Notes under the pieces: model-generated
Seen by the model: only the letters and a program-made list of their open reading frames with translations
Databases searched by the model: none
What the model was told of the DNA's origin: nothing
Assembly: GCA_031292255.1 (NCBI GenBank)
Contig: JARLHN010000002.1
Coordinates: forward strand, 1 to 51,483
From: Oryzomonas sp.
Lineage (GTDB): Bacteria; Desulfobacterota; Desulfuromonadia; Geobacterales; Pseudopelobacteraceae
Length of the DNA stretch: 51,483 bases
Direction of reading: 5' to 3'
Shown here: piece after piece, positions 1-51,483 of the stretch
Layout: every line of letters begins with the position of its first letter
Position numbering within the stretch: the stretch's first letter is position 1
Translations under genes and position numbers: made by a program

Positions 1-125
1 CCAAGATACGTGATATCATGGAACGAACCATTGACACCTGTTTGCGGTGAGGTACCGGCCATTGCGATACTCGCAAATGAAGCCAGAGCACCTACGACAA
101 GGATGCTTATTAGTTTTTTCACCAT
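1..125 (-). CDS. Secreted protein, N-terminal fragment (probable multihaem cytochrome)
   Basis: Only the first 41 codons are in the window; the gene continues beyond base 1. It begins at ATG 125-123 after a strong ribosome site (AAAGGAGACAAAGGA). The product opens with MVKKLISILVVGALASFASIAMAG, a classical Sec signal peptide with a likely AMA|GT cleavage. The mature start (SPQTGVNGSFHDITYLG) resembles the stretch that precedes the first CxxCH of the neighbouring 612-residue cytochrome (SPHNLSASGSFNAFYFG). No haem motif has been reached before the edge, so the cytochrome call is inference from that similarity and from position, last in a cytochrome cluster. A sigma-54-like promoter lies about 170 bases upstream. 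It could instead be another kind of secreted protein. Confidence 0.6.
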   Translation of the reverse strand, partial: MVKKLISILVVGALASFASIAMAGTSPQTGVNGSFHDITYL

Positions 126-294
126 TCCTTTGTCTCCTTTTTGAAGTGTATTTCTACTGCCAACTGAGTGTTTTTACTGCGTCTTCCTAATTTCTCCGGT
201 ATCTTCCGCCTCCTTCCGTTCAGATTTTTACCACTGGTAACATACGGTCATGTATTTTCCGTAATTTTTAAGGCTGAATCGCGTTAATTGACTG

Positions 295-311
295 TGCAAT
301 AAACACGCCAA
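295..311 (-). promoter_or_regulatory. Candidate sigma-54 (-24/-12) promoter
   Basis: On the minus strand this reads TTGGCGTGTTTATTGCA. The GG and GC dinucleotides are exactly ten bases apart, and TGGC...G....TTGCA matches the RpoN consensus except at two positions of the -24 box. Transcription would start near base 284, giving a leader of about 160 bases before the secreted-protein gene at 125. Seen by eye only. Confidence 0.5.
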
Positions 312-516
312 CAGGCAAACATTCCCAAAAGAATACTTTGTCCTGTCATGAACGGCATAATATGCTGTTATTTAACGTCAAATTTTCGCGTCCCGTAATG
401 GGACACGGCGGAATGCGCACAGCCAAGAGGGGGGCGAAATGACGGTTAAGTCATATCGCCGGTATTCTTCCGGTGATATGACCGAGAGCCGTATCCCTCG
501 CCTGATTCAGGAATCT

Positions 517-558
517 TCGACCACCCCCCGACCCCCTCCTTATCAAGGAGGGGGAAAA
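517..558. repeat. Dispersed GC-rich palindromic repeat, copy 1
   Basis: Contains CCCCCTCCTTATCAAGGAGGGGG, a hairpin-forming core. The same core with the same flank (GACCACCCCC) recurs near 14860-14900 and 17540-17580. It sits 9 bases beyond the stop of the 612-residue cytochrome gene, so on the minus strand it could serve as a transcription end or RNA-stabilising hairpin. Confidence 0.75.
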
Positions 559-567
559 ACCGAACCG

Positions 568-2406
568 TCAGTGGGAATAGGAACGCTTTACACGAACGCT
601 GTTGTTTTGAAGGAGCAGCGACCGTGAAGTCGCTGCGGCGACCTGGGGCGTATAGTTGTTTCCGCTGTGGCAACTGACGGTGCATGAACCGGTTCCCGGC
701 GCAAGCGTTTCGTACTGCGCGGACGGCCCGGCGTAATCCTTGTTGAAATTGATCAGGTGGGCGTTGTTGGTGGTGGTGCCGCCCGGCCCGCTGCTGGGAA
801 ACTGGGGCACGCCGTGGGGGTCATGACAGACGTAGCACGGCACCCCCTGGTTCTGCACATGCGTCTGGTGGAGGGATGTTCCGTTATTGGTAAAGCCGGA
901 GGCGCTGCTCATGATGAAGCTTTGCTGATGACACCTGTAGCAAAGGGCGTAAAAGGAGGCGTCATTGCCTTTGTAGGGATACTGGTTGATTGGCGGCATG
1001 TCGTACTCGGCGATAAGAATGTGTTCGTACCGGGACCCATGGGGGCCGTTGGCGCCGGTCTGGCCGGGACCAGCCTTGACGCTCTGGTCGGAACCGTGGC
1101 AATCGCTGCAGTAGATCCGGCTCATCGAGGTTATCAGCGACTGGCTCCCCTTTGACGTAGTGCGGGTAGTCGTGACCGGGTGAATCGAAGGATTTTGGAA
1201 GTTGAACCGGTTTGCCTGGTTGTAATCGGCGATCATCCTATTGGGAGGGGTGTTGGTGACACCGCTGAACTTGTAAGCGTTCGTGCCGGCGTGGCACTTG
1301 AAACAGACGTCGAACTCGTTGACGGCGATATTGCCCTGAATATCGATCCTGACTCCGTAAAGCGGGCCGTCCACATTCGGCGCCGCGGGGGGGACCACGG
1401 CCGGCGCGGCCGCGCGATGGGGGTTGTGGCAATCGACGCATTCCACGTGGTACGTAACGGCCGGAAGCGTCTCGGCTTCGTCGTGCACGAAACTGGAAAG
1501 CTGCACCGGATGGCGGTATATCTGGTTGAAAGGAGTGACCAGATTCTTTGGTTCGGCATTGTGGCAGTTCAAGAAACAGTTGTCTTCCGCGGTTACGTAG
1601 CGAAGGAGCCGCTGCGGCTGGGGCGCGGTATGGGTCTGGTGGCAGTTCAGGCAGCCGGTGGCGGAATCGCTGCCGGTGACCGCGTAGTGGGCCGATCCGG
1701 CCCAGCCGCGGTTGGAGGCGTTTGCGGTATAGGTATGGCAGGTGATGCACAGCGGCGAACCGGTCGGCGTGTTGTCCATGACCAGAAATTTCCCGAACTC
1801 GTCGTCGTGGGGGTCATGGCAGGTCGTGCATTGCAGGGAACCGCTCTCATCCAGTTTGGTAACGGTGGAAATGGTTTCGGGAAACGCCAGGTCTCCCTTC
1901 TTCAGGCCGGCCAGGGTATCGTTATAGGCAAAGGAGATCGGGTGATCGTCCGAGAGGTTCGTGGTGAGATTCGAAGGTTGCCCGGGCGGCAGCAAGATGT
2001 TGCCGGTGACCTGACTTCCGCCGTAATTGTTGAGGGCGATGGTGCCGTCATGGCAACTGAGGCAGAGCCTGGAGGCCCCGGTAGGGGCTGTGGGGACCTT
2101 CGAATTCAGGGTCGTCGATCGATAGGGTTGATAGGTCGCCGACGAAAGCTCGTGGTTCCAGAGGGGCGACGGGATGCTGCCGAGCAGGGTGTTGGGAGCG
2201 GCATTGTGCGGGGCATGGCAAAAGATGCAGACGCGCTCCTCCTCTCCAAAATAAAAGGCATTGAAACTGCCGCTGGCCGAGAGGTTGTGGGGCGAGTCGA
2301 GCACGCTCATCTTCGCGTGAGCCGTACCGCAGACGAACGCGATCAGCACGGCGGCGGCAATGTACCTGGAAACGGCGGCAGATACTTTTTTCAGGATGCG
2401 GTTCAT
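568..2406 (-). CDS. Secreted multihaem c-type cytochrome (10 CxxCH plus 2 CxxxCH)
   Basis: A 612-residue protein with a signal peptide (basic MNRILKK, hydrophobic core, cut near AHA|KM). Ten canonical haem sites are visible: CIFCH, CLSCH, CTTCH, CITCH, CLNCH, CVDCH, CFKCH, CSDCH, CYRCH and CYVCH. Two further sites have three residues between the cysteines (CFLNCH, CTVSCH). Several sites are followed by PH or xPH, the doubled-CxxCH style of Geobacter extracellular cytochromes. There is no lipobox, so it is probably periplasmic or secreted; its role would be electron transfer beyond the outer membrane. The start ATG follows GGGAG, which is also the edge of a repeat unit. It is the seventh gene of a same-strand cluster, but separated from the NHL gene upstream by about 750 bases of repeats. 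The haem count is direct; the cellular role is inference. Confidence 0.9.
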   Translation of the reverse strand: MNRILKKVSAAVSRYIAAAVLIAFVCGTAHAKMSVLDSPHNLSASGSFNAFYFGEEERVCIFCHAPHNAAPNTLLGSIPSPLWNHELSSATYQPYRSTTLNSKVPTAPTGASRLCLSCHDGTIALNNYGGSQVTGNILLPPGQPSNLTTNLSDDHPISFAYNDTLAGLKKGDLAFPETISTVTKLDESGSLQCTTCHDPHDDEFGKFLVMDNTPTGSPLCITCHTYTANASNRGWAGSAHYAVTGSDSATGCLNCHQTHTAPQPQRLLRYVTAEDNCFLNCHNAEPKNLVTPFNQIYRHPVQLSSFVHDEAETLPAVTYHVECVDCHNPHRAAAPAVVPPAAPNVDGPLYGVRIDIQGNIAVNEFDVCFKCHAGTNAYKFSGVTNTPPNRMIADYNQANRFNFQNPSIHPVTTTRTTSKGSQSLITSMSRIYCSDCHGSDQSVKAGPGQTGANGPHGSRYEHILIAEYDMPPINQYPYKGNDASFYALCYRCHQQSFIMSSASGFTNNGTSLHQTHVQNQGVPCYVCHDPHGVPQFPSSGPGGTTTNNAHLINFNKDYAGPSAQYETLAPGTGSCTVSCHSGNNYTPQVAAATSRSLLLQNNSVRVKRSYSH

Positions 2407-2413
2407 GATTCAA

Positions 2414-2526
2414 CTCCCTCGCACGCGGATCAAATCGGATAACTTCGGATTAAGATCGGATCAAATGAATTTTATGTTTAAAATAAGATCGTTATCGGAA
2501 TATATCCGATGTTGTCCGCTTGAAAC
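2414..2526. repeat. Diverged copy of the 131-base repeat unit
   Basis: The stretch beginning CGCACGCGGATCAAATCGG matches the two tandem units at 2908-3169, with divergence in the middle. It covers the last codons and stop of the GxxExxY gene and ends at the GGGAG ribosome site of the downstream cytochrome gene. Confidence 0.8.
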
Positions 2527-2902
2527 ATACCTTTGAATTGTTTCCCATAACGATTCTCTTGAATTCAGGCTTCTTGCCGAAATTCAACAGCAATCCCACT
2601 TCCATGTCGGTCGCCTTCAGGTAATTGGTCAGTTGGGCAAAATGTTCATTCCTCAACGATTCAGCAGCCTTCAATTCCAGTATCACTAAGCTGTCTACGA
2701 TTATGTCGGCGAAGTAATCGCCGACTTGGACACCTTCGTAATAAACTTTCACACGTTCCTGTTGTGACACGGATAAGCCGTATTTCTTGAATTCAATGGC
2801 AAGGGCGTTTTCGTACACCTTTTCGAGGAAGCCACTGCCAAGAACATTGTAGACATTGTAGAAAGCACCGATGATTTTGTCGGTCAGCTCTATATGGAGC
2901 AT
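2492..2902 (-). CDS. GxxExxY protein (PD-(D/E)xK nuclease-like family)
   Basis: A 136-residue protein starting MLHIELTDKIIGAFY. The family signature GSGFLEKVYE (GxxExxY) is at about residues 22-31, followed by GDYFADIIV and ILELKA, which resemble the D...ExK core of PD-(D/E)xK nucleases. The function of this family is not established; I assign none. I chose ATG 2902 because CCCGGAG lies five bases before it and the homologous N-terminus starts there; a longer frame to 2932 would translate repeat sequence. The gene is embedded in repeats: its ribosome site lies in one 131-base unit, and its last codons (CFKRTTSDIFR) and stop lie in another. It interrupts the cytochrome cluster and is probably unrelated to it. 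Confidence 0.85.
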   Translation of the reverse strand: MLHIELTDKIIGAFYNVYNVLGSGFLEKVYENALAIEFKKYGLSVSQQERVKVYYEGVQVGDYFADIIVDSLVILELKAAESLRNEHFAQLTNYLKATDMEVGLLLNFGKKPEFKRIVMGNNSKVCFKRTTSDIFR

Positions 2903-2907
2903 AAAAT

Positions 2908-3169
2908 CTCCGGGACATCGCACGCGGATCAAATCGGATAACTTCGGATTAAGATCGGATCAAACGCATGTTGACTTAAAATCAGATTGTTATCAGAATT
3001 TATCCGATGTTATCCGCGTGAAGCACATTTCAAGGTTCCTCCGGGACATCGCACGCGGGTCAAATCGGATAACTTCGGATTAAAATCAGATCAAACGCAT
3101 GTTGACTTAAAATCAGATTGTTATCGGAATTTATCCGATGTTATCCGCGTGAAGCAGATTTCAAGGTTC
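2908..3169. repeat. Two tandem 131-base direct repeats
   Basis: Copy A is 2908-3038 and copy B 3039-3169. They differ at only a handful of positions. Each begins CTCCGGGACATCGCACGCGG and ends TTTCAAGGTTC. Read on the minus strand, each unit contains the ghost of the GxxExxY gene's end (C-F-T-R-I-T-S-D-K-F-R-stop) and finishes at a GGAG. The stop codon of the upstream NHL gene (3161-3163) lies inside copy B. Confidence 0.9.
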
Positions 3170-4282
3170 CTCCAACCCCTCCCGGCGGGTTTTCGAGATG
3201 TAGCGGAATACTTGGATACGCCGGTTGTAGGTGTCGGCGACGTAGATGTAATCATGCGCATCGATGAAGATCCCCGACGGCATCCAGAATTCGCCGTCAT
3301 CGCCGCCGTTGGAGCCGAAATTCAGCACCAGCGCGCCGTTGTTGTCGAACATCTGGACCGTGTCCTGCAGGGAGTCGCAGACATAGATATGCCCGTCGCT
3401 GTCGATGGCCACCCCCTTGGGCTTGTTCAGTTCTCCGGGAACGTCGCCGGCCTTGCCTATCTGGCCGACCACCTGCCCTTCGGGTGAATATATCATGACC
3501 CTGTAGTTGAGGGGATCGGTTACATAGAGTTGCCCTCTGCGATCAGCCGCGATGTCGGTGGGATGATTGAAGTTCATTCTTCCCTCTCCCGGTGAACCGA
3601 AGCTGCGCTGCAACTTCCCCTCCCCGTCCACGACATTCACGGTGCCGGCGACGGTATCCACCACATAGAGGAGCTTGTTGAAACTGTTGTAGACGATGCC
3701 GGTCGGCCGTACGAGCTTTTTGAGGAACGGCGCGAGGGTTTTCTCTCCGATACGGTAAACATAGACCACGGCAGCGGTGGAATCGGTAATGTACAGGTTT
3801 CCCTGTTCGTCTTCCGCAAGGCCGACCGGCGTGCGCAGGCGGACATCGCCGTCGCCTATGATCGTATAGCGGCCTGACCTTATATCCATGAAATGCACGC
3901 ATCCGGCGCCCGGATCGGCTATGAAAAGCCGGCCTCGGTCATCGGACAGGACCCCGTAGGGCTTTGAAATACGATTTTCCTCGCTCCCCGTCAACAGTTC
4001 GAGGGCCTTCTTCCAGAATCCCTTGGCAATGCCGGCGTCCTGGTAGGTGGCAATGTTCTTCTGCCATATCACCTGGGGGCGGGACGAGAAAAGGGGCCAC
4101 TGAAGCCGGGCGATGGGGCGCGACGTCTGATAGGGGGCCTGGGTTGCGCATCCGGCCGGCAGCAGGACGGCCGGCATTACTATGAAAAAAAAGATTCCAA
4201 GGCGTCTGTTCAACCTGAAAACGGCATTCGCCACAGAGCCACGGAGACATTGGGATAAACATTGAAAAAGGTGAATCAACAT
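3161..4282 (-). CDS. NHL-repeat beta-propeller lipoprotein
   Basis: The open frame is 373 residues with a lipobox (LLPAGC) near residue 45. Six NHL repeats follow, each ending in LFIADPG, LYITDST, LYVVDTV, LYVTDPL, IYVCDSL or IYVADTY, enough for a six-bladed propeller. The first 25 residues (MLIHLFQCLSQCLRGSVAN...) look like translation of a common intergenic repeat. A start closer to LNRRLGIFFFIV would give a more normal lipoprotein signal, but no good ribosome site marks it. The protein is paralogous to the NHL lipoprotein at 7115-8236. Propellers of this kind sit in extracellular cytochrome gene clusters of metal reducers; a scaffold or assembly role is inference. No haem sites are present. 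Confidence 0.85.
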   Translation of the reverse strand: MLIHLFQCLSQCLRGSVANAVFRLNRRLGIFFFIVMPAVLLPAGCATQAPYQTSRPIARLQWPLFSSRPQVIWQKNIATYQDAGIAKGFWKKALELLTGSEENRISKPYGVLSDDRGRLFIADPGAGCVHFMDIRSGRYTIIGDGDVRLRTPVGLAEDEQGNLYITDSTAAVVYVYRIGEKTLAPFLKKLVRPTGIVYNSFNKLLYVVDTVAGTVNVVDGEGKLQRSFGSPGEGRMNFNHPTDIAADRRGQLYVTDPLNYRVMIYSPEGQVVGQIGKAGDVPGELNKPKGVAIDSDGHIYVCDSLQDTVQMFDNNGALVLNFGSNGGDDGEFWMPSGIFIDAHDYIYVADTYNRRIQVFRYISKTRREGLEEP

Positions 4283-4334
4283 TTCGGTCTCGTTTCTTCT
4301 TCGGAACTATAACCAAAACAAAGGTGTTGGTTTT

Positions 4335-4417
4335 CTTCCCCCTTGACAAGGGGGGACCGAGGGGGATTTGCACGACTCGAAGCAAATCCCCCCTACCCCC
4401 TTTATCAAAGGGGGGAA
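4335..4417. repeat. Palindromic repeat element with nested hairpin
   Basis: The inner stem is GGGGGATTTGC / GCAAATCCCCC with a ten-base loop. The outer arms are CCCCCTTGACAAGGGGG and CCCCCTTTATCAAAGGGGGG. The element fills the gap between the barrel gene and the NHL gene, where it would form a strong RNA hairpin. It shares its GATTTGC...GCAAATC core with the element at 29715-29858. Confidence 0.8.
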
Positions 4418-4432
4418 TTTGCCCCAGCCTTT

Positions 4433-6436
4433 CTAGAAATACCTCACAACATCGAGACGCACATAATCGTCACGGCTCAGCGAAGTCCCGATGAAGCGCC
4501 AACTGCTTTGGCCGTTCAGGGTAACGGTCAGTTTGTTGAACCGGGCAGACAGGTTCGATCGGAAAAAGAGAAGATCGGTGCGGCCCTGTTTGTTGTCCCA
4601 CAGATCCGACATGTCGAGCATCAGGGTCATCTGCATGAATTGCAACACCGGCCTGCTCAATGCCACCGAGCCATCCGAAGTGATCTGGTCGTGGCCGGGA
4701 AGCGAGCCCTGCGGATCGTATATTTCATAGTGTTCCCTTGCCTGGAGGGAAAGCGACGTTCGGGAAAACAGGTGTTTGTATTGCCAAAGCCCTTCAAGAA
4801 ACCGGTAGCTTGAATTCGTGGAGTCAAAGTTTTCATACGTGATGGTGTAATTCTGGTCAGGCGGAAGGAATCCTTTGAAGCGTAGTTGACCGACACGGGT
4901 ATTCAGCAGACTGTTCTGCGACCGTCCCGATAACAGGCTCTCCTCCTGGTTCATATATGTCCCGCTCAGAAGGTATTTCCCATCGAGCAGCGAAAGGGAG
5001 CTGCCAAGCGTCACGGTATCGGTCGCATATTTTATCGACGGCGCATAGTTGACGGTATAGGTGACGAGGATGAGCGTGCCGGGAACAATGGCTCCACCCG
5101 GAGTGATCAGGATGCTCCCCAGGCCGGTGTCCACCGTGTAGTCCACACCCGGCACGTAAAGGGTGGTGATGCCGAAGTTTATGCTCGTCACGCTCACGAC
5201 CGAGAGCAGGTTTCCTTCGGTATTGCTGATCGGGATGCTTTCGCCCTGGAGCGCGACCGTATGCTGCTCATTGCGGATGGTCAGGATCGTTGAAACCACA
5301 TTTCGATCGATGACGGAATGTTCCCCGCTGACATCAAACGAGAATCGCGACGCCGCGGGAAGCAGCTTGTGGTAATTAATGCCGGCCAGCCCCGAATAGC
5401 GGGTTTCCTCTCCCCCCAGGATCAAGTCTTGGATATAGAGCACGCGCAGCCGGGTATCGAGGTTACTGAAGAGGTGATGGTGCAACGATGCGGTGACGGA
5501 GTTCGAACTCTCATACTGAATTTCGCCGGTAACGTCGGTGGTGCGGGTAAAGTTGCTTTGATAGGCCAGTTGCGTATCGAGCGCCTTGCCGAAACGACTG
5601 AGCAGGGTGCTGCCGATGGTTGCAAGCTGCTGCTGCACCCCGCTCGGATTTTCTTCGGTCCATTGCAACGAGGTTTGCAGCGTGTGGTTCCCGTTGGCTC
5701 CCATGAGCAGTGCATTGGCGAGGCTGGCCGAAAACCGGTTGCTGTTCAGGTTGTTTGCGCTTACCACATTGGAATTGCTTGAATCTTCCGCGTTGGTCAT
5801 GCTGAGGGACAGGCTGGTCTGGCTGAAGTCCCGGACTTTATGAGTCGCGGTGATCGAATAATTGTTGGAAATGGAATTGGATGTGCTGCTGCCGCTTTCG
5901 AGGGTGGTTGCGTCACGCTCGTATCTGAATTTGAGCGGTAATACGTCATGCAGTAGCGATAACTCGGCCGCGTTGGTCGTGGTATCGGTGGTATAGGTCG
6001 GAGAATAGGGAGGGGTAACCGTATTCAGTGTCCGCGAGCTTTGCACTATGAGCGGGAATCTCGACTCTTCAAATGCGGTGCCGCTGAAGGAATACTGGTA
6101 GATTTGGCCGCTGCCGTAGGAGGAGCCGGTTGAGTTCAAGTCGTTCATGACCTGTTGCAGGCCGATCGATCCGCCAAGTGTAAATTGGAAGACCCTCTGG
6201 TCCATGAGAGCGGCGGTCGTGGTGAAATTATACGTTTCCGTCACGGTTTGCGAGGTGTTCAGGGAGCCGGTCGAATGATTGTCGGTGAACTGGTAGCTGG
6301 TGTCGAGCCAGTGATCGTAGCCCTGCAACAGCAACAGTCCTTTCTTCTGGACAATTTCGATATTGTCATCCGCGCAGCCGACCGTTCGGAAGCTGAATAG
6401 CAGACACACGCATATGAGCAGTATCCGCATCAGCAT
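4433..6436 (-). CDS. Predicted outer-membrane beta-barrel protein
   Basis: A 667-residue protein with a signal peptide (MLMRILLICVCLLFSFRTVGCADD). The mature part is rich in alternating polar/hydrophobic strands with Ser/Thr/Asn turns (for example TSLSLSMTNAEDSS, TLQTSLQWTEE). It ends VRLDVVRYF, a C-terminal aromatic residue typical of outer-membrane barrels. It has no haem motif and no cysteine-rich region. Its place between lipoprotein cytochrome and propeller genes fits the porin partner of a porin-cytochrome conduit, letting electrons cross the outer membrane. I recognise no specific family and infer the barrel from composition and C-terminus. It starts 9 bases after the pentahaem lipoprotein gene stops, so the two are probably co-transcribed. 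Confidence 0.75.
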   Translation of the reverse strand: MLMRILLICVCLLFSFRTVGCADDNIEIVQKKGLLLLQGYDHWLDTSYQFTDNHSTGSLNTSQTVTETYNFTTTAALMDQRVFQFTLGGSIGLQQVMNDLNSTGSSYGSGQIYQYSFSGTAFEESRFPLIVQSSRTLNTVTPPYSPTYTTDTTTNAAELSLLHDVLPLKFRYERDATTLESGSSTSNSISNNYSITATHKVRDFSQTSLSLSMTNAEDSSNSNVVSANNLNSNRFSASLANALLMGANGNHTLQTSLQWTEENPSGVQQQLATIGSTLLSRFGKALDTQLAYQSNFTRTTDVTGEIQYESSNSVTASLHHHLFSNLDTRLRVLYIQDLILGGEETRYSGLAGINYHKLLPAASRFSFDVSGEHSVIDRNVVSTILTIRNEQHTVALQGESIPISNTEGNLLSVVSVTSINFGITTLYVPGVDYTVDTGLGSILITPGGAIVPGTLILVTYTVNYAPSIKYATDTVTLGSSLSLLDGKYLLSGTYMNQEESLLSGRSQNSLLNTRVGQLRFKGFLPPDQNYTITYENFDSTNSSYRFLEGLWQYKHLFSRTSLSLQAREHYEIYDPQGSLPGHDQITSDGSVALSRPVLQFMQMTLMLDMSDLWDNKQGRTDLLFFRSNLSARFNKLTVTLNGQSSWRFIGTSLSRDDYVRLDVVRYF

Positions 6437-6445
6437 CTGGCATGG

Positions 6446-7021
6446 TTATTTGAGAAAGAATTTTCTGTTTCCTGAATGCGGGTCATGGCAGTCCGTGCAG
6501 GCGATATTTTTCGAGGTTACTTTGTCGTGCATGCCTTTGCTCAAGCGTTCTTCGTGGTGGCAGGTCTTGCACAGCTCATCTTTGGACACCTTCAGTAGTT
6601 TCGGAAATTTCGAGTTATGGGGGACATGGCAGCTCAGGCAAGCGCCGACGACTGCCGGGCCATGCCCGAACGTCCCCTTGATGAAATTCTGATGGCAAAC
6701 CCCGCAGAGTTTGTCTCGCGGCACCACGAAACCGGACTCGGTGTTCTTGTCGTGGCAGGCGTCACAGCGCTTCTCCGCATAGGGGGGATGGACGGATTCC
6801 GTATCCTTCTGCTCCAGTTTTTTCCTGGCCTCGGCTTCCCGCTCCTGTACGGTTGCCTGCTCGTGGAACTCCTGGCAATACTGGTCAGCAGGCGGCATTC
6901 GGGGAACACCGTCGAAAACGGTTGTGGCAACCTTGTACCTGGTAAGCGGATCGCAACCGCACAACAGGCAGATCAAGCCCCCCACAACCATGAATGCGCC
7001 AATTTTATCCTTCCACACCAT
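6446..7021 (-). CDS. Pentahaem c-type cytochrome lipoprotein
   Basis: About 191 residues from ATG 7021 (or 198 from GTG 7042; neither start has a well-placed ribosome site, though GGAG lies 13 bases before 7021). The N-terminus has a hydrophobic stretch ending LICLLCGC, a lipobox. Five haem sites follow: CDACH, CGVCH, CLSCH, CKTCH and CTDCH, the last four in doubled-CxxCH arrangement with VPH or DPH after the motif. An acidic, Glu/Lys-rich linker separates lipid anchor and haems. It should be anchored to the outer membrane and could pass electrons through the adjacent barrel protein. Membrane side (periplasmic or surface) cannot be read from sequence. Confidence 0.88.
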   Translation of the reverse strand: MVWKDKIGAFMVVGGLICLLCGCDPLTRYKVATTVFDGVPRMPPADQYCQEFHEQATVQEREAEARKKLEQKDTESVHPPYAEKRCDACHDKNTESGFVVPRDKLCGVCHQNFIKGTFGHGPAVVGACLSCHVPHNSKFPKLLKVSKDELCKTCHHEERLSKGMHDKVTSKNIACTDCHDPHSGNRKFFLK

Positions 7022-7114
7022 ATTCACGCAATGTCTCCGCACCCCTTGTCAACACAAAGCGGTTGAACGTTGAAGGTTGAGAGTTGAGTGTCATCCCTCA
7101 ACTCTCAACTGCCT

Positions 7115-8236
7115 TCATTTTTTCATTTCCCCGAGACCGTACACGGAAATTCTCGGGATGCACATGTTCTGCCCGAACTGGTTCACAACAAAAATCAGCG
7201 ATTCCAACTGGAATCCCGGAACTGCATACTTTTGAAAATATTGAAGATTATCCTTCGTGACCGCAATCCCGGCCGGCAGGCTCAAGGAACCAGTTTCGAG
7301 TCCCGGCCAACCGAAAAAGGTGAGCAGACGGGATTTGTCGTCGAAAAGGTGGACGACATTCAGGCCGGCATCGACGACATACAGGCGTTTGGCATCATCG
7401 ACGGCAACCCCTTTGGGGCGGGCGAACTGGCCGGGCTGGTCGCCGGCGCCGCCGACAGCTTGAAGAAAGTTTCCGTCGATGTCGAATTTCATGACCTTGT
7501 TATTGCCGATATTGGATACGTAGATTGCGCCGTCGGAATCGATGGCGAAATTACCGGGGGCCCTCAGGCTCTGATTAGGCGTTTCGCTGTAACCGAACAC
7601 CGAGAGCTCTTCGCCGGTTTTCCGGTCAAGCACCCTGATGCGGCTGGTGCCGAGGTCAAGAGCATAAAGCTTTCCGCCGTAGATGGCAACGGATACGATC
7701 TTTGACTCAATGCCGAAACTGAACTCCCGGGCATAGTCGCCGGCGGGATTATAGACCACCACCTGTTTCCTTCCGGTGTCCGCCACGTACATGTAGCCGT
7801 CCTGGTCAAACGCCAGGTTGATCGGCTCCTTTAACGCACCTTTCGGAGTGGACATTCCCCTGGGATAGTCAAAGGTCCCGGCGACCGGATCGATGATCAC
7901 GACTCTGGAGCCGGCGCTTTCCGCCACATACAGTTTTCCTTTGTATGCCACTATGCCGAACGATTTGCCGATCTTGCGGATTATCTCCTGGGTCTCGTTC
8001 CCGGTGACCACCAGGGAAAAACTGCTTTGGGAGGCCTTCTCCCCGACATCTTTGGAATTGGTTATTCCGGTGAGGTACTGAATGTGCGGCTCGTCGGGCG
8101 CAGGAGGGAAAAAGGTCGGCTTGGTCGAGCAGACCAGTTTCTGGGCACACCCCGCAAGAGCGGCGCCAATGCATACGATCAGCAGCATCCTGATCACTGT
8201 CTTTGCGATAATGCTTACTTTGATGTGAAGTGCCAT
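7115..8236 (-). CDS. NHL-repeat beta-propeller lipoprotein
   Basis: 373 residues from ATG 8236, chosen because AAGGAGC precedes it by seven bases; an upstream start at 8293 would overlap the previous gene's end. The lipobox is ALAGC near residue 30. Six NHL-type repeats follow (LYVAES, MYVADTG, LYALDLG, IYVSNIG, LYVVDAG and a divergent last one). This predicts a six-bladed propeller. It is a paralogue of the protein at 3161-4282, with the same anchor-plus-propeller layout. It starts 60 bases after the large cytochrome gene and ends about 95 bases before the pentahaem gene. A structural or assembly role in the electron-transfer complex is inferred from position only. Confidence 0.88.
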   Translation of the reverse strand: MALHIKVSIIAKTVIRMLLIVCIGAALAGCAQKLVCSTKPTFFPPAPDEPHIQYLTGITNSKDVGEKASQSSFSLVVTGNETQEIIRKIGKSFGIVAYKGKLYVAESAGSRVVIIDPVAGTFDYPRGMSTPKGALKEPINLAFDQDGYMYVADTGRKQVVVYNPAGDYAREFSFGIESKIVSVAIYGGKLYALDLGTSRIRVLDRKTGEELSVFGYSETPNQSLRAPGNFAIDSDGAIYVSNIGNNKVMKFDIDGNFLQAVGGAGDQPGQFARPKGVAVDDAKRLYVVDAGLNVVHLFDDKSRLLTFFGWPGLETGSLSLPAGIAVTKDNLQYFQKYAVPGFQLESLIFVVNQFGQNMCIPRISVYGLGEMKK

Positions 8237-8296
8237 GCAAAGCTCCTTATCTACTACTGAGTTTCGTTGCTGAAATAGCGCAAAACCACACAAATG

Positions 8297-9682
8297 TCAT
8301 TCGGAACCAGTGATGCCGTTTCCATAGACCTCCGGTTTTTCCCGGTCATAGCTGAAAGGACGATGGCATCCGGGAGCACAACTACCTCCGGTGGAGGTGA
8401 ATTTCAAGTTGAGTGGAATATCCCAGTCGCCGAATTTATAACCGTTCACGTTGATCAATTTTTCACCATTACTGGCATGGGGTTCATGGCAGATGCGGCA
8501 GGTGCGCCCCTTCTCGCTGACCACGTGCACATAATGGAGATTCCTCTTCCCATTACGGAATTTGGTATACAACGTCGTCTCCTTGAAGCGGAGCATATTC
8601 TTTTCATGGCAGGACAAGCACAGTTCGTAGGTGTTCTCCGTGTAGGGGGTATAGAGATCGGACGGATAATTCCCTCGCAGCAGGCGAAACCTGTCGTTTC
8701 CATGCGGGTCGTGGCATGCCTGGCATTGCCCCTTTGCAATGGGGCCATGAAGATATTTCTTTCCCGCGAGCTCCTTTTTGATGTTTTTCAGGGGCGGCTT
8801 GCCCAGGTTGTCGCGGCCATGGCATCCCAGACAGAGTCCCACGCCGTCGCTGGACAAAAGCTTGGCTTTCTTGGAAAAATGGACCGAATGGCATGACGTG
8901 CAGCCCCCTTCCTGTGTCAGCGGCTTATGGACAAGCTTGGCCTTGAGCTTCTTTTCCATCGTTTTATGACATCCCAGGCAGAGGTCGGGGCTCTTCTTAT
9001 AGAGCAGCTTTGCGTTGGGGGAGCTGTGCGGATTGTGGCAGGCCGTACATGGGCCGTTCTTCACCGGTGAGTGTATGAACGCAGCCTCCTTGAGCGGCTT
9101 GACGAAATCCACATGGCATTTGAGGCATGTCTCCCATACCGGACCATTGAGCAGTCCTTTGCGATTTGCTTCATGCGGGGCATGGCACTTGGTGCAGGTC
9201 CCGACGGCCACCGGCCCATGCTGATATTTCTGCGTGAATGCCGCGGATTCGTGACAACCAAAACAGAGTTCCGACTGGTTGCTGCCCACCCCCAACAGAA
9301 ACCGTTTGGCGCCGCCATGCGGTTTATGGCAATAGGCGCACTCGCCATCTTTTACGGGGGGGTGCATAACCTTCTTTTTGCCGAAACGATCGTGACACTG
9401 GTAGCACAACGCCTCATCCTTCGCCGTCAGAACGAAACTCTTACCTTCCTTCAGGGGATGGGCGGGGTTGGTCTGTTTATGGCACGCCTGGCAGTCCCCA
9501 TCCTTGACCGGTTCATGAAAGTTCTCCGTTCCCCCAACCCGGGAATGGCATTCAGCGGTCCGGCAGGAGACATCGGCAGCGTAAGCTCCGTGGGACATTG
9601 TCATTACCAGGATGAAAATAAACGGCATAACATTCATGAATACGGTCACCATCGGCGCAATTACATTCCCGTTTCTCGCCAA
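8297..9682 (-). CDS. Secreted multihaem c-type cytochrome (13 CxxCH plus CX4CH and CX3CH)
   Basis: 461 residues if translated from TTG 9682; ATG 9652 or 9637 are alternatives and no start has a convincing ribosome site. The signal peptide ends SHGAYA|AD. Thirteen CxxCH sites are visible (CQACH, CYQCH, CAYCH, CFGCH, CTKCH, CLKCH, CTACH, CLGCH, CTSCH, CLGCH, CQACH, CLSCH, CRICH). One CX4CH (CRTAECH) lies near the mature N-terminus and one CX3CH (CAPGCH) near the C-terminus. The repeating pattern (H.PvkdG.C.aCH.PH....LL....LC..CH) is the doubled-CxxCH domain. It is the first gene of the minus-strand electron-transfer cluster. A periplasmic or extracellular electron carrier is the likely role. 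Confidence 0.9.
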   Translation of the reverse strand: MARNGNVIAPMVTVFMNVMPFIFILVMTMSHGAYAADVSCRTAECHSRVGGTENFHEPVKDGDCQACHKQTNPAHPLKEGKSFVLTAKDEALCYQCHDRFGKKKVMHPPVKDGECAYCHKPHGGAKRFLLGVGSNQSELCFGCHESAAFTQKYQHGPVAVGTCTKCHAPHEANRKGLLNGPVWETCLKCHVDFVKPLKEAAFIHSPVKNGPCTACHNPHSSPNAKLLYKKSPDLCLGCHKTMEKKLKAKLVHKPLTQEGGCTSCHSVHFSKKAKLLSSDGVGLCLGCHGRDNLGKPPLKNIKKELAGKKYLHGPIAKGQCQACHDPHGNDRFRLLRGNYPSDLYTPYTENTYELCLSCHEKNMLRFKETTLYTKFRNGKRNLHYVHVVSEKGRTCRICHEPHASNGEKLINVNGYKFGDWDIPLNLKFTSTGGSCAPGCHRPFSYDREKPEVYGNGITGSE

Positions 9683-9829
9683 GTCCTAATTTTTACTATA
9701 AAAAGCGAATTATTAACAGCAGAATATTTCAGGAACCCCGCACCGGTGACATCAAGGGGGGGCGGCCCGGATGCAAAGTACACGCGCAAAGGCGCCGTCA
9801 TGAAAACCTGGGCGAGATCATAACGAGGA

Positions 9830-9872
9830 GCCGGCTCCCCGGCGTACATGACGAGTACGCCGGGCAGCCGGC
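9830..9872. promoter_or_regulatory. Strong hairpin in the leader of the cytochrome cluster
   Basis: The arms are GCCGGC-tcc-CCGGCGTAC, a seven-base loop, then GTACGCCGG-gca-GCCGGC: 15 perfect pairs with a symmetrical 3x3 internal loop. It has no T-run on either side, so it is not a standard intrinsic terminator. It lies about 150 bases upstream of the first cytochrome gene. Confidence 0.6.
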
Positions 9873-9948
9873 GACAAACCTGTTTCCATGTTGCAACCAA
9901 GTTGACACTAAAATCGACCGCCCACGGCCCTTCAGGCCCCAGAAGGTC

Positions 9949-9990
9949 CTCTTCCCCCTCCTGCTTCAGGAGCGGCCGGGGGTGGTAAGG
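9949..9990. repeat. Dispersed GC-rich repeat, half-copy
   Basis: CCTCCTGCTTCAGGAGCGGCCGGGGGTGGTA matches the CCTCCTCGTTTAGGAGGGGCCGGGGGTGGTA arm of the copies at 14810 and 17491. Confidence 0.65.
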
Positions 9991-10087
9991 TTTCAGCTTG
10001 AACGCACATTGTAATAAGTTTCCGGAAGGAAACTCATGAACTCAATGGATGAGTGCATCTATGGCATGTGTGAGACGGCACAGGTAG

Positions 10088-10804
10088 TCAGTAACTGCTG
10101 AAGGTGGTGGTTACACCCGGCGTCGGAAAATTCTGGAGAAGGCCGTTGTACCCCAGAATAATGCCGGACGAATTGATGATGTAGGTATCGATCTCGGACA
10201 GCGCGCCGTTATTGAACCAGGTAACCTGGAATTGTTCAGTGCCGCCCCCGTTGTCCGTCACACCCCAGGTACTTGTCCAGGAATTCCCGTTGCTGTAATG
10301 CAGCGCAAGGCCGCTCGTGACATTCTGAAACGTCAGGTTCGCCGGGTAGGAAAAATTGTTGACCGGTGTCGCGGAAAGACCGCTCGGCGTATAAAAAACC
10401 TTATAAAGGGTTTTGTCCGGATGGTAAAAATATTTGGCGACATACGTCAAGGTATATGTCACCGGTGCGGTATATCCGTAAAAGTAAGGGGACAATGCCG
10501 GGGTGTCGCCCATTTTATTCAAGGTGATCGTCAGCGTGGAGGTTTTCTCGATGGCGCTGGAGCCATTGCTGAAAATCACCGGTCCGTTTACGAAAGTTTG
10601 CGTGCTGCCGGTATATTTCAACCCGTTCGAGTCGCTCCCGGTGAAATTGATAAACGTCCCATAGCCCGTGCTGAGCGACGCAAACCTGGCCCGGTTGACG
10701 ATCCCGCCCTGGGCGGCGCCCTGGCCACTGCCGGTGCCGCCCTGACACGACGCCAGCACCGCCATTCCACAGGCAAGTACGACAAGTAGGTGCGTCAGCT
10801 TCAT
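10088..10804 (-). CDS. Lipoprotein of unknown function
   Basis: 238 residues from ATG 10804, which has an excellent ribosome site (AAGGAGGGTTA); a longer open frame upstream is an artefact over the neighbouring gene. The signal ends VLASC, a lipobox, followed by a Gly/Gln-rich linker (QGGTGSGQGAAQGG). The rest is Thr/Ser/Asn/Tyr-rich with likely beta strands, and I recognise no domain. It follows the Ig-like lipoprotein gene by 46 bases on the same strand, so the two may be co-transcribed. A surface-exposed role is inference. Confidence 0.75.
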   Translation of the reverse strand: MKLTHLLVVLACGMAVLASCQGGTGSGQGAAQGGIVNRARFASLSTGYGTFINFTGSDSNGLKYTGSTQTFVNGPVIFSNGSSAIEKTSTLTITLNKMGDTPALSPYFYGYTAPVTYTLTYVAKYFYHPDKTLYKVFYTPSGLSATPVNNFSYPANLTFQNVTSGLALHYSNGNSWTSTWGVTDNGGGTEQFQVTWFNNGALSEIDTYIINSSGIILGYNGLLQNFPTPGVTTTFSSY

Positions 10805-10850
10805 TAACCCTCCTTGCCGACTTGAGCCCATACTGGATTCAAAACCGGCA

Positions 10851-12911
10851 TCACTGGAAGGTGACGGTTGAGATGACAGAGATGGTGCCTGCAAGCGTTG
10901 CGCCGTTGGTATCCGTAACAGAAGCGCCCGTAATTGCAAAATCTCCGGAAACAGGGAGAGTAGTCCCGGAGGCTGGAATAGTAAAGGTGACCGTTGCAAA
11001 TTCTCCGGTCGTAATTCCGGCGGTGCTTGCCAGACCAAGCCTAACATCACCGACGGCATAATTTAAATTTTGTTCAAATAAAATACCGCTGGCGGTCCCT
11101 AATCCGGATGCAACGGCGGATGTCGGGGTAAGACCCTTGGTGGTCGTATAGGTAACATCAGCTTGAATAGATCCTATTTTTGTGCCGGAAGCAAGCGTTC
11201 CGGAGGTGAGTACCTTGACGATCGCCGTGGTCGGCCGGGTAAAGGCCGTAAAGTTGACCTGGGCCGTGCCGGTTGCGGTGACTCCGGAAGCGGTGGCGGA
11301 GGCGGTGACCGTTGCCGGGCCTGCCGTGGAACTTGTCAGGGTAATCTGGGCACTGCCAGTGTTGCCGGTTGTGGCCGGGGCGGTCCCCAATGTCCCGACC
11401 CCTGAATTGCCGATGGCGAGCGGCACGTTCAGAAGAGCTGTGCCTGCGTAATTCTTGACGGTGATGGTAAAGGTGATCGGGGTGACGCCGTCGGCTGGTG
11501 AGGACGTGCTGGAGGCGCTGACGGTAACCGTCGCCGGGGCAGCCGGATTAGGGGTGAATGCGACGGTAATCGGGTTGCTGGTGACCACGGGGCTGGTGCC
11601 GGCACTGGCGCTCAAAGTGATGTTGCCTGCCGTTGCGCTGGTCAGGGTGACGGTGGCATTGCCGTTGGCATCGGTTGTGGTCGGCGTACCCAACGTTCCG
11701 GTGCCGTGGACGATCGTGAAGGTCACTGGAGTGCCGACTGCCGGGGGACTGCCCGGTGTTACGTTGCTGGGCCCGCCGCCGACCACTCCGACATTGGCGG
11801 TCAGGGTCATTGTTTGACCGACCACAGCCGAAGAGGCCGAGCTCGAAAGCGTCACTGAACCGGGGTCATTGGGGTTCTTGACCACCGTCACCGAGGCGGC
11901 GGTCTTGGTTGAGACGGTAACTCCGGAAACGGTGGCGGTGGCGTTGACGGTTGTCGTCCCGATGGCGGAAGGGGTCAGGACCACGGTTGCATTGCCGTTG
12001 ACGTCCGTTGCGGTGAGGGTGCCGAGACTCCCGCTGCTGGCGGTGAAGGTTACTGTGGTGCCGCTCGCGACGGGAGTTCCGTCAAATTTAGTGACCTTGG
12101 CCGTGATGGTGATCGGCTGGCTGATGATCGCCGAATAGGTGGGCGAAGAGAAGGCAATGTTCACCGGAACATTTGTCAGTCCCGCCTGGATATTGGTATT
12201 GGACGCAAGGCTGCTGACAGCCGGGCTCCAGACGGTTGATACGTTACCGTTATTGTTCGTGATGGCGGTACTCAGTTGAGAAACACCGGCTGCAATTGTA
12301 ATTGGCGAACCGGAGTTATAGATGAGTTCGGAAAATGCCGCCAGAGCGAGGCTGTAATTGATTGTGTCCGGATTGGTGACCGCCGAGGCAGTCTTGAGAA
12401 TATTCGCCGGCAGAGTGGTGATGATGTTCGGAAGGAGAAAGGAAGTGCTCACTTGAGTGTTGTTGGCTGTGATGTTTGTAAACGTGGCGGTATTTGGATT
12501 ATACGATAGTTGGCAGGCAAGCTCCGTAAAGGGCGTTATGGCAAGGTTGTACGATCCCCCCGCCGTGATGACCGTCGCGGCACGCAACTTCGTGGTCCCC
12601 AGCGGTGTGGTGGCATTCGACGTTTCATCGGTATACGAGGCGCTCGAACCGGACATGGTCGCGAAAATGGCGCCGGTGTAGGAGCCGATATTGGCGGAAA
12701 ATTTGCCATCCGCCTGGGTTTGCGCTGTAGCTAGCGATATGCCTCTGTGTCCGGAGGTGGTCACGGCAAAGATGGCAACACTCGCACCTGTGATCGGCCC
12801 CTTCGATGCCACCCCGCTGATTGTCGTGCCTGTAAAAAAATCGCCGCTGCCGCAGCCATAGACAATAAATGACATGAATGCCAGGATGCTCCACAAGATC
12901 GTTTTTTTCAT
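10851..12911 (-). CDS. Lipoprotein with Ig-like (Big_1-type) domains and C-terminal cohesin-like domain
   Basis: A 686-residue protein with signal MKKTILWSILAFMSFIVYGC (lipobox). Residues about 30-95 (ISGVASKGPITGASVAIFAV...) look like a carboxypeptidase-regulatory-like beta fold. After an Ala/Asn-rich stretch come about three invasin-style Ig domains near residues 250-575, each with a G(T/S)LGT...T(D/G)NxGxAxxxLTS signature. The last 115 residues (TAIVKVLTSGTL...) resemble a cohesin: the GEFATVTFTIPASG and IGSIQADVTY segments are typical. The gene directly upstream ends with a dockerin, so the pair may bind each other. GGAGG lies 13 bases before the start. Base composition is repetitive but ordinary. 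The cohesin call is from pattern memory. Confidence 0.8.
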   Translation of the reverse strand: MKKTILWSILAFMSFIVYGCGSGDFFTGTTISGVASKGPITGASVAIFAVTTSGHRGISLATAQTQADGKFSANIGSYTGAIFATMSGSSASYTDETSNATTPLGTTKLRAATVITAGGSYNLAITPFTELACQLSYNPNTATFTNITANNTQVSTSFLLPNIITTLPANILKTASAVTNPDTINYSLALAAFSELIYNSGSPITIAAGVSQLSTAITNNNGNVSTVWSPAVSSLASNTNIQAGLTNVPVNIAFSSPTYSAIISQPITITAKVTKFDGTPVASGTTVTFTASSGSLGTLTATDVNGNATVVLTPSAIGTTTVNATATVSGVTVSTKTAASVTVVKNPNDPGSVTLSSSASSAVVGQTMTLTANVGVVGGGPSNVTPGSPPAVGTPVTFTIVHGTGTLGTPTTTDANGNATVTLTSATAGNITLSASAGTSPVVTSNPITVAFTPNPAAPATVTVSASSTSSPADGVTPITFTITVKNYAGTALLNVPLAIGNSGVGTLGTAPATTGNTGSAQITLTSSTAGPATVTASATASGVTATGTAQVNFTAFTRPTTAIVKVLTSGTLASGTKIGSIQADVTYTTTKGLTPTSAVASGLGTASGILFEQNLNYAVGDVRLGLASTAGITTGEFATVTFTIPASGTTLPVSGDFAITGASVTDTNGATLAGTISVISTVTFQ

Positions 12912-13042
12912 TATACGGTACCCGCCTCCGGAATTTATAACTGTATTGCTTTAACGTGAAGTATTCCCGGAAGGCATTCTTCCGGATGGTGAAGCTGCCA
13001 ATACAAAGCAAAGCGACATCTGAATTAACATTTAAATTCCCG

Positions 13043-13095
13043 ATTAGCGCTCATCTTCCGCCATATTGTTCCCCTCTTTGTTAAAGGGGGACTTG
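13043..13095. repeat. Single arm of the 144-base palindromic element
   Basis: ATTAGCGCTCATCTTCCGCC followed by CCCTCTTTGTTAAAGGGGGACTTGA matches one end of the element at 29715-29858. Only one arm is present, so this is a truncated copy. Confidence 0.7.
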
Positions 13096-13119
13096 AGACG
13101 TGGTGAAGGGCATCAGGAT

Positions 13120-14619
13120 CTACAGGCCGACCGCCTTGCGCAGTATCAGCAGGGCGTCAGTCGCGTTTATCTGCTTGTCGCCGTTCATGTCGCCGCGTTC
13201 AAGCGCCACTACGCTGGTCAGGTTCAAGGTGTTGATCCCCACTGCGTATTGAAGGCACAGAAGGGCGTCCACGGCCGAGACCTGGCCGTCGTTGTTCCAG
13301 TCCCCCAGCAGGGTGGTCAGACTGAAGGAGGCCACCTGGGTTGGTGTCGGACTCGCTGTTCCAAACGCGACGGATGTCCCGTTACCGAGTTGCCCGTCGC
13401 TGTTGTCCCCCCATGCCCAGACCGTGCCGTCGCTTTTCCAGGCGACCGTGAAAAACTCCCCTGCGGTGACGCCGGCCGCTCCGGTGAGCACGCTGCTTAT
13501 CGGGACATCGGAACTTGTCGTGTTGCCATTCCCCAACTGGCCAAGAGTGTTCACCCCCCATGTGGAGACGGCAGTACCGCCGAGGGCCGCGGAATGACCC
13601 GAGCCGCCCCCCAGCGCGGTCACGCCGGTCAGGCCGCTTAACGCTTCGGGCAGGGAACTGTCGGAAGATGTGCCTATCCCCAATTGTCCGGCAGCGTTTG
13701 CTCCCCAGGCCTCCACGGAGTTGTCGCTCTTGATGGCGAGTGAATGATAGCTTCCCGCCGCCACGGATGAAACTCCGCTCATGGCCGGCACCAACTGAGG
13801 CGTCGCTATCACCGGGGTTGTTGCAAAGATGCAACTGGAGCCGGTGCTTGAGGGGATATTGTCCCCCAACTGGCCGCAATTATCCAGCCCCCAGGCCCAG
13901 ACCGCATTGGTGCTGTCCACAGCCAGGGCATGGTGCTCCCCCGCCGCGATCCCCGTGATATTGGAAAGAGTGGTAATCTTCGTGGGAGTCACTTCAACGG
14001 TAAGTTGCCCGGATGTGGGCACGAGCTGACCGTTTTGAGTGTTTGTGTAGGTGTAGGCGGTTCCGTTGCCAAGTTGCCCAGAGTCATTGCGCCCCCAGGT
14101 CCAGACGTTTCCGCTGGTGTCAAGGGCCATGCTGAAACCGGTGCCGGCGGCAATGGCTTTGATGTTCGTAAGGTTTGTGACCTTTACCGGCACCTCTGTA
14201 AAGGCGATAGGGGCGCCGGTATTGGTATCGAGGACCGTATCCCCCAACTGGCCGTATGTGTTATATCCCCAGGCCCAGACCGTGCCGTCGCTCTTGAGTG
14301 CGAGGGAGTGTTCGTCTCCGGCCGCCACGGCAGTGAAGGTTCCCGTGAGCCCGGTCACCGCAACCGGTTTGGTACTGTTCTCAAGAGTTGATGAGGTACC
14401 TTGCCCCAACTGGTCATACGTATTATCGCCCCATGCCCAGACCGTGCCGTCGCTCCGCAGCGCCAGGGTATGGTAAGAACCTGCGGAGACCTGGGGCGTG
14501 GCTGCCTGCGCCGGGATGGCCATGAATGACATGAGGGAAATGCAGATGAAGATGCGGAGAAATGCGGCTGCTTTTTTCTGCTGCCCGGCGGAACGATGAC
14601 TGCCCATGCACAACACCAT
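13120..14619 (-). CDS. Secreted RCC1-repeat propeller with C-terminal dockerin
   Basis: A 499-residue protein starting at ATG 14619, nine bases after AAGGAG. A signal peptide ends IPAQA|AT. Seven RCC1 repeats follow, each with a (L/A)(K/R)SDGTVWAWGxNxxGQLG core, enough for a seven-bladed propeller. The last 65 residues form a type I dockerin: two calcium loops (GDWNNDGQVSAVDALLCLQ and GDMNGDKQINATDALLILR) joined by a linker. Its likely partner is the cohesin-like domain in the lipoprotein encoded next downstream, which would tether the propeller to the outer membrane. What the propeller binds is unknown. A good promoter lies upstream. Confidence 0.9.
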   Translation of the reverse strand: MVLCMGSHRSAGQQKKAAAFLRIFICISLMSFMAIPAQAATPQVSAGSYHTLALRSDGTVWAWGDNTYDQLGQGTSSTLENSTKPVAVTGLTGTFTAVAAGDEHSLALKSDGTVWAWGYNTYGQLGDTVLDTNTGAPIAFTEVPVKVTNLTNIKAIAAGTGFSMALDTSGNVWTWGRNDSGQLGNGTAYTYTNTQNGQLVPTSGQLTVEVTPTKITTLSNITGIAAGEHHALAVDSTNAVWAWGLDNCGQLGDNIPSSTGSSCIFATTPVIATPQLVPAMSGVSSVAAGSYHSLAIKSDNSVEAWGANAAGQLGIGTSSDSSLPEALSGLTGVTALGGGSGHSAALGGTAVSTWGVNTLGQLGNGNTTSSDVPISSVLTGAAGVTAGEFFTVAWKSDGTVWAWGDNSDGQLGNGTSVAFGTASPTPTQVASFSLTTLLGDWNNDGQVSAVDALLCLQYAVGINTLNLTSVVALERGDMNGDKQINATDALLILRKAVGL

Positions 14620-14670
14620 TCGATAAATCTCCTTTTTTGCGACAAAAAAGCCTGAAAACCCAGTTTTCTA

Positions 14671-14700
14671 ATTATGTTGAAATTATGATAATCCTGTCAA
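14671..14700 (-). promoter_or_regulatory. Sigma-70-type promoter for the RCC1-dockerin gene
   Basis: On the minus strand TTGACA (14700-14695), an 18-base spacer, then CATAAT (14676-14671). Transcription would start near 14664, giving a leader of about 45 bases. That leader contains GAAAACTGGGTTTTC followed by a T-rich stretch, a possible small attenuator hairpin. Confidence 0.6.
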
Positions 14701-14739
14701 GTAATATAAACTCGGGTGATCCGATTGGCGTCGCACATG

Positions 14740-14755
14740 GGTGACCCATATCACA
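14740..14755. promoter_or_regulatory. CRP/FNR-family-like palindrome
   Basis: On the minus strand TGTGATATGGGTCACC, close to the CRP consensus TGTGA-N6-TCACA. Its centre is about 83 bases upstream of the predicted start site of the RCC1-dockerin gene, a spacing used by CRP-type activators. Which regulator would bind is unknown. Confidence 0.4.
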
Positions 14756-14809
14756 TAACCTCCCATTTGGTTTCCATCTGGAAAGGAGGTGGAGGATCAG
14801 GGCATTTTC

Positions 14810-14942
14810 CTCCCCTCCTCGTTTAGGAGGGGCCGGGGGTGGTAGCCGTCCAGCCGCTATTCGACCACCCCCTGACCCCCTCCTTATCAAGGAGGGGGAA
14901 GAACCGGGCGCTTTTACTCCCCTCCTCGTTTAGGAGGGGGAA
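14810..14942. repeat. Compound GC-rich palindromic repeat
   Basis: Three hairpin cores in a row: CCCCTCCTCGTTTAGGAGGGG, then CCCCCTCCTTATCAAGGAGGGGG, then CCCCTCCTCGTTTAGGAGGGG. The first two are joined by GGGGGTGGTAG...CGACCACCCCC. The 17491-17581 copy has the same order without the third core. It lies just past the comM start-distal end, 15 bases from the comM stop. Confidence 0.8.
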
Positions 14943-14956
14943 AACTGTCCAAAACA

Positions 14957-16486
14957 CTACGACGCTTTCCTGTCCAGGCTGCGGTACTGGATCGCCTCGG
15001 CAATATGCTCTTCGCGGATATGCTCGCTCCCGCCCAGGTCGGCGATGGTCCGTGCGACCTTCAGGATGCGGTTGTAGGTACGGGCCGAGAAGCCGAGACG
15101 GTCGGTGACCAGTTCCAGCATGCGATTGCCGGCGGCGTCCAGTTCACAGTATTTTTTGATGAAGCGTGGCGGCATCTGGGCGTTGCAGTGGATCTTCGTT
15201 CCTCGGTAACGCTCAAGCTGCAACCCGCGGGAGTTCTCCACGCGGCGGGCGATCTCCAGGGAGCTCTCGGCCTCGCCCCGGTCGGACAGGTCGCGGTAGG
15301 TGACGGCCGGCACTTCGATGTGGATGTCGATCCGGTCCAGAAGCGGGCCGGAGATACGTGAGCGGTAGCGGTGGATGCCGATGGGGGAACAGACGCACGG
15401 ATGGGTGGGATCGGCAAGATAGCCGCAGGGACAAGGGTTCATGGCCGCCACCAGCATCATTCGTGAGGGATAGGTCAGGGTCAAAAGCGAGCGCGAGATG
15501 GTGACGCGGCCGTCCTCCAGCGGCTGGCGCAGCACTTCCAGGACGTTCTTCTTGAATTCGGGCAATTCGTCCAGGAAGAGGACGCCGTTATGGGCCAGGG
15601 AGACCTCGCCCGGCTTCGGCGTCGTGCCCCCGCCTATCAACCCCACGTCGGAAATGGTATGGTGGGGATTGCGGAACGGCCTTACGGCCATGAGCGCCCG
15701 GCCGTTTTCCAAAAGCCCGCTGATGCTGAAGACCTTGGTCGTTTCGATGGCCTCTTCGAACGACATGCGCGGCAAAATGGTCGGTATGCGCCGGGCCAGC
15801 ATGGTCTTGCCGGAACCGGGAGGGCCTATCATGAGGATGTTGTGCCCGCCGCTTGCAGCCACCTCCAGGGCGCGTTTGGCATGCTCCTGCCCCTTGACCT
15901 CGCTGAAGTCCTCGCCGTAGTCGCAGCCGTTGCTGAAAAGTTCCTGCAGATCGACCCGGAAGGGATCGATGCCCTCGCGGCCGCTCAAAAATTCCACCAC
16001 CTGGGAAAGGGTGGCGGCGCCGATGATGTCGATCCCTTCCACCACCGCGGCTTCGGGCGCGTTCTCCGCCGGCAGGATGATGCCCGCCAGCCCTGCCCGC
16101 TTGGCGGCAACGGCTATGGAGAGCGCCCCCCGCACCGCCTTGAGGCCGCCGTCCAGGGAGAGTTCGCCCACCAGGATGTAGTTACGCAGGCGGGTTTCCT
16201 TGAGCACGCCGGTAGCGGCCAGGATGCCGATGGAGATGGGGAGGTCGAAGGCCGCCCCTTCTTTCTTGATGTCGGCCGGCGCCAGGTTGGCGGTGATGCG
16301 CCGGGCAGGGAAGTCATAGCCCGAGTTCTTCAGGGCCGCCTTGACCCGGTCCTTGCTCTCCTTGACGGCGCCATCGGGCAGTCCTACCGTGGCAAAGGCA
16401 GGGAGGCCGGGGGCGAGATCCACCTCCACATCCACCAGGATGGCGTCGATTCCGATCAGTGCGCTGCTGAAGACCTTGGCAAGCAT
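14957..16486 (-). CDS. comM: ComM/YifB family Mg-chelatase-like AAA ATPase
   Basis: 509 residues, the usual length for the family. The N-terminal lobe (MLAKVFSSALIGIDAILVDVEVDL...GLPDGAVKESKDRVKAAL) is the ChlI-like domain specific to YifB/ComM. Walker A is GPPGSGKT near residue 220, the Walker B region is VLFLDELPEF, and the C-terminal Mg-chelatase domain (ARTYNRILKVARTIADL) is complete. In naturally competent bacteria ComM is a helicase promoting branch migration during transformation; whether that applies here is unknown. AAGGAG lies 12 bases before the ATG. It is transcribed on the same strand as the lipoprotein gene 62 bases upstream. Confidence 0.93.
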   Translation of the reverse strand: MLAKVFSSALIGIDAILVDVEVDLAPGLPAFATVGLPDGAVKESKDRVKAALKNSGYDFPARRITANLAPADIKKEGAAFDLPISIGILAATGVLKETRLRNYILVGELSLDGGLKAVRGALSIAVAAKRAGLAGIILPAENAPEAAVVEGIDIIGAATLSQVVEFLSGREGIDPFRVDLQELFSNGCDYGEDFSEVKGQEHAKRALEVAASGGHNILMIGPPGSGKTMLARRIPTILPRMSFEEAIETTKVFSISGLLENGRALMAVRPFRNPHHTISDVGLIGGGTTPKPGEVSLAHNGVLFLDELPEFKKNVLEVLRQPLEDGRVTISRSLLTLTYPSRMMLVAAMNPCPCGYLADPTHPCVCSPIGIHRYRSRISGPLLDRIDIHIEVPAVTYRDLSDRGEAESSLEIARRVENSRGLQLERYRGTKIHCNAQMPPRFIKKYCELDAAGNRMLELVTDRLGFSARTYNRILKVARTIADLGGSEHIREEHIAEAIQYRSLDRKAS

Positions 16487-16548
16487 GGGTCGTGAATATC
16501 TCCTTCCGTGCGGGTTCCGGAAACTGGAACCCGCCTGAAGTCTTCTTA

Positions 16549-17337
16549 CTATTGGATCGTCAATGACCCCGGCACTATCTTCCAGTACGATATGAGCGAA
16601 GACCAGTAGTTCTTAGTGGTTATCGGATAGCCGTTGATGGCGTTCGGCAGATTGCCGGTGGCGGTGGTCGGCAAGGCGCCGGAAAATATTCCAATACCCG
16701 CCTGCTGACCGAATGGTATCGAAACCTGGGACGCATTGGTACTGTAGACCACGCTTCCGGTGCTGGATATGGCCTGCAGGGTAAAGGCCGCCGGAATAGT
16801 ATTACCCGAGATACCGCTCGTATTATTCGTAACGTTTGTATTGGCGGTTATCGAATAATCTACAACGTTGTTGCCGGCGGTCAGGGACGCCGAGATACTG
16901 GAAATCGTGACAACGTTCCCGTTTGCATCGGGGCCGGCCGTAATGGGGACGATGGTACCAATGGTGACCGTGGTGAAGGTCGTGGTAAAACCACCCACCG
17001 TGATCGTTGTCGTGCGCGTCGAGCTCGGATTGCTGGATGTTGTCTGCTGCAACTGCAAGGTATCCCCCGGATGGAGGAGGTCGCTGGACGATCCGCCGCT
17101 GAAGCCTCCACCGTTGATCGAATATTGCGAGTATGCCGAGCTACTGGCATTGGCGAAGGCAATGGAGGCGCCATACTGGTTACCCTCGATGGTTACCACG
17201 TTCGATTGTATGTTGGTATTGAGGGGAACATTGGTTTGGGTCGCAAAGGAAAAACCATTCGGTTCCGTGAGGTTGCCGCATCCGGCACCCAGAATCGCCA
17301 CCGCCAGTATCAACGTCTTGCAGATATCGAACTTCAT
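16549..17337 (-). CDS. Lipoprotein with Ig-like beta-sandwich segment
   Basis: 262 residues from ATG 17337, preceded by AAAGGAG at a good distance; the open frame can be extended to 17388 but without support. The signal MKFDICKTLILAVAILGAGC contains the lipobox. Residues about 35-115 (NIQSNVVTIEG...YSINGGGF...LHPGDTLQLQQTTS...TTTITVGGF) match a recurring surface-protein module with the pattern SNxVTIxG, YSINGG, V.PGDTV...TS, TxTITVGG. The C-terminal half is unrecognised. It probably sits on the outer membrane; the ligand is unknown. Confidence 0.75.
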   Translation of the reverse strand: MKFDICKTLILAVAILGAGCGNLTEPNGFSFATQTNVPLNTNIQSNVVTIEGNQYGASIAFANASSSAYSQYSINGGGFSGGSSSDLLHPGDTLQLQQTTSSNPSSTRTTTITVGGFTTTFTTVTIGTIVPITAGPDANGNVVTISSISASLTAGNNVVDYSITANTNVTNNTSGISGNTIPAAFTLQAISSTGSVVYSTNASQVSIPFGQQAGIGIFSGALPTTATGNLPNAINGYPITTKNYWSSLISYWKIVPGSLTIQ

Positions 17338-17490
17338 GTGAATCTCTCCTTTTACTCGCCCGCGAGGTTCCCGCAGACCCTTGCTCACACCGGCCGCGCC
17401 GGCTCGCTAATATCCCGATAACACTAACAATTTACCAAAAGGCCCTTTAGACCCCAGAGGTTCCTCCTGAAACAAGAGAGGGACTTTAAG

Positions 17491-17581
17491 CTCCCCTCCT
17501 AGTTTAGGAGGGGCCGGGGGTGGTAGCCAACCCCAGTTTATTCGACCACACCCTGGCCCCCTCCTTATCAAGGAGGGGGAA
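17491..17581. repeat. Compound GC-rich palindromic repeat
   Basis: CCCCTCCTAGTTTAGGAGGGG, then GGGGGTGGTAGCC, a short spacer, TTCGACCACACCC, then CCCCCTCCTTATCAAGGAGGGGG. It has the same architecture as 14810-14942. It follows the pgeF stop (17609) by about 28 bases on the minus strand and could form its transcript end. Confidence 0.8.
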
Positions 17582-17608
17582 AAGATCCGGGCGCGGCAAG
17601 CAGCGCCC

Positions 17609-18409
17609 CTAATCCTCCGTCAACATGATAAAGCCCATCTGCCTGCCGGTATCCCCCTTATCCCTGCGATAGGAGAAAAACAGGTCCTTCCGGCAGCAGA
17701 CGCACATGTCGGAGACCTGTATCGCAGCAGCCGGAACGCCGGCGGACAGGAGCAGATCCCTGTTTGCCGCGGCCATGTCGAGCCGCCATTTTCCCTCGCC
17801 CTGTTCTTCGGCAAACGAATCCCAGGGCATCCCGTTCTGGAGAAAAGCCTGTCTGACCGGGGCATCGACTTCGTAGCAGCATCTGCCGATGCCGGGGCCG
17901 ATGGCTGCCTGCAGTTCCTTGGGGTCGCTGTTGAAAAGGGACTTCATCCCCGCAACTGTTTTGGCAACCAGCTTGGCGGCGGTTCCCTGCCAGCCGGCAT
18001 GGACCACGGCGACAGCCCTCTTCACGGGATCGCGGAGCAGGATCGGAACGCAGTCCGCCACGCAGATGCCGATCATGACGCCGGGCTGATTGGTTATGAC
18101 GGCATCGCTCTCCACACTGGAAAAATGGCCGTAGTCCTCGTTGGGTTCGTCGATGACAAGAATATCGCTGCCATGCACCTGCCGCACGCTGACCAGGTCA
18201 TCCTGATTGATGCCGAAAGCGTGCGTCAGGATGCTGCGGTTGCCCTCGATGTTGAAAGGCTGGTCCTGGGTGTTCATCCCCAGGTTGAGCGAGTTGTAGG
18301 GAGGACGCGACACCCCTTCGTGCCGGGTGGTAAAGCCCTGGACGGACCGGCATGCACCATCGAAATCAACGGCCAGGTAATGGATGCGTCCCGAGCGCTT
18401 CATCTGCAT
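17609..18409 (-). CDS. pgeF: Peptidoglycan editing factor PgeF (YfiH, laccase-domain family)
   Basis: 266 residues with the family's hallmarks: TRHEGVSRPPYNSLNLG near the N-terminus, VRQVHG, GICVADCVPILL, AVVHAGWQGTAAKLV and GPGIGRCCYEV. The His and Cys residues in these blocks bind the catalytic zinc. Members clear wrongly incorporated L-Ser from peptidoglycan precursors or act on purine nucleosides; which applies here cannot be told. The start at 18409 is nine bases after AGGAG. The gene stands alone between repeat-rich gaps. Confidence 0.92.
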   Translation of the reverse strand: MQMKRSGRIHYLAVDFDGACRSVQGFTTRHEGVSRPPYNSLNLGMNTQDQPFNIEGNRSILTHAFGINQDDLVSVRQVHGSDILVIDEPNEDYGHFSSVESDAVITNQPGVMIGICVADCVPILLRDPVKRAVAVVHAGWQGTAAKLVAKTVAGMKSLFNSDPKELQAAIGPGIGRCCYEVDAPVRQAFLQNGMPWDSFAEEQGEGKWRLDMAAANRDLLLSAGVPAAAIQVSDMCVCCRKDLFFSYRRDKGDTGRQMGFIMLTED

Positions 18410-18632
18410 ATAAAATGACTCCTGTTAACCATTCGCGATTTGTAAATATTCAACATCAACATCGGAGGAGAGGCATCCTGCCTGTCATCAGGCGATGTTT
18501 CATCAGCCTGATAAGAGTGGACTGGACACATATTCAAGCGATAAACCCGTTTGAAACGCAGGCTGGAAGCCTACGCTCCCATAATGTGCCAAACAGTTTC
18601 CACGCTTTTTTTACTTTGCCTTCTCGCCGGCT

Positions 18633-19241
18633 TTACGCTTTAATACCGTTACGCTGGCGTTGGCGCCGCACATAGACGGTTATCAAGGCGATGCTGAACA
18701 CAATGATCCAGGCCAGGGCCTTGTGGGAATACTGCATGATCATCTGTTGGTTTTCGCCGATGAAATAACCCATGCAGGCCAGTATGCAGCACCAGATGCC
18801 CGCCCCGGCCAGGGTGTAGAACGAGAATCTGAGGCGGCCCATGCCGGACAATCCGGCCGGAATGGAAATCAGGTGCCGAACCACCGGCAACAACCGGCCG
18901 AGAAAGGTCGATATCTCGCCGTGCTGTAAAAAGAACCGCTCCACCTTTTCAAACTTCTCCGGTGGAATCAGGACGTATTTGCCATACTTGAGGATCAGCG
19001 GTCTCCCCAGGTAATGGGAGATCAGGTAATTTGCGTACGCACCAGCAAGGCTTCCCAGAGCGCCGCACAGAATGGCGATGCCCAGGTTCATGTTTCCCTG
19101 GAAGGCCAGATAGCCGGCCGGCGGCATGACCAGTTCGCTCGGCACCGGAATCACCGAACTTTCCATCGCCATCAGCAGGAAGATGCCGGGGTAGCCCATG
19201 GTGCCGATGGTATCAAGAAGCCATTGTATGACAGCATGCAT
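18633..19241 (-). CDS. DedA-family (SNARE-associated/VTT domain) membrane protein
   Basis: 202 residues with an amphipathic N-terminal segment, the ESSVIPVPSELVMPPAGYLA block and the FLGRLLPVVRHLISIPAGLSGM block that define DedA proteins. The conserved acidic residue and Arg-x3-Arg pattern are present. Three or more membrane segments follow (about residues 55-75, 145-165, 175-195). DedA proteins are thought to move lipids such as undecaprenyl phosphate between leaflets. The ATG follows GGAG by seven bases. The 220-base gap downstream contains a hairpin at 18474-18497 and no gene. Confidence 0.9.
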   Translation of the reverse strand: MHAVIQWLLDTIGTMGYPGIFLLMAMESSVIPVPSELVMPPAGYLAFQGNMNLGIAILCGALGSLAGAYANYLISHYLGRPLILKYGKYVLIPPEKFEKVERFFLQHGEISTFLGRLLPVVRHLISIPAGLSGMGRLRFSFYTLAGAGIWCCILACMGYFIGENQQMIMQYSHKALAWIIVFSIALITVYVRRQRQRNGIKA

Positions 19242-19369
19242 GAAAAAGCTCCGTTCCCGAACCTGGATAACATCACAGATTCCCGTTTAACTTTTATATA
19301 CTACTCTTTTATGATGGTTCGGGCAACATTAGATGTACCTTCGCCCGCGTAGCCCAGGAAAAACCGATC

Positions 19370-21196
19370 ATGAACATGCTCGACCGATTGAAAACCGCGA
19401 TACTTGCCGGGGACGGAGCCATCGGCACCATGCTCTACGCCAGGGGGATCGGGCTCGACAGCAACTTCGAGCACCTGAACCTTGTGCGCCCGGCCCTGGT
19501 CCTGGAACTGGCGCGGCAGTACGCCGCCGCCGGAGCCCAGGTGATCGAGACCAATACCTTTGGCGCCAACTATACCAAACTGGCCGCCATCGGATTGGGC
19601 CACAAGGTTGGCGAGATCAACCGGGCCGGGGTTCGCATCGCCCGCGAGGCGGCCGGCGGGAGCGATCTCTTGGTGGCCGGTTCGGTGGGGCCGCTGGTGC
19701 GGATGAAGGGAGAAGAGCAGGAGTTGAACTCCGGCTCCATGGAAGAATATTTCCGGGCCCAGTGCACCGCATTGGCCGAGGAGGGCGCGGACCTGCTCCT
19801 GCTGGAAACCTTCGCCTCCCTGGAGCAGTTACTCGCCGCAGTGCGGGCGGCCCGGGAAACCGGCCTGCCGGTCTGTGCCTCAATGGCTTTCATGGAGGGG
19901 GGGCACAGCGGGGACGGAACGACTGTGGAGGAATTCTGCTCTGCCGTGGAAGCTGCCGGGGTCGATATGCTGGGCGCCAACTGCGGCGCCGGCCCCCTGG
20001 AACTGGTCAAGGTAGTGCGCCGGCTGGCGGCCTTGACCGCAAAGCCGATCTCCGCCTACGCCAACAGCGGTTTCCCCGAGTACCACGACGGGCGCTATAT
20101 CTACCGCGCCACCCCCGATTATTTCGCCGCCATGGCGGAAGAGATGGCTGCTGCCGGGGCCAACCTGATCGGCGGCTGCTGCGGGACCACGCCGGAACAC
20201 ATCGCCGCTCTCGCACGTACCCTGGCGGGAAGGCGGCCCGCCCCGCGCATCCCCGCCCAAGCCCGTGCGGCTGCAGGGCCGCTGGCAGGCGCCCGTTCCG
20301 GCGGGGCATCGTTTTTGGACCAGTGGGGAAGCCGGAAGGTCATCACCGTTGAGCTTGATCCGCCCAAGGGGATGGATTGCCGCCGGATTGTCGAGAACAG
20401 CCGGCGCCTGAAAGAGGCGGGAGCCGATGCCATCAACCTGGCCGAAAATCCGCTGGCCCGCCCCCGCATGGGGAATATCGCCCTGGGCAGCGTTATCCGG
20501 CGGGAGGTCGGCATCGAGGTCATCATCCACGTCACCGGCCGGGACCGCAATCTGATCGGCATGCAGTCCGACATGATGGGGGCCAGCCTGCTGGGCCTGC
20601 GCACCATCCTGGCGGTGACCGGCGATCCGGCCGCCATGGGCGACCATGCGGGGGCCACTTCGGTCTTTGACCTGCACTCCTTCACCCTGATCAAGCTGCT
20701 GTCCGACATGAACCGCGGGGTGAACGCCATCGGCAATCCCATAGGCAGCGGAACCGGTTTCACCATCGGAGCGGCCTTTAATCCCAATACAAGGAATATG
20801 GCGGTTCAGGCAGGGCGGCTGCGCAAGAAGGTGGCCAACGGCGCCGGCTTTGCCCTGACCCAGCCGGTCTATGATCCGGCCCTGTTCCTGGATGCGCTCG
20901 AACAGACCCGCGATTGCGGCATTCCGCTCTTACCGGGAATCATGCCGCTGGTCAGCGAACGCAATGCCGAGTACCTGCACAACGAGGTGCCGGGCATCAC
21001 CGTGCCGGACGCTATCCGCGCCCGCATGAAGGGGCTGGAGAAGGAAGCCGGGAGGCGGGAGGGACTGGCCATTGCCAAGGAGTTCATCGACGCCACGTTC
21101 ACCGCCGCCGGAGGCTACTACCTGATTCCTCCCTTTGGGAAATGTGAACTGGCCCTGGAGTTGATCGATTACATTCACGCACGCGAAAGGGAATGA
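19370..21196 (+). CDS. Bifunctional homocysteine S-methyltransferase / methylenetetrahydrofolate reductase
   Basis: 608 residues. Residues 1-290 are a homocysteine methyltransferase domain (GDGAIGTMLYARG at the start). The three zinc-binding cysteines are visible: Cys205 in GANCGAGP, and Cys270 and Cys271 in GGCCGTTPEHI. Residues about 310-605 are a methylene-THF reductase domain (VELDPPKGMD, NLAENPLARPRMG, TVTGD-like AVTGDPAAMGDHAG). The fusion makes methyl-THF and provides a methyl acceptor step for methionine synthesis; the same architecture occurs in the YitJ type. The start ATG follows AGGA. It heads a plus-strand run of closely spaced genes. Confidence 0.92.
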   Translation: MNMLDRLKTAILAGDGAIGTMLYARGIGLDSNFEHLNLVRPALVLELARQYAAAGAQVIETNTFGANYTKLAAIGLGHKVGEINRAGVRIAREAAGGSDLLVAGSVGPLVRMKGEEQELNSGSMEEYFRAQCTALAEEGADLLLLETFASLEQLLAAVRAARETGLPVCASMAFMEGGHSGDGTTVEEFCSAVEAAGVDMLGANCGAGPLELVKVVRRLAALTAKPISAYANSGFPEYHDGRYIYRATPDYFAAMAEEMAAAGANLIGGCCGTTPEHIAALARTLAGRRPAPRIPAQARAAAGPLAGARSGGASFLDQWGSRKVITVELDPPKGMDCRRIVENSRRLKEAGADAINLAENPLARPRMGNIALGSVIRREVGIEVIIHVTGRDRNLIGMQSDMMGASLLGLRTILAVTGDPAAMGDHAGATSVFDLHSFTLIKLLSDMNRGVNAIGNPIGSGTGFTIGAAFNPNTRNMAVQAGRLRKKVANGAGFALTQPVYDPALFLDALEQTRDCGIPLLPGIMPLVSERNAEYLHNEVPGITVPDAIRARMKGLEKEAGRREGLAIAKEFIDATFTAAGGYYLIPPFGKCELALELIDYIHARERE

Positions 21197-21621
21197 CGAT
21201 GACACATATGCTCAAGTTAGGGCTGCTCCTGCTTTGCTGCCTGATGACGGCGGCCTGCAGCGTACCGAATTCGACCATCCGCGAGGAGTTCGGGAAGAGC
21301 ATAAAGGATTACAACAAGTTGCTGCGCTGGCATGAAATCGAGAATGCCGGCATGCTCTACCAGGAACCGGAACGGCGCAATGAATTCACGAAAGCCGCCG
21401 CAGACATCAAAAAGCGGGAGGTCACCATCACCGATTTCCGTATCCTGACCTCCGAATGCCTTCCGGAGAAGGGGACCGGCGAGGTCACGGCCGAGTTCGA
21501 CTACTACATCCTCCCCTCCAACCGCATCAAGACCCAGAACTACCACCAGGATTGGGTCTATCGCGACATCGACAAACATAAGAGCTGGAAAGTGAAAAGC
21601 GACCTGCCGCCTTTCAAGTGA
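21193..21621 (+). CDS. Small lipoprotein of unknown function
   Basis: 142 residues. The ATG overlaps the upstream stop as ATGA, suggesting translational coupling. The signal MTMTHMLKLGLLLLCCLMTAAC has a lipobox (TAAC). The mature part (SVPNSTIREEFGKSIKDYNKLLRWHEIENAG...) is charged and contains a conserved-looking DWVYRD...SWKVKSDLP ending. Similar small lipoproteins are common in this group, but I do not know a function. It lies between the methionine gene and xerC. Confidence 0.75.
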   Translation: MTMTHMLKLGLLLLCCLMTAACSVPNSTIREEFGKSIKDYNKLLRWHEIENAGMLYQEPERRNEFTKAAADIKKREVTITDFRILTSECLPEKGTGEVTAEFDYYILPSNRIKTQNYHQDWVYRDIDKHKSWKVKSDLPPFK

Positions 21622-21648
21622 TTTTCTCCGTTGTACCCCGGTGATACC

Positions 21649-22548
21649 ATGGAACGTCTTGCCGAACAGATAACAGCCTTTTGCGACTACCTGGAGACGG
21701 AACGCAACGTTTCGCCCCATACCCTGGCTGCCTATCGCCGCGACCTGCAGCAGTTGGCGCTCTTTGCCGTCAAGGAACGGGGCGAGGATGTCTCCGCCGG
21801 GGAGGTGGATCATCTGTTGCTGCGGCGCTACCTGGCCCTGCTCGGCAAGACGGCCGGAAAGAGCACCATCGGCCGGAAGCTGGCCGCCATGAGGACCTTT
21901 TTCCGCTTTTTACTGCGCCAGGGGGAGATCGGCAGGAATCCGGCCGAATTGACGGCCACGCCCAAGAAAGAACAACGCCTGCCGTTTCATCTGGATATCG
22001 ATCAGACTACCGCCCTGATGGAGGCCCCCACGGCGGAAGAGAAGCATGTCCTCCGGGACCGGGCCATCCTGGAGCTGCTCTATTCCAGCGGTTTGCGCGT
22101 TTCCGAGCTGACCGGCCTGGATATCGGCGATCTCGACCTGGCCTCCGGCATGGTGCGGGTGATGGGCAAGGGTGGCAAGGAGCGCATCGTGCCGGTGGGG
22201 AGCCGGGCCATCCAGGCCGTCCGGGAGTATTTGGCCCAGCGCGGGGAGCTGGCCGGAAGCGGGGCGCTCTTCCTCAATACCCGCGGCCGGCGCATCAACC
22301 GCCGTAGCGTGACGCGCATCGTGGATGTCCACGTCTTGCGGGTTGCCGCCTTTAAGCGCATCTCGCCTCACACCCTGCGGCACACCTTCGCCACCCACAT
22401 GCTGGAGGGGGGAGCCGATCTCAGGTCGATCCAGGAACTGCTGGGCCACGCCTCCCTCTCCACCACCCAGAAATACACCCACGTCGGCATCGACCGCCTG
22501 ATGGAGGTCTACGACAAGGCCCATCCCAAGGCCAAGAGCCCTGCTTGA
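21649..22548 (+). CDS. xerC: Tyrosine recombinase XerC
   Basis: 299 residues from ATG 21649; the frame opens at a TTG six codons earlier, and neither has a strong ribosome site. The N-terminal SAM-like domain starts [23 protein letters not shown]. The catalytic set is complete: Arg in SSGLRVSEL, Lys in [23 protein letters not shown] (H-x-x-R), [15 protein letters not shown] with the second His and the nucleophile Tyr. Length and sequence fit chromosome-dimer resolution by XerC/XerD at dif rather than an integrase of a mobile element. No flanking att repeats were seen. Confidence 0.92.
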
Positions 22549-22563
22549 AAGGAAAACGCGCCC

Positions 22564-23265
22564 ATGAGCCGTACCCTCATCAGTATGATCGAACAATTGG
22601 AGCCGGGCGTCGTTATTCTCAACAACGATCTGACCGTTTCCTCCATCAGCAGCATGATCTTTCTGATCTTCGCCAATACTCCCCGGGAACGACTCTTCGA
22701 GGGAGATCTGCTCGGCCTGCATCGCGAGGACGCGCGCGCAAAGGTGGCCGGGACGCTGCGGTTGGCCCATCAGACCCGGCGGCACATCCCGCTCTCCCTG
22801 AAGATCATATCCACCGAGGGGCAGGACCGCTACTTGGCCGTCAAACTGCTCTCCCTCGCGGAACGGGAGCCTGCCGACGATAAGATCTGCGCCCTTTTTT
22901 ACGACATCACACCCCTCATCTTGGCGGAACGGAAGCTGATCAGGCTGCCGGTCACCTTGCGGGGAGAGATCCACCTCCTCAAGCCGGAGGAGATCGTCTT
23001 CCTCAAGGCGGACAACATATATGCCTCGATCTACGCCGAATCGGGCGAGTACCATTGCGACATGTCCCTGGGCGCCATCGAGAAACGCCTTTCCGGCGAG
23101 ATGTTCTTCCGTATCCACCGCAGCTATCTCGTCAATATCGCCAGGGTCCGCAAGGTACATCGCGAACGCCATGAATGCTCTGTCGAAGTGGGGGAGGAAG
23201 AAGTCCGCCTTCCGATCAGCCGCGACAAGCTCCAAGACTTCCTGGTGGAGATCGGCCTCAAATAG
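22564..23265 (+). CDS. rcoM: RcoM-like PAS-LytTR transcriptional regulator (candidate CO sensor)
   Basis: 233 residues. Residues about 5-115 form a PAS domain (LEPGVVILNNDLTVSSIS ... ICALFYDITPL). Residues about 125-230 are a LytTR DNA-binding domain (EEIVFLKADNIYASIYAE, MSLGAIEKRL, FFRIHRSYLVNIARV). This order is that of RcoM, the haem-PAS CO sensor that controls CO dehydrogenase genes. His53 in LLGLHREDARAKV aligns by eye with the proximal haem histidine of RcoM. The region expected to give the distal methionine (IPLSLKIISTEGQDR) has none. The gene lies 15 bases after xerC and 139 bases before cooS on the same strand. CO sensing is therefore inference from architecture and context. Confidence 0.8.
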   Translation: MSRTLISMIEQLEPGVVILNNDLTVSSISSMIFLIFANTPRERLFEGDLLGLHREDARAKVAGTLRLAHQTRRHIPLSLKIISTEGQDRYLAVKLLSLAEREPADDKICALFYDITPLILAERKLIRLPVTLRGEIHLLKPEEIVFLKADNIYASIYAESGEYHCDMSLGAIEKRLSGEMFFRIHRSYLVNIARVRKVHRERHECSVEVGEEEVRLPISRDKLQDFLVEIGLK

Positions 23266-23357
23266 CCGTTTTACCATTCACCTCACGTTTCCCGCCTTTC
23301 ACAAGCCCGGAATGCCTCCGGCAAGAATCCGCTGTTTCGCCCCGCCAAGACCGGCGT

Positions 23358-23384
23358 ATTCTGATTGAAACACTTGATCAGAAT
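23358..23384 (+). promoter_or_regulatory. Perfect 8-base inverted repeat before cooS
   Basis: ATTCTGAT, eleven bases, ATCAGAAT, then GCTTTTT. It ends about nine bases before the cooS ribosome site (GAGGAGGG). It may be an operator, for example for the RcoM-like protein, or an RNA hairpin acting as attenuator. The sequence shows only the symmetry. Confidence 0.5.
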
Positions 23385-23404
23385 GCTTTTTCGAGGAGGG
23401 ATGT

Positions 23405-25327
23405 ATGGACATGGCACAAAAGGGTCATGACAAACGAAGCATCGATCCGGCAGCTGTTGAGATGCTGCAGATCGCCGACCGGGAGGGGTACGCCACCATC
23501 TGGGAACGCTACGAAAAACAACAGCCCCAGTGCAGTTACGGCCAATTGGGAACCTGCTGCCGGATCTGCTCCATGGGTCCCTGCCGGATCGACCCCTTCG
23601 GCGAAGGCCCTACCCATGGCGTGTGCGGTGCCACGGCCGACACCATCGTAGCCCGCAACCTGGCCCGCATGGCCGCCGTGGGTTCTTCCTCCCACTCGGA
23701 TCACGGCCGCAAGGTTGCCCTGCTGCTCAAGGCCGTGGCCGACGGCAGCAATACCGATTACGGCATTGGCGACCCAGAGAAACTGCTGGCCGTGGCAACC
23801 CGGCTCGATATCCCCACCAGCGGCCGTTCGCTGCCCGAGGTGGCGGCCGAGGTGGCGGCCGTGGCCCTCGACTGTTTCGGCAATCAGGGTGAAGAGCCGA
23901 TCGTCTTCATGGAAAAGTACATGCCGAGGAAGCGTTTCCAACGCCTGAAGGATCTGGAAGAGACCCTCTATGCCACCACGGGCGCCAAAACCGGCTTCCT
24001 GCCGCGGGCCATCGACCGCGAGGCGGTGGATATCCTGCACCGAACCCACTTCGGCTGCGACCACGACCCGCTCTCCCTGGTAGCCCAATCGGTGCGCTGC
24101 TCCCTGTCCGACGGCTGGGGCGGCTCGCTGATCGCCACCGAGTTGCAGGATATCCTGTTGGGGTCTCCGACCATCAAGTCGGTCAAAGCCAATCTGGGGG
24201 TATTGGAAGAGAAGAGCGTCAACGTGGTCGTCCATGGGCACGAACCGATCCTCTCGGCCAAGGTGGTGGAGATGGCCCAGTCGGAGGAATGCCGGAAAGC
24301 GGCCGAGGCGGCGGGCGCCAAGCGGGTCAACGTGGTGGGGTTGTGCTGCACCGGCAACGAGGTGCTGCTGCGCCAGGGGGTCGGCATGGCGGGGAACGAA
24401 TCCCACAGCGAACTGGCGATCATGACCGGAGCCGTGGATGCCATGGTGGTGGACGTGCAGTGCATCTATCCGGCCCTGGCCGACCTCTCCTCCTGCTTTC
24501 ACACCAGATTCATCACTACCAGCGAACAGGCCAAAATCCCCGGTGCGATGCACATCCAGTTCGAGGAGCAGCATGCCGACGCCATCGCCACCCGCATCAT
24601 CAAAACCGCCATCGACGCCTTTCCCAACCGCAACAAGGCGCGGGTCCATATCCCCCAACACAGCTCCACCGCCATCGTCGGCTTTACCGTGGAGGAGATC
24701 CTCAAAGCCCTGGGAGGCACACCCCAACCGCTGATCGACCTGATCGTCAACGGCACTATCAAGGGAGTGGCCGGGATCGTCGGCTGCAACAACGTCAAGG
24801 TGCAGCAAGACTTTTTCCACAAAACCCTGACCACCGAGCTGATCAGGCGCGACATCCTGGTGATCGGCACCGGCTGCTGGGCCATTGCCGCCGCCAAAGC
24901 CGGCCTGATGGACCTGCCGGCCCAGGAATTGGCCGGCCCCGGACTACGGGCGGTCTGCAAACAACTGGGTATTCCACCGGTGCTGCACATGGGGTCGTGC
25001 GTCGATTGTTCCCGCATGCTCAACCTGGCCGGCGTCCTCGCCGACCACCTCAAGGTGGATATCTCCGACCTGCCGCTGGTCGGTTCGGCGCCGGAATGGA
25101 CGACGGAAAAAGCGGTGGCCATCGGCACCTATTTCGTCGGTTCCGGCATCCCGGTGCACCTGTGGCCGTTGCCGCCGATCCTGGGCGGGCCGCAGGTAAC
25201 CAAGATCCTGACCCAGGATGCCAAGGACATATTGGGGGGATGGTTCTTCGTGGAGGAGGATCCGATCAAGACGGCCGACCAAATGGAACACATCATCATG
25301 GAACGGCGCAGCGCGCTGGGCATTTAA
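23405..25327 (+). CDS. cooS: Anaerobic Ni-Fe carbon monoxide dehydrogenase catalytic subunit CooS
   Basis: 640 residues, full length for CooS. The D- and B-cluster cysteines are in CSYGQLGTCCRICSMGPCRI (Cys43, 51, 52, 55, 60) plus Cys74 in HGVCGATADT. The C-cluster ligands are recognisable: His in VVVHGHEP, Cys in GLCCTGNE, VQCIYP, IVGCNNV, GTGCWAIAAAKAGL and MGSCVDCSRM. The enzyme oxidises CO to CO2 in the cytoplasm. No acetyl-CoA synthase subunits and no CO-linked hydrogenase are in the window, so electrons probably leave through the CooF protein and the oxidoreductase encoded downstream. The start at 23405 has GAGGAGGG just upstream. cooC follows by 15 bases. Confidence 0.96.
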   Translation: MDMAQKGHDKRSIDPAAVEMLQIADREGYATIWERYEKQQPQCSYGQLGTCCRICSMGPCRIDPFGEGPTHGVCGATADTIVARNLARMAAVGSSSHSDHGRKVALLLKAVADGSNTDYGIGDPEKLLAVATRLDIPTSGRSLPEVAAEVAAVALDCFGNQGEEPIVFMEKYMPRKRFQRLKDLEETLYATTGAKTGFLPRAIDREAVDILHRTHFGCDHDPLSLVAQSVRCSLSDGWGGSLIATELQDILLGSPTIKSVKANLGVLEEKSVNVVVHGHEPILSAKVVEMAQSEECRKAAEAAGAKRVNVVGLCCTGNEVLLRQGVGMAGNESHSELAIMTGAVDAMVVDVQCIYPALADLSSCFHTRFITTSEQAKIPGAMHIQFEEQHADAIATRIIKTAIDAFPNRNKARVHIPQHSSTAIVGFTVEEILKALGGTPQPLIDLIVNGTIKGVAGIVGCNNVKVQQDFFHKTLTTELIRRDILVIGTGCWAIAAAKAGLMDLPAQELAGPGLRAVCKQLGIPPVLHMGSCVDCSRMLNLAGVLADHLKVDISDLPLVGSAPEWTTEKAVAIGTYFVGSGIPVHLWPLPPILGGPQVTKILTQDAKDILGGWFFVEEDPIKTADQMEHIIMERRSALGI

Positions 25328-25342
25328 GAGAAAGGGTCCTAT

Positions 25343-26227
25343 ATGTGTCAACCGCAAGCACCCGGATTTCGCGTGGTCATCACCGGCAAAGGGGGGGTGG
25401 GCAAGACCACCCTCACCTCCTGCCTGGCATCGGTGCTGGCCAAAAACGGCATCAATATCCTGGCAGTGGACGAAGATCCGCAAATGAATCTGCCCCATGC
25501 TTTGGGCGTGGGCTTCGAGGCCGCCGCCCGCATCGTACCGCTCAACCGCCACGCCGATTATATTGAGGAAAAGACCGGCATCCGCCCCGGCAAAAGCGGT
25601 TGGGGCGCCCTGTTCAAGCTGAACCCCGACGTGGACGATGTGGTGGAACGTTTCGGCCTCAAGGTGGCCGAGAACCTCAACCTGTTGGTGATGGGCACCG
25701 TCAGGCAGGCGGGCGGTGGTTGCCTGTGCGCGGAAAACGTCCTCCTGGATGCAACAATCCGGCATCTGGCTCTTCGCAACAATGAGGCCATCCTGCTGGA
25801 CACCCAGGCCGGGGTGGAGCATTTCGGACGGGCATTGGCCAAAGGTTTCGGCCAATGCCTGGTGGTGGCCGACACCTCCTTCAACGCCCTGAGCGTGGCC
25901 TGCCATGCAGCCGGCCTGGCGCGCCAGAGCGGCATCCCTCTGGTCTACCTCGTGGTGAGCAAGGTCGTGGCGGGTGGCGGGACCAGACTGCAACAATTCA
26001 AAAAGGAGAGCGGCCAGGACCCGGGTGCTCTCTTCGACGCCGTGATCGAGCTCCCGGCCGAGACGCAACTGCAAACCCTCGATCCGGATGTGACCAGAAT
26101 CATGGACGACCGCCACAGCGCCTACGCCGCCGCAGTGACCGCTCTGGCCTCGCGCCTGAATGCGCCGCCCTGCACCTGCGGCGGCGACCATCACCATGCC
26201 CACGAGCATCACCACACACATGAGTAA
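25343..26227 (+). CDS. cooC: CO dehydrogenase maturation ATPase CooC with His-rich C-terminal tail
   Basis: 294 residues. The deviant Walker A is GKGGVGKTT near residue 15, followed by AVDEDPQMNLPHALG and the switch ILLDTQAGVEHFGRAL. A CxC pair (CLCAENVL) near residue 117 matches the metal site at the CooC dimer interface, used to load nickel into CooS. The last 18 residues, CTCGGDHHHAHEHHHTHE, contain eight histidines and a second CxC. Such a tail is not part of the ATPase core and may store or deliver nickel, as separate His-rich proteins do in other CO dehydrogenase clusters. 81 bases separate it from cooF. Confidence 0.93.
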   Translation: MCQPQAPGFRVVITGKGGVGKTTLTSCLASVLAKNGINILAVDEDPQMNLPHALGVGFEAAARIVPLNRHADYIEEKTGIRPGKSGWGALFKLNPDVDDVVERFGLKVAENLNLLVMGTVRQAGGGCLCAENVLLDATIRHLALRNNEAILLDTQAGVEHFGRALAKGFGQCLVVADTSFNALSVACHAAGLARQSGIPLVYLVVSKVVAGGGTRLQQFKKESGQDPGALFDAVIELPAETQLQTLDPDVTRIMDDRHSAYAAAVTALASRLNAPPCTCGGDHHHAHEHHHTHE

Positions 26228-26308
26228 TGTTTGGGGAAAAGGCCTTTTTGCAGCACATGACTTCGTTATCGCACGCAACCCGTTTATCGGGACCAGGGAG
26301 AACCAGCC

Positions 26309-26902
26309 ATGAAACGGATATTTGTTCAATACAAGAAGTGCCTGGCCTGCAAGGCCTGCGAAACCGCCTGCGCCGTGGAACATCACCCGGCCGGCAGCCT
26401 GGCGGCGGCCCTGGGGGACCGTAAAACCCAGGTCAATGTACGGGTGCTGGGGATCGAGCATGAGTCGTTCCCCCTGTCCTGCCGCCACTGCGACCCGGCC
26501 GATTGCCTCGACGCCTGCCCCTCCGGCGCTATCAGCCGCGACGCAGAAAGCGGCGCGATCCTGCTGGATGCGGCCATGTGCAAGGCGTGCGCCATGTGCG
26601 CCATGGTCTGCCCCTTCGATGCCATCTCGTTCAAGGCAACCCACCGCTCCTGCTACGACCGGGATGTTGCCTATAAGTGCGACCTGTGCAACGAACGGGT
26701 CAAGGCCGGCCGAAAACCGGCCTGCGTGGAGGCCTGCCATTCCGGTGCCCTGGTGTATGCCGACTATGACGCAAACCGCCTTAAACAAGCCTCCAAAAGC
26801 CTGCGCGCCTACCTGTTGGGGGAGGAAGGTCTCCCACCCCAGCTTGAGCTGTTCAGGGAACTGCGCAGAAAAGAGTTTGCACGGCGCCGGGGAGGTGAAT
26901 GA
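26309..26902 (+). CDS. cooF: CooF-like 4Fe-4S electron-transfer protein
   Basis: 197 residues with four cysteine clusters in the order CLACKACETAC, CRHCDPADCLDAC, CKACAMCAMVC and CDLCNERV...CVEAC, enough for four [4Fe-4S] centres. This matches CooF, which takes electrons from CooS. The C-terminal 45 residues are charged and outside the ferredoxin fold. ATG 26309 is preceded by CAGGGAGAACCAGCC. Its stop overlaps the start of the next gene (ATGATGA), so the two products are made together and probably act together. Confidence 0.92.
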   Translation: MKRIFVQYKKCLACKACETACAVEHHPAGSLAAALGDRKTQVNVRVLGIEHESFPLSCRHCDPADCLDACPSGAISRDAESGAILLDAAMCKACAMCAMVCPFDAISFKATHRSCYDRDVAYKCDLCNERVKAGRKPACVEACHSGALVYADYDANRLKQASKSLRAYLLGEEGLPPQLELFRELRRKEFARRRGGE

Positions 26903-28134
26903 TGAAAGTAGTGACGGTCGGAACCGGCATGGCGGCGGCTGAATTCGTCCAACGGCTCAGGCTGGACGGGTTCGGGGATGAGATTGTCATGTGTAGCGAC
27001 GAGGGGTTTGCCCCCTATTCGCCCTGCGTAATCCCCTTCTATCTTGCTGGAGAGCCCCTGGACACGGTCTACTGGAAGGGCAAGGACTTCTATGGGCGCT
27101 ACCGGGTGGAGGCCCGCCTCTCCGACCCGGTGGTCGAGGTGGACACGGAGCAACGCCTGGTGAGGACCGCCAACGGAAGGAACGAGACTTACGACCGGCT
27201 GTTCTACGCCGCCGGGGCCCGAAGTTGGTATCCCCGTCCGGAATGGTTGGATACGCGGGGTGTGTTCGGCTTCAAGACCCTGAGCGACATGGTGGCCATC
27301 GACCGCTACATCGGGGAACACAACGTCAGGAAGGCAGTGGTCTTCGGCGGCGGCTTCATTGGCGTCGATGCCGCCCTGGCTCTGTGGCACCGCGGTCTGG
27401 ATATCACCCTGGTGCATCGCAATACGCGGGTACTGTCCCAGATGACCGACGAGGAGGGGGGACAATTCGCTACCCGCAAACTGGCCCAGAAGACCGGCAT
27501 CCACATTCGCCTGAATACCACGGTCAGCGAAATCTCCGCCAACGGCGGCCAACTCGCGGCAGTGCAGTTCTCCGACGGCAGCACCATGGAGACCGCCATG
27601 CTGATCGTTTCCATCGGGGTCGCCCCCAACTCCGAGCCTCTCCGGGGAGATGACAAGGGCGTGCCCGGTGACCCCCAGATGCTGGCTGAATCGGGCATCT
27701 ACACCGCCGGGGATGTGGCCGTTACCCGGCACGCCGTTACCGGGGCGACCGGCATCTATGCCACCTACCCCAACGCCATGCAACAGGCTCGCACCGCGGC
27801 CCGGCACCTGTTGCACGGTGACGGCGCCTTCGGTGGCTCCATCAATACGAATGTACTCAAAAAACACATCGACTTTCCCATCGTGTCAGCCGGGGCGTTC
27901 TCCGGCGAGGCGGTCACTTGGCAGCAGGGGGACATCTGGCGGAGAGTGTACCTGAAGGACGGCATGATCAACGGCTACATCATCATCGGAGACACACGCA
28001 TCTCCGGCTATGTCTACCAGCTCTACCTGTCGCGCAAGCGTGTGGACAGGACCATCAGGGAGATCCTGTCATCGCCGCGGCACGACAGCTATTACCGAAG
28101 TATGCTGGGATTGACCATGCCCCTCGCAGCCTAG
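26899..28134 (+). CDS. FAD/NAD(P)-dependent oxidoreductase of the CO dehydrogenase cluster
   Basis: 411 residues. FAD-binding Rossmann motif VGTGMAAAEFVQRL is at the N-terminus, the NAD(P) motif VVFGGGFIGVDAALALWHRG is near residue 150, and the second FAD contact YTAGDVAVTRHA near residue 270. It belongs to the class of pyridine-nucleotide disulphide-type oxidoreductases. Family members next to cooS-cooF are proposed to reduce NAD(P) with CO-derived electrons. No redox-active CxxxxC is obvious. It overlaps cooF by four bases. The gene ends the plus-strand cluster; a short hairpin (CGCCACAAGTGGCG, 28185-28198) lies in the gap to the convergent genes. Confidence 0.9.
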   Translation: MMKVVTVGTGMAAAEFVQRLRLDGFGDEIVMCSDEGFAPYSPCVIPFYLAGEPLDTVYWKGKDFYGRYRVEARLSDPVVEVDTEQRLVRTANGRNETYDRLFYAAGARSWYPRPEWLDTRGVFGFKTLSDMVAIDRYIGEHNVRKAVVFGGGFIGVDAALALWHRGLDITLVHRNTRVLSQMTDEEGGQFATRKLAQKTGIHIRLNTTVSEISANGGQLAAVQFSDGSTMETAMLIVSIGVAPNSEPLRGDDKGVPGDPQMLAESGIYTAGDVAVTRHAVTGATGIYATYPNAMQQARTAARHLLHGDGAFGGSINTNVLKKHIDFPIVSAGAFSGEAVTWQQGDIWRRVYLKDGMINGYIIIGDTRISGYVYQLYLSRKRVDRTIREILSSPRHDSYYRSMLGLTMPLAA

Positions 28135-28234
28135 TGCCTTGTAACGCTGTAGTTAACCGATAAAACCTTAGTTGATTGTTGAATCGCCACAAGTGGCGGG
28201 GAATTATACCCACAAGATTAAATATTACTGGGCA

Positions 28235-28930
28235 CTAACCCAGTGCCACCTCAATCTTGTCCCCTTCAAGGACCTTCAGCTTCTTTCCAATGCTCGGCCC
28301 GACGATGATCGTACCGTCGTACTGCTGAGGGATTTCGTTCATGACCATGACCGGAAATGTCCCGCTCATGCCCGTTGCCTTGTTGGCCAGCTTCAGCTTT
28401 TTGAACGGCGCCTTGTAGAACTCGGTGATATATTTGAACGTGGGCTGGCTGACGGCTACCATGCCGAGAGAGTCGAAACTGCTGCTGGCCTCCCTGTTCG
28501 ACAGGTTGCCGACGTTCAGCCTGAGAACCCCGGCGGTGTCGTCCTTGCGGGCTAAAACCCCGGCCTGTTGCCCCGATACCGCCGGCGCTTCCGGTTTTGG
28601 CAGGAGCGATTCCAGTTTTTTGACCGCAAGGTTGAGGGTGATGGACAGTACCTGGAGATTAATGTTCTTGGTGCACAGGAGGCAGAGCATGGCTCCGGGG
28701 AAGGACTTGACGATTATGCGGCCTTCGGCGTAGCGCAGGTCAAGCAGGTCGAGGGTCTGCTCGATTTGCAGTCCATAGGTGCACTCCAACGTCAGGGCCG
28801 CGGCTTTTTTGAGGGCTGCGGCATCGATCAACGAGGGAAAGGCGTGCGCATAAACCTCGCCTTTGTCGCTGAAAACGGCGCTGCCGATAACACCTTCAAC
28901 GCTGTTGATATGCCGCAAGATATCCAGCAT
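28235..28930 (-). CDS. Roadblock/LC7-like protein with unrecognised C-terminal domain
   Basis: 231 residues. Residues 1-105 (MLDILRHINSVEGVIGSAVFSDKGEVYAHAFP...) have the pattern of a Roadblock/LC7 domain: GV.GS.V....G......, then a long helix and IIVKSFPGAMLCLLC. After a Pro/Ala linker, the last 65 residues (FKKLKLANKATGMSG...GTIIVGPSIGKKLKVLEGDKIEVALG) look like a small beta fold I cannot name. Roadblock proteins regulate small GTPases such as MglA, but no GTPase gene is here. It follows the PATAN-type gene by 12 bases and must share its transcript. Confidence 0.75.
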   Translation of the reverse strand: MLDILRHINSVEGVIGSAVFSDKGEVYAHAFPSLIDAAALKKAAALTLECTYGLQIEQTLDLLDLRYAEGRIIVKSFPGAMLCLLCTKNINLQVLSITLNLAVKKLESLLPKPEAPAVSGQQAGVLARKDDTAGVLRLNVGNLSNREASSSFDSLGMVAVSQPTFKYITEFYKAPFKKLKLANKATGMSGTFPVMVMNEIPQQYDGTIIVGPSIGKKLKVLEGDKIEVALG

Positions 28931-28942
28931 GATGCCAATCTC

Positions 28943-29647
28943 CTACTTGCCGGGAATCAATGCCGCCCTGATTTCTCTTTCGATACTGTCCAGATTGGAT
29001 TCCGGTTTGATGGCGATGCTGAGATAGTGCTGCTTGGAATCGTACATCAGCAGGTGATAATTTTTTGTCTGCACGGCCGATGCCTTGATCTCCCCCAGCC
29101 CCATCAGATCGCCGAAACGGTTGCCGGCAGTGGCCAGGAAAAGCCCCTTGGCGGCCAGTGCCACGGCCTCGACGCTGTTGTCCTGGAGCGGGTTGCCTTC
29201 TTTGTCCAGCAGTACCGCGTACGTCACCGCCTCAATATCCTGAAGCCGCGCCGCAAGCTTGCTCATAGTCCGCCGCGGCGTCACGGCCGGGCCCGCAGCG
29301 CCGCCCGACCTGAACGTTCCAGCAGTTTCCTCATCCATGCGGCGCAGCGCTTCAAGCAGCAGGTAATCGGTCCGATAATGAATCGTGCAGATGTTGGTGG
29401 TTATTTCGGGATGGATACTGAAGATGCCGCCGGGCCACTTGATGATCCGGTAGATGGCCTCCTCACCGGTCTCTTCCCCCAGTTCGGCATGGATGATCTC
29501 ACCATTGACGAAATAGATGGCGCCCTTTTGTTCGCCGTATTCGACGGTGATGCAGCCCGTGTACCTGTTATGCCCTTTGAGCTGGATGACGTCCGTGAGG
29601 GAAAGACCCGCCACGGCGCCCTGGAAACCGTTTATGATATCAGCCAT
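28943..29647 (-). CDS. PATAN/DUF4388-domain protein with Roadblock-like C-terminus
   Basis: 234 residues from ATG 29647, where the DUF4388/PATAN domain begins (MADIINGFQGAVAGLSLTDVIQLKGHNRYTGCITVEYGEQKGAIYFVNGEIIHAELGEETGEEAIYRII split here over residues 1-70). The frame runs on to 29800, but that part translates a repeat element. Residues about 135-230 resemble a second Roadblock/LC7-like domain (YAVLLDKEGNPLQDNSVEAVALAAKGLFLATAG). PATAN proteins act in signalling complexes with response regulators and GTPases. The pair may form a small cytoplasmic signalling unit; the target is unknown. Confidence 0.75.
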   Translation of the reverse strand: MADIINGFQGAVAGLSLTDVIQLKGHNRYTGCITVEYGEQKGAIYFVNGEIIHAELGEETGEEAIYRIIKWPGGIFSIHPEITTNICTIHYRTDYLLLEALRRMDEETAGTFRSGGAAGPAVTPRRTMSKLAARLQDIEAVTYAVLLDKEGNPLQDNSVEAVALAAKGLFLATAGNRFGDLMGLGEIKASAVQTKNYHLLMYDSKQHYLSIAIKPESNLDSIEREIRAALIPGK

Positions 29648-29714
29648 ATCTACCGTCCCGCGAGATAAATTGATCAAATGGTGGCAGGCAGGTAAGACCG
29701 CATTATTTAAGCTG

Positions 29715-29858
29715 ATTAACGTCGATCTTCCGCTAACGATCAAGTCCCCCTTTAACAAAGGGGAATTCAGGGTGATTTGCACCTTGAGCTTTAAAAGCAA
29801 ATCTCCTCTGCCCCCTTTTTATAAATGGGGGACCATGTGGCGGAAGATGAGCGTTAAT
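29715..29858. mobile_element. 144-base palindromic MITE-like element
   Basis: Near-perfect ends ATTAACGTCGATCTTCCGC and GCGGAAGATGAGCGTTAAT enclose CCCCCTTTAACAAAGGGG, a GATTTGC...GCAAATC inner stem and CCCCCTTTTTATAAATGGGGG. It encodes nothing. One arm recurs at 13043-13095, and its inner stem recurs at 4335-4417. It sits in the 5' region of the PATAN gene. A non-autonomous transposon-like origin is inference. Confidence 0.7.
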
Positions 29859-29921
29859 GGAATAATTTAAAACACAACTGCGTGACAAGTTCAAGCGGTA
29901 AAATAGCCTGGCGCACACATG

Positions 29922-29950
29922 AAAAAACCCCGCCGGCAAAGCCGGCGGGG
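29922..29950 (-). terminator. Rho-independent terminator of the CoA-transferase gene
   Basis: On the minus strand CCCCGCCGGC-ttt-GCCGGCGGGG followed by six T. The hairpin starts 26 bases after the CoA-transferase stop. Confidence 0.92.
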
Positions 29951-29975
29951 TCGGGGGAAAAAACGAATCCCGCTG

Positions 29976-31571
29976 TTATTCGCAGAGGTCAACCTTGATG
30001 TCCCAGTTCTTGATCTTCATGGTGCCGTTCTTCTCCAGGTTGAGATGCATCTTGAAGGCGCGATCCCACAATTGCGGCTCGTGGCCGACCTTGCGCCTGA
30101 GGCAGTCGGCCTTTGCCATCTCGAAGTACTCGCTGAGGATCGGCTTGTAATCCGGATGGGCGCATTTATCGATGATGACCTTGGCGCGGTCGCGCGGACA
30201 GAGGCCGCGCAGGTCGGCCAGGCCCTGCTCGGTGATGACGCAGTCCAGGTCGTGCTCGGTGTGGTCGATGTGCGAGCAGTGGGGCACGACGCAGGAAATG
30301 CCGGTCGGGTCGGTCTTGCTCGGGCGGCTCGACGGGGTATGCATCATCTTGAGGTAACCGTTGCGCAGGAAGTCGCCGGAGCCGCCCAGTCCGTTGATCA
30401 TGCGGGTGCCGCCGACCAGGGTCGAGTTGGCATGGGCGTAGATGTCGATCTCCACCGGGGTGTTCATGGCGATGCACCCCAAACGGCGGATCGGCTCCGG
30501 TGCGTTGGAGATGGAGAGCGGCCGCAGGGTGATTTTGTCGAAATACTTGTCCATGTTCTCAAAGAATTTAGGGAAACCCGGCGTTGCCGAGAGGGAGAGC
30601 GAACAGGAAGATGCGTGGTCCAGCTTGCCTGAATCGAACAGGTCGAGCATGGTGTCCTGGAGCACCTCGGTATAGACGGACAGATTATAGAAGGGGCCTT
30701 TGGCCAGGCCGCCGATGACCGCGTTGGCGATGGAGCCGACGCCCGACTGGATCGGCAGCAGGTTGTCCGGCAGGCGGCCCATCTTGACTTCTTGGGTGAA
30801 GAAATCGATGATATGGTTGGCGATCGCTTCAGAGGTATCGTCCTGCTCGGCAAAAGCGCGTCCCTGGTCACGGAGTTTTGACTCCACCACCGCCACGATC
30901 TTTTTCGGGTCGCAGGGGATCGAGGTGGAGCCGATGCGGGAGCTGGCCTTGGTGATGTTCAGCACCTGGCGGTTCGGAGGGGTGCCGCAGGAAACCAGGT
31001 CGTGGATGCCTTCGAACGAGGGCTGGCCGGTGTTGACCTCGATGATGATCTTGTCGCACTGCATCAGGATCTCGGGAATTACGCCGCAGGATGACGTGGG
31101 AACCAGTCCGCCGTCCTCGGTGATGGCGGAGACCTCGATGATGGCAATGTCAAGCTTGCCGGTTTCGCTGTCCTTGGTGTAGAAGCCATAGCCCAGATCC
31201 TGGGCGAACAGGGAGAGGTGCTTGTCCCCCATGCGGATACGGCCTTCATTGATGCCGGCGGCGATGTTCTTGCCGGTCTGGTACGGCCAGCGGCGGTCGA
31301 TCATGTCGAGGGTTGCCCAGCGGTCCTCGGTTTCGGCCCCTACCGAGGCGCCGATGAACAGGTTGAACTTCCATTTCCCCTGAAGATTGTTCTTCTCCAC
31401 ATGTTCGGCCAGGGCAATGGGCACCACCTTCGGGTAACCGGCCGGGGTGAAGCCGGACCAGCCCAGGTTCATGCCCGGCTTGAAGAACTGAATGGTTTCT
31501 TCGGCCGTCATGACCTTGCTCAAAAGTGACTTGTGACGAACGCGATCTTGCAAAGTACCGTACTCGGACAT
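29976..31571 (-). CDS. Succinyl-CoA:acetate CoA-transferase family protein
   Basis: 531 residues of the acetyl-CoA hydrolase/transferase family (MSEYGTLQDRVRHKSLLSKVMTAEE). Features include GWSGFTPAGYPK near residue 38, the glutamate of the VYTEVLQD block near residue 297 (the residue that forms the enzyme-CoA thioester), and the glycine-rich GGTRMINGLGGSGDF. In Geobacter-type bacteria this enzyme activates acetate with succinyl-CoA and so replaces succinyl-CoA synthetase in the TCA cycle. It stands alone, with its own promoter (31718-31746) and terminator. GGGAGG lies about eight bases before the ATG. Confidence 0.93.
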   Translation of the reverse strand: MSEYGTLQDRVRHKSLLSKVMTAEETIQFFKPGMNLGWSGFTPAGYPKVVPIALAEHVEKNNLQGKWKFNLFIGASVGAETEDRWATLDMIDRRWPYQTGKNIAAGINEGRIRMGDKHLSLFAQDLGYGFYTKDSETGKLDIAIIEVSAITEDGGLVPTSSCGVIPEILMQCDKIIIEVNTGQPSFEGIHDLVSCGTPPNRQVLNITKASSRIGSTSIPCDPKKIVAVVESKLRDQGRAFAEQDDTSEAIANHIIDFFTQEVKMGRLPDNLLPIQSGVGSIANAVIGGLAKGPFYNLSVYTEVLQDTMLDLFDSGKLDHASSCSLSLSATPGFPKFFENMDKYFDKITLRPLSISNAPEPIRRLGCIAMNTPVEIDIYAHANSTLVGGTRMINGLGGSGDFLRNGYLKMMHTPSSRPSKTDPTGISCVVPHCSHIDHTEHDLDCVITEQGLADLRGLCPRDRAKVIIDKCAHPDYKPILSEYFEMAKADCLRRKVGHEPQLWDRAFKMHLNLEKNGTMKIKNWDIKVDLCE

Positions 31572-31717
31572 CTGTTACCTCCCTGTTTGTAATTAGTGTC
31601 TACAGGCTCATACCATCCCGAATATTCCACAAACAATCCAACACATAATTCAGGAAACACTCAGCAATTGCAAGGTATTGCGCTAATCTCGACATTATCG
31701 GCTCTGAATAGAACCGG

Positions 31718-31746
31718 ATTTTACGCACGCGAGGAAGTTTAGTCAA
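31718..31746 (-). promoter_or_regulatory. Sigma-70-type promoter for the CoA-transferase gene
   Basis: On the minus strand TTGACT, a 17-base spacer, TAAAAT. The leader would be about 140 bases long, enough for post-transcriptional control. The remaining gap (31572-31834) holds no supportable gene. Confidence 0.7.
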
Positions 31747-31834
31747 GTTAAAATGTATACGGCATCTGAATCTCCACCAGGCAATCGCCGGACAATCCCG
31801 GCACATCGCGCATGCCCGAAGGTCATGAAACCGG

Positions 31835-32125
31835 TCAGTCCTGGTAATCGACCGCAATCATGGAGGAACATACCGCTTTCATGTGGGGCACCACTTCCCC
31901 GGCATGGTAGGGGTGGACTTGGTAGGCTTGCAGGTCGTCCATGGTGTCGAACTTCGTCACCAGGGCGATATCATAGGAGCGCTCCGAACGAATGACATCG
32001 ATGCCGGCCTCCAGATGGCGCAACAGGGGGATCTTGCCCTGCATGCTGAGCAGTTTCCCACGGGTAGCGGCGAGGTTGTCAACCGTTGCATCGGACAGCT
32101 TGAAAAAGACGATATGGGTGATCAT
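31835..32125 (-). CDS. Dabb (stress-responsive alpha/beta-barrel) domain protein
   Basis: 96 residues. The typical start MITHIVFFKL and the central ERSYDIALVTKFDTMDDLQAYQVHPYHAGEVVPHMK block identify the Dabb/ferredoxin-like fold. These small dimeric cytoplasmic proteins have mostly unknown roles; some relatives are cyclases or decarboxylases. AAGGAG lies ten bases before the ATG. It diverges from the cytidylate-kinase-like gene. Confidence 0.9.
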   Translation of the reverse strand: MITHIVFFKLSDATVDNLAATRGKLLSMQGKIPLLRHLEAGIDVIRSERSYDIALVTKFDTMDDLQAYQVHPYHAGEVVPHMKAVCSSMIAVDYQD

Positions 32126-32178
32126 GGCCGGGTAACTCCTTGGCAGATGGCTTGAGGTGGCCCCGAAAGATGGTAATC

Positions 32179-32207
32179 GGTATACCGCGCCGCGCTGTCG
32201 GTGTCAA
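32179..32207 (-). promoter_or_regulatory. Candidate sigma-70 promoter for the Dabb gene
   Basis: On the minus strand TTGACA, 17 bases, TATACC, with a start site about 50 bases before the Dabb ATG. Confidence 0.55.
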
Positions 32208-32234
32208 TGTCGCCGTTTCCGGCATCGGCAGCGC

Positions 32235-32262
32235 TTGCGAATCGCCATTGTTATGATACAAT
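32235..32262 (+). promoter_or_regulatory. Candidate sigma-70 promoter for the cytidylate-kinase-like gene
   Basis: TTGCGA, 16 bases, TACAAT. The start site would be near 32269, about 35 bases before the ATG at 32304. Confidence 0.55.
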
Positions 32263-32303
32263 TCTAATCGCAGGCAAATAAATTCGTGGATACGGAGGTC
32301 GCC

Positions 32304-33005
32304 ATGCCGGAAAGACTCTTGATACCGTCCGTTGAGATGAGGCTCGGCTCCCTGCTGGAATTCAGCCGCAGGAGAGAGAGGGAAACATCATCCCCTCACA
32401 AACGCAAAGCGAGACGAACCATCACCATCTCCCGCGAGTTCGGCTGCGAGGCATACCCTGTGGCGGAACGCCTCCGGGAAGCCCTGGAGAAAAAGTGCGG
32501 TGAACCGTGGGTCCTTTTGGATAAAAGCCTCCTTGAGGAGGTTGCCCGCGATAACGACCTGTCCGCCAATGTGATGAACAGCCTGGGCGAGAAGAGCCGT
32601 TTTCTGGACGAAATCCTGGCCACGTTTTCTTCGCACTGGAAAAGCGAGAAAGACTATTTCCGGCTGCTGTGCCGCCATGTGCTGTCCCTGGCGGAACAGG
32701 GCAATGTGATCATCGTCGGCCGGGGGAGTTCCATTATTACCCAGCCCCTGAAAAACTGTTTCCATTTTCGCCTGTTCGCTTCCCCGAAATTCAAGGTTCA
32801 CTCCATATCCCGCAGGATGGGCATAGAAGCCGAAGAGGCCGAAAGAATCATCGCCCGGCGGCAGAAGCAGCGGGATAACTTCATCCGCGACTTCCTGGAC
32901 CGGGATGCCCACGACCTGGGCTTTTACCACCTGATATTCAACAACGACAAAAACGACGTCGCAGCCATCGCCCGCACCATAATGGAGTATGTGACGGCCC
33001 CGTAA
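32304..33005 (+). CDS. Cytidylate-kinase-like family protein
   Basis: 233 residues from ATG 32304, chosen because GGAGG lies five bases before it. After a basic N-terminal segment (FSRRRERETSSPHKRKARR) comes TITISREFGCEAYPVAERL, the cytidylate-kinase-like P-loop variant, then a lid/core region NVIIVGRGSSIITQ and ISRRMGIEAEEAERIIARR...RDFIRD-like FIRDFLDRDAHD. These proteins resemble CMP kinase but their substrate is generally unknown. A terminator hairpin follows. Confidence 0.87.
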   Translation: MPERLLIPSVEMRLGSLLEFSRRRERETSSPHKRKARRTITISREFGCEAYPVAERLREALEKKCGEPWVLLDKSLLEEVARDNDLSANVMNSLGEKSRFLDEILATFSSHWKSEKDYFRLLCRHVLSLAEQGNVIIVGRGSSIITQPLKNCFHFRLFASPKFKVHSISRRMGIEAEEAERIIARRQKQRDNFIRDFLDRDAHDLGFYHLIFNNDKNDVAAIARTIMEYVTAP

Positions 33006-33038
33006 CCGCAATGCCCTTGGCGGGGATTGGTGAACGAA

Positions 33039-33073
33039 ACAAAAAAGGGATGCCGGAAAGCACCCCTTTTTTG
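33039..33073. terminator. Bidirectional-looking terminator
   Basis: AAAAAAGGG...GCACCCCTTTTTTG forms an A/T-flanked hairpin. It lies between the plus-strand cytidylate-kinase-like gene and the minus-strand Smr gene, so it could end both transcripts. Confidence 0.75.
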
Positions 33074-33164
33074 TTGGCAAATAGGTTTATCACCCTGTTG
33101 CCGATGATCCTTCCGCATCATCGGCGGCTCCGCGGCGAACGGTTCCCTTCGGGCCGCAAGCAGG

Positions 33165-33998
33165 TCATGGAGCGGCGGAAGATTCCGGCAAGGGACGGAG
33201 AAAGACCACATAGGCGCCGCCTCCGCCCAACTCCCGAGGGGCCGGGGCAAATTCAAGCACCATCCCGCGTCCGGCGTCACGCAGCCAAGAGGCAACTGCC
33301 TGTTGAAGCACCGGCTCACCCGGCGAATTGATCCCCTTGCCGGTGATGACCAGGGCGGCCTTCTGCCCCATGCGACGTGCCGAATCCAGAAAGCGGGGCA
33401 GCGCCGCCAGCGCCTCTTCCCTCGTCAGCCCGTGCAGATCGAGCTGATGGGAAACAGAAATGACGCCGCGCTTCACCTGGCGCAGGCGATTACCCGACAG
33501 CGGCTTCAACTCGTCGTCAGCGGGAACAGAATCGGCGAATTTCGTTTCCAGTTTTAAACGGCCGATCTCCTGCAAAAACAGCTCCGAGGATTCCCGGTCG
33601 TCGCCTGTGGGCTGCAGGAAGGAAGATCGAGCCGACTCACGGAGAGCAGTGCCGCTCCTTTTGACCTTTTCCGCGCCCCCTTGAGGAACGTCCAGCGTTT
33701 TCACGCCGGCCATGGCACGCCGGAACAGCTCGGTTTCGCCTCCCCCGGCCGGCACCGGCCGGTCCCGCCCATCACTCCCCTTGCCGCCGTCCTGCTCTGC
33801 ATGCAACGCCTTTACATCCGCCATAGCCCGCAGGAACACGTCACTTCCCTCCTCAACCGGCTCTGCTTCGCGGGCGGGCCGTTGAGGTGGGGCATCCGGT
33901 TCCTTCCGGGAGATATCCATCCCTTTCAAGACAGTGAAATGGGTGGCGCGAAACCGGTCAACCGCTGCCGGTTTTTCCTGGCGTTTCTTTTTACCCAT
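33165..33998 (-). CDS. Smr-domain protein with three N-terminal linear motifs
   Basis: 277 residues. The C-terminal 95 residues are an Smr domain with LDLHGLTREEALAALPRFL and ALVITGKGINSPGEPVLQQAV...WL, the set found in SmrA/SmrB nucleases. The N-terminal 150 residues are low-complexity and charged. They carry three related segments: VFLRAMADVKAL (54-65), LFRRAMAGVKTL (91-102) and LFLQEIGRLKLE (140-151). SmrA-type proteins usually carry one such segment. RNA or DNA cleavage is the family activity. The ATG overlaps the OmpA-like gene's stop by one base (TGATG), so translation is coupled. Confidence 0.88.
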   Translation of the reverse strand: MGKKKRQEKPAAVDRFRATHFTVLKGMDISRKEPDAPPQRPAREAEPVEEGSDVFLRAMADVKALHAEQDGGKGSDGRDRPVPAGGGETELFRRAMAGVKTLDVPQGGAEKVKRSGTALRESARSSFLQPTGDDRESSELFLQEIGRLKLETKFADSVPADDELKPLSGNRLRQVKRGVISVSHQLDLHGLTREEALAALPRFLDSARRMGQKAALVITGKGINSPGEPVLQQAVASWLRDAGRGMVLEFAPAPRELGGGGAYVVFLRPLPESSAAP

Positions 33999-34846
33999 CA
34001 GTCCCTGGCCACCAAGGTGATTTCAATACGGCGGTTCTTGGCGCGCCCCTCCTTGGTGGCATTGTCGGCCACCGGCTTGAACTCGGAAAAGGCCGCTGCG
34101 GAGAGGTTGGCCGGATCGAGCCCCTGCTGTTGCAGGTATTTGGCGACGTTGATGGCACGTGCTGCCGAAAGCTCCCAGTTCGAAGGGAACTGGGCCGACC
34201 TGATAGGGATGTTGTCGGTGTGCCCCTCGATACGGATCGACTTATCCTTGACCTCTTTCAGGGTCGGGACCATCTTGAGCAGGATGGCTATCCCATCCGG
34301 CTTGACGTCTGCCTTGGCGGAATCGAACAGGATAGCGGCCTCCATGTTGACGGTCAATTTTCCCTTCAATTCCGAGATGGTCACCTGCCCTTGGGCGATC
34401 TCGCTCTTCATGTTATCCAACAGATGTTCGTAAGTGCTGCTGACTTCTTTCACCTTCTCTTCCTTGGCCTTTTGGAGAGCGGCAATCTCATCGCCGAGCT
34501 TTCTGTTCTCCTCTTGCAGATCAGCCACCTTCTGGCGCAACTCGCTGATATTCTTGGAGAGGGTATCGGATTTGGCTTTAAGCACCTGTTCCAGTTCACT
34601 CTTATCCTTGGCGAGCGCCTGATTCTCCTTGACCAGTCCGGCCGCATCGGCCTTCAGCTTGTCAAACTCGGCCTTCAACGCGCTATTATCGGCAGAGAGC
34701 TTCCCGTACTGCTGTTTCAGATCCCCAAGCTCGCCCGACAGGGCTTTGGCTTCATCCTCCTTCAACCGGTACTTGCCTTGGGTAACACAACTGCTCAAAG
34801 CAAGGGCCATCAGGCCCGCCAATACGAGATATATGATTTGTCTCAC
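33998..34846 (-). CDS. OmpA-family lipoprotein with coiled coil
   Basis: 282 residues from a GTG start nine bases after AAGGAGG. The lipobox is LALSSC near residue 20. Residues about 25-150 are a long heptad-rich coiled coil (KLKADAAGLVKENQALAKDKSEL...). Residues about 165-280 are an OmpA C-terminal peptidoglycan-binding domain (ILFDSAKADVKPDG, IEGHTDNIPI, NWELSAARAINVAKYL, AKNRRIEI). It should link the outer membrane to the cell wall in the periplasm. It shares a transcript with the Smr gene. Confidence 0.92.
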   Translation of the reverse strand: MRQIIYLVLAGLMALALSSCVTQGKYRLKEDEAKALSGELGDLKQQYGKLSADNSALKAEFDKLKADAAGLVKENQALAKDKSELEQVLKAKSDTLSKNISELRQKVADLQEENRKLGDEIAALQKAKEEKVKEVSSTYEHLLDNMKSEIAQGQVTISELKGKLTVNMEAAILFDSAKADVKPDGIAILLKMVPTLKEVKDKSIRIEGHTDNIPIRSAQFPSNWELSAARAINVAKYLQQQGLDPANLSAAAFSEFKPVADNATKEGRAKNRRIEITLVARD

Positions 34847-34879
34847 TACACTCGACCTCCTTGGGATTTTTCTGCGGCA

Positions 34880-35266
34880 CTACCGGCTGGCGGCCTTTCT
34901 GCTGAGAGAGATCAAGATCATATCCAAAACCGTTTTCTGCCGCGCCTCGAACTTGTTGAGCACCGCCAGACAAGTGCCCATTGGACAGAGTTCGTGAAGA
35001 AAATCGGCATCCCGGCCGGAAATGATCACCACCCGGTTTTTGTCCATCCCCGACTGAGTGGCGAACGAAAGCAATTTCAAGCCATCCATGGCCGGCATCT
35101 CCAAGTCGATCAGCAGCAGGTCATAGCCACCGGTCATGATGGAGTTCAAGGCCGTTACCGGACTGTTGCAGATATCCACCTGTAGCAGAGGATAGGCGTT
35201 ATGGATGTACTCTGCCAGGAACTCGGTAAAGGCCTGATCGTCATCTATCAGTAATATTCTACCCAT
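34880..35266 (-). CDS. Single-domain response regulator
   Basis: 128 residues, only a receiver domain. The acidic pocket is Asp8-Asp9-Asp10, the phospho-acceptor is Asp54 in LLLIDLEMPAMDG, the Ser/Thr position is Ser in VVIISGRD, and the Lys is in VLNKFEA. No output domain follows, so it acts by protein-protein contact. No histidine kinase is nearby. There is no ribosome site before the ATG; TATATT ends eight bases upstream, so the messenger may be leaderless. It ends 33 bases before the OmpA-like gene. Confidence 0.9.
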   Translation of the reverse strand: MGRILLIDDDQAFTEFLAEYIHNAYPLLQVDICNSPVTALNSIMTGGYDLLLIDLEMPAMDGLKLLSFATQSGMDKNRVVIISGRDADFLHELCPMGTCLAVLNKFEARQKTVLDMILISLSRKAASR

Positions 35267-35324
35267 AACTTTATAATATAGTCGATTTTACGGTACTCAT
35301 GAAACAAAAAAAACAGGGAGTCGG

Positions 35325-35460
35325 CGGGGATGCCATGCCTATTTCAAATCAGGGACGAAATCAACGCGGCAAGGATTGAGGCGACGAAGGCGTACCGTGT
35401 AGTACGTTGAGAAGCAGAAAACGAGCCCGCTAGACATTATGTCCAGGATAGCGCCTTGAT
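35325..35460. repeat. Degenerate relative of the 142-base inverted-repeat element
   Basis: The core GAGGCGACGAAGGCGTACCGTGTAGTACGTTGAG...AACGAGC parallels GAGGAAGCGAGGCGTACCCCTTGGTACGTTGAG...AACGAGC in the element at 40540-40681. The ends are not conserved. Confidence 0.55.
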
Positions 35461-35472
35461 TTTGAATCGGAA

Positions 35473-36417
35473 TTACTTGATGACGCGCGAGGCATTGCTT
35501 AAGACCGTGAAAGGGAGATTAATTCCCAACTCACGGGCAGCGCGCATGTTGATGACCAACTCGATACGGCGGGGGGAGACCAACGAAAGAGGGTTCTGCC
35601 TGGTGCCTTCCAAAATGCGGGCTGCTATGTCGGCAGCAACGTGCCCCTGCTCTTCGGGATTGATTTCAAGCGACATGAGCGCGCCTATTTCGGCAGCGCC
35701 GGGCATTGTGGCAAGTACCGGGATGTTGCGGGTCTTGGTGCGGGCGATGATTTTGCCGAACTGCCGGGACACCAAGCCGCTTTCCGTAGCGAAGACGACG
35801 TCGGAATGGTCGAGCAGGGAAGGAAGGGCCGCCTCCAGGGCAGCGGCTGAGGCAACGTTTGCCTCCACCACGATCATGTCGTGCCGGGGAGCAAATTTCT
35901 TGATCTCATCAAGTTGCTGCTGCGATCCGACCTCGCGGGAGTTGTAAATGACGCCGATCCGCCGCGATGGCTTGATGTACTCCCGGCTGTCCTTGAACGT
36001 CTTGATCAAGGTGATCAACGGCACCCGCGAACTGACACCGCACATACCCCGGTGCGGCCCGTCGGAGACGAAGACGTCAACGGACACCACCGGAATCCCG
36101 TCCGATTCCTTCATGGCCGTGAACGCAGCCGGCGCCCCGTAGGCCACGATCAGGTTCGGGCGGTAGGCCTTGAATTTCCTGATCGTCCTGGACCAGGAGG
36201 GCGGATCGGGATTCGGCACCTGCAGAAAGATATCCACATTGGCCGAGGTATAGCCCAAAGCGGCCAGGGACTTGATGAAGGCTTGGTGCGCCTCCCGGTA
36301 GCGCGGTTGGTCGCTGCTCATGACGGCGGCGATGACCTTGCCGGCGGCGTGGCAATCCAGAGGTCGGCACGCCAGGAGAAGGAGCATCAGCGCTATGAAG
36401 AGGATTCGTTGGCGCAT
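35473..36417 (-). CDS. ABC-type substrate-binding protein (ABC_sub_bind family)
   Basis: About 314 residues from ATG 36417 (a GTG start at 36432 is possible; neither has a strong ribosome site). A signal peptide ends near CHAAG. The body has the VIAAVMSSDQPRYREAHQAFIKSL and IGVIYNSREVGSQQQLDEIKKFA blocks of the periplasmic ABC_sub_bind family, followed by VVFATESGLVSRQFGKIIA. Relatives bind unknown small solutes. No matching permease gene is adjacent; the ATPase gene upstream is of the Mla type and lies 106 bases away. It may stand alone or serve a sensor. Confidence 0.85.
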   Translation of the reverse strand: MRQRILFIALMLLLLACRPLDCHAAGKVIAAVMSSDQPRYREAHQAFIKSLAALGYTSANVDIFLQVPNPDPPSWSRTIRKFKAYRPNLIVAYGAPAAFTAMKESDGIPVVSVDVFVSDGPHRGMCGVSSRVPLITLIKTFKDSREYIKPSRRIGVIYNSREVGSQQQLDEIKKFAPRHDMIVVEANVASAAALEAALPSLLDHSDVVFATESGLVSRQFGKIIARTKTRNIPVLATMPGAAEIGALMSLEINPEEQGHVAADIAARILEGTRQNPLSLVSPRRIELVINMRAARELGINLPFTVLSNASRVIK

Positions 36418-36523
36418 ACCATCCACTACCACCGCGAAGTTAACGATAGCATCGTCGTATGGACCGGAGTTGGAGTTTCGGAAGTTTGTCCATCACCATC
36501 TCTTTTAGAACTCCAGGCAACCA

Positions 36524-37279
36524 TCAGCCTCCCTGGATACCCTTGGTGGTCGTACGAATGAAACGCTGCACGATCGGGTTGACGCTTTTCCGTATCTGGT
36601 CCGGCTTGCCGGTCTCGATGATCTCCCCCTGGTGCATCATGGCGATGCGGTCGGACAGGTACAGGGCAAAATTCAGGTCATGGGTGACAATGATCGTCGT
36701 ATTTCCGGTCCGTTTTTTCAGGGAGAGGAGCGTCTCCGCCAACTCGTCGGTGGTCACCGGGTCCAACTCGGCGGTCGGCTCATCGTAGAGGACCAGATCC
36801 GGCTCCATCGCCAGGGAGCGGGCTATTGCGACCCGCTTCCGCATGCCGCCCGACAGCTCCGAGGTCTGTAACCCTTCACGACCTTCCAGCCCCACAATGG
36901 CCAGTTTTTCGGCGATAATCCCGCCAATGCGGGCCTCGGGATAGACGCGATGCTCCCGCAGCCAGAGCCCCACATTCTCGGCGACGGTCAACGAGTTGAA
37001 CAGGGCAGAGGATTGAAACACCATGCTGCTGCGGAACGTTTGGGGCAGCAGTTTGCCATTCTGGAACACCGGATGGCCGTTAAAGTAGATCTGACCGCTA
37101 TCGGGCGTTTCCAGGCGGATGATGTGCCGCAGCAGGATGCTCTTGCCGGTGCCGGAGGGACCGATGATCGAAAAGGTCTCTCCCGATGCAATGTCGAGGT
37201 CGATATCTTTCAGGACATGGTTGCTGCCAAAAGACTTATTCAGTTTTTCAATTCGGACATCGACACCGTGAACAGGCAT
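36524..37279 (-). CDS. MlaF-like ABC transporter ATP-binding protein
   Basis: 251 residues with all ABC motifs: Walker A GPSGTGKS, Q-loop VFQSSALFNSLTV, signature LSGGMRKRVAIARS, Walker B LVLYDEPTAELDP and the switch His in VTHD. The FNSLTV(A/F)ENV and GMRKRVA(I/L)AR forms are typical of MlaF, the ATPase of phospholipid-retrograde transport. The partner genes (MlaE permease, MlaD MCE protein) are not adjacent, which is unusual. It lies 190 bases after the microprotein gene and may be transcribed separately. Confidence 0.85.
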   Translation of the reverse strand: MPVHGVDVRIEKLNKSFGSNHVLKDIDLDIASGETFSIIGPSGTGKSILLRHIIRLETPDSGQIYFNGHPVFQNGKLLPQTFRSSMVFQSSALFNSLTVAENVGLWLREHRVYPEARIGGIIAEKLAIVGLEGREGLQTSELSGGMRKRVAIARSLAMEPDLVLYDEPTAELDPVTTDELAETLLSLKKRTGNTTIIVTHDLNFALYLSDRIAMMHQGEIIETGKPDQIRKSVNPIVQRFIRTTTKGIQGG

Positions 37280-37470
37280 GGAGGACTCTCGGATAAAATT
37301 TGAATGCAGTATGCATGCCTGCCAAATTCAGAACAGGCACCATGATCTGTTGGCAGCATAACGCCTATGCCGAGGAACGGATAGGGGCAGATCCGGCTGT
37401 CCACAAATACCAGCGTCTCTGCCGTCCGCCCCTGGCCAATGGTTTCTTGTCCGGAGTTTCCGGATGGAAA

Positions 37471-37587
37471 CTATTTTGCCTTATCGTGCTTATTGCTCCG
37501 CAGCATGTTGCTCAAGACAACGCAGACTAAAATGACGATCAGGATAAATCCTATGAAAATCCAATCGGCGGTGCTGAATCCGAACAT
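37471..37587 (-). CDS. 38-residue single-span membrane microprotein
   Basis: Reads MFGFSTADWIFIGFILIVIL, then VCVVLSNMLRSNKHDKAK and a TAG stop. Residues 9-25 form one membrane helix; the C-terminus is basic (inside-positive), predicting N-out, C-in. The ATG overlaps the TPR gene's stop as TAATG, and GGAGG lies eight bases upstream within the end of that gene, so translation is coupled. It is likely to be missed by ORF callers because of its length. It may anchor or signal for the TPR/deacetylase gene products; this is inference from the operon. Confidence 0.7.
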   Translation of the reverse strand: MFGFSTADWIFIGFILIVILVCVVLSNMLRSNKHDKAK

Positions 37588-38495
37588 TACCGGCTCCTCC
37601 TGAAGGTTTCCGCCGCCTCGTTCACCATGCCCAACTCCTGGTAACAGGTCCCCAGCAGGTAATAGACCTCACCCATGGGGAACTGCTCGACAAAGAAGGG
37701 GTCCGCCAGGACATCTTCAATAATGGCGGCGGCCTCGTCGTTGCGTCCGGCGTTGCGCTCCTCCAGCGCCACCGCAAGGGCCGTCAGATAATCCAGGGGG
37801 GAAACCAGCGGGAGCTTGCCGGCCAGGATCGCGGCGATGCGGGCAGCAAGCGGCGCCCGTTTGCCCTCCGCCAACCCGGGCAGCGACTCGGCCCAGACCC
37901 CGGCCGCCTGGTCGTAGCGCCCCACGACGTACAGCGCCTCACCGTATTCGTAGGCAACGCGGCTGTCGGGGGAACCCAGCTCCAGGGCCTTCTTCAGATG
38001 CCTTTCCGCCCCGTACCAGCTTCCCACGGCCTGCTGCAGCGCGTCGAGGCGCGAACCCCTGTCGGCGAAGGTCCGGCCTATCTCCACCTGCAGACCGGCG
38101 TTGGACGGATCGAGCAGGGCAAGGATCTTGAGGCACGTGATCTTGCGATCCAGATAAGCGCTGTCCAGCTCTTTTGCATCCATCATGATGACCTGTCCGC
38201 CCAGTTCGGAGACGATATGGGGATAGGCCTCCTTCAACACGGCGGCGTACTCGGCGGCATGGGCGCATTCGGGATCGAGTCGCAGCGCCTGGTAGATGCC
38301 GCGACCCACCATGTCATAGTCGGGCCCTTCCTGCTGCATTGATGCAAGATCCTCATCCAGGAGCGGGATGGGAGGCTTGCCGTCCCAAGGAATGGCCACG
38401 CGGCCGTCGCGGCCGCTCAAGGTATAACCGGCGGGTGGCGTAACGTAACTGATGCCGCCCAGCGGTGTGGGTGTCGAATCTTCCGAGCTGTTCAT
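37587..38495 (-). CDS. TPR-repeat protein
   Basis: 302 residues from ATG 38495, five bases after GGAG; the start overlaps the upstream stop as ATGA. The N-terminal 60 residues are a Pro/Gly-rich segment (PLGGISYVTPPAGYTL). Several TPR-like helical pairs follow: about 70-105 (MVGRGIYQALRLDPECAHAAEYAAVL), 165-205 (GSWYGAERHLKKALELGSPDSRVAYEYGEALYVVGRYDQAAGVW) and 265-300 (FPMGEVYYLLGTCYQELGMVNEAAETF). There is no signal peptide, so it is cytoplasmic. It likely works with the deacetylase-like and GNAT-like proteins of its operon. Confidence 0.82.
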   Translation of the reverse strand: MNSSEDSTPTPLGGISYVTPPAGYTLSGRDGRVAIPWDGKPPIPLLDEDLASMQQEGPDYDMVGRGIYQALRLDPECAHAAEYAAVLKEAYPHIVSELGGQVIMMDAKELDSAYLDRKITCLKILALLDPSNAGLQVEIGRTFADRGSRLDALQQAVGSWYGAERHLKKALELGSPDSRVAYEYGEALYVVGRYDQAAGVWAESLPGLAEGKRAPLAARIAAILAGKLPLVSPLDYLTALAVALEERNAGRNDEAAAIIEDVLADPFFVEQFPMGEVYYLLGTCYQELGMVNEAAETFRRSR

Positions 38496-39334
38496 CTGGT
38501 CTCCTGCTCCCTCCCGGGAAAGGTATCTATTCCGGCATGCACGCCGATCATCTTGTAGATCTGCACCTCGTCCCACGGCTCGTCCAGAACACCGTCGTGG
38601 ATGGCCCAGCTTCGCCCGCGCACGCTGCGCTCCTGACCTGGCATGCGGAAGGGGGTGGAACCGTTCAACCGGGCATGATAACGGCCTCCCGGTAGAAATT
38701 CCCGGTCGATCTCCATCATCAGGCGCTTGCCGCGCAGGTAGTCGAAACCGTATCTCTCGTAGCGGATGGCGTTATCGTAGCTCAACGGTTCGGCCACGAT
38801 AATCTCCATTCCCAAGGCATCGGTAAATCGCTCCAGCAGCGGAAAAAACTCGGCAAACAGGCGCAATCCGCGACGGGTCTGGTTGGGAAACAGGCCGTCC
38901 TGCATGGCGCGCAGTTCTTCGGGCAGGTTGCGTCCCCGGGAGGCAAACCAGTTCCTTCTGCCGTTTTCGTCCACGTCCACATCGTACCGGGGCGCAGCCG
39001 GATCGCAGATGATGCAGAAGGAAAGCTCCATCTGGTGGTACTGGGTATCGGCCAGTTCGAGAAAGAAGACCGTATCGGCATCATCCGGCCGGGCACGAAC
39101 CTCGATACGCAGAAGCGCAAGTCCGGAGGGCGCGATGATGGTGGCAAGGCGTTCCCCTGCCGCGTTATGGAGCCCGTCAGCGGCCAGCCCCACTAGTTGG
39201 CGCAGACGCAAGGGCACGAGCAAAGCGTACAGCGCTTCTTTTTCATCCTTACCCAACCGGTTGACGGCCAACAGCGATTGCAGCGGCCGTCCGGCTGCAT
39301 CGAGCAACTGGCTATTTCCCGGAAGTTTTGCCAT
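38492..39334 (-). CDS. Unassigned protein with GNAT-like features
   Basis: About 280 residues from ATG 39334 (a TTG three codons earlier is possible); it overlaps the deacetylase-like gene's end by 23 bases. I recognise no family with confidence. The segment around residues 180-200 (ALGMEIIVAEPLSYDNAIRYERYGFDYLRG) resembles the acetyl-CoA-binding helix and A..YER.GF motif of GNAT acetyltransferases. The N-terminal half is hydrophobic/charged mixed with a clear beta-alpha alternation. An acetyltransferase beside a deacetylase would make functional sense, but this is inference. Confidence 0.65.
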   Translation of the reverse strand: MAKLPGNSQLLDAAGRPLQSLLAVNRLGKDEKEALYALLVPLRLRQLVGLAADGLHNAAGERLATIIAPSGLALLRIEVRARPDDADTVFFLELADTQYHQMELSFCIICDPAAPRYDVDVDENGRRNWFASRGRNLPEELRAMQDGLFPNQTRRGLRLFAEFFPLLERFTDALGMEIIVAEPLSYDNAIRYERYGFDYLRGKRLMMEIDREFLPGGRYHARLNGSTPFRMPGQERSVRGRSWAIHDGVLDEPWDEVQIYKMIGVHAGIDTFPGREQETR

Positions 39335-40472
39335 AGGTTCCAACTATACCGGGAAAGATGGCCGCCCTGATCCGCGCAATACTTTTTTCCACCGCATCGA
39401 GGGCTTGGTTGCGCTCATATTCCTCCGACCAGTGCATGGCATCCAGCAAGGCCCGGTGGGGGTAGCCCAACGGCTCGATCTTTTTGACAAAGGCAGCCGG
39501 CAGGCGGGGGTTGAGCTCGACGCCGTTCATAACCGCCCAGGCCATGGTCCAGGCACGGGTCGTGTTCATCAGGTCGTATCCGCCTCCGCCCAGCGCAACC
39601 CAGGGAATCTTGAGCGCCTTGAGCTTGCGCATGATATAGCCGTAGCTGTGGGTCGTAATCTCAAGCCTGGTCAGCGGGTCGGTGCGAAAGGCGTCGGCGC
39701 CGATCTGGGTGACGATGACATCCGGGTCATAGGCCGCTATGAGGGGATAGGCCACTTCATCGAAGGCCTTCATGTAGAGGGCGTCGTCGGTGTGCGCGAT
39801 CAGCGGCACGTTAACCGAATAGCCCCGGCCCCTGCCATGACCGATTTCATTCTCAAAGCCGGTTCCGGGAAAGAAATAGATGCCGCTTTCGTGCAGCGAG
39901 ATGGTCAGAACCCGGTCTGTGTCGTAGAAACCTTCCTGCACTCCGTCGCCGTGGTGGGCGTCGATATCCAGATACACGACCCGCCGTCCCCGCGCCACCA
40001 GCCAGTTGATGGCAAGTACGGCATCGTTTACGTAGGAAAACCCCGAGGCTCTGGCCCGATGGGCATGGTGCCAGCCGCCGGCCAGGTTGAAGGCGACATC
40101 GAACCCCTCCTCTTCCACCAGGCGGGCCGCCTCGAAGGTCGCCCCTGCTCCCAGTGCCGCGCAATCGTAAAGTCCTTTGAAAACCGGACAGTCGGCATCG
40201 CCCAGGCCAAAGCGGAAGTCGGCCCGAGGTTCATCGGAGGTGCTGAACTCCTTGAGGCGCGCCACATATTCAGGGGCATGAAAGGTCAGCACCAGTTCGT
40301 CGTCGATCGGACGGCAGTCGCGGATCTCCATCCCCGGCAGCTTCAGCAGCCCGTAAGCTTCCATCAGGTCCCGTACGAGTCGATAGCGCTGTAACTTGAA
40401 CGGGTGGTCGTCCCCGTAGCTGAAATTTCCGAACAGGGGCGAATATATCAGGGCAGTGCGTCTGGCCGGCAC
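39312..40472 (-). CDS. Histone-deacetylase-family amidohydrolase (AcuC-like)
   Basis: 386 residues from GTG 40472, chosen because AAAGGAG lies five bases upstream; the frame is open to 40514. Zinc-enzyme motifs are complete: HAPEYV, the active-site pair GGWHHAHR with GFSYVNDAVLAI, zinc ligands in YLDIDAHHGDGVQ, Asp in QIGADAFRTDPLTRL, and LGGGGYD. Family members deacetylate proteins (for example acetyl-CoA synthetase) or polyamines. It is the first gene of a four-gene operon with overlapping ends. An inverted-repeat element lies 68 bases upstream of its start, in the promoter region. Confidence 0.92.
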   Translation of the reverse strand: MPARRTALIYSPLFGNFSYGDDHPFKLQRYRLVRDLMEAYGLLKLPGMEIRDCRPIDDELVLTFHAPEYVARLKEFSTSDEPRADFRFGLGDADCPVFKGLYDCAALGAGATFEAARLVEEEGFDVAFNLAGGWHHAHRARASGFSYVNDAVLAINWLVARGRRVVYLDIDAHHGDGVQEGFYDTDRVLTISLHESGIYFFPGTGFENEIGHGRGRGYSVNVPLIAHTDDALYMKAFDEVAYPLIAAYDPDVIVTQIGADAFRTDPLTRLEITTHSYGYIMRKLKALKIPWVALGGGGYDLMNTTRAWTMAWAVMNGVELNPRLPAAFVKKIEPLGYPHRALLDAMHWSEEYERNQALDAVEKSIARIRAAIFPGIVGTYGKTSGK

Positions 40473-40539
40473 AACGACTCCTTTGTTGAATGGCACGCAA
40501 GACCCCGGCATCATGCCTTATTTTTTGGCGTTCGTCTAT

Positions 40540-40681
40540 CAGGTTGTTGAAAAACGTCATGAGGAGGCTGGTATGCAAGGCGCAAGCGAGTGAGGAAGCG
40601 AGGCGTACCCCTTGGTACGTTGAGCTTTTGAACGAGCGGCAACGCCGCAGACCAGCCCCGCAATAGATTTTCAACAACCTG
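40540..40681. mobile_element. 142-base MITE-like element with perfect 14-base ends
   Basis: Begins CAGGTTGTTGAAAAACG and ends GATTTTCAACAACCTG: 14 bases of perfect terminal inverted repeat. It holds an internal hairpin (CGTACCCCTTGGTACG) and no gene. A degenerate relative lies at 35325-35460. Related short elements are common in this bacterial group, so a non-autonomous transposon origin is likely. It sits between the deacetylase operon and the CYTH-NUDIX gene end. Confidence 0.75.
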
Positions 40682-40765
40682 CTACGGGGAAAACCGAGTG
40701 AATCCGGCTTGGTTATCGCGAGAAGGCCCGGTATGCCACGTTGCCCGGAACACGGCGGAAGGTGG

Positions 40766-41623
40766 TCAGGCAAGCATGCGGGAGGTGAGGCGCAGAATGC
40801 ACTGGGAGAGGTCCGGGTCGCTGATCATCTTCAGGGCCTTGTTGACCGGCAGCACCGCGCGTTTCCGCCAATCCATCTCCGGCCATTTTTTCAGCACGGT
40901 CGTGACCTTCAGAGGATAGATATAGAGCGTCTTCTCCCCTTTGCGTCGGCAGAGCACGCGGAATCCGGGGAGGCAGCTCCCGATGGTCCCGGCCTCCTCC
41001 ATGGCCTCCATGACGGCCACATCCTGCCGGGACATGTCCGGCTCCGGCTGCCCCTTGGGGATGATCCAGCGGGTCTGGGCGGTATTGGTCACGATCACGA
41101 GGTGCAGACGCCCCCCGCGAAACAGGAAGGGGAGCGCTCCGACCTGGTAATCCAGGGCCGGCCCTTCGGGAATCCCATGTATGGCGAGGGAGATGTTCTT
41201 GTAGGCCTCCATCTCCGTGATTTCCTGCCCCAGGTAGTCCGGCTTCTCGAAGCGTTCGCTTTCCTCGACCGAAGAAAACCCCACCTCGGCGACAAGCAGC
41301 GGTTCCAGATCACCCAGATAGCGGTCCACCTCCATCCGGCACGAACCGTGATCCACCAGCGAGCGGACCTTTTCCAGCCGCCGCCCCTCGGTGGAAGGCC
41401 ACAGCGCGTGAAACTGCCGTGGCGAGATATTGACCTCGGTCTCCCGACGCATGGGCCCGGCCCCCTCCTTGACGGCGAGAAAGTACTTGTCACCGAGCTG
41501 CCGGATGCGCACCTCCATGTGCTCGTCGTGGGCCAGGTACCCCTGCAGGATCGGCGTCCCGCCCTGCAATCCGTCAGGCAGGGACTTTACCAGGAATTTC
41601 CGTTCGATCTCGACCATGGTCAT
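40766..41623 (-). CDS. CYTH-NUDIX fusion protein
   Basis: 285 residues from ATG 41623, overlapping the parA-like stop as ATGA. Residues 1-155 are a CYTH domain: MVEIERKFLV signature near the start (ExExK), VRIRQLGDKYFLAVKEG, RSLVDHGSCRMEVDRYLGDLEPLLVAEVGF. Residues about 165-285 look like a NUDIX hydrolase with WIIPKGQPEPDM...VAVMEAMEEAG. The NUDIX box is partly degenerate: the first Glu is Met and the Arg before the core is Met, while the MEAMEEAG core acids remain. CYTH enzymes hydrolyse inorganic triphosphate or polyphosphate; NUDIX relatives cleave diphosphoinositol polyphosphates or nucleotides. It closes a group with ParA and CHAD genes. Confidence 0.85.
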   Translation of the reverse strand: MTMVEIERKFLVKSLPDGLQGGTPILQGYLAHDEHMEVRIRQLGDKYFLAVKEGAGPMRRETEVNISPRQFHALWPSTEGRRLEKVRSLVDHGSCRMEVDRYLGDLEPLLVAEVGFSSVEESERFEKPDYLGQEITEMEAYKNISLAIHGIPEGPALDYQVGALPFLFRGGRLHLVIVTNTAQTRWIIPKGQPEPDMSRQDVAVMEAMEEAGTIGSCLPGFRVLCRRKGEKTLYIYPLKVTTVLKKWPEMDWRKRAVLPVNKALKMISDPDLSQCILRLTSRMLA

Positions 41624-42366
41624 GGACCCGCCAGGGAAAGGATCTCGCCGCACAGCGCGCGATATGCCATCGCTGCCGTGCTGGCGTGGGAATACGCCAA
41701 AAGCGGCATCCTGTGCAGGCCCATCTTTTCCACATCCGCGGAAAACGGGATCACTGTCTTCAGGAAACCCGGATACGATACCGGAAGGTCGTCCATGATC
41801 TCCCGGTGCATCCTGTTCCGCTTCTGGACCATGGAGAAAAACGGGCGGAGCATCCCGTCGGGCAGATCCTCGTCCCGGAAGAAACCGGCCAGTTGATCCA
41901 ACGTCCTCCGTGAAAGCACGGTCGGAATGACCGGCACCAGTATCGCGTCCGATGCCCGGAACACGTTCTCCGAGAGGAGCGTGATGTTCGGCGGGCAGTC
42001 CATGAGGATCACGTCGTAATCGGGCTTGAACTCCTCCAGCACCTTCCTGAGCTGCTTGCGGCGCTTCGCCATGCCGTCGAGCAGGATGTCGAAATGGCGG
42101 TAGCCGAGGTTAGAGGGGATGATGTCGAGACCGGGGAAGTCGGACTCTCGGATGTTCCTGCGAAGCCCCTCGGCCAGGGAGTCCGCGTCGCGCATGCGGA
42201 ACTTCTCCGCGCTGGCCACGCGGAAATAAAAGGTGGCAGCCCCCTGGGGGTCCAAGTCCAGAAGAAGGGTCCGGCGCCCGGCCTCGCGAAGCGCAAACGC
42301 CAGGTTGACCGCAAGGGCCGTCTTCCCCACCCCGCCCTTGATGCTGTAAGAAGAGAGTATTTTCAT
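41620..42366 (-). CDS. ParA-family partitioning ATPase
   Basis: 248 residues with deviant Walker A KGGVGKTALAVNLA (residues 10-16), Walker A' LLDLDPQGAATFYF and Walker B ILMDCPPNITLLSENVF. The size and the short N-terminus match small ParA/MinD-like orphan ATPases that position cellular cargo, rather than plasmid ParA with an N-terminal helix-turn-helix. No parB or parS repeat is adjacent, so it is unlikely to segregate DNA. Placement between CHAD and CYTH-NUDIX genes suggests polyphosphate granules as the cargo; this is inference. Its leader contains a 205-base inverted-repeat element. Confidence 0.9.
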   Translation of the reverse strand: MKILSSYSIKGGVGKTALAVNLAFALREAGRRTLLLDLDPQGAATFYFRVASAEKFRMRDADSLAEGLRRNIRESDFPGLDIIPSNLGYRHFDILLDGMAKRRKQLRKVLEEFKPDYDVILMDCPPNITLLSENVFRASDAILVPVIPTVLSRRTLDQLAGFFRDEDLPDGMLRPFFSMVQKRNRMHREIMDDLPVSYPGFLKTVIPFSADVEKMGLHRMPLLAYSHASTAAMAYRALCGEILSLAGP

Positions 42367-42392
42367 TGTCGTGCGGACCTGCTCATATAGTT

Positions 42393-42597
42393 AGTTTCCG
42401 TCCGGAAAGGGTTCTTTTCCGCCCATTCGGCGTCAATCTTCGGGCTTGCTTGTGCGGCGCACCGATATACGTCTCCGCGCAATCCCTCGATTTCCTGGCC
42501 TGGACGACAACGAGCACAGCGAGTTGGACCGCGAAGGCGCTCCGAAGGAGGCGACCGTAAGGTTGAGTCAAAAATCCCTCCTTTCCGGATGAAAACT
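42393..42597. repeat. 205-base inverted-repeat-bounded element
   Basis: Left end AGTTTCCGTCCGGAAAGG; right end reads, on the other strand, AGTTTTCATCCGGAAAGG. The 170-base interior has no gene. The stop codon of the CHAD gene (42596-42598) lies in the right end. It separates the CHAD gene from the ParA gene inside what otherwise looks like one operon. Confidence 0.7.
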
Positions 42598-44140
42598 AGT
42601 TAGAAACCGGCTGCTTGAAGGTATGCTTGAAGGCTGCGGCCGTCGAGCCGCCGCAGAACCCTTCCAGGGCCTCGTCGATAAGGCCGCGCGCCTGTTGCTG
42701 CCTGCGGTAGAGGACGGCGACGAGCCCCCCCACCCCCAGGGCGATCTTGGACCCGGACCGTTTTTGCTCCCAATAGTTCATGAGTGATCTCTGCTGCACC
42801 AGGGCATCGTTAAACTCGCCAAGACGGTTTTGCAGCCGGCGCAGCAACCTCAGCATCTCCGCCCCCTCTTCCTTGGGAAAGAGTTCGGCGAAGAACTCCA
42901 TGAGATAGCGCAGCCTCTTGCACTCGATACGGAGCCGGTGCACCGCCTCATCCGGCGTCTCGGCCCCGATCCCCGCCGCGATCCCGCGGATCTTCAGGTA
43001 CCGCTTGTAGATGCGGCGGAAGACCAGCGCACCCACCGGGAGGCCGGCAGCCGGCGAAGGCTCGTGGTGGGTCTCCGGGGAAAAATACTCCGCCACCTCA
43101 CGGAGAAGCCGGCGGGTGGACGCTGCACGCATCTTCGAGACAGTCCGCCGCACCTCCCGTTCCCGCTCCGTCGAAAAATCTCTGAACATCCCCTCCAGGG
43201 CCGGACGGAGCACCGGGGGCAGCAGCCCCATATATTCGTCCCTCGCCAAGAGGTACACATCCAGGTCGCGCAGCCGGTTGGTCTGCCGGGCGAGATCACC
43301 GAGGATCTTGCGCATGCGCCGAGTATCCTCGGCCGGATACACGTCCTTCACCAGACTCAGCACCGACCGCGCCTTTCGCAGGCAGATTCGGTAATCGTGG
43401 AGAAATTCCGTGTCAAGGTCATTCACTATACCCGGCACGTTGCGTTCGGCGATCTCCAGGATCGCACATACGATTCGTCCCAGGGCCTCCCGGGCCGGCG
43501 TATCCATCTCAAGGCCAAAGACGGGCCGCAGGGTGTACTTCCGGGGCACGCGGCCAACATGCCGCAGCAGGGTCTCCACAGGACCGTCCCCGGACGTCCG
43601 CGCGCCACGCCGGACAAGGTGCTCCACCACCCGTGCGGTCTCTGCTTCATACCCGAACAGGGGCAGCACGCGGCAGGAATGGAGCAGATCCTCGTCCCTC
43701 CGTTTCCCCGCGGAAACCGAAGACCATTCCAGCCGGCACACGATCTTTCCCACACTATTGCGAACATCGCACCGGCGCAGGCGAAAGGTCCCCTCCGCCA
43801 CCGGTGCGAGCCCTCTCAGCCCGAGCATCCGCTCCAGCCTTGCCCGCATCGCCCCGGTCTCAAAATCTCTCCAGAATCGCCGCCTGGTCCCGGCCCGTTC
43901 CTCGCACAGCGCCGCCCCCAGCCAGCCCCCCTCGCGGGCGCACAGGTGATACGCCCCGCCGGAGCTGTAAAGAATGTGCCCGCCGAACCACAGGCCCCAC
44001 TCGAACGTATCCCAGAACGCCAGGGTCTGCGACTCCTGCGGGTGGATATCCACATCCCATTCCTCCTGCAGGCACTCCGGCCCAAAACCGCCTGGGAGCG
44101 TCAAACGAACCGATTCCTTGTTCTGCACCCTACCCCCCAC
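42596..44140 (-). CDS. CHAD-domain protein with degenerate CYTH-like N-terminus
   Basis: 514 residues. Residues about 235-500 are a CHAD domain with both conserved histidine helices: LHDYRICLRKARSVLSLVK (near 250) and VHRLRIECKRLRYLMEFFAELF (near 405). Basic residues in these helices bind polyphosphate in known CHAD proteins, which localise to polyphosphate granules. Residues 1-200 have the overall pattern of a CYTH domain but lack the ExExK motif, so they are probably inactive. CHAD next to a CYTH protein is a known pairing. It lies 133 bases downstream of the Lys/Ala/Pro-repeat gene. The product has many Arg residues (high pI), fitting polyanion binding. Confidence 0.88.
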   Translation of the reverse strand: MGGRVQNKESVRLTLPGGFGPECLQEEWDVDIHPQESQTLAFWDTFEWGLWFGGHILYSSGGAYHLCAREGGWLGAALCEERAGTRRRFWRDFETGAMRARLERMLGLRGLAPVAEGTFRLRRCDVRNSVGKIVCRLEWSSVSAGKRRDEDLLHSCRVLPLFGYEAETARVVEHLVRRGARTSGDGPVETLLRHVGRVPRKYTLRPVFGLEMDTPAREALGRIVCAILEIAERNVPGIVNDLDTEFLHDYRICLRKARSVLSLVKDVYPAEDTRRMRKILGDLARQTNRLRDLDVYLLARDEYMGLLPPVLRPALEGMFRDFSTEREREVRRTVSKMRAASTRRLLREVAEYFSPETHHEPSPAAGLPVGALVFRRIYKRYLKIRGIAAGIGAETPDEAVHRLRIECKRLRYLMEFFAELFPKEEGAEMLRLLRRLQNRLGEFNDALVQQRSLMNYWEQKRSGSKIALGVGGLVAVLYRRQQQARGLIDEALEGFCGGSTAAAFKHTFKQPVSN

Positions 44141-44273
44141 CGTCCGAACCCTGGAAAACGGTTACCCGCTGCCATCCCATCCCCATACCTGCAATTTTAT
44201 CGCAAAAACTGAGATGTGCTTGATGCGGGCTTCCGATTTATTTTTAACACCCCGGAGACCGGTGCGTTGAAAG

Positions 44274-44738
44274 TCAAGGCTTCTTGAGTGGTGCCTTGGC
44301 GCTCTCGGGCGGATTCTTGCCCAGTTTTTCCTCTACCGCCAACACGATGTACTCATTCATGCTGACGCCAACCTCGGCAGCTTCCTTTTTAATGCTCTTG
44401 CGCACCGATTTTTTCATGCTTACGAGGAACTTGGTCAGCTTGTCGTCCTTCGGTGCCTTCGGCTCTTTCTCTGCTTTTGGTGCTTTTGGTGCTTTTGGTG
44501 CTTTTGGTGCTTTCGGTGCTTTCGGTGCTTTCGGTGCTTTCGGTGCTTTCGCAGCCTTGGGGGCCTTCGGTTCAGCAACCTTCATGTCGATCTTTTCCGG
44601 CTTTGCTTTTTTTACTTTTTGTACCGTTGTCTCATCAACCTTTTTGTCCTTTTTCTTTTTCTTCGCTGCGGCCGCCTTGTCTATCGCCTGTTCTTCAGCA
44701 GGTTTCATTACGTCGGGTTTCGTTTTTTTGTCTTTCAT
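44274..44738 (-). CDS. Lys/Ala/Pro-repeat basic protein with ribbon-helix-helix-like C-terminus
   Basis: 154 residues from ATG 44738, six bases after GAGGAG; the longer frame to 44846 translates AT-rich promoter DNA. Residues 1-55 are Lys-rich (MKDKKTKPDV, KAAAAKKKKKDKK). Residues about 60-100 are KAP tandem repeats, eight in a row. Residues about 105-145 (LTKFLVSMKKSVRKSIKKEAAEVGVSMNEYIVLAVEEKL) have the pattern of a HicB/CopG-type ribbon-helix-helix: a beta strand, then a basic helix, then a GVSMNEYI turn and helix. The layout resembles histone-H1-like or PhaF-type DNA- and granule-binding proteins. It heads the CHAD/ParA/CYTH group and has its own promoter. Function is inference. Confidence 0.78.
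   Translation of the reverse strand: MKDKKTKPDVMKPAEEQAIDKAAAAKKKKKDKKVDETTVQKVKKAKPEKIDMKVAEPKAPKAAKAPKAPKAPKAPKAPKAPKAPKAPKAEKEPKAPKDDKLTKFLVSMKKSVRKSIKKEAAEVGVSMNEYIVLAVEEKLGKNPPESAKAPLKKP
44472..44550. repeat. Nine-base tandem repeat encoding Lys-Ala-Pro
   Basis: Plus-strand unit GGTGCTTTT or GGTGCTTTC, about nine units. The T-type and C-type units form two separate blocks, a sign of recent block-wise expansion. Copy-number change keeps the frame. Confidence 0.9.
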
Positions 44739-44804
44739 GGTCCTCTCCTCGTGATTGGCATCTGCTTTTACATGGGCAATGTATCTGCCATAATAGTTAT
44801 TATA

Positions 44805-44832
44805 ACTATAATACTTATAATAGTAAATGCAA
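44805..44832 (-). promoter_or_regulatory. Candidate promoter for the Lys/Ala/Pro-repeat gene
   Basis: On the minus strand TTGCAT, 16 bases, TATAGT, in a 45-base AT-rich stretch with internal symmetry (ATTATAAGTATTATAGTTATAAT). Several overlapping -10-like hexamers exist, so the exact site is uncertain. Confidence 0.45.
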
Positions 44833-44911
44833 GGCTTCGTTTGCAACGCGTGCGGGCGAACCCGCCACAGGCACTCGTATTCTTCGGGCCGGAATTTCTT
44901 TCGCGGCAGGT

Positions 44912-44939
44912 TGATAATTTATGAAGTAGCGATAGAATC
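44912..44939 (+). promoter_or_regulatory. Candidate promoter for the formate dehydrogenase operon
   Basis: TTGATA, 16 bases, TAGAAT, with a start site near 44946 and a leader of about 60 bases before the ATG at 45005. Confidence 0.55.
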
Positions 44940-45004
44940 GAAGTAAACGTAAAAGTGCCGGCCTAAGCGGCAGCGGAGAGGCAACGAACCAGGGAGGGGC
45001 AAAC

Positions 45005-48000
45005 ATGCAAGTGACGCGAAGACAGTTTTTCAAAATCTCCGCCGGGGGACTGGGGGGGGTCCAGCGTTGCGATGCTGGGCTTTTCGTCCGTGGATGCGCT
45101 GGCCGAAGTGCGCGAGTTCAAGCTGGCCCGCAGCAGCGAGACCCGCAACACTTGCCCCTACTGCTCGGTAAGCTGCGGCCTGATCATGCACAGCCTGGGG
45201 GACCGGGCAAAAAACGCCGAACCGGCGATCTTCCACATCGAGGGAGACCCGGACCATCCGGTGAATCGCGGCACCCTCTGCCCGAAAGGCGCGGGGCTCG
45301 TGGACTTCATCCACAGCGAAAGCCGGCTCAAGTACCCGGAATACCGCGCCCCAGGTTCTAACGAGTGGAAGCGCATCTCCTGGGACGAGGCATTCACGAG
45401 GGTAGCCCGGTTGATGAAGGACGACCGGGATAAGAACTTCGTTGCCAAAAACACCGCCGGCGTCACGGTCAACCGCTGGCTCACCACCGGTTTCCTGGCA
45501 GCCTCGGCCTCAAGCAACGAATCCGGCTACATCACCCAGAAGGCCATCCGCTCTCTGGGCATCCTGGCGTTCGACAACCAGGCCCGGGTCTGACACGGAC
45601 CAACGGTGGCCAGTTTGGCCCCCACATTCGGGCGCGGTGCAATGACCAACCACTGGGTGGATATCAAGAACGCCAACGTCATCATCGTCATGGGCGGCAA
45701 CGCCGCCGAGGCCCACCCCTGCGGCTTCAAATGGGTAACGGAGGCCAAGGCCCACAATCACGCCACGTTCATCGTGGTTGACCCCCGCTTCACCCGTTCG
45801 GCATCGGTGGCCGACTTCTATGCGCCGTTGCGCACCGGCACGGACATCGCATTCCTGGGCGGGGTGATCAACTACCTGCTCTCCCACGACAAGATCCAGC
45901 ACGAATACGTCAAGGCCTACACCAACGCCACCTTCCTCGTCAACGAGGGGTACAAATTCGACGAGGGCCTGTTTTCAGGCTACAACGAACCGGGGCGCAC
46001 GTACGACAAGGCCACCTGGTCCTACGAACTCGGGACGGACGGCTTTGCCGCGGTGGACGAGACCATGCAGCACCCCCGTTGCGTGCTGCAACTGCTCAAA
46101 CTGCATTACTCCCGCTACACGCCGGAGGTGGTGTGCAACATCTGCGGCACGCCCAAGGATAGCTTCCTCAAGGTGTGCGGGATCATCGCCGCCACCTCGG
46201 CGCCCGACCGCACGCTGACCTTTATGTACGCCCTGGGGTGGACCCAGCACACGGTGGGATCGCAAATGATCCGCACCGCGGCCATGGTGCAGCTCCTGTT
46301 GGGCAACATGGGCATGGCGGGAGGGGGGATGAACGCCCTGCGGGGCCACTCCAACATCCAGGGGCTCACCGACCTTGGGCTGTTGTCCGACCTCCTGCCG
46401 GGCTACCTTACCGTGCCACACGAAAACGAGGCCGACTACCGGGCCTATGTGGACAAGCGAACCCTCAAGCCCACGCGTCCCGGCCAGATGTCCTACTGGC
46501 AGAATTATCCCAAGTTCCACGTCAGCCTGATGAAGTCCTGGTTCGGCGACATGGCTACCAAGGAGAACAACTGGTGCTTTGACTGGCTGCCCAAGCTGGA
46601 CAAGGTGTACGACGTGCTCCAGGTGTTCGAGCTGATGTTCCAGGGCAAATTGAACGGCTACTTCTGTCAAGGCTTCAATCCCCTGGGTGCGTTCCCCAAC
46701 AAGGCCAAGCTGAGCAAAGGCCTGTCCAGGCTGAAGTACCTGGTGGTGATCGACCCCCTGGCCACGGAGACCTCGTGCTTCTGGGAGAACCACGGCGAAT
46801 ACAACGATGTGGACCCGGCCGCGATCCTGACCGAGGTGATCCGCCTCCCCTCCACCTGTTTCGCCGAGGAGAACGGTTCCCTCACCAACTCCGGACGGTG
46901 GCTGCAATGGCACTACAAGGGCGCCGACCCGCCGGGAGAGGCCAAGCCCGACGTTGACATCATCGCCGGCATCTTCCTCAAGCTGCGGGAGCTGTACCGA
47001 AAGGAGGGTGGCCCCTTCCCCGACGCGCTCATGAACCTCACCTGGGATTACAAGATCACCCACGCGCCCGCGCCCGAGGAGCTGGCCATGGAGTACAACG
47101 GCAAGGCCCTGGCCGACCTGGCCGACCCCAAGGACCCGACCAAGGTCCTTCTGAAGAAGGGACAGCAATTGGACGGCTTTGCCCAACTCAGGGACGACGG
47201 CTCCACTGCCTGCGGCTGCTGGATCTATTCGGGGGCATGGACGGAGAAGGGGAACATGATGGCCCGGCGGGACAACTCCGACCCCTCGGGCCTGGGCAAT
47301 ACCGTCAACTGGGCATTCGCCTGGCCGGCCAACCGGCGCGTCCTCTATAACCGCGCCTCCTGCGACCCGGCCGGCAAGCCCTGGGACCCGAACCGCAAGC
47401 TCGTCTGGTGGGACGGAGCCAAGTGGACCGGCGTGGATGTGCCCGACTTTAAGCCGGACTCTCCTCCCAACGAGGGTATGAACCCATTCATCATGCAACC
47501 CGAGGGAGCAGGAAGGCTGTTCGCCCTGGACAAGATGGCGGAAGGGCCGTTCCCCGAACACTACGAACCGTTCGAAACCCCCATCGACACCAACCCCCTG
47601 CACCCAAGGGTGGTCAGCAACCCGGCGGCGCGGGTGTTCAAGGACGACTGGGAAATGTTCGGCAAGAGCAAGGAGTTTCCCTACGCCGCCACCACCTATC
47701 GCCTCACCGAGCACTTCCACTTCTGGACCAAGCACACCAGGCTGTCTGCCATCCTGCAACCGGAACAGTTCGTGGAGATCGGCGAGGAGTTGGCAAGGGA
47801 AAAGGGGATCAAGGACGGCGACCGGGTCAAGGTGTGGTCCAACCGGGGTTTCATAAAGGCGGTGGCGGTGGTGACCAAGCGCATCAGGCCACTCACGGTC
47901 AACGGCAAGACCGTCCACCATGTGGGCATCCCGTTCCACTGGGGCTTCAAGGGCGTTGCCAAGAGCGGCTACCTGGCCAACACCCTGACCCCCTTCGTTG

Positions 48001-48062
48001 GGGACGCGAATTCCCAGACGCCGGAATTCAAGTCGTTCCTCGTCAACATAGAAAAGGCATAG
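45005..48062 (+). CDS. fdnG: Formate dehydrogenase-N alpha subunit (selenoprotein, apparent frameshift)
   Basis: Catalytic subunit of the membrane-bound, periplasm-facing formate dehydrogenase, oxidising formate to CO2 with a molybdopterin cofactor and one [4Fe-4S]. It starts at ATG 45005 after GGGAGGGG. The N-terminus [15 protein letters not shown] is a Tat signal. At 45052-45059 there is a run of eight G where seven would keep the frame ([14 protein letters not shown]); the extra base shifts the signal out of frame with the rest. Beyond it, CPYCSVSC...CPKG binds the cluster. An in-frame TGA at 45591-45593 encodes selenocysteine in DNQARV[13 protein letters not shown], residue 196 after correcting the frame. 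Total length is then about 1018 residues, as in known FdnG. The frameshift may be a sequencing error, a real mutation or a slippage site. Confidence 0.9.
45591..45620 (+). promoter_or_regulatory. Selenocysteine codon and SECIS hairpin
   Basis: UGA is followed after 14 bases by GGCCA-GUU-UGGCC (45608-45620), a perfect five-pair apical stem with a GU-containing loop. Distance and loop match bacterial SECIS elements recognised by SelB in formate dehydrogenase genes. Confidence 0.9.
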
Positions 48063-48072
48063 GAGGTGGATC

Positions 48073-48960
48073 ATGGCACTGCAATCACTTGATATCATCC
48101 GCCGTTCCGCCACCACCACCCCCTCGCCGGGCCAGCGCCGGACCATGGAAGTGGCCAAGCTGATCGACGTCACCAAGTGCATCGGCTGTAAGGCCTGCCA
48201 GGTGGCGTGCATGGAATGGAACGATACCCGCGACGCCATAGGCCAAAACCATGGTGTGCTCGACAACCCGATGGACCTGACCGAGAACTCCTGGACCGTG
48301 ATGCGCTACGCCGAGGTGGAAACCGACCGGGGCCTGGAATGGCTGATCCGCAAGGACGGCTGCATGCATTGCGGAAATCCGGGCTGCCTCAAGGCCTGCC
48401 CGGCACCCGGTGCCATTGTCCAGTACAAAAACGGCATCGTGGATTTCCAGGAGGAGAACTGTATCGGCTGCGGCTACTGCATTGCCGGATGCCCGTTCAA
48501 CATCCCCCGCGTGTCCCGGAAGGACGGCAAGGTCTACAAATGCACCCTCTGTTCCGACCGGGTGACGGTGGGTCTGGAACCGGCCTGCGTCAAGACCTGC
48601 CCCACCGGCGCCATCGTGTTCGGCAGCAAGGACGACATGCTCCACCACGCCGAGGAACGGATCACGGACTTGAGGGAACGGGGATTCGCCAAGGCCGGGG
48701 TCTACGATCCACAGGGGGTGGACGGCACCCACGTGATCTACGTGCTGCACCACGCCGACAAGCCTGAGATCTACAACGGCCTCCCCAAGGATCCCACCAT
48801 CGGGCCGATGGTCGAGATTTGGAAGGGGGTCACCAAGCCGCTGGCCTCCCTTGCCCTCGGCGCGCTCGCCGCCGGCGCCTTTTTCCATTATGTGACCAAG
48901 GGTCCCAACGAGGTCTCGGAAGAGATCGAGAAGGAGTTCAAGGATGATACGAGATCCTGA
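48073..48960 (+). CDS. fdnH: Formate dehydrogenase-N beta subunit (4x[4Fe-4S])
   Basis: 295 residues. Four cysteine clusters: [35 protein letters not shown] and CTLCSDRV...CVKTC, which carry electrons from the alpha subunit to the cytochrome. A single membrane helix near residues 255-275 ([19 protein letters not shown]) anchors the C-terminus. It starts 10 bases after fdnG, with AGGAGG just upstream of the ATG. Its end overlaps fdnI by 17 bases. Confidence 0.95.
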
Positions 48961-49576
48961 GAAATTAGACCGTTATACGGCCCCCGAGCGCGTCAATCAC
49001 TGGCTGGTGGCGATGACCTTCATTCTCCTGGCGCTCTCCGGACTGGTGCTGTTCCATCCACTCTTTTTTCCCCTGAGCCAGCTCTTCGGCGGCGGCGTCT
49101 GGACGCGCATCCTCCACCCCTTCATCGGTGTAGTCTTGATCTGCTTCTTCGGCAGCATGTTCTTCAGATTCCGGAGGTTGTGCATCATGACGGCGGCCGA
49201 CTGGGAGTGGCTGGCCCATTCCCGCGAGATGATGAACGGCGACGACCGGAGCTTGCCCGAGTCGGGCAAGCTGAACGGCGGCCAGAAGCTCCTGTTCTGG
49301 CTGCTGGTTGCCTGCATGTCGCTGCTCATCCTGTCCGGCATCGTCATGTGGCGCGCCTATTTCTCGTTCCTGTTCCCGGTGGCCGTCATCCGCTTCGCCG
49401 CGGTCGTGCATGCGGCCACGGGGGCGGGAATGATCGCGCTGATCATCGGCCACATCTACCTGGCCATATGGACCAGGGAGAGCATCGGCGCCATGCTGTA
49501 CGGCAAGGTCAGACGCGCTTGGGCGAAACAGCATCACCCGGCATGGTTTCGGGAGATAACGGGAGGACGCAAATGA
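48944..49576 (+). CDS. fdnI: Formate dehydrogenase-N gamma subunit (cytochrome b556)
   Basis: 210 residues with four membrane helices. The opening [27 protein letters not shown] and the later [19 protein letters not shown] and [22 protein letters not shown] hold the histidines that bind two b haems. It passes electrons to the menaquinone pool. It overlaps fdnH by 17 bases and fdhE by four (ATGA). Confidence 0.94.
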
Positions 49577-50508
49577 ACACCGAAGACCGCATCCTTGAGC
49601 CGGGCCGGATAGAAGCCCCGTTCGGGGAGATCCGTTTCCTCTCCCTCGCCGGTCGCGACCTGTTCACGCGACGCGCCGACCGTTTCCGGTTCCTTTCCCC
49701 CGGCCATCCCCTGGGGAAGTACCTGGACTTCCTGGCGCTCTTGGCGGACGCGCAGCAGGAGGCCCAGGACCGGTTCCCTTCCCTGCCCCCGCCCGATGCC
49801 AGGGAACTGGCGCTCTGCCGCGAGCACGGCATGCCGCTCCTGGACACCCGTTCCCGCCTCCGGAATCCGGCCTGGCGAACCGCGCTGACGCTGATCCTGC
49901 GCCGGATGAGCGAGGCCGACCTGCCGAAGGCTGCACGCAAGACCGCCGCCGGCCTGATGTCTGTGGATGAAAACCGGCTGGAGGAGATGGCGGACGGAAT
50001 ACTGTCGGGCGATCCTGCGGCCACCCCTCCCAAAGAACTCCCCTTCATCGCCGCAGCCTTGCAGGTCTACTGGGTGCGCATGGCCTCCATGGTCGGTGAA
50101 GACGCCTTTGCCAAGCTGGAACCGGCTGGGGTATGTCCGGTGTGCGGGTCATTCCCGGCCACCGGCATCGTGCACGCCAACGGGACCGAGAAGGGGTTGC
50201 GCTACCTCTGCTGCTCCCTCTGCGCCTCCCGGTGGCACATGGTGCGGGTCAAGTGCAGCAACTGCGAGGCCACCCAAGGGATCAGCTACTATAGCCTGGA
50301 GGGGTCGAACGGCGCGGTCAAGGCGGAAAGCTGCGATGACTGCAATACCTACCTGAAGCTGTTGTACCTCGGCAAGGACGACGCTATGGAGGCCATGGCC
50401 GACGATCTGGCCACCCTGTCACTGGATATGTTGATGGACAAAGCAGGCAAGGCGCGCAGCGGCCCGAACCTGTTCTTTCATCCCGGTTGCGAGGCGAAGC
50501 AGGCCTGA
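49573..50508 (+). CDS. fdhE: FdhE formate dehydrogenase accessory protein
   Basis: 311 residues from ATG 49573, six bases after GGAGG. The C-terminal half has the four CxxC pairs of the family: CPVCG, CSLCAS preceded by YLCC, CSNCE and CDDCN; they bind iron. FdhE is a cytoplasmic protein needed for maturation or redox quality control of formate dehydrogenases-N and -O. It is translationally coupled to fdnI and ends the operon. Confidence 0.93.
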   Translation: MNTEDRILEPGRIEAPFGEIRFLSLAGRDLFTRRADRFRFLSPGHPLGKYLDFLALLADAQQEAQDRFPSLPPPDARELALCREHGMPLLDTRSRLRNPAWRTALTLILRRMSEADLPKAARKTAAGLMSVDENRLEEMADGILSGDPAATPPKELPFIAAALQVYWVRMASMVGEDAFAKLEPAGVCPVCGSFPATGIVHANGTEKGLRYLCCSLCASRWHMVRVKCSNCEATQGISYYSLEGSNGAVKAESCDDCNTYLKLLYLGKDDAMEAMADDLATLSLDMLMDKAGKARSGPNLFFHPGCEAKQA

Positions 50509-50528
50509 GGCAGGGCCGGGGGACTTCA

Positions 50529-50565
50529 AGGCTTCCCCCCTTGTTAAGGATGGTTGAGGTGGGTC
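50529..50565. repeat. Degenerate GC-rich repeat
   Basis: CTTCCCCCCTTGTTAAGGATGGTTGAGGTGGGTC resembles a decayed copy of the palindromic repeats elsewhere in the window. It follows the fdhE stop by about 20 bases. Confidence 0.4.
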
Positions 50566-50724
50566 AAATTTAAAAATCACTTTGAAATAGGGGGTTTTGC
50601 GAAATGGGTCGGAGTGTCCATTTTTAACACGCTGAATGAGCAGTTGAAATATGCGGGCGGGTGGAGCAGAATTGTAGAAGTTGCTTGTGGGTTTACGGTG
50701 ACGCGATACGTCTCGGGGATTATC

Positions 50725-51279
50725 ATGGAAAAGTTGGAGCTGAGCAAGGCCTTTACCCTGATGGAACCGGGGCCTGTTGTCCTCGTGACGACCCATGATG
50801 GGCAGAAAGACAACATCATGACTATCTCATGGACGATGGTGTTGGATTTCACTCCGATTTTTGCCATCACCACAGGTGAATGGAATCACTCTTTCGTGGC
50901 GTTACGAAAGCATAAGGAGTGCGTCATTGCCATTCCTACGGTTGATATGCTCGATACGGTGGTCGGTATAGGGACGTGCTCCGGGACTGATACAGACAAG
51001 TTTGCAAAGTTCAAGCTCACGCCGGTGCAGGGCAAATTCGTCAGGCCGCCCTTGATCGAGGAGTGTCTCGCCAACATAGAGTGCAAGGTCATCGACATCG
51101 TCAAGAAACACAACATCATTGTGCTGGAGGCGGTTGCCGCGTACATCGATACCGAACGCAAAGAGAAACGCACGGTTCATGCTGTTGGCGATGGAACCTT
51201 CATTGTCGACGGGCGCAAGATTGACCGGAAAAAGATGATGGCATCCAAGATTCCGTTCGGTGTAATTGAGGTACCGTAG
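50725..51279 (+). CDS. Flavin-reductase-like FMN-binding protein
   Basis: 184 residues from ATG 50725 (GGGGA upstream); the frame is open to 50554, but that part has no support. The segment PGPVVLVTTHDGQKDNIMTISWTM is the FMN-binding signature of the flavin reductase/flavoredoxin family, followed by the HSFVALRKHKECVIAIPTVDM block. Relatives are NAD(P)H:flavin reductases or flavoredoxins. The partner is unknown. A terminator follows. Confidence 0.9.
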   Translation: MEKLELSKAFTLMEPGPVVLVTTHDGQKDNIMTISWTMVLDFTPIFAITTGEWNHSFVALRKHKECVIAIPTVDMLDTVVGIGTCSGTDTDKFAKFKLTPVQGKFVRPPLIEECLANIECKVIDIVKKHNIIVLEAVAAYIDTERKEKRTVHAVGDGTFIVDGRKIDRKKMMASKIPFGVIEVP

Positions 51280-51306
51280 AGAGCAGGCATCACCACCCTT
51301 AAATCA

Positions 51307-51335
51307 AAAGGGCCGCATTGTAAAAGCGGCCCTTT
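51307..51335. terminator. Hairpin terminator after the flavin-reductase-like gene
   Basis: AAAGGGCCGC, nine bases, GCGGCCCTTT: ten perfect pairs ending in T. It lies 28 bases past the stop and 31 bases before the end of the convergent gene, so it may serve both. Confidence 0.8.
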
Positions 51336-51365
51336 CATTGTTGCGTTTGCTTCACGATCCCCTCC

Positions 51366-51483
51366 CTATGCGACATGGTTCGTCTCCCTTCCGACCAATC
51401 CCCTGACAAGGCCGATCATCATCAACACTGCCGGTACCGCCTGCCCGATGATAACCATGGCGCCGAAGCCGAGGAAGATCCAA
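51366..51483 (-). CDS. C-terminal fragment of an unidentified membrane protein
   Basis: Only the last 38 codons are in the window. They read WIFLGFGAMVIIGQAVPAVL, then MMIGLVRGLVGRETNHVA and TAG. One or two hydrophobic segments and a short basic tail suggest the end of an integral membrane protein. No family can be named from this fragment. Confidence 0.65.
   Translation of the reverse strand, partial: WIFLGFGAMVIIGQAVPAVLMMIGLVRGLVGRETNHVA

What the first reader, a model, noticed from the sequence alone, without database searches (positions are those of the whole stretch)
40766..44738. Candidate polyphosphate-granule partitioning system: KAP/RHH protein, CHAD, ParA and CYTH-NUDIX
Seen: four same-strand genes, with ParA and CYTH-NUDIX overlapping as ATGA. 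Known: CHAD proteins bind polyphosphate and go to granules; CYTH proteins cut tri- or polyphosphate; small ParA ATPases space cargo such as carboxysomes and storage granules over the nucleoid, usually through an adaptor. The Lys/Ala/Pro-repeat protein with a ribbon-helix-helix-like end resembles nucleoid- or granule-binding adaptors. Inference: together they could position polyphosphate granules and control their turnover. I know of no described system with this exact composition.
Basis: partly seen in the sequence, partly recalled or inferred. Interest (0 to 1): 0.7.

Follow-up and report, generated by a model that had tools for sequence, protein, structure and literature searches.

The report
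Possible polyphosphate granule partitioning operon
Four neighbouring bacterial genes, kept together in the same order in two distant groups of bacteria, look like a machine that moves and digests polyphosphate storage granules, a cargo for which no ParA-type motor turned up in the literature searched.

Summary
In detail: RHH (Lys/Ala/Pro tail), CHAD, ParA and CYTH-NUDIX lie in order on the minus strand, the last two overlapping as ATGA.

Full-length CYTH-NUDIX occurs in 20 of 141 genomes of the order; in 19, CHAD, ParA and CYTH-NUDIX share a contig. Six of six Paracoccus plasmid loci read carry RHH-CHAD-ParA-CYTH-NUDIX, the last two separate.

CHAD keeps six of six central polyP-contact residues in 17 rows. 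CYTH resembles triphosphatase NE1496; NUDIX resembles DIPP/DDP1, with an atypical Nudix box.

Polyphosphate or phosphate genes lie near the cassette at 12 of 25 loci, against 0 of 20 controls; the window has none.

New: repeat arrays upstream of the RHH gene suggest an RHH autorepressor. RHH is absent from 10 of 22 genomes with this ParA, so CHAD is the likelier cargo link.

Best reading: an ATP-driven polyphosphate-granule positioning and turnover operon resembling type Ib partition. Movement is untested. A parA-CHAD-ppk neighbourhood in Acidithiobacillus is in print without this interpretation.

The parts
44799..44827 (-). Candidate sigma-70 promoter (TTTACT - 17 bp - TATAAT) overlapping the repeat array
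   Evidence: 2 mismatches in all, 17-bp spacer. In 7 of 11 upstream regions the best promoter-like pair has a TTGAC- or TTGAT-type -35 and a 17-bp spacer. Consensus match only.
44789..44822 (-). Array of four heptads (TATTATA or TATAATA) at 9-bp spacing: candidate RHH operator, possibly centromere-like
   Evidence: passes the filter in 12 of 13 RHH loci (L080 is degenerate), in 0 of the other 30 sequences of the 697-kb set and in 0 of 3.49 Mb of block-shuffled sequence; within 2 mismatches its only place in G000, G116 and G118. Binding not tested.
44274..44738 (-). RHH-type protein with a Lys/Ala/Pro-repeat N-terminal tail (154 aa)
   Evidence: C-terminal core conserved in 11 aligned loci (of 13 RHH loci), tail variable
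42596..44128 (-). Degenerate CYTH-like domain plus CHAD: candidate polyphosphate-binding granule protein
   Evidence: Pfam CHAD 6.6e-47; PDB 3e0s/6qv7 profile E about 1e-68; Foldseek 6qva 4.2e-18; N-terminal half matches ygiF and thiamine-triphosphatase folds
42372..42592 (.). Dispersed repeat lying between CHAD and ParA in this genome's copy
   Evidence: 48 matches in the own genome, this copy included; spacing of -4 to 19 bp in the other 12 loci measured
41620..42366 (-). Small ParA ATPase (248 aa, deviant Walker A KGGVGKT, no N-terminal extension)
40766..41623 (-). CYTH-NUDIX fusion: candidate tripolyphosphatase plus DIPP-like Nudix domain
   Evidence: separate genes in Paracoccus

Best explanation
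An operon for polyphosphate granules that combines positioning and turnover. CHAD binds the granule through its basic pore (inferred from conserved contact residues). The small ParA, bound to the nucleoid as an ATP dimer, is engaged and released by a granule-bound partner, most likely the CHAD protein, so that granules are spaced or segregated by a diffusion ratchet as in McdAB (inferred). The RHH protein binds the repeat array at its own promoter and represses the operon (inferred from the array); with its basic tail it may also act on ParA and DNA, as ParG and omega do. CYTH-NUDIX trims the polymer: the DIPP-like Nudix domain would cut within chains and the CYTH domain would clear short chains such as tripolyphosphate (inferred). 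Shown here: conserved gene order, folds, kept catalytic and contact residues, repeat arrays, gene neighbourhood. Inferred: all binding, enzyme activity and movement.
For: Order and co-occurrence: Geobacter-like genomes; Paracoccus, 6 of 6 loci read. Cassette ParAs of both phyla form one clade apart from five ParA2 rows and three other plasmid ParAs (98/97; that call flags long branches among the outside rows). Central-cavity polyP contacts of CtCHAD (His253, Arg256, Arg260, Arg296, Arg418, Tyr419; PMC6537752, passages) map to H244, R247, R251, R287, R407, Y408, invariant in 17 of 17 aligned rows. CYTH ExExK (E4, E6, K8) and R38, R40, K51, R58, E60, E62 are invariant in 21 of 21 rows. Neighbourhood: 12 of 25 loci with PPK1, Ppx, short CHAD or PhoU; 10 of 25 with polyamine genes; 0 of 20 controls with either. 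pstCAB-phoU-phoB lies upstream in P. marcusii CP157, whose plasmid also has its own RepABC. Print: a conserved folD-ppk-parA-CHAD neighbourhood in Acidithiobacillus (passages).
Against: No localisation, binding or enzyme data. The window and its two closest relatives (L062, L063) show no polyP, phosphate or polyamine gene in the stretches read; the own genome's PPK1 and Ppx-type genes lie on other contigs. The neighbour genes tested were chosen after seeing them near cassettes, the loci are related to each other, and the controls came from four genomes, so 12 of 25 against 0 of 20 overstates the independence. Only 1 of the 6 Paracoccus loci shows phosphate genes beside the cassette. Distribution is patchy (3 of 6 genomes of the own genus). 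RHH is missing in 10 of 22 genomes and lies next to ParA without CHAD between in L102 and L103. G126 has CHAD and ParA but no CYTH-NUDIX match. Of six distal basic positions mutated in CtCHAD, the Arg385 equivalent is never Lys or Arg here and four others vary. The Nudix Arg is Met in 21 of 21 Geobacter-like rows, so that domain may be weak or inactive there.
Confidence: 0.58

Rival explanations
1. The RHH-ParA pair is a DNA partition module (ParFG, delta-omega or SegAB type) whose cargo is the locus carrying the array; the polyP proteins are co-regulated passengers, or let polyP regulate segregation.
For: RHH-type protein plus small ParA plus an upstream repeat array is type Ib anatomy; RHH lies next to ParA in L102 and L103; all six Paracoccus copies read are on plasmids, though only plasmid records were searched there.
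Against: Ten of 22 genomes keep ParA without RHH, and no array passed the filter in the RHH-less cassette loci scanned. CHAD lies between RHH and ParA in the other RHH loci. In G118 the cassette is on a 3.9-Mb contig, so chromosomal. The P. marcusii CP157 plasmid has its own RepABC. The array is a single site overlapping a promoter-like sequence, which autorepression explains.
Confidence: 0.2
2. A polyphosphate-turnover operon in which the ParA-like ATPase is a regulator or assembly factor of CYTH-NUDIX or CHAD and positions nothing.
For: Tight coupling: the CYTH start overlaps the parA stop in 11 of 12 loci where the stop was located, and the parA start overlaps CHAD in 9 of 13. P-loop relatives with non-positioning roles exist (recalled).
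Against: The ParA landmarks are kept, and the nearest PDB sequences are ParA and Soj. Genes of ParA-type ATPases are often encoded near their cargo's genes (PMC10241942, passages).
Confidence: 0.15
3. The grouping has no common function: neighbours by descent only.
For: Patchy distribution.
Against: Same order with start-stop overlaps in two phyla at 35-47% identity, CYTH and NUDIX separate in one and fused in the other.
Confidence: 0.04

Closest known systems
AlgP of Pseudomonas aeruginosa (PMC9239181; abstract and passages)
   Different: AlgP has its repeat region at the C-terminus after a helical domain; here the tail precedes an RHH-type core. ParA does not occur as a word in that paper. 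The 2025 review (PMC13052382, passages) lists ATP dependence for polyP granules as unknown.
McdA-McdB carboxysome positioning (PMC10241942 and PMC13052382, passages)
   Same: small ParA, cargo-linked gene neighbourhood, basic N-terminal tail on a candidate partner
   Different: Different cargo; no search for an McdB was made and none is apparent; CHAD or RHH would be the partner
Type Ib partition ParFG / delta-omega and archaeal SegAB (PMC9178275, passages; details of ParG and omega recalled)
   Same: small ParA, RHH-type partner with an N-terminal tail, short repeat array upstream
   Different: CHAD, CYTH and NUDIX in the operon; CHAD usually lies between RHH and ParA; not shown to serve DNA
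CHAD phosins, CtCHAD and E. coli YgiF (PMC6537752, passages)
   Same: CHAD fold and central polyP contact residues; a CYTH-like domain in front as in YgiF
   Different: The CYTH-like half has no conserved ExExK; operon with ParA
NE1496 inorganic triphosphatase and DIPP1/DDP1 Nudix hydrolases (PMC8064635, passages)
   Same: folds and most catalytic residues; DDP1 acts on polyphosphates
   Different: Fused in one protein in the Geobacter-like genomes; Nudix box has Met for the first Glu (21 of 21 rows and 3 of 3 Paracoccus sequences printed) and Met for Arg (the 21 only)
folD-ppk-parA-CHAD neighbourhood of Acidithiobacillus (PMC10892726 and PMC6416229, passages)
   Same: parA conserved beside CYTH-CHAD and PPK1
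   Different: The passages name no RHH or NUDIX; ParA is described there as a plasmid or chromosome partition protein; homology of that ParA to this one was not tested here

Membership tests
ParA/MinD cargo-positioning systems | deviant Walker A ATPase of the ParA family | tested here: met
   KGGVGKT invariant in 16 of 16 aligned rows; AAA_31 4e-34
ParA/MinD cargo-positioning systems | encoded beside cargo genes | tested here: met
   CHAD in the operon itself; polyP/phosphate genes at 12 of 25 loci versus 0 of 20 controls; no further polyP gene near the window's own copy
ParA/MinD cargo-positioning systems | partner with a positively charged disordered N-terminus | tested here: inconclusive
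   net charge of the first 30 residues +1 to +6 in 11 RHH rows and +6 to +7 in 3 Paracoccus rows, -5 to +3 in 17 CHAD rows; background of 508 proteins mean 0.98, sd 2.49. Disorder was not computed, and RHH is missing in 10 of 22 genomes
ParA/MinD cargo-positioning systems | nucleoid-dependent dynamic positioning of the cargo | not testable with these tools
   needs microscopy
Type Ib DNA partition (ParFG, delta-omega) | small ParA without N-terminal HTH | tested here: met
   248 aa, Walker A at residues 10-16
Type Ib DNA partition (ParFG, delta-omega) | RHH centromere-binding protein encoded beside ParA | tested here: inconclusive
   RHH-type matches all under Pfam cut-offs (HicB 0.0029; ParG 0.0033); next to ParA only in L102 and L103
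Type Ib DNA partition (ParFG, delta-omega) | repeat array near the operon | tested here: met
   binding not tested
Type Ib DNA partition (ParFG, delta-omega) | serves the replicon that carries it | tested here: inconclusive
   3.9-Mb contig in G118; P. marcusii CP157 plasmid has its own RepABC; stability cannot be tested here
CHAD/phosin polyP-binding proteins | CHAD fold with the central polyP contact residues | tested here: met
   6 of 6 central positions invariant in 17 rows; distal basic positions only partly kept
CHAD/phosin polyP-binding proteins | binds polyP, localises to granules | not testable with these tools
   needs binding assay and microscopy
CYTH inorganic triphosphatase (NE1496 type) | ExExK and the tunnel Arg/Lys/Glu residues | tested here: met
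   invariant in 21 of 21 rows; which residues line the tunnel is recalled
CYTH inorganic triphosphatase (NE1496 type) | hydrolyses tripolyphosphate | not testable with these tools
   needs an enzyme assay
DIPP-type Nudix hydrolase | Nudix box GX5EX7REUXEEXGU | tested here: not met
   first Glu is Met in 21 of 21 rows and in 3 of 3 Paracoccus sequences printed; Arg is Met in the 21; the other Glu residues are kept, so it is called DIPP-like, not a member

The most novel reading that the evidence does not exclude
A partition machine for a polymer: a type Ib par operon (RHH, ParA, repeat array) re-aimed from plasmid DNA to polyphosphate granules by adding a CHAD granule adaptor, with the enzymes that consume the granule in the same operon, so that daughter cells inherit equal phosphate stores at the cost of ATP.
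Probability: 0.4. Interest if true: 0.86.

Novelty: new variant of a known kind. Interest (0 to 1): 0.72.

Why it matters
How bacteria space and share out polyphosphate granules is open: a 2025 review (PMC13052382, passages read) tabulates one protein, AlgP, and says it remains to be seen whether energy is spent on polyP granule localisation. This operon names a specific ATPase, a specific granule protein and enzymes, in named strains with complete plasmid records (P. marcusii, P. aestuarii DSM 19484), which makes the question testable by single deletions. It would also extend ParA-type positioning to another storage body and show a route from plasmid partition to the inheritance of a storage granule.

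Tried and rejected
A CHAD-ParA fusion suggested by one long frame in G085 (L067) is an artefact: the frame crosses a run of unknown bases.

Restriction to Geobacter-like genomes, suggested by the genome-contig scan (20 loci) and by 395 genomes of the phylum (only the own genome full length, 3 others CYTH only, at E 1e-25), was dropped when plasmid searches found Paracoccus. The scan used two peptide patterns and would miss relatives at about 39% identity. One locus of that scan is labelled Akkermansia (L124); probably misbinned, not checked.

The array as dispersed nucleoid sites was rejected: away from the cassette there was at most one match per genome among 19 genomes (6 in all, each with 2 mismatches), while the reversed control pattern gave 8.

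A phage origin is not supported: 1 distant relative (30% identity) in viral contigs.

Three plasmid ParAs at 38-43% (Halomonas, Pontibacter, Marinobacter) have no CHAD, CYTH, NUDIX or RHH match in the stretches read; the Halomonas and Pontibacter stretches begin within 101 bp of the match, so their upstream side was not seen. CHAD without a ParA match in the stretch: Candidatus Thiodictyon syntrophicum (near pst genes) and two Photobacterium plasmids.

The downstream deacetylase-family gene is shared only with L062 among the loci clustered, so it is not counted as part of the operon.

The search for a described system used. The listings were capped (25 of 283 papers, 15 of 867, 12 of 511), and subscription papers and preprints are mostly not held. 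None listed a ParA system for polyP granules; the nearest prior note is.

Labels: PPK1, Ppx, short CHAD, PhoU, Orn/Lys-type decarboxylase, saccharopine-dehydrogenase type, PSD and CorA come from Pfam. The names carboxynorspermidine enzymes and arginine decarboxylase SpeA are recalled.

Full report
Observation. The window is contig 21 of a 3.72-Mb, 44-contig genome. ParA and CYTH-NUDIX overlap as ATGA. Named relatives found are Geobacter, Geobacteraceae, Desulfuromonadales or Deltaproteobacteria assemblies (one is labelled Akkermansia), so I place the genome among the Geobacterales, phylum Thermodesulfobacteriota (taxonomy).

Conservation. In 141 genomes of the order, full-length CYTH-NUDIX (61-100% identity) was found in 20; ten more had only a CYTH match. 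The long CHAD protein was found in the same 20 and in G126, and the close ParA (75% or more) in 22. In 19 of the 20 the three genes lie together on one contig in the same order; in G082 they are spread over three contigs. In 13 loci measured, CHAD and ParA overlap by 4 bp in 9. The nearest CYTH start overlaps the parA stop in 11 of the 12 loci where the stop was located (L073 has a 3-bp gap; L063 not measured). Pairwise distances of the three proteins correlate (Mantel r 0.805-0.835, 0 of 2000 permutations as high), as for a unit inherited together, though vertical descent alone also gives this. In the window a dispersed repeat (48 matches in the genome, this copy included) separates CHAD from ParA.

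A second phylum. tblastn against plasmid records found ParA at up to 50% and CYTH-NUDIX at 39-41% in Paracoccus. All six Paracoccus loci read (P. aestuarii, P. liaowanqingii, and four P. marcusii plasmids of three strains) hold RHH, CHAD, ParA, CYTH and NUDIX in that order, with CYTH and NUDIX as separate genes. In pKGP1 the annotated ParA gene runs on through the CYTH region. Identities of the P. marcusii CP157 proteins to the window are 35% (CHAD), 47% (ParA), 42% (CYTH) and 35% (NUDIX). The ParA frame of P. liaowanqingii is broken. The first gene encodes a 62-residue protein in P. marcusii CP157 and P. aestuarii; Pfam matches these weakly to ParG and RHH_1, under cut-off. In P. marcusii CP157 the cassette follows pstCAB-phoU-phoB; the plasmid has its own repABC. 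The cassette ParAs of both phyla form one clade (98/97) apart from the eight other ParAs included.

What the proteins are. CHAD: the nearest solved structure is CtCHAD (profile E about 1e-68; Foldseek 4.2e-18 to the polyphosphate complex). The six central-cavity residues whose mutation weakens polyP binding in CtCHAD (PMC6537752, passages) map, by the alignment and residue spacing, to H244, R247, R251, R287, R407 and Y408, all invariant in 17 of 17 rows. Of six distal positions also mutated there, the Lys441 equivalent is Arg in 17 of 17, the Arg385 equivalent is Tyr, His or Phe, the Lys386 equivalent is Lys or Arg in 17 of 17, and the other three are mostly but not always basic. The first half of the protein has a CYTH-like fold (ygiF 1.2e-7 with poor superposition, thiamine triphosphatases about 1e-4) without a conserved ExExK, so it is probably not an enzyme. 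CYTH of the fusion: nearest NE1496 inorganic triphosphatase (3.2e-41; Foldseek 5.3e-15), with ExExK and basic residues invariant in 21 of 21 rows. NUDIX: nearest DIPP/DDP1 (1.7e-10 and weaker; Foldseek 3.8e-6). DDP1 acts on polyphosphates, and its Arg79 helps to orient Glu80 (PMC8064635, passages). The equivalent Arg is Met in 21 of 21 rows but Arg in the three Paracoccus sequences printed. The CYTH-NUDIX model is of middling quality (mean pLDDT 75.0, pTM 0.48); the CHAD model is better (82.9, 0.68).

The RHH gene and its array. Eleven upstream regions show an AT-rich array. A scan for heptads TATTATA/TATAATA at 9-bp spacing found it in 12 of 13 RHH loci, in none of the other 30 sequences of a 697-kb set and in none of 3.49 Mb of block-shuffled sequence. 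In 19 whole genomes searched with up to 2 mismatches, the cassette is its only place in G000, G116 and G118; away from the cassette there were 6 matches in all, each with 2 mismatches, against 8 for the reversed control. The array overlaps a promoter-like pair with a 17-bp spacer in 8 of 11 regions, the window included. Paracoccus has another sequence, GACATCATGACGTCA, ending 19 bp before the RHH start (counted from the MPKSK start) in 6 of 6 loci; no other exact copy was seen in the stretches read, which leave about 23 kb of the CP157 plasmid unread. Both fit an RHH autorepressor; a centromere role is not excluded. RHH was found in 12 of 22 genomes with the ParA and in 0 of 3 cassette-less genomes of the genus. 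So the RHH protein is dispensable to the rest, and CHAD is the better candidate for the ParA-granule link.

Neighbourhood. With one set of tblastn thresholds, PPK1, Ppx, short CHAD or PhoU lay in 12 of 25 fetched loci, polyamine genes in 10 of 25, either in 13 of 25. The regions are 6.5 to 51 kb long; the 25 include the two halves of one broken CHAD and the two RHH-ParA loci L102 and L103. None lay in 20 control stretches of 20 kb from four genomes. The query genes were picked after they had been seen near cassettes, and the loci are related, so this is support and not an independent test. The window and its two closest relatives are among the loci without such genes. The own genome has PPK1 and two Ppx-type genes elsewhere.

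Mechanism and rivals. The best reading is a granule positioning and turnover operon. ParA partners in other systems are said to act through positively charged disordered N-termini (PMC10241942, passages). RHH N-termini are net positive and most CHAD N-termini are not, so the partner question stays open: RHH by charge, CHAD by conservation. The main rival is a DNA-partition module with passengers; against it stand the RHH-less genomes, the chromosomal setting in G118 and the Paracoccus plasmid's own repABC.

What is known. AlgP spaces polyP granules in Pseudomonas (PMC9239181, abstract and passages; the word ParA does not occur in it), and a 2025 review lists the energy need as unknown (PMC13052382, passages). 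Two papers report a conserved folD-ppk-parA-CHAD neighbourhood in Acidithiobacillus (PMC10892726 and PMC6416229, passages) and treat ParA as a partition protein. I found no described ParA system for polyP granules in searches of an open-access library, whose listings were capped; that is not proof of absence.

Verdict. A real and conserved operon with no explanation in print that I could find. The polyphosphate link is strong by sequence; the positioning link is a reasoned inference.

Noticed in passing
L084-L101 (e.g. L101:8361-9901, L090:3230-4708): A second small-ParA family (about 40-43% identical) shares its stretch with an uncharacterised basic protein of about 97 residues (MSKKEK...KKKVKK, no Pfam match) in 10 of 18 loci, within about 1.3 kb in most; a phosphatidylserine-decarboxylase gene is near in 10 of 18 and PPK1 in 3 of 18 (L084, L087, L094). 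Perhaps another positioning pair.
   Followed up: partly
window:42372-42592 and window:40530-40700: Two families of short dispersed repeats, 48 and 27 matches in the genome, these copies included; one lies between CHAD and ParA.
   Followed up: partly
L064, L066, L070, L072, L103 and others: Genes for polyamine synthesis recur near the cassette (10 of 25 loci), suggesting a polyamine-polyphosphate link; some of the enzyme names are recalled.
   Followed up: partly
L158:7532-8794: In P. marcusii KGP pKGP1 the annotated AAA ATPase gene runs on through the CYTH region: a possible ParA-CYTH fusion or a sequence error.
   Followed up: no
window:44274-44738: The Ala-Pro-Lys repeat number differs between the window (about 10 units) and its close relatives L062 and L063 (fewer); AlgP repeat number is also reported to vary between isolates (PMC9239181, passages).
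   Followed up: no
L149:8973-9470: All four P. marcusii loci carry a second, distinct CYTH gene just downstream of the cassette.
   Followed up: no
L155:937-9323: A Candidatus Thiodictyon syntrophicum plasmid has a long CHAD gene near pst genes but no ParA match in the stretch.
   Followed up: partly
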